DNA of 10,436 nt from Candidatus Hermodarchaeota archaeon (GTDB lineage Archaea; Asgardarchaeota; Hermodarchaeia; Hermodarchaeales; Hermodarchaeaceae): positions 1-10,436 of the forward strand of contig JAEOSA010000055.1 in NCBI GenBank assembly GCA_016840595.1, in the 5' to 3' direction. Shown piece by piece: positions 1-10,436 of this stretch. Below the pieces are notes generated by a model. It worked only from the letters and a program-made list of their open reading frames with translations. It was not told the origin of the DNA and did not search any database. A program made the translations under genes and the position numbers. How positions within the stretch are numbered: position 1 is the stretch's first letter; every line of letters begins with the position of its first letter.

Positions 1-8
1 AGAAAAAA

Positions 9-71
9 GGTAAAGTTTTAAGGACTTCCAAGAAGGTCATTAAAAACCACTACTAATCCTGGTAGGGGTGT
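9..71 (+). promoter_or_regulatory. Probable promoter and ribosome binding site of the ferredoxin gene
   Basis: An A/T-rich element, ATTAAAAAC at 39-47, lies at the distance expected of an archaeal TATA box for a start near base 70; GTTTTAAGG at 15-23 is an alternative. GGGGTG at 65-70 is a plausible Shine-Dalgarno site about 10 bases before the ATG at 81. An in-frame TAG at 63-65 rules out a longer protein. Both promoter choices are inference from spacing and composition. Confidence 0.35.
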
Positions 72-80
72 TCCCAGATA

Positions 81-299
81 ATGACCATAAAAACATGGAA
101 GAATGAAGAAGGGGATTTCACCCTCGAAGTCGATTACGATAAATGTACAGGGGCTGCCGTCTGCAAAGATGTGTGTCCCTCTGATGTCTTTGAAATTGTC
201 GATGGTAAGGCCACGGCGCCCAACATCGATGCATGTGTCGAGTGCTGTGCATGTGTGCAAAACTGCCCAGAAAATGCCATCACGCATTCAAACTGCTAG
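81..299 (+). CDS. Ferredoxin, two-cluster type, with one cluster I cysteine missing
   Basis: This 72-residue protein is a small cytoplasmic electron carrier of the bacterial-type 2[4Fe-4S] ferredoxin family. The second motif is complete, C52-x2-C55-x2-C58-x3-C62-P. The first is C22-x2-A25-x2-C28-x3-C32-P, so the second cysteine of the usual CxxCxxCxxxCP is alanine. In this fold cluster I uses the first three cysteines of motif 1 plus the last of motif 2, so it would have only C22, C28 and C62. From knowledge of the family, such a site often carries a [3Fe-4S] cluster or uses another ligand; that is inference here. Cluster II (C52, C55, C58, C32) looks normal. Extra cysteines are C56 and the C-terminal C72. 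The first ~20 residues form a short N-terminal extension with a TFTLE-like strand. The start is fixed by an in-frame stop 16 bases upstream. No redox partner gene is adjacent, so its electron acceptor is unknown. Confidence 0.93.
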   Translation: MTIKTWKNEEGDFTLEVDYDKCTGAAVCKDVCPSDVFEIVDGKATAPNIDACVECCACVQNCPENAITHSNC

Positions 300-318
300 T
301 CTTTAAACACCAAGACCG

Positions 319-385
319 GAACTAATCGTGTCTGAAACTAGGGGAGTGATACGTGTTCTTGTAGGCTTTTAGTTCACAGAACTAA
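319..385. repeat. Inverted repeat TTAGTTC/GAACTAA with a third copy of one arm
   Basis: TTAGTTC at 369-375 and GAACTAA at 379-385 form a perfect 7-bp inverted repeat with a 3-base loop (ACA). The sequence GAACTAA also occurs at 319-325, exactly 60 bases before the right arm, so the left arm could pair with either copy. A short T-run (367-370) lies at the start of the hairpin. It may help end the ferredoxin transcript or be a protein-binding site. Function is not shown. Confidence 0.45.
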
Positions 386-408
386 CAATGACGTGAAAAT
401 ATTCCTGT

Positions 409-451
409 GACATTGAAATGTCCTGCATTGAATATTCGTTCACCTGAATAT
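409..451. repeat. Operator-like inverted repeats upstream of the TPR-like gene
   Basis: GACATT-GA-AATGTC at 409-422 is a perfect 6+2+6 inverted repeat. It is followed by the 8-bp palindrome GAATATTC at 430-437 and by ATATTC/GAATAT (432-437 and 446-451), a 6-bp stem with an 8-base loop. CATTGAA is repeated directly at 411-417 and 426-432, 15 bases apart. These lie 10 to 50 bases upstream of a TATA-like box, where archaeal regulators commonly bind. A regulatory role is inference, since short palindromes also arise by chance in A/T-rich DNA. Confidence 0.4.
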
Positions 452-455
452 CGGC

Positions 456-526
456 AAAATACTATAAAGGAAATTATGTACTGTTTTTTATACTCGCAAG
501 TACGAAGATGATTTGATTAAGGGGAT
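456..526 (+). promoter_or_regulatory. Probable promoter and Shine-Dalgarno site of the TPR-like gene
   Basis: ACTATAAAG at 461-469, preceded by A-rich CAAAAT as in a BRE, resembles an archaeal TATA box and would place the transcript start near 490. TTTTTATAC at 485-493 is a second candidate with a start near 515. GGGGATT at 521-527 is a Shine-Dalgarno-like site just before the ATG at 530. The rest of 300-455 holds no gene that I can support. Confidence 0.45.
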
Positions 527-529
527 TCG

Positions 530-1837
530 ATGTCATCCAAAGATAAGAAAAAAGAAAAAGAAAAGGCATCGAAGGCAACCAAATCGAAAAAGGACAAGAA
601 AGAGAAAGACGACACTCCTGAAGGACAAGCACGACAAATTCTTCGTGATTCCAGTAAAATGGCCCAAGATCTTAATGAAGAAGATCAGCAGTTGGCTAAA
701 GCCGATATTTGTTCTGCTCACGCGTCAATGGAATTATGTGATGAAGCGTTGGCCTTAGCCAAGGGTGTGAATCCCGGTAATCCCCGCTGGCGAGCACTCA
801 CAATTGTCGGTAAAGCCTTAGGACGATGTCAAACACACAAGGAAGCTAGCGAACTGGCTTTGAGCTTAAAAGATGAAGAAGATCGCGATTATGTTTTAGA
901 TGGAATCGCTAGATCACTTGCCGCCTTGGAAAAGGTTGATGACGCATTAGAAGTCGTTGAGAAAATAGAAAGCAAAACTCGCCGCTTACAATCCCAAGCC
1001 GCAGTTGCTGAAGCCCTTGCAATCAAAGGACAAATTACAGCAGCAGTTCAAGTAGCTGAGAAACTTGGAGATACGGAAAAAGCAGGTCGAGTACTAAGTA
1101 GTGCCATCGTCACCTTGGCAAAAAACAATCGCATTTCTGATTCACTAAACCTGCTTGATAATATTGAAGATGAAGGGTGGGTACCAGAAGCATTGGGCGA
1201 AGTGTGTGCTTCCCTAGTTCGAATGCGTGAACTCCCCAAAGCACTCGAACTGTTCGGCACAGTAAATAACGAAGACCATCAAACCGTTATCCTAGCTCCT
1301 CTTGTTGGCGCTCTCGTTGAAGATGGAAAAGAATCCATGGCATTAGCGCTAATCGGAAACATCGATAATCGATATGCCCGGGCAATATTAATCTCCAAAA
1401 TTGTTGGTGAACTGGTCGAAGCCCAGGAAATCAAGAAAGCGATACAAGTCACAGAACGAATGGATGACGATATTCCACCAGACGCCCTAATCGAAGTAGC
1501 TCGCGGCTTGGCAGAATTAGGCGAGATGAAACAAGCTATCCAGATTGCGATGCGCTTGGAAATCAAAGGATCACGAATTGCTGCCCTTACTGAAATTGCC
1601 CATGTTCTTACCAGAGCTGAACGGTATCAGGACGCCCTTGACGTCACACGTGAATTAGAACGGAAGAAAGCCCGGAGTGTTGAACAATTAAGAATCGTCA
1701 AAGCGATGGCTGAAAACGGACACCCCGACGATGCCCTCACCATTTCCAAAGAAATCGAAACCTCCCTCTATCAGATATACGGGTTAAACCGGGTGGCGGT
1801 GGCTATCACCGGACATGTTTTCGAAGAATACGTTTAA
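530..1837 (+). CDS. TPR-like helical repeat protein with lysine-rich N-terminal tail
   Basis: The 435-residue product has no signal peptide or membrane segment and is probably cytoplasmic. Residues 3-28 are almost entirely K, E, D, S and A, a disordered charged tail. From about residue 55 to the end it consists of about eleven helical-hairpin repeats of 31-34 residues with an R/P-x-x-A-L-x-x-I-A-x-x-L-A pattern in helix A and a D-A-L-x-x-x-x-x-I pattern in helix B. Repeat starts fall near 55, 86, 119, 152, 186, 218, 251, 284, 317, 349, 382 and 415. The last unit has only its first helix, so it probably acts as the cap. Regular tetratricopeptide or pentatricopeptide units are 34-35 residues; these are slightly shorter and lack the full TPR W/Y-G-Y signature, hence 'TPR-like'. 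Such solenoids bind other proteins, or RNA in the PPR case; the partner cannot be read from the sequence. The gene stands alone and converges on the MFS gene with a 3-base gap. Confidence 0.85.
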   Translation: MSSKDKKKEKEKASKATKSKKDKKEKDDTPEGQARQILRDSSKMAQDLNEEDQQLAKADICSAHASMELCDEALALAKGVNPGNPRWRALTIVGKALGRCQTHKEASELALSLKDEEDRDYVLDGIARSLAALEKVDDALEVVEKIESKTRRLQSQAAVAEALAIKGQITAAVQVAEKLGDTEKAGRVLSSAIVTLAKNNRISDSLNLLDNIEDEGWVPEALGEVCASLVRMRELPKALELFGTVNNEDHQTVILAPLVGALVEDGKESMALALIGNIDNRYARAILISKIVGELVEAQEIKKAIQVTERMDDDIPPDALIEVARGLAELGEMKQAIQIAMRLEIKGSRIAALTEIAHVLTRAERYQDALDVTRELERKKARSVEQLRIVKAMAENGHPDDALTISKEIETSLYQIYGLNRVAVAITGHVFEEYV

Positions 1838-1840
1838 CTG

Positions 1841-3079
1841 TCAGACCGGAGGATGCAATTCCTCTCTTACAATACTCGGAACTTCCTCCACTTCTTTTCT
1901 TTCAATCCGCTTTGTCTTTCCACTAGCTCGATGGAGAAGTATCAAGAAAATGAGAGCAATAGGCATCAATAACGTGGAAACCATCAACGGTAATGACGCA
2001 TTATACGCAAAGGCAATGCCCCCAATAATTGGTGTAATGGGTGTGAGAGTCCTTCCAATAAGATAATACGCGGATAAGGAATCTGCGAGTTGAACTTTTG
2101 GAATATAATGTGATAATATCGCATTTGTGAGTGAATTTAATCCATAGACGAGACCACGGAACCCATAGACAAAGGGGAGAAATGCTGCATTCGGAATCGC
2201 AATCAGGAGCCCATAAAATCCTAATGTCCCTACAATTGGTAATGTTAACGAACCTGTATAAGACCACCGATCTCCAAGCCAACCCAATATGGGACCAATG
2301 ACAGCTCCACATGCATTCGTAATTGAACCTAGAGCTCCGATCTGTGCTTCAATCAGCCCAAACCGGTCAGAGAGATACAGAGGTACAAAAATCTGGGTAA
2401 TAAAGACTAAAGTGTTAATCGTGAACCACAGAAGGGTTGAAAAAATGAATATACGGTTCTTGAAAAACGCCCAACTCCGTTTCTGCGTCACATCCGTATT
2501 ATCCTGTCTTAAATTCGAAATGGGAATGATGAGAAACGAGCTGATTATAAAAAGAATTGCGACAATAAAGAATAAAGTCTGATACCCGAAAAGTTGGATG
2601 ATGATTCCGCCTAAAACCGGACTTGGTATCCCTCCGATGGCAGTCGATGCAGCCAAAATTGTGAAAGCTTGACCCCTTCTGGACCCCCGTGACAATGCAG
2701 AAACATAAGGCCCAATCGGTGCTCCAGCCAATCCGCTGAGACCTTCAAAAAAGGCGCCTATCAGAACTATTTGCCATGTGGGAGCAAACATGTAGATAAT
2801 CGGTGCAGGAATGATACCAATCCAACCCAGAAACATCGTCCGTTTTGCTCCCAATTTTGCAGTTAACGTTCCACTCAATCCGACAAAGAGCATCATACTC
2901 AAGGAAAAGACAGTGGACCAGAAGCCTACTTGGACAGAATTCGCCCCTAACACATCCCGCATAAAGAGTCCAATGAAGTTGACATACAAGAACAGACCAA
3001 AAATCCAGATTACATTTGACACCAAAATGAGCCCAAAACTCAGCTTCGGTCGCTGAATTTCCTCCACAGAAGCACTCAT
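1841..3079 (-). CDS. Major facilitator superfamily transporter
   Basis: The 412-residue protein has the length and 12-helix layout of an MFS permease. Predicted helices lie near 14-36, 48-70, 81-100, 103-125, 136-160, 167-188, then a polar cytoplasmic loop 189-207, then 208-232, 245-268, 276-296, 300-322, 335-358 and 362-384. The loop between helices 2 and 3 carries a motif A relative (G70-x-L-x-A-K-L-G-A-K-R80) in which the usual Asp is Ala. The matching loop of the second half keeps G-D-R (268-271 region, GWLGDRW). Residues 128-160 (SRGSRRGQAF, then small-residue-rich helix) fit the motif C side of helix 5, typical of exporters. The tail from 386 is charged and cytoplasmic. The substrate cannot be told; drug or metabolite export is a reasonable guess. 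A GAGGAA site (3085-3090) five bases upstream of the ATG supports the start. The gene is probably transcribed on its own from a promoter in the 135-base gap upstream. Confidence 0.9.
   Translation of the reverse strand: MSASVEEIQRPKLSFGLILVSNVIWIFGLFLYVNFIGLFMRDVLGANSVQVGFWSTVFSLSMMLFVGLSGTLTAKLGAKRTMFLGWIGIIPAPIIYMFAPTWQIVLIGAFFEGLSGLAGAPIGPYVSALSRGSRRGQAFTILAASTAIGGIPSPVLGGIIIQLFGYQTLFFIVAILFIISSFLIIPISNLRQDNTDVTQKRSWAFFKNRIFIFSTLLWFTINTLVFITQIFVPLYLSDRFGLIEAQIGALGSITNACGAVIGPILGWLGDRWSYTGSLTLPIVGTLGFYGLLIAIPNAAFLPFVYGFRGLVYGLNSLTNAILSHYIPKVQLADSLSAYYLIGRTLTPITPIIGGIAFAYNASLPLMVSTLLMPIALIFLILLHRASGKTKRIERKEVEEVPSIVREELHPPV
1885..1920 (+). terminator. Possible pyrimidine-rich terminator for the TPR-like gene
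   Basis: About 50-80 bases past the stop codon at 1837 the plus strand is strongly pyrimidine-rich, with TTTT and TTT runs (CTTCTTTTCTTTC at 1891-1903). Archaeal termination needs T-runs rather than a hairpin. The stretch also encodes the Lys/Arg/Glu-rich C-terminal tail of the MFS protein on the other strand, which by itself would give this composition, so the call is weak. Confidence 0.25.
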
Positions 3080-3084
3080 CTCGA

Positions 3085-3137
3085 TTCCTCATCATGCCTG
3101 GATAATCAGTTCCACACTTCAATAGTGGATAAAAGGC
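3085..3137 (-). promoter_or_regulatory. Promoter and Shine-Dalgarno site of the MFS gene
   Basis: Read on the minus strand, GCCTTTTATCC (about 3127-3137) is a good TATA-like box with purine-rich sequence before it. It would start transcription near 3103, leaving a leader of about 24 bases that contains the GAGGAA site at 3085-3090. The spacing argues that the MFS gene has its own promoter, even though it follows the helical protein gene on the same strand. Confidence 0.5.
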
Positions 3138-3214
3138 TTCCCCAGCAGCAGAATCGAATCCACAATCAAAACGACGTAAATGATTTGAAAAGAACAAGAT
3201 GTTGACAGGACAAT

Positions 3215-4492
3215 CTAGTGATTGGCCTTCTTGATTTGGGCATGTAGGCATTCGCGTAATTTCACGAGAAGAGTAGTCCACTGGGGTTGATATTCATCCC
3301 AAAATCTCAATCGATGTTCAGTGATTTCCTCATAAAGTCCTATTGTAGGACTTTGTAAGAACTCTCCCAGTCGACGTACCGTGGTTTTAATACTCGACAT
3401 TTGTGGAAACATACGTTGATCCAAATCTTCTAACAACGCTAAACTATGCGTGACACCAATGAGCAATTGATGGGGGTCAAGGGTGTCAGGAATAAATCCT
3501 GCAATGTCTTCAGGTTTGGCCTCAAGGTACGTGACCCACCATTGTTCTGCATTCCCACCATAGGAGAGCATCATTCGAATGGTCGAAAGCTCAGCCTGGC
3601 GCACATAATAATCAGCAAGACTACGAGCATCAACAAATCCCTTGAAGGATTTTGTGAGTTCACTCATTAAGTTAATTTTCGCACGAATCTCTTTGATGAA
3701 TAGTCGCATGGTCTTTGGATCATCGAGAGCTGGATCTTCCATCTGGAGCATACGACGCCATTCGTTAAACATTTCTAAAAGGGCAGCAAGATTTCGCAAG
3801 AGATCGCCCTGAGTTGGTGCATTGTATGTAGCAGCCAGAAGTTGTTGCATTTGATTGAGCAAATTCAAGTATTGGACTTCTTTCATTTTGTTGAGTCGTT
3901 GTTCTACCAATTCTAATTCCGGGCTTTTTAGACTACTAAGAAAGTCCTCCAGCTCAACAAGTTCTTTCAATAACTGACGAGTCTCTGTTATCAGTTCCAT
4001 GAAATCTGTCGTTGCATTATTGATCACTAATCGGATATACCCCTCATCCATATTCTGCGTTCGTAGCTCTTCTAAAATCGTCCCCTGGCCTTTCGACAGC
4101 TTCCGTAAGTTCTCCTCATCAAAATCCATGTTTCTCAAGAGTTTAAAAAACCAGTCGCGCCACCGATCAATTGTAGTCATGATTCGCTCAATTGCCGATA
4201 AGGACGCAAACAGCTTATTCAACCAGAGTTTCTCTGCTCGCGCTAGACGCACAGCCACGGGTTCAGGGCTTTTTTGAAGCTCACCGACTGGAAGCAGAGC
4301 CTCCATCTTTGTCACAATATCAGGAGTATATAGGTTCGTGTAGAATTCCTTCACCATTAAAAGGTAGTTTAACAGAGCAGCTTGAACCTCTGCTTCCTCG
4401 CTCAGCGTTTCCACAAGAGTACCCCGCCAGAAATGGCTAAAGAATACATTCCTCCAGTCGAATAAGACTCTTTCTTCTACGTTCTCTTTCAC
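3215..4492 (-). CDS. Unrecognised all-helical protein, coupled to the EamA transporter gene
   Basis: I do not recognise this 425-residue protein. It is rich in Leu, Glu, Arg, Met and Trp, with almost no Gly/Pro-rich breaks, so it is predicted to be almost entirely alpha-helical. No stretch is hydrophobic enough for a membrane helix and there is no signal peptide, so it is probably cytoplasmic or peripheral. Residues about 155-215 have heptad-like Leu spacing and may form a coiled coil. A second helical block covers 225-300 and a third 340-420. No cysteine or histidine cluster, P-loop or other catalytic motif is visible (one Cys, near 415). The start is GTG at 4490-4492, which overlaps the TGA of the upstream transporter gene as GTGA. 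No Shine-Dalgarno site precedes it, which fits reinitiation by ribosomes finishing the transporter. The first internal Met is at residue 46, and the overlap favours the GTG. The tight coupling suggests that the protein works with, or is needed in fixed ratio to, the EamA transporter; that is inference. Confidence 0.75.
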   Translation of the reverse strand: MKENVEERVLFDWRNVFFSHFWRGTLVETLSEEAEVQAALLNYLLMVKEFYTNLYTPDIVTKMEALLPVGELQKSPEPVAVRLARAEKLWLNKLFASLSAIERIMTTIDRWRDWFFKLLRNMDFDEENLRKLSKGQGTILEELRTQNMDEGYIRLVINNATTDFMELITETRQLLKELVELEDFLSSLKSPELELVEQRLNKMKEVQYLNLLNQMQQLLAATYNAPTQGDLLRNLAALLEMFNEWRRMLQMEDPALDDPKTMRLFIKEIRAKINLMSELTKSFKGFVDARSLADYYVRQAELSTIRMMLSYGGNAEQWWVTYLEAKPEDIAGFIPDTLDPHQLLIGVTHSLALLEDLDQRMFPQMSSIKTTVRRLGEFLQSPTIGLYEEITEHRLRFWDEYQPQWTTLLVKLRECLHAQIKKANH

Positions 4493-5460
4493 GATTTTTG
4501 TCGAAGCTTGTCTAATTCACCGGTTTTGCCTTGATGTTTCGTTCGAAGTATTGGAATTAACATTGCAGCAGTCATGACCAGAATAATACCAATCCAGTCA
4601 GGAATGGTTATCACCTCGCCGAGGAAAACTAAGGAGAGAATCGCAATCTGAACCAGCATTGTACTGTTGATAATCGTGCTTTCGAGGGCGGTGAGTCGTT
4701 GCATCGTCTGATTCCAGAGTGTGAAAGCTAAGGCTGTGTTAACGACTGCAAGCCATACAATGATGATGATACCATTTGGAGAAAGGAAAAACACAGGTGT
4801 GGTCAGAAAACCTGCAACAAGCAAGATTATCGCTCCAATCATCATGCTGGTTGCTGTGACAACGAGGGCGGACACTTGTTGAGATCGGTTTATTTCACGT
4901 CCAATGATGGCAGAAAAGGCGTTGGCGATCAAACTGATGACCACCACCAAGATACCCACCAAAGAACTTGTGAGAATGTCAATTGGCCAGAAGTACAGAA
5001 ATGCGCCACACATCGCAATAAAAACGAGGACTATCTGCTTCCAATTGGGTCGCTCATGTAAGAATACAAAGGCAAACATCACAACCAAAATGATTGTAAA
5101 GTTCAAAATGAAACTCACAGTCGTGGCTGGAAGGAGCAATAGGCCAACAAACTGAGTACCCATGGTGATCGAATAGTAAACTACGCCGTATAGTACGAAT
5201 CGGCCCCACCATCGTTTAGATAGCGATTGAATTTCAGTTCGAGGGGATGGAAAAGCCAGGGCTGCAATGACTAGAATGATGGCTGCAACAGTGTATCGGA
5301 GTCCAGCAAAAATGAGTGGCGGGATCTCAAGTAATCCAAACTTAATGATGACAAATGATGAGGACCATAGTATCGTGACAAAAAAAGCGGTGGCGATAGC
5401 CACCCAGTGATGTCGCTCAAACCGCCTCTCCGTTGAGGAGGGGTCACTAGTTTTTGTCAT
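4489..5460 (-). CDS. EamA/DMT superfamily transporter
   Basis: The 323-residue membrane protein has two tandem EamA repeats, each of five helices (about 18-157 and 162-305), as in the drug/metabolite transporter family (RhaT/YdcZ-like relatives). Visible family marks are W32-S-S-S-F at the end of helix 1, G-L-R55-Y in helix 2, F-L-H-E136-R at the end of helix 4, W-N250 in helix 8, and L-G281-E282 at the end of helix 9, the acidic residue that closes each repeat. These proteins usually export amino acids, nucleotide precursors or other small metabolites; the substrate is unknown here. Both termini are hydrophilic and probably cytoplasmic. The ATG lies after a weak GGAC site. A TATA-like element lies about 45 bases upstream. 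The gene follows the GTPase gene after 100 bases and overlaps the helical protein gene by 4 bases. Confidence 0.93.
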   Translation of the reverse strand: MTKTSDPSSTERRFERHHWVAIATAFFVTILWSSSFVIIKFGLLEIPPLIFAGLRYTVAAIILVIAALAFPSPRTEIQSLSKRWWGRFVLYGVVYYSITMGTQFVGLLLLPATTVSFILNFTIILVVMFAFVFLHERPNWKQIVLVFIAMCGAFLYFWPIDILTSSLVGILVVVISLIANAFSAIIGREINRSQQVSALVVTATSMMIGAIILLVAGFLTTPVFFLSPNGIIIIVWLAVVNTALAFTLWNQTMQRLTALESTIINSTMLVQIAILSLVFLGEVITIPDWIGIILVMTAAMLIPILRTKHQGKTGELDKLRQKS

Positions 5461-5465
5461 GATTT

Positions 5466-5550
5466 AGTCCACACAATATGAGAACACGAATTAAGGACAA
5501 GGGCGTAAAAAGCTTCTTATGACAGCCAGGAAATGATGGAACTAAAAATG
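5466..5550 (-). promoter_or_regulatory. Gap between GTPase and EamA genes: T-run and possible promoter
   Basis: On the minus strand, 10-20 bases after the GTPase stop, CATTTTTAG (about 5543-5551) is a short T-run that could end the GTPase transcript. GCTTTTTACG (5505-5514) about 45 bases before the EamA ATG is a TATA-like element that would start transcription near 5483. Both are weak signals. Read-through from the GTPase promoter into EamA is equally possible. Confidence 0.3.
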
Positions 5551-5560
5551 TTCAGTGAAT

Positions 5561-6109
5561 TTACGCTGGTTTGAGAATATCCACAACCATGTCCTGTAAA
5601 GCTCGCTCAAATTGTGGATCAGGATCCATCCCCATCTCTAAATAGGGAATCCCCAAATGCTTCGCCAATTGTTTGGCTTCACGCTTCGTTACTCGACGGC
5701 GTTCCCGCGTTTCACGTCGTGTCCCCACTAAAATCGCAGGGACCTCTCCGATAACCCGGCGAACTTCATCCACCCAATCGAGAATACTATCAAATGATGC
5801 CCGATCGGTCAAGCTGAACACATAGACAACACCTGCGCCACCGCGGTAAAACTGACGACGTAAATTCGTGAATTTCGGTGAATCCGTGACATTCCAAATC
5901 TGCAGTTGCACACGTACAGGATCTAATTCAAATCGTTTTGCACCAAAGGAACTTCCAAGCTTGCGCTGGAAGCCATCAATATAGACGCCATCGGCAACGC
6001 CGCACATAATGTCAGTTTTTCCTGCCCCTTCATCTCCGACGAACAAGATTTTCATAGCCCACTTGACATTCGATTGATCCGGTGTTGCACTCATTTGTGG
6101 CCAATCCAT
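5561..6109 (-). CDS. Rab/Ras-like small GTPase with degenerate G2-G5 motifs
   Basis: The 182-residue protein aligns without gaps to Rab-type GTPases through the P-loop, switch I, the following LQIW strand and the R-x-x-F-Y-R-G helix. The P-loop is intact, G25-D-E-G-A-G-K31-T32. The other nucleotide motifs are altered. The switch I Thr is replaced by K50 (in K-L-G-S-S-F, where Rabs have T-I-G-x-x-F). G3 DTAGQ reads N73-V-T-D76-S77, so the Mg-binding Asp is Asn, the Gly is Asp and the catalytic Gln is Ser. G4 NKxD reads T130-R-R-E133. G5 SAK reads G160-M-D. It should therefore bind GTP poorly or use another ligand, and hydrolysis by the usual route is unlikely. The fold-defining parts (W72, F80, Y88-R-G, helix 104-120, L127-V-G) are kept, which suggests selection on the structure. 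There is no C-terminal cysteine for a lipid anchor. An 18-residue tail precedes strand 1. GGAGGG (6119-6124), 8 bases upstream, supports the first ATG over the one at codon 6. Confidence 0.9.
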   Translation of the reverse strand: MDWPQMSATPDQSNVKWAMKILFVGDEGAGKTDIMCGVADGVYIDGFQRKLGSSFGAKRFELDPVRVQLQIWNVTDSPKFTNLRRQFYRGGAGVVYVFSLTDRASFDSILDWVDEVRRVIGEVPAILVGTRRETRERRRVTKREAKQLAKHLGIPYLEMGMDPDPQFERALQDMVVDILKPA

Positions 6110-6118
6110 GGGCTTAAC

Positions 6119-6193
6119 CCTCCGGCGGAATGCAAGGTATTCATCGTTTTTAGGGATACCGCTTAGGAGATGGAATGAAATTCATTTATAGTC
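6119..6193 (-). promoter_or_regulatory. GTPase promoter with an overlapping 13-bp palindrome
   Basis: Read on the minus strand, GACTATAAAT (6184-6193) is a strong TATA-like box that would start transcription near 6160 and give a leader of about 50 bases ending in the GGAGGG site (6119-6124). AATGAA-A-TTCATT at 6174-6186 is a perfect 13-base palindrome that overlaps the downstream edge of this box, the classic place for an archaeal repressor to block TBP/TFB or polymerase. The palindrome is seen directly; the operator role is inference. Confidence 0.5.
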
Positions 6194-6210
6194 ACCTCGA
6201 AAAACACCCG

Positions 6211-6312
6211 TATAAAATTTCGGAGACACAATCTTTTTGGAATATTTTTCCATGCAAACCGCAAACAATGGAAAAAAGTGGCAATTTCGCCCCTATCATT
6301 AGACTAATAAGG
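6211..6312 (+). promoter_or_regulatory. Divergent control region of the solute-binding protein gene
   Basis: Two plus-strand TATA-like boxes are possible. TATAAAAT at 6211-6218 would give a leader of about 125 bases, which would contain the inverted repeat at 6245-6276. CTAATAAGG at 6304-6312 would give a leader of about 35 bases. I cannot choose between them. Apart from these and the inverted repeats, 6194-6366 holds no gene that I can support. Confidence 0.3.
6245..6276. repeat. 9-bp-arm inverted repeat enclosing a tandem heptamer
   Basis: TTTTTCCAT at 6245-6253 and ATGGAAAAA at 6268-6276 are perfect reverse complements. The 14-base spacer is two near-identical heptamers, GCAAACC then GCAAACA. 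The element lies in the gap between the divergent GTPase and binding-protein genes, 90 bases before the latter. It could be a regulator site, or an RNA hairpin if the distal promoter is used. A perfect 9-bp pair at this spacing is unlikely to be noise. Confidence 0.55.
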
Positions 6313-6366
6313 CGCATACAAGCAGGTCATTACAGAGGGAATTGCCGGTAACGCCCACAGCTGGAG

Positions 6367-8277
6367 ATGACAACGGCAATGGCGTTATCACAACGAAACC
6401 GTCTTCTTCTCTTCACAGTCCTAATCATCGGCTTGCTAATCTGTACCAGCATATTGTTCACAAATAAACCCAATACAGTACTAGCAGAATGGTCTTATCC
6501 TGATGGGTATGATCCCCATGGCGGGTACCTTGACCGCGTAACGTTCGTAGTTTACTCCCCCGAAGATGAACAGCTGGGACTCCAAGCACTCCAAGCGAAC
6601 ATTATCTATGCGTGGGATGAACAATTCCCAGCTGACAACCTCGTCGAGTTCCAGGCGACAGCTGGTGTGGAAGTGACCACTGAGCCTGGTGACTTCTACA
6701 GGCTTTTCAATTTAAACTGCGACCGCTTTCCCACAAACATCACAGGATACCGACGAGCCATAGCATACGCTCTGGACAAAGCTGCAGTTGTGCAAGCCTC
6801 CACCGGAGGTTTAGCTTTTCTACAAGACTGTGCCATTCCAATTGCTCTGGGCAACTGGACCTATGAAGGTGAGTTAATCGAAACTTACTATTCGAAAAAC
6901 ATCATCGCTGCTAATGCCTCTTTAGACGCTGCTGGATTCCGGGACTTAGATGGAAATGGCTGGCGGGACTATGACGCTGATAATAGCACCACGTTAAGTC
7001 CTGGAGATGTTCTCGATGAGGATTTTATAATTGATTTGTATCATACCGCAGGCCATGCACCCTCAGGGAATGCCGTGGAAATTGCCTGTCAGGGCCTAAA
7101 TCAATGTGGGATTATGGCTGAGGTGGCTCCCCAGGATTTCTACATAATGTATGACATGATTACCGATTACGATTATTGGTTGTCGTGCTTCAGTTTTACA
7201 AACATGGTTTCTGCTGATTTGTTATATGATCTATTTCACAGCTCCACCAGGAATAATCAATGGTACTTCGGAAGCTGGAGTAATGCTACCTATGATGCAG
7301 CGGCAGAAGCATTGATGAGGGCGTCAACAGAATCTGAGGCGAACGAGTGGGCGTGGAAATGCCAAGAGATACTCTGGTATGAACAGCCGATGATTGTCTG
7401 TTATAATGACATCTACACCCGTGCCTACCGTACCGACATCTGGGAAGGCTACATCAATATGCGAGGTCGAAACCGGATCACTAATGGCTACAGCTTAGTC
7501 CACATCAAGCTCAAGGAAGAGGCGGGAGGACCCTTCGGGTGCTATCCAACCGAATACATCATGAGTTTAAATGAAGGACTAGATACAACCAACTGGCTGA
7601 TGAGCAACTCCAAGCACACTAGTAAAGTATTCCAACTCGTGTACGAAGAATTAACAACAATTTCCCCCTACGACTGGACACACCAGCCTTCCCTAGCATA
7701 TGCATGGGAAACACACGCTACTAATGCATCAGGAGATATTCAAGAAGGAGAGAAGTACACTTTCCACCTCTATGAGAATGCCACCTGGCATGATGGAAAA
7801 CCACTCACCGCAACAGATGTGGCCTTCAGTTTAACACTGGCATTACAAGATCCCTACAACGCGCAGAACTACCAAAACGTCTACAAAACCAATATCATTG
7901 ATTCCCATACAATCGAAATTTACACGAACACAACCGGTTACCTCGAATGGACACGAGCAACTGGATTCACAGTTTATCCGACCCACATTTGGTCTACTCA
8001 TCCAAATATTACAATGTGGCAACCAAGCGTTGAAGAGCTGGTCGGTTCAGGACCCTATGTGTGTAGTGCCCATGTTCCCAGACAATATGTTGTATTAGAG
8101 CGTCATCATGCGTGGCATTTCGCTGTTCCGCAACCGCCACGTACTTCTTGCTGGTATCCACCCCCTCCTCCGCCGCCCCCTTTAGGAATTTTTGTGTATG
8201 TTATCATAATTGAGATTTGTATTTTAGTATATTTTCTTAATCGACGCAAAAAGAAATCCCCCAAGGTTGAATGGTAA
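6367..8277 (+). CDS. Surface-anchored family 5 solute-binding protein, halves in permuted order
   Basis: The 636-residue protein resembles SBP_bac_5 proteins (DppA/OppA type), which capture peptides or other solutes outside the cell for an ABC importer. A signal peptide covers about 1-40 (R10-N-R, hydrophobic 13-32, V-L-A40). Residues 50-370 match the normal C-terminal half: G-Y-L-D-R-V-x-F at 53-60, R129-R-A-I-A-Y-A-L-D-K at 129-138, a D-x-D-G-N-G-W-R-D loop at 193-201, and a late helix ending in E339-Q-P. Residues 392-586 match the normal N-terminal half: V-Y-E-E-L, L443-A-Y-A-W-E, Y464-T-F-H-L, W474-H-D-G-K-P-L-T-A-T-D-V at 474-485, and V559-G-S-G-P-Y at 559-564. The break falls at the 'N-x-x-Y-W' joint of ordinary family members. 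Eight prolines (598-605) lead to a membrane helix (about 606-625) and R-R-K-K-K, giving an outside-facing anchor. Nine N-glycosylation sequons (for example N124, N163, N453, N547) fit an exterior location. No permease or ATPase genes are beside it. GGAG touches the ATG, so a start at codon 5 (6379) is possible. Confidence 0.88.
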   Translation: MTTAMALSQRNRLLLFTVLIIGLLICTSILFTNKPNTVLAEWSYPDGYDPHGGYLDRVTFVVYSPEDEQLGLQALQANIIYAWDEQFPADNLVEFQATAGVEVTTEPGDFYRLFNLNCDRFPTNITGYRRAIAYALDKAAVVQASTGGLAFLQDCAIPIALGNWTYEGELIETYYSKNIIAANASLDAAGFRDLDGNGWRDYDADNSTTLSPGDVLDEDFIIDLYHTAGHAPSGNAVEIACQGLNQCGIMAEVAPQDFYIMYDMITDYDYWLSCFSFTNMVSADLLYDLFHSSTRNNQWYFGSWSNATYDAAAEALMRASTESEANEWAWKCQEILWYEQPMIVCYNDIYTRAYRTDIWEGYINMRGRNRITNGYSLVHIKLKEEAGGPFGCYPTEYIMSLNEGLDTTNWLMSNSKHTSKVFQLVYEELTTISPYDWTHQPSLAYAWETHATNASGDIQEGEKYTFHLYENATWHDGKPLTATDVAFSLTLALQDPYNAQNYQNVYKTNIIDSHTIEIYTNTTGYLEWTRATGFTVYPTHIWSTHPNITMWQPSVEELVGSGPYVCSAHVPRQYVVLERHHAWHFAVPQPPRTSCWYPPPPPPPPLGIFVYVIIIEICILVYFLNRRKKKSPKVEW

Positions 8278-8282
8278 ACATC

Positions 8283-8300
8283 ATCCTTAGAAAAAAGGAT
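8283..8300 (-). terminator. Hairpin with T-run between convergent genes
   Basis: ATCCTT (8283-8288) and AAGGAT (8295-8300) form a perfect 6-bp stem. On the minus strand a run of six T lies within it (8291-8296), about 13 bases after the cupin stop codon. That matches an archaeal T-run terminator for the cupin transcript. The hairpin is symmetric and may also slow transcripts coming from the binding-protein gene, which ends at 8277, but there is no T-run on that strand. Confidence 0.55.
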
Positions 8301-8308
8301 CAGTACAT

Positions 8309-8644
8309 CTATTTCGGTTTATAGCGATGGGGTTCGGTGAAAAAATCCATGGCACGGGTGAAAGTGTGGGCAGTTCCGGAGTGGGCAACGCCTTCGGGGA
8401 TGTAATAGGAATCTCCCGGTGTTAGTTCGTGAACCTCGTCGCCGATTGTGAGGCTGAATGCTCCTTCGATAAGGATTCCCCATTGGGCTTTGTGAGAATG
8501 GGGGGGAATAGTGACACCGGGTTGAATTTCAAAGAAGACGATTTGGAAGGTGTCGCCTTGGGCGAGCCATCCTTTTACCCCCTCAATTGGTAGATCTACT
8601 TGAGGGAGTAGTTTGAAAAAGTCAGGATAGGGTTCTATCTTCAT
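8309..8644 (-). CDS. Small cupin-domain protein
   Basis: The 111-residue protein is a single cupin beta-barrel. Motif 1 is P-G43-x5-H49-S-H51-K-A-Q54-W-G-x-x-x-E60-G61 and motif 2 is P-G77-D-S-x-Y-x-I-P83-E-G-V-A-H88. The metal ligands are predicted to be H49, H51 and H88, with Q54 where many cupins have Glu. The H-x-H-x-x-Q-W form is common among small archaeal and bacterial cupins of unknown role. These proteins bind a divalent metal and act as small-molecule enzymes or sensors; the substrate is unknown. GGTGA (about 8652-8656), 7 bases before the ATG, is a good Shine-Dalgarno match. The gene follows the thiamine-diphosphate enzyme gene after 47 bases on the same strand and is probably co-transcribed with it, although a functional link is not proven. 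Confidence 0.9.
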   Translation of the reverse strand: MKIEPYPDFFKLLPQVDLPIEGVKGWLAQGDTFQIVFFEIQPGVTIPPHSHKAQWGILIEGAFSLTIGDEVHELTPGDSYYIPEGVAHSGTAHTFTRAMDFFTEPHRYKPK

Positions 8645-8668
8645 AGGCTAGTCACCAGTGATTTATCT

Positions 8669-8688
8669 TGATATCATTTTTCATATCA
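8669..8688. repeat. Inverted repeat between the two genes of the TPP enzyme-cupin pair
   Basis: TGATAT (8669-8674) and ATATCA (8683-8688) are perfect reverse complements around an 8-base spacer, CATTTTTC. On the minus strand the spacer is A-rich, not T-rich, so it does not look like a terminator for the upstream gene. It could be a small regulator site or a processing hairpin ahead of the cupin ribosome site. Function is not shown. Confidence 0.4.
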
Positions 8689-8691
8689 CAC

Positions 8692-10398
8692 TTATTTCGT
8701 TTTATCTTCTCGCATTGAATCAAAGTAGGATATTGGACCGGGTACATCAGGATCGATGATGACATCGATGACGGATGGACGATTGTTTTTCATTGCTGCT
8801 TTGAGTGCTGGTGTGATTTCATCAGGGGTTTTTATTCGTTGTCCGGAGCATTTGAGGGTTTCAGCAAGCTGACCGAAATTGATATCGAGGAAGTCACATT
8901 CGACGGCTTTCTCATAGAAGGTTCGCTCATAGTGTTTTTGGAATCCTAGCATGCGATTGTTCAAAACGATGACAGTCACTGGGATTTCATATCGAGCTGC
9001 GGTTTCCAGATCCGAATATGAATAGCCAAAACCACCGTCACCTGTGATGCAAATTACCGGTTTCGTTGGTGCAGCTAGTTTTGCACCCAAAGCTAATGGT
9101 AATCCAGGTCCTATGATCCCTAAGCCTCGTGGACCAATAAACCGTCGTCCGGGATTGGCGAATTCGATATGGCTGAGGACCCAAAGCGAGCTATAGCTCG
9201 CATCCGTAACCACAATGGTGTCAGAATCAATGAAGGTCTGTAATTCTTTCATGAGGCGTTGTGGGTTAATGGGAGTTGTTGTTGAATTGCTCTCTGATGC
9301 GATGAACTCTCGCCATTCTTGTGTTAATTGAGCGATTTTCTTTGTGCGGGTTGTTTTTTTGCGCTGTTTTGGAAGTCTTTCCTTGATTATCGCTACTAAT
9401 TGGGCTAGAGCTATTTTTGCGTCAGCTACGATTCCTAAGGTTGTGGTATAATTTCGTCCGATTTCTTCCGGATCAATATCGATGTGGATTATGGTTGAAT
9501 CATGTGATGGGATAGTCCAATTTGTGGTGTCTACTTGATCGGTTTGCGTTCCGATGAAAAGCACAACATCCGATTCTGCGACAATCTTGTTGGCAACTTG
9601 TCCACGCCCTGTTGTTCCACTGGTGTATGTTCCCATCACTCCAACGGCGAGATAATGTGTATCAGGAATTGCTCCTTTGCCTAGCATTGTCGTTGCTACA
9701 GGCATAGCTATAGTTTCAGCTAGTTCAATGAGTTCTGTCCATGCTTGTGATTGGATGACTCCCCCACCAGCAACAACACAGGGCTTTTGTGCCTTGAGAA
9801 GAAGATTCGCAGCTTTCGAAATTCGGTCTGGTTCAGCAGCTATTCGAATGGCAGGGACAGAACCAAATTCCAGTTCTGCTTTCAGATTCACAGAAGTCTT
9901 TTTCTCTATTTCATTTTTTAGTGCATTATAAGTTAGGTTTAGTACCACAGGACCGGGTTTACCAGTTGTGGCGATTCTGAATGCTTTTCGAAGCATTTCA
10001 GGAACTTGATCAGGCGTTTCTACACGTGTCACCCATTTTGTCACAGGTTTTAGAAGCGAGACTTGATCAAGTTCTTGAATGGCATGTTTGCCCACGAGTT
10101 CTAAATCCACGGCGGAAACGAGTCCGATCACAGGAATACAGGAGACATAGGCTTCAGCTAGACCGGTTATGAGATTTGTGACGCCCGGTCCATGTATAGC
10201 TGTACAGATTCCTGGTCTGTAGGTAACGCGAGCATACCCATCAGCCATATGTGCAGCTGTCCGTTCGTCATGTACGGTAATTGGACGAATATCGTCTCGG
10301 TTTAATTCCTTATAGAGGCTCTCCGGTGAATCCATTCCAAAAAGGTATTTCACTCCATACCCTTTAAGAAGTTGGTATAGCGCTTTAGCACCCTTCAT
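8692..10398 (-). CDS. Thiamine-diphosphate-dependent enzyme, acetolactate synthase-like
   Basis: The 568-residue protein has the three-domain layout of the acetolactate synthase/pyruvate oxidase family: N-terminal pyrimidine-binding domain (about 1-165), central domain (about 190-330) and C-terminal diphosphate-binding domain (about 375-550). The catalytic Glu is E45 in H-D-E-R-T-A-A-H, followed by A-D-G-Y-A-R. H69-G-P-G-V-T-N and Q108-E-L-D...P118-V-T-K match family blocks. The cofactor/Mg motif is G453-D-G-G-F...N480-N481. The segment after it, F486-Q-K-H-Y-E, differs from the M-V-x-Q-W-Q of biosynthetic acetolactate synthase, whose Trp helps select the acceptor. The central domain carries T-D-Q-V-D-T-T-N-W in place of the usual R-F-D-D-R. 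No small regulatory subunit gene (ilvN type) follows. It is therefore probably a decarboxylase or carboligase with another 2-oxoacid substrate rather than IlvB. No stop separates the ATG from the window edge on this strand, but residue 1 aligns with the family start. Confidence 0.88.
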   Translation of the reverse strand: MKGAKALYQLLKGYGVKYLFGMDSPESLYKELNRDDIRPITVHDERTAAHMADGYARVTYRPGICTAIHGPGVTNLITGLAEAYVSCIPVIGLVSAVDLELVGKHAIQELDQVSLLKPVTKWVTRVETPDQVPEMLRKAFRIATTGKPGPVVLNLTYNALKNEIEKKTSVNLKAELEFGSVPAIRIAAEPDRISKAANLLLKAQKPCVVAGGGVIQSQAWTELIELAETIAMPVATTMLGKGAIPDTHYLAVGVMGTYTSGTTGRGQVANKIVAESDVVLFIGTQTDQVDTTNWTIPSHDSTIIHIDIDPEEIGRNYTTTLGIVADAKIALAQLVAIIKERLPKQRKKTTRTKKIAQLTQEWREFIASESNSTTTPINPQRLMKELQTFIDSDTIVVTDASYSSLWVLSHIEFANPGRRFIGPRGLGIIGPGLPLALGAKLAAPTKPVICITGDGGFGYSYSDLETAARYEIPVTVIVLNNRMLGFQKHYERTFYEKAVECDFLDINFGQLAETLKCSGQRIKTPDEITPALKAAMKNNRPSVIDVIIDPDVPGPISYFDSMREDKTK

Positions 10399-10429
10399 GG
10401 CTTTGACTGTATATCGCTTCCTTAAATAT
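10399..10429 (-). promoter_or_regulatory. TATA-like box placing transcription start at or next to the TPP enzyme ATG
   Basis: On the minus strand ATATTTAAG (10421-10429) resembles an archaeal TATA box. It is centred about 27 bases before the ATG, so the transcript would begin at or within a few bases of the start codon. No Shine-Dalgarno site is present, which fits a leaderless mRNA. Only 38 bases of upstream sequence are in the window. Confidence 0.4.
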
Positions 10430-10436
10430 GTTGAAA

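Follow-up and report, generated by a model that had tools for sequence, protein, structure and literature searches.

A circularly permuted family 5 solute-binding protein from a Hermodarchaeota archaeon, and evidence for repeated rotation of its family at two loops

The gene at positions 6367 to 8277 of a 10,436-nucleotide stretch of DNA from Candidatus Hermodarchaeota archaeon (the whole stretch is referred to below as the window) raises the question of whether a family 5 solute-binding protein (SBP) can carry the two halves of its domain in reversed order and still be a working receptor. The original prediction, made from the sequence alone, was that of a circular permutant; we asked whether this holds and whether the order is peculiar to this gene. 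Overall, we consider it very probable that the gene encodes an Opp/Dpp-type receptor which is a natural circular permutant, belonging to a family rotated repeatedly at two loops, and that it presumably binds its ligand in the ordinary way and hands it to a permease.

Domain order and predicted fold of the window protein

According to our analysis, SBP_bac_5 (PF00496) is the only Pfam family found in the window protein at E values up to 1, with two matching stretches and 142.1 bits (cut-off, 32.4). The profile search of each half by itself, proposed along with the original prediction, placed residues 48 to 294 on profile positions 140 to 365 of 368 when residues 1 to 390 were scanned alone (E = 3.1e-18), and residues 441 to 583 on positions 4 to 141 when residues 391 to 636 were scanned alone (E = 1.7e-22), each half by itself exceeding the curated cut-off of 32.4 bits. 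Profile positions 140 to 365 thus precede 4 to 141, which is not the ordinary N-to-C order of SBP_bac_5, and we therefore class the protein as a permuted form within the family instead of an ordinary member. Since the two halves jointly span positions 4 to 365, almost none of the domain is missing, as had been anticipated. Against a 537-column profile built from 15 ordinary-order proteins, residues 51 to 365 correspond to columns 223 to 516 and residues 396 to 583 to columns 39 to 220; the originally proposed extents of the second-half motifs (50 to 370) and first-half motifs (392 to 586) were correct to within a few residues. The features of the gene are listed in Table 1.

Table 1. Features of the permuted SBP gene, in window coordinates
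Feature	Position	Strand	Basis
Family 5 SBP gene, circularly permuted (order T1), 636 aa, ATG start	6367..8277	+	ORF, profile order and AlphaFold2
N-terminal hydrophobic helix, residues 9-30	6391..6456	+	AlphaFold2 helix; putative signal peptide or uncleaved anchor (hydropathy, position)
Block B, residues 51-365, second half of ordinary family 5 proteins, here N-terminal	6517..7461	+	
D-L-D-G-N-G-W-R-D-Y-D loop, residues 193-203, inside block B	6943..6975	+	At or near the T2 cut loop; equivalence by eye
Join, residues 366-395, old C-terminus to old N-terminus	7462..7551	+	Gap between the two profile blocks
Block A, residues 396-583, first half of ordinary proteins, here C-terminal	7552..8115	+	PF00496 4-141; profile columns 39-220; TM1223 match
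Proline-rich stalk, residues 584-605	8116..8181	+	Sequence; model confidence 72-82 over residues 591-610
C-terminal membrane anchor helix, residues 606-630, then basic tail	8182..8256	+	Helix in AlphaFold2 model; sequence

AlphaFold2 returned one confident fold for the window protein (pLDDT 92.7, pTM 0.83), with pLDDT values of 94 to 96 in ten-residue blocks across the join. Its helices at residues 9 to 30 and 606 to 630 lie where a signal peptide and a C-terminal anchor of the protein's own had been predicted. In the solved structure of Thermotoga TM1223 (4pft_A), chain residues 263 to 506 match residues 116 to 361 of the window protein, while chain residues 39 to 183 match residues 426 to 576, that is, in swapped order. 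Lists obtained with VIA-align 2 cover only residues 40 to 385 of the model of this order (T1), its other block being placed by sequence and not by fold, and only residues 204 to 603 of the model of a second rotated order (T2), which is described below. The relatives of the window protein in the PDB are named as binders of peptides, mannosides, chitooligosaccharides and nickel. In a sequence alignment (A1), D193, G198, W199 and D203 are nearly invariant. These computations show the window protein to have a near-complete domain in reversed order, modelled with confidence as one chain.

Conservation and spread of the permuted orders

Our homologue set comprised 120 of the 151 relatives found, one T1 row (P0002, 100% identical) being the window protein itself. 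Among the 120 listed, 97 have the T1 order, 1 the T2 order and 22 the ordinary order, and T1 is kept down to about 24% identity. Source names include Hermodarchaeota, Thorarchaeota, Hodarchaeota, Heimdallarchaeota and Promethearchaeota. Database names, where given, are mostly plain "ABC transporter substrate-binding protein", so that the rotation seems to escape notice in annotation.

These counts bear on the least favourable reading of the gene, namely that it holds chance fusion remnants of two adjoining genes or domains and is a fragment without function or the product of misassembly. SBP genes often stand in tandem (five T1 ORFs in locus L021, for example) and would offer the raw material for such fusions, yet the order is common to most of the listed homologues, the cut point is one and precise, the model is that of a confident single chain and, for T2, ten ORFs of this order occur within one 3.3-Mb contig. 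Conservation of the order refutes this reading, to which we assign next to no probability. The claim of a finished gene therefore stands, and that of circular permutation is borne out by the profile order, by the single-chain model and by the size of the conserved family.

A search of genome contigs yielded two loci, both from Ca. Hermodarchaeum yapensis, whose PF00496 matches comprise five T1 proteins, two T2 proteins and one ordinary protein, two further pieces (frames of 123 and 97 aa) being left unclassed. For a wider survey, we took 59 genomes, without quality values, from the phylum of genome G001, which we took to be Asgard archaea; 42 of the 59 contain a PF00496 match. From the listed matches, 100 regions were chosen (not drawn at random), in which 140 ORFs match the profile of the 15 ordinary proteins. 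After removal of duplicates, 123 distinct ORFs were left (the window gene and 122 from the sampled genomes), of which 43 are ordinary, 38 T1 (including the window protein), 35 T2 and 7 partial. The 37 genomes represented carry a permuted protein in 20 cases, both kinds in 2 and an ordinary protein in 26. Within a single genome, L021 (4346 to 17205) contains its five T1 genes in a row, and no permease was found within 4.5 kb of them.

A search with P0099 added 108 proteins, classed as T1 (59), ordinary (38), partial (10) and other (1), with a dockerin domain (PF00404) on several rows. Four permuted-looking rows of this search carry an organism label: P0158 from Nitrososphaerota and P0214 from Bathyarchaeota, both T1, and P0174 and P0203, both from Bathyarchaeota, which are partial by profile and T1 by eye. 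In a quick tree, the details of which are weakly supported, the sampled T1 rows of this search adjoin the Asgard T1 rows, so that T1 may be older than the Asgard archaea or may have been passed on. The T1 order is thus shown by computation to be conserved across Asgard archaea and into Bathyarchaeota.

Two cut points and the recurrence of rotation

The existence of a permuted protein was confirmed by the profile order; a second cut point and the recurrence of the change lay beyond the view of the original prediction. In terms of Escherichia coli DppA, the T1 chains are cut near residue 200 and the T2 chains near residue 343. The cuts fall within narrow bounds: on the ordinary-order profile, the median first and last columns are 223 and 220 for T1, with a join of 31 aa, and 379 and 359 for T2, with a join of 21.5 aa. 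Nine T2 proteins taken from the main T2 clade and from scattered lineages begin at columns 367 to 377, and P0096 at column 379; all ten end at columns 356 to 370. Those T2 chains that we inspected (e.g., L105, L080 and P0096) stop just past a loop of the D-x-D-x-D-G type.

Close relatives which differ in order were found in two cases. Locus L097 (genome G029) carries an ordinary-order gene, with the signal peptide first and a C-terminal membrane helix last, followed by genes for DppB and a DppC of 517 aa. The gene is split near its start by an in-frame stop (near 4379, between signal peptide and domain) and is otherwise conserved; the stop may reflect a sequencing error, decay or recoding. In L105 (G021), a T2 protein is followed by DppB, a DppC of 543 aa and two OppD-type ATPases. 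Residues 240 to 544 of L105 are 57% identical to residues 1 to 312 of the L097 frame, and residues 41 to 222 are 58% identical to residues 316 to 502. The identity is 64% between the last 33 residues of L105 and the ordinary anchor of L097, and 79% between residues 214 to 237 of L105 and the beginning of the mature ordinary chain. By this layout, rotation affected the domain and left the anchor in its terminal position, and neither signal nor anchor is contained in the join. The two genes are near-orthologues whose transporter operons match, with the ordinary order in G029 and the rotated one in G021; L097 is the best match of L105 in segments B1 and B2 (segment A could not be extracted from L097 because of the stop). 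The second pair, from genome G032, consists of the ordinary L082 and the T2 protein L088, which are sisters with 100/99 support, are 43% and 38% identical in the two swapped pieces, and each lie within an SBP-DppB-DppC-OppD-OppD operon. A chimera formed by gene conversion between L088 and L082 was considered and is spoken against by mutual best matches in all three segments.

Trees were built on un-rotated sequences. The 148-row tree requires 3 changes for T1, 2 of them forced by starred branches, and 8 for T2, 6 of them forced; in the careful 118-row tree, the changes number 3 for T1, 7 for T2 and 9 for the ordinary order, all forced by starred branches. These counts apply to changes in either direction, from ordinary to rotated or back. 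With the ordinary-order protein P0116 as root, the T2 rows occupy six separate positions: a clade of 24, L054/L052, L088, L080, L105/L115 and P0096. The clade of 24 encloses two ordinary rows, L104 and L110, with 100/100 support, and some order changes may accordingly be reversions.

That the permutation is real and each cut point arose only once, the apparent recurrence being an artefact of long branches, of errors in the tree or of un-rotating the sequences, is a reading that we deem unlikely. In its favour, the deep branches are long and support is weak at several points (72/12 and 82/30 around P0096, L114 and L116, for example). However, holding T2 as a single clade makes the tree 913 log units worse (AU test, P = 2.6e-9), and holding T1 as a single clade makes it 79 log units worse (P = 0.0028), so that both single-clade histories are rejected; in both tests, though, the groups followed the domain order and were chosen with the tree already in view, a point in favour of a single origin. 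Trees of three segments, each taken without joining, yield similar numbers, namely 3, 3 and 3 changes for T1 and 7, 6 and 8 for T2, of which starred branches force 1 (segment A), 2 and 2 for T1 and 3, 4 and 5 for T2. Because the segments taken alone give similar T2 counts, with at least 3 changes forced, the recurrence of T2 is not a product of the joining of blocks. For T1, where only one or two changes are forced, one origin followed by later losses is possible, its 3 changes being readable as one gain and two losses. The close pairs L097/L105 and L082/L088 by themselves already speak against a single origin of T2.

Taken together, our data support the view that rotation has struck family 5 proteins of these archaea on more than one occasion, at two fixed loops, the N-terminal signal and C-terminal anchor staying outermost. 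The fuller claim, that in Asgard archaea and Bathyarchaeota the family underwent some six or more independent rotations, each at one of the same two loops and perhaps sometimes reverting, with signal and anchor kept outermost and in matching transporter operons, is one that we favour by a small measure. Accounts of natural circular permutation usually describe one ancient event each. If recurrent rotation is true, evolution in these cells can readily rearrange the order within a complex two-lobed domain, and selection may act on which lobe is anchored. The family would be a natural experiment on how far chain order can change while the fold is kept and, with close relatives in both orders and two loops reused, the duplication-and-loss model outlined below, the rules for cut sites and the tethering idea become directly testable.

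Transporter context, possible origin and known systems

No permease gene was detected among the tested ORFs of the window. The other tested ORFs encode EamA, MFS, Ras-like GTPase, cupin and thiamine pyrophosphate (TPP) enzyme proteins or are without a clear match; a TPP enzyme gene lies 3' of the SBP gene in L001 too. The Ras-like small GTPase (5561 to 6109, minus strand; PF00071, E = 1.3e-29) belongs to a type of gene typical of Asgard genomes, and the ORF at 530 to 1837 (plus strand, 435 aa) has weak TPR-type matches, of which only ANAPC3 (PF12895) is barely over its cut-off.

The scarcity of permeases invites the reading that the window protein is a stand-alone surface capture or sensor protein and no transporter receptor, its rotation suiting fusion to surface domains. 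Within 4.5 kb of the SBP gene, a permease occurs in 29 of 43 ordinary, 7 of 35 T2 and 6 of 37 T1 loci, contig ends cutting some of them; where at least 2.5 kb is available on both sides, the counts are 20 of 27, 7 of 23 and 6 of 23. Many permuted proteins may hence not serve a transporter directly. In addition, some relatives carry subtilase, PKD-like, dockerin or zinc-finger domains. Against this, the close paralogue at L002 5989 to 7872 has DppB and DppC genes as neighbours and an OppD-type ATPase gene farther on, DppB/DppC genes directly adjoin several further T1 and T2 genes, and odd fusions (NosD and TIR in L023) are found in ordinary-order proteins too. We regard the stand-alone reading as rather doubtful, if to be taken seriously.

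Several fusions deserve description. In L018 (876 to 8435, minus strand) and L019 (1184 to 8113, minus strand), frames of 2520 and 2310 aa join a T1 domain to a subtilase (PF00082), L018 having a borderline PKD-like match too; one reading of these sequences is a peptide-capturing domain on a surface protease. L060 (2168 to 4615, plus strand) is a T2 protein in a frame of 816 aa; its C-terminal part matches zinc ribbon and RING-like families (DZR and Prok-RING_1, barely over cut-off), and it may be a receptor that extends a tail into the cytoplasm. In L023 (6089 to 11728, plus strand) and L024 (6428 to 11368, plus strand), an ordinary-order domain is followed by NosD/beta-helix repeats, and L023 has a TIR domain near its C-terminus. 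As for the permease subunits, DppC proteins near T1 genes measure 395 to 545 aa, six of seven being 516 to 545 aa (stop-to-stop lengths). That of L002 (1293 to 2810, minus strand; 505 aa) has OppC_N at residues 19 to 55 and BPD_transp_1 at residues 316 to 504, and the roughly 260 residues between them have no Pfam match at an E value of 0.01. A DppC insert as the partner of the permutation was rejected: DppC is also long beside the ordinary genes L097 (517 aa) and L116 (710 aa), so the insert does not track domain order.

We propose that the window protein serves an ABC importer of the Opp/Dpp type as its substrate receptor, with a single two-lobed domain that is permuted: the old C-terminus runs into the old N-terminus through about 30 residues, the chain is opened near DppA residue 200, and the signal or anchor helix and the C-terminal membrane helix sit at the new ends. 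Ligand would be bound by ordinary Venus-flytrap closure and then passed to a permease which, as none is encoded in the window, is assumed to be shared and located elsewhere. Since the old ends are adjacent in the fold, a rotation of this kind would be tolerated.

How the order arose can be stated only conditionally. The domain lying between signal and anchor may have been duplicated in frame, with the outermost parts lost afterwards, or a single segment may have been moved to the same effect. The original prediction derived it from a tandem two-domain gene and called for orthologues in related genomes: those with the same order were found, whereas tandem two-domain versions were not, neither of our sets (243 and 382 proteins) containing a two-domain SBP. 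The classes "multi" and "other" are empty among the 243 proteins (ORFs of at least 200 aa in 117 loci, plus the homologue set), and no second separated copy of the start-B1, end-B1 or start-B2 profiles occurs in the 382, a set which includes the 243. A fourth block profile, end-of-A, gave one split match in the same 382 proteins, P0207, which represents two parts of one copy. T1 rows never begin before column 206. Three kinds of candidate were examined and set aside: P0154, classed as other, has no second copy by block profiles, its overlap lying over the stalk region; the long ORFs of 1349 to 2520 aa contain one SBP domain each; and the open frame of 1280 aa in G021:C61 is in fact two adjoining genes parted by stops.

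Any benefit of rotation might be that the other lobe holds the receptor to the membrane. By simple hydropathy in the fetched loci, a C-terminal hydrophobic helix is present in 37 of 37 T1 and 32 of 35 T2 proteins (69 of the 72 permuted) and in 16 of 43 ordinary proteins. In nine phylogenetically independent pairs, the anchor differed on average in the same direction in 1.7, in the opposite direction in 1.0 and not at all in 6.3 (median P = 1; fewer than six differing pairs can never reach 0.05). An association between rotation and anchor is therefore not established beyond shared descent, and the excess of anchors that would go with the predicted change of membrane tether vanishes once phylogeny is considered.

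Among known systems, DppA, OppA, AppA, NikA and TM1223 (PF00496) belong to the same sequence family as the window protein over the whole domain; its predicted fold agrees with that of family 5 receptors for the alignable block and, like theirs, the genes of its relatives adjoin DppB, DppC and OppD genes. Unlike DppA-type receptors, the permuted proteins have reversed blocks, new ends near DppA residue 200 (T1) or 343 (T2) and a C-terminal membrane helix, and residue numbers transferred from DppA-type proteins would be wrong for them. Membership in the type I/cluster B (MglB-like) group is not indicated, PF00496 being the sole Pfam match, and family 5 presumably belongs to another cluster. Our search of the open-licence literature turned up no account of a permuted family 5 receptor. 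Engineered permuted lobes of ribose-binding protein have been described (PMC9815098); they show, as the window protein would, that the two-lobed fold tolerates new ends, but they are laboratory-made and of one lobe each, whereas the window protein evolved. A closer precedent is TpMglB-2 (Tp0684) of Treponema pallidum, a natural circular permutant among cluster B receptors which folds and binds glucose and for which "Type Ic/Cluster Bc" was proposed and membrane anchoring or tethering was raised as a possible cause (PMC4990184). It shares with the window protein the natural circular permutation of an ABC receptor, the receptor status of the latter being presumed from its family and from the L002 paralogue. 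TpMglB-2 is a bacterial type I/cluster B sugar-binding protein with one permuted topology and a moved part described by its authors as poorly conserved (PMC4990184), whereas in the archaeal family 5 set homology is clear in both parts, two cut points occur and there is evidence for several origins. The kind of protein is thus already known; what appears to be new is its occurrence in family 5, its archaeal spread, the two cut points and their recurrence.
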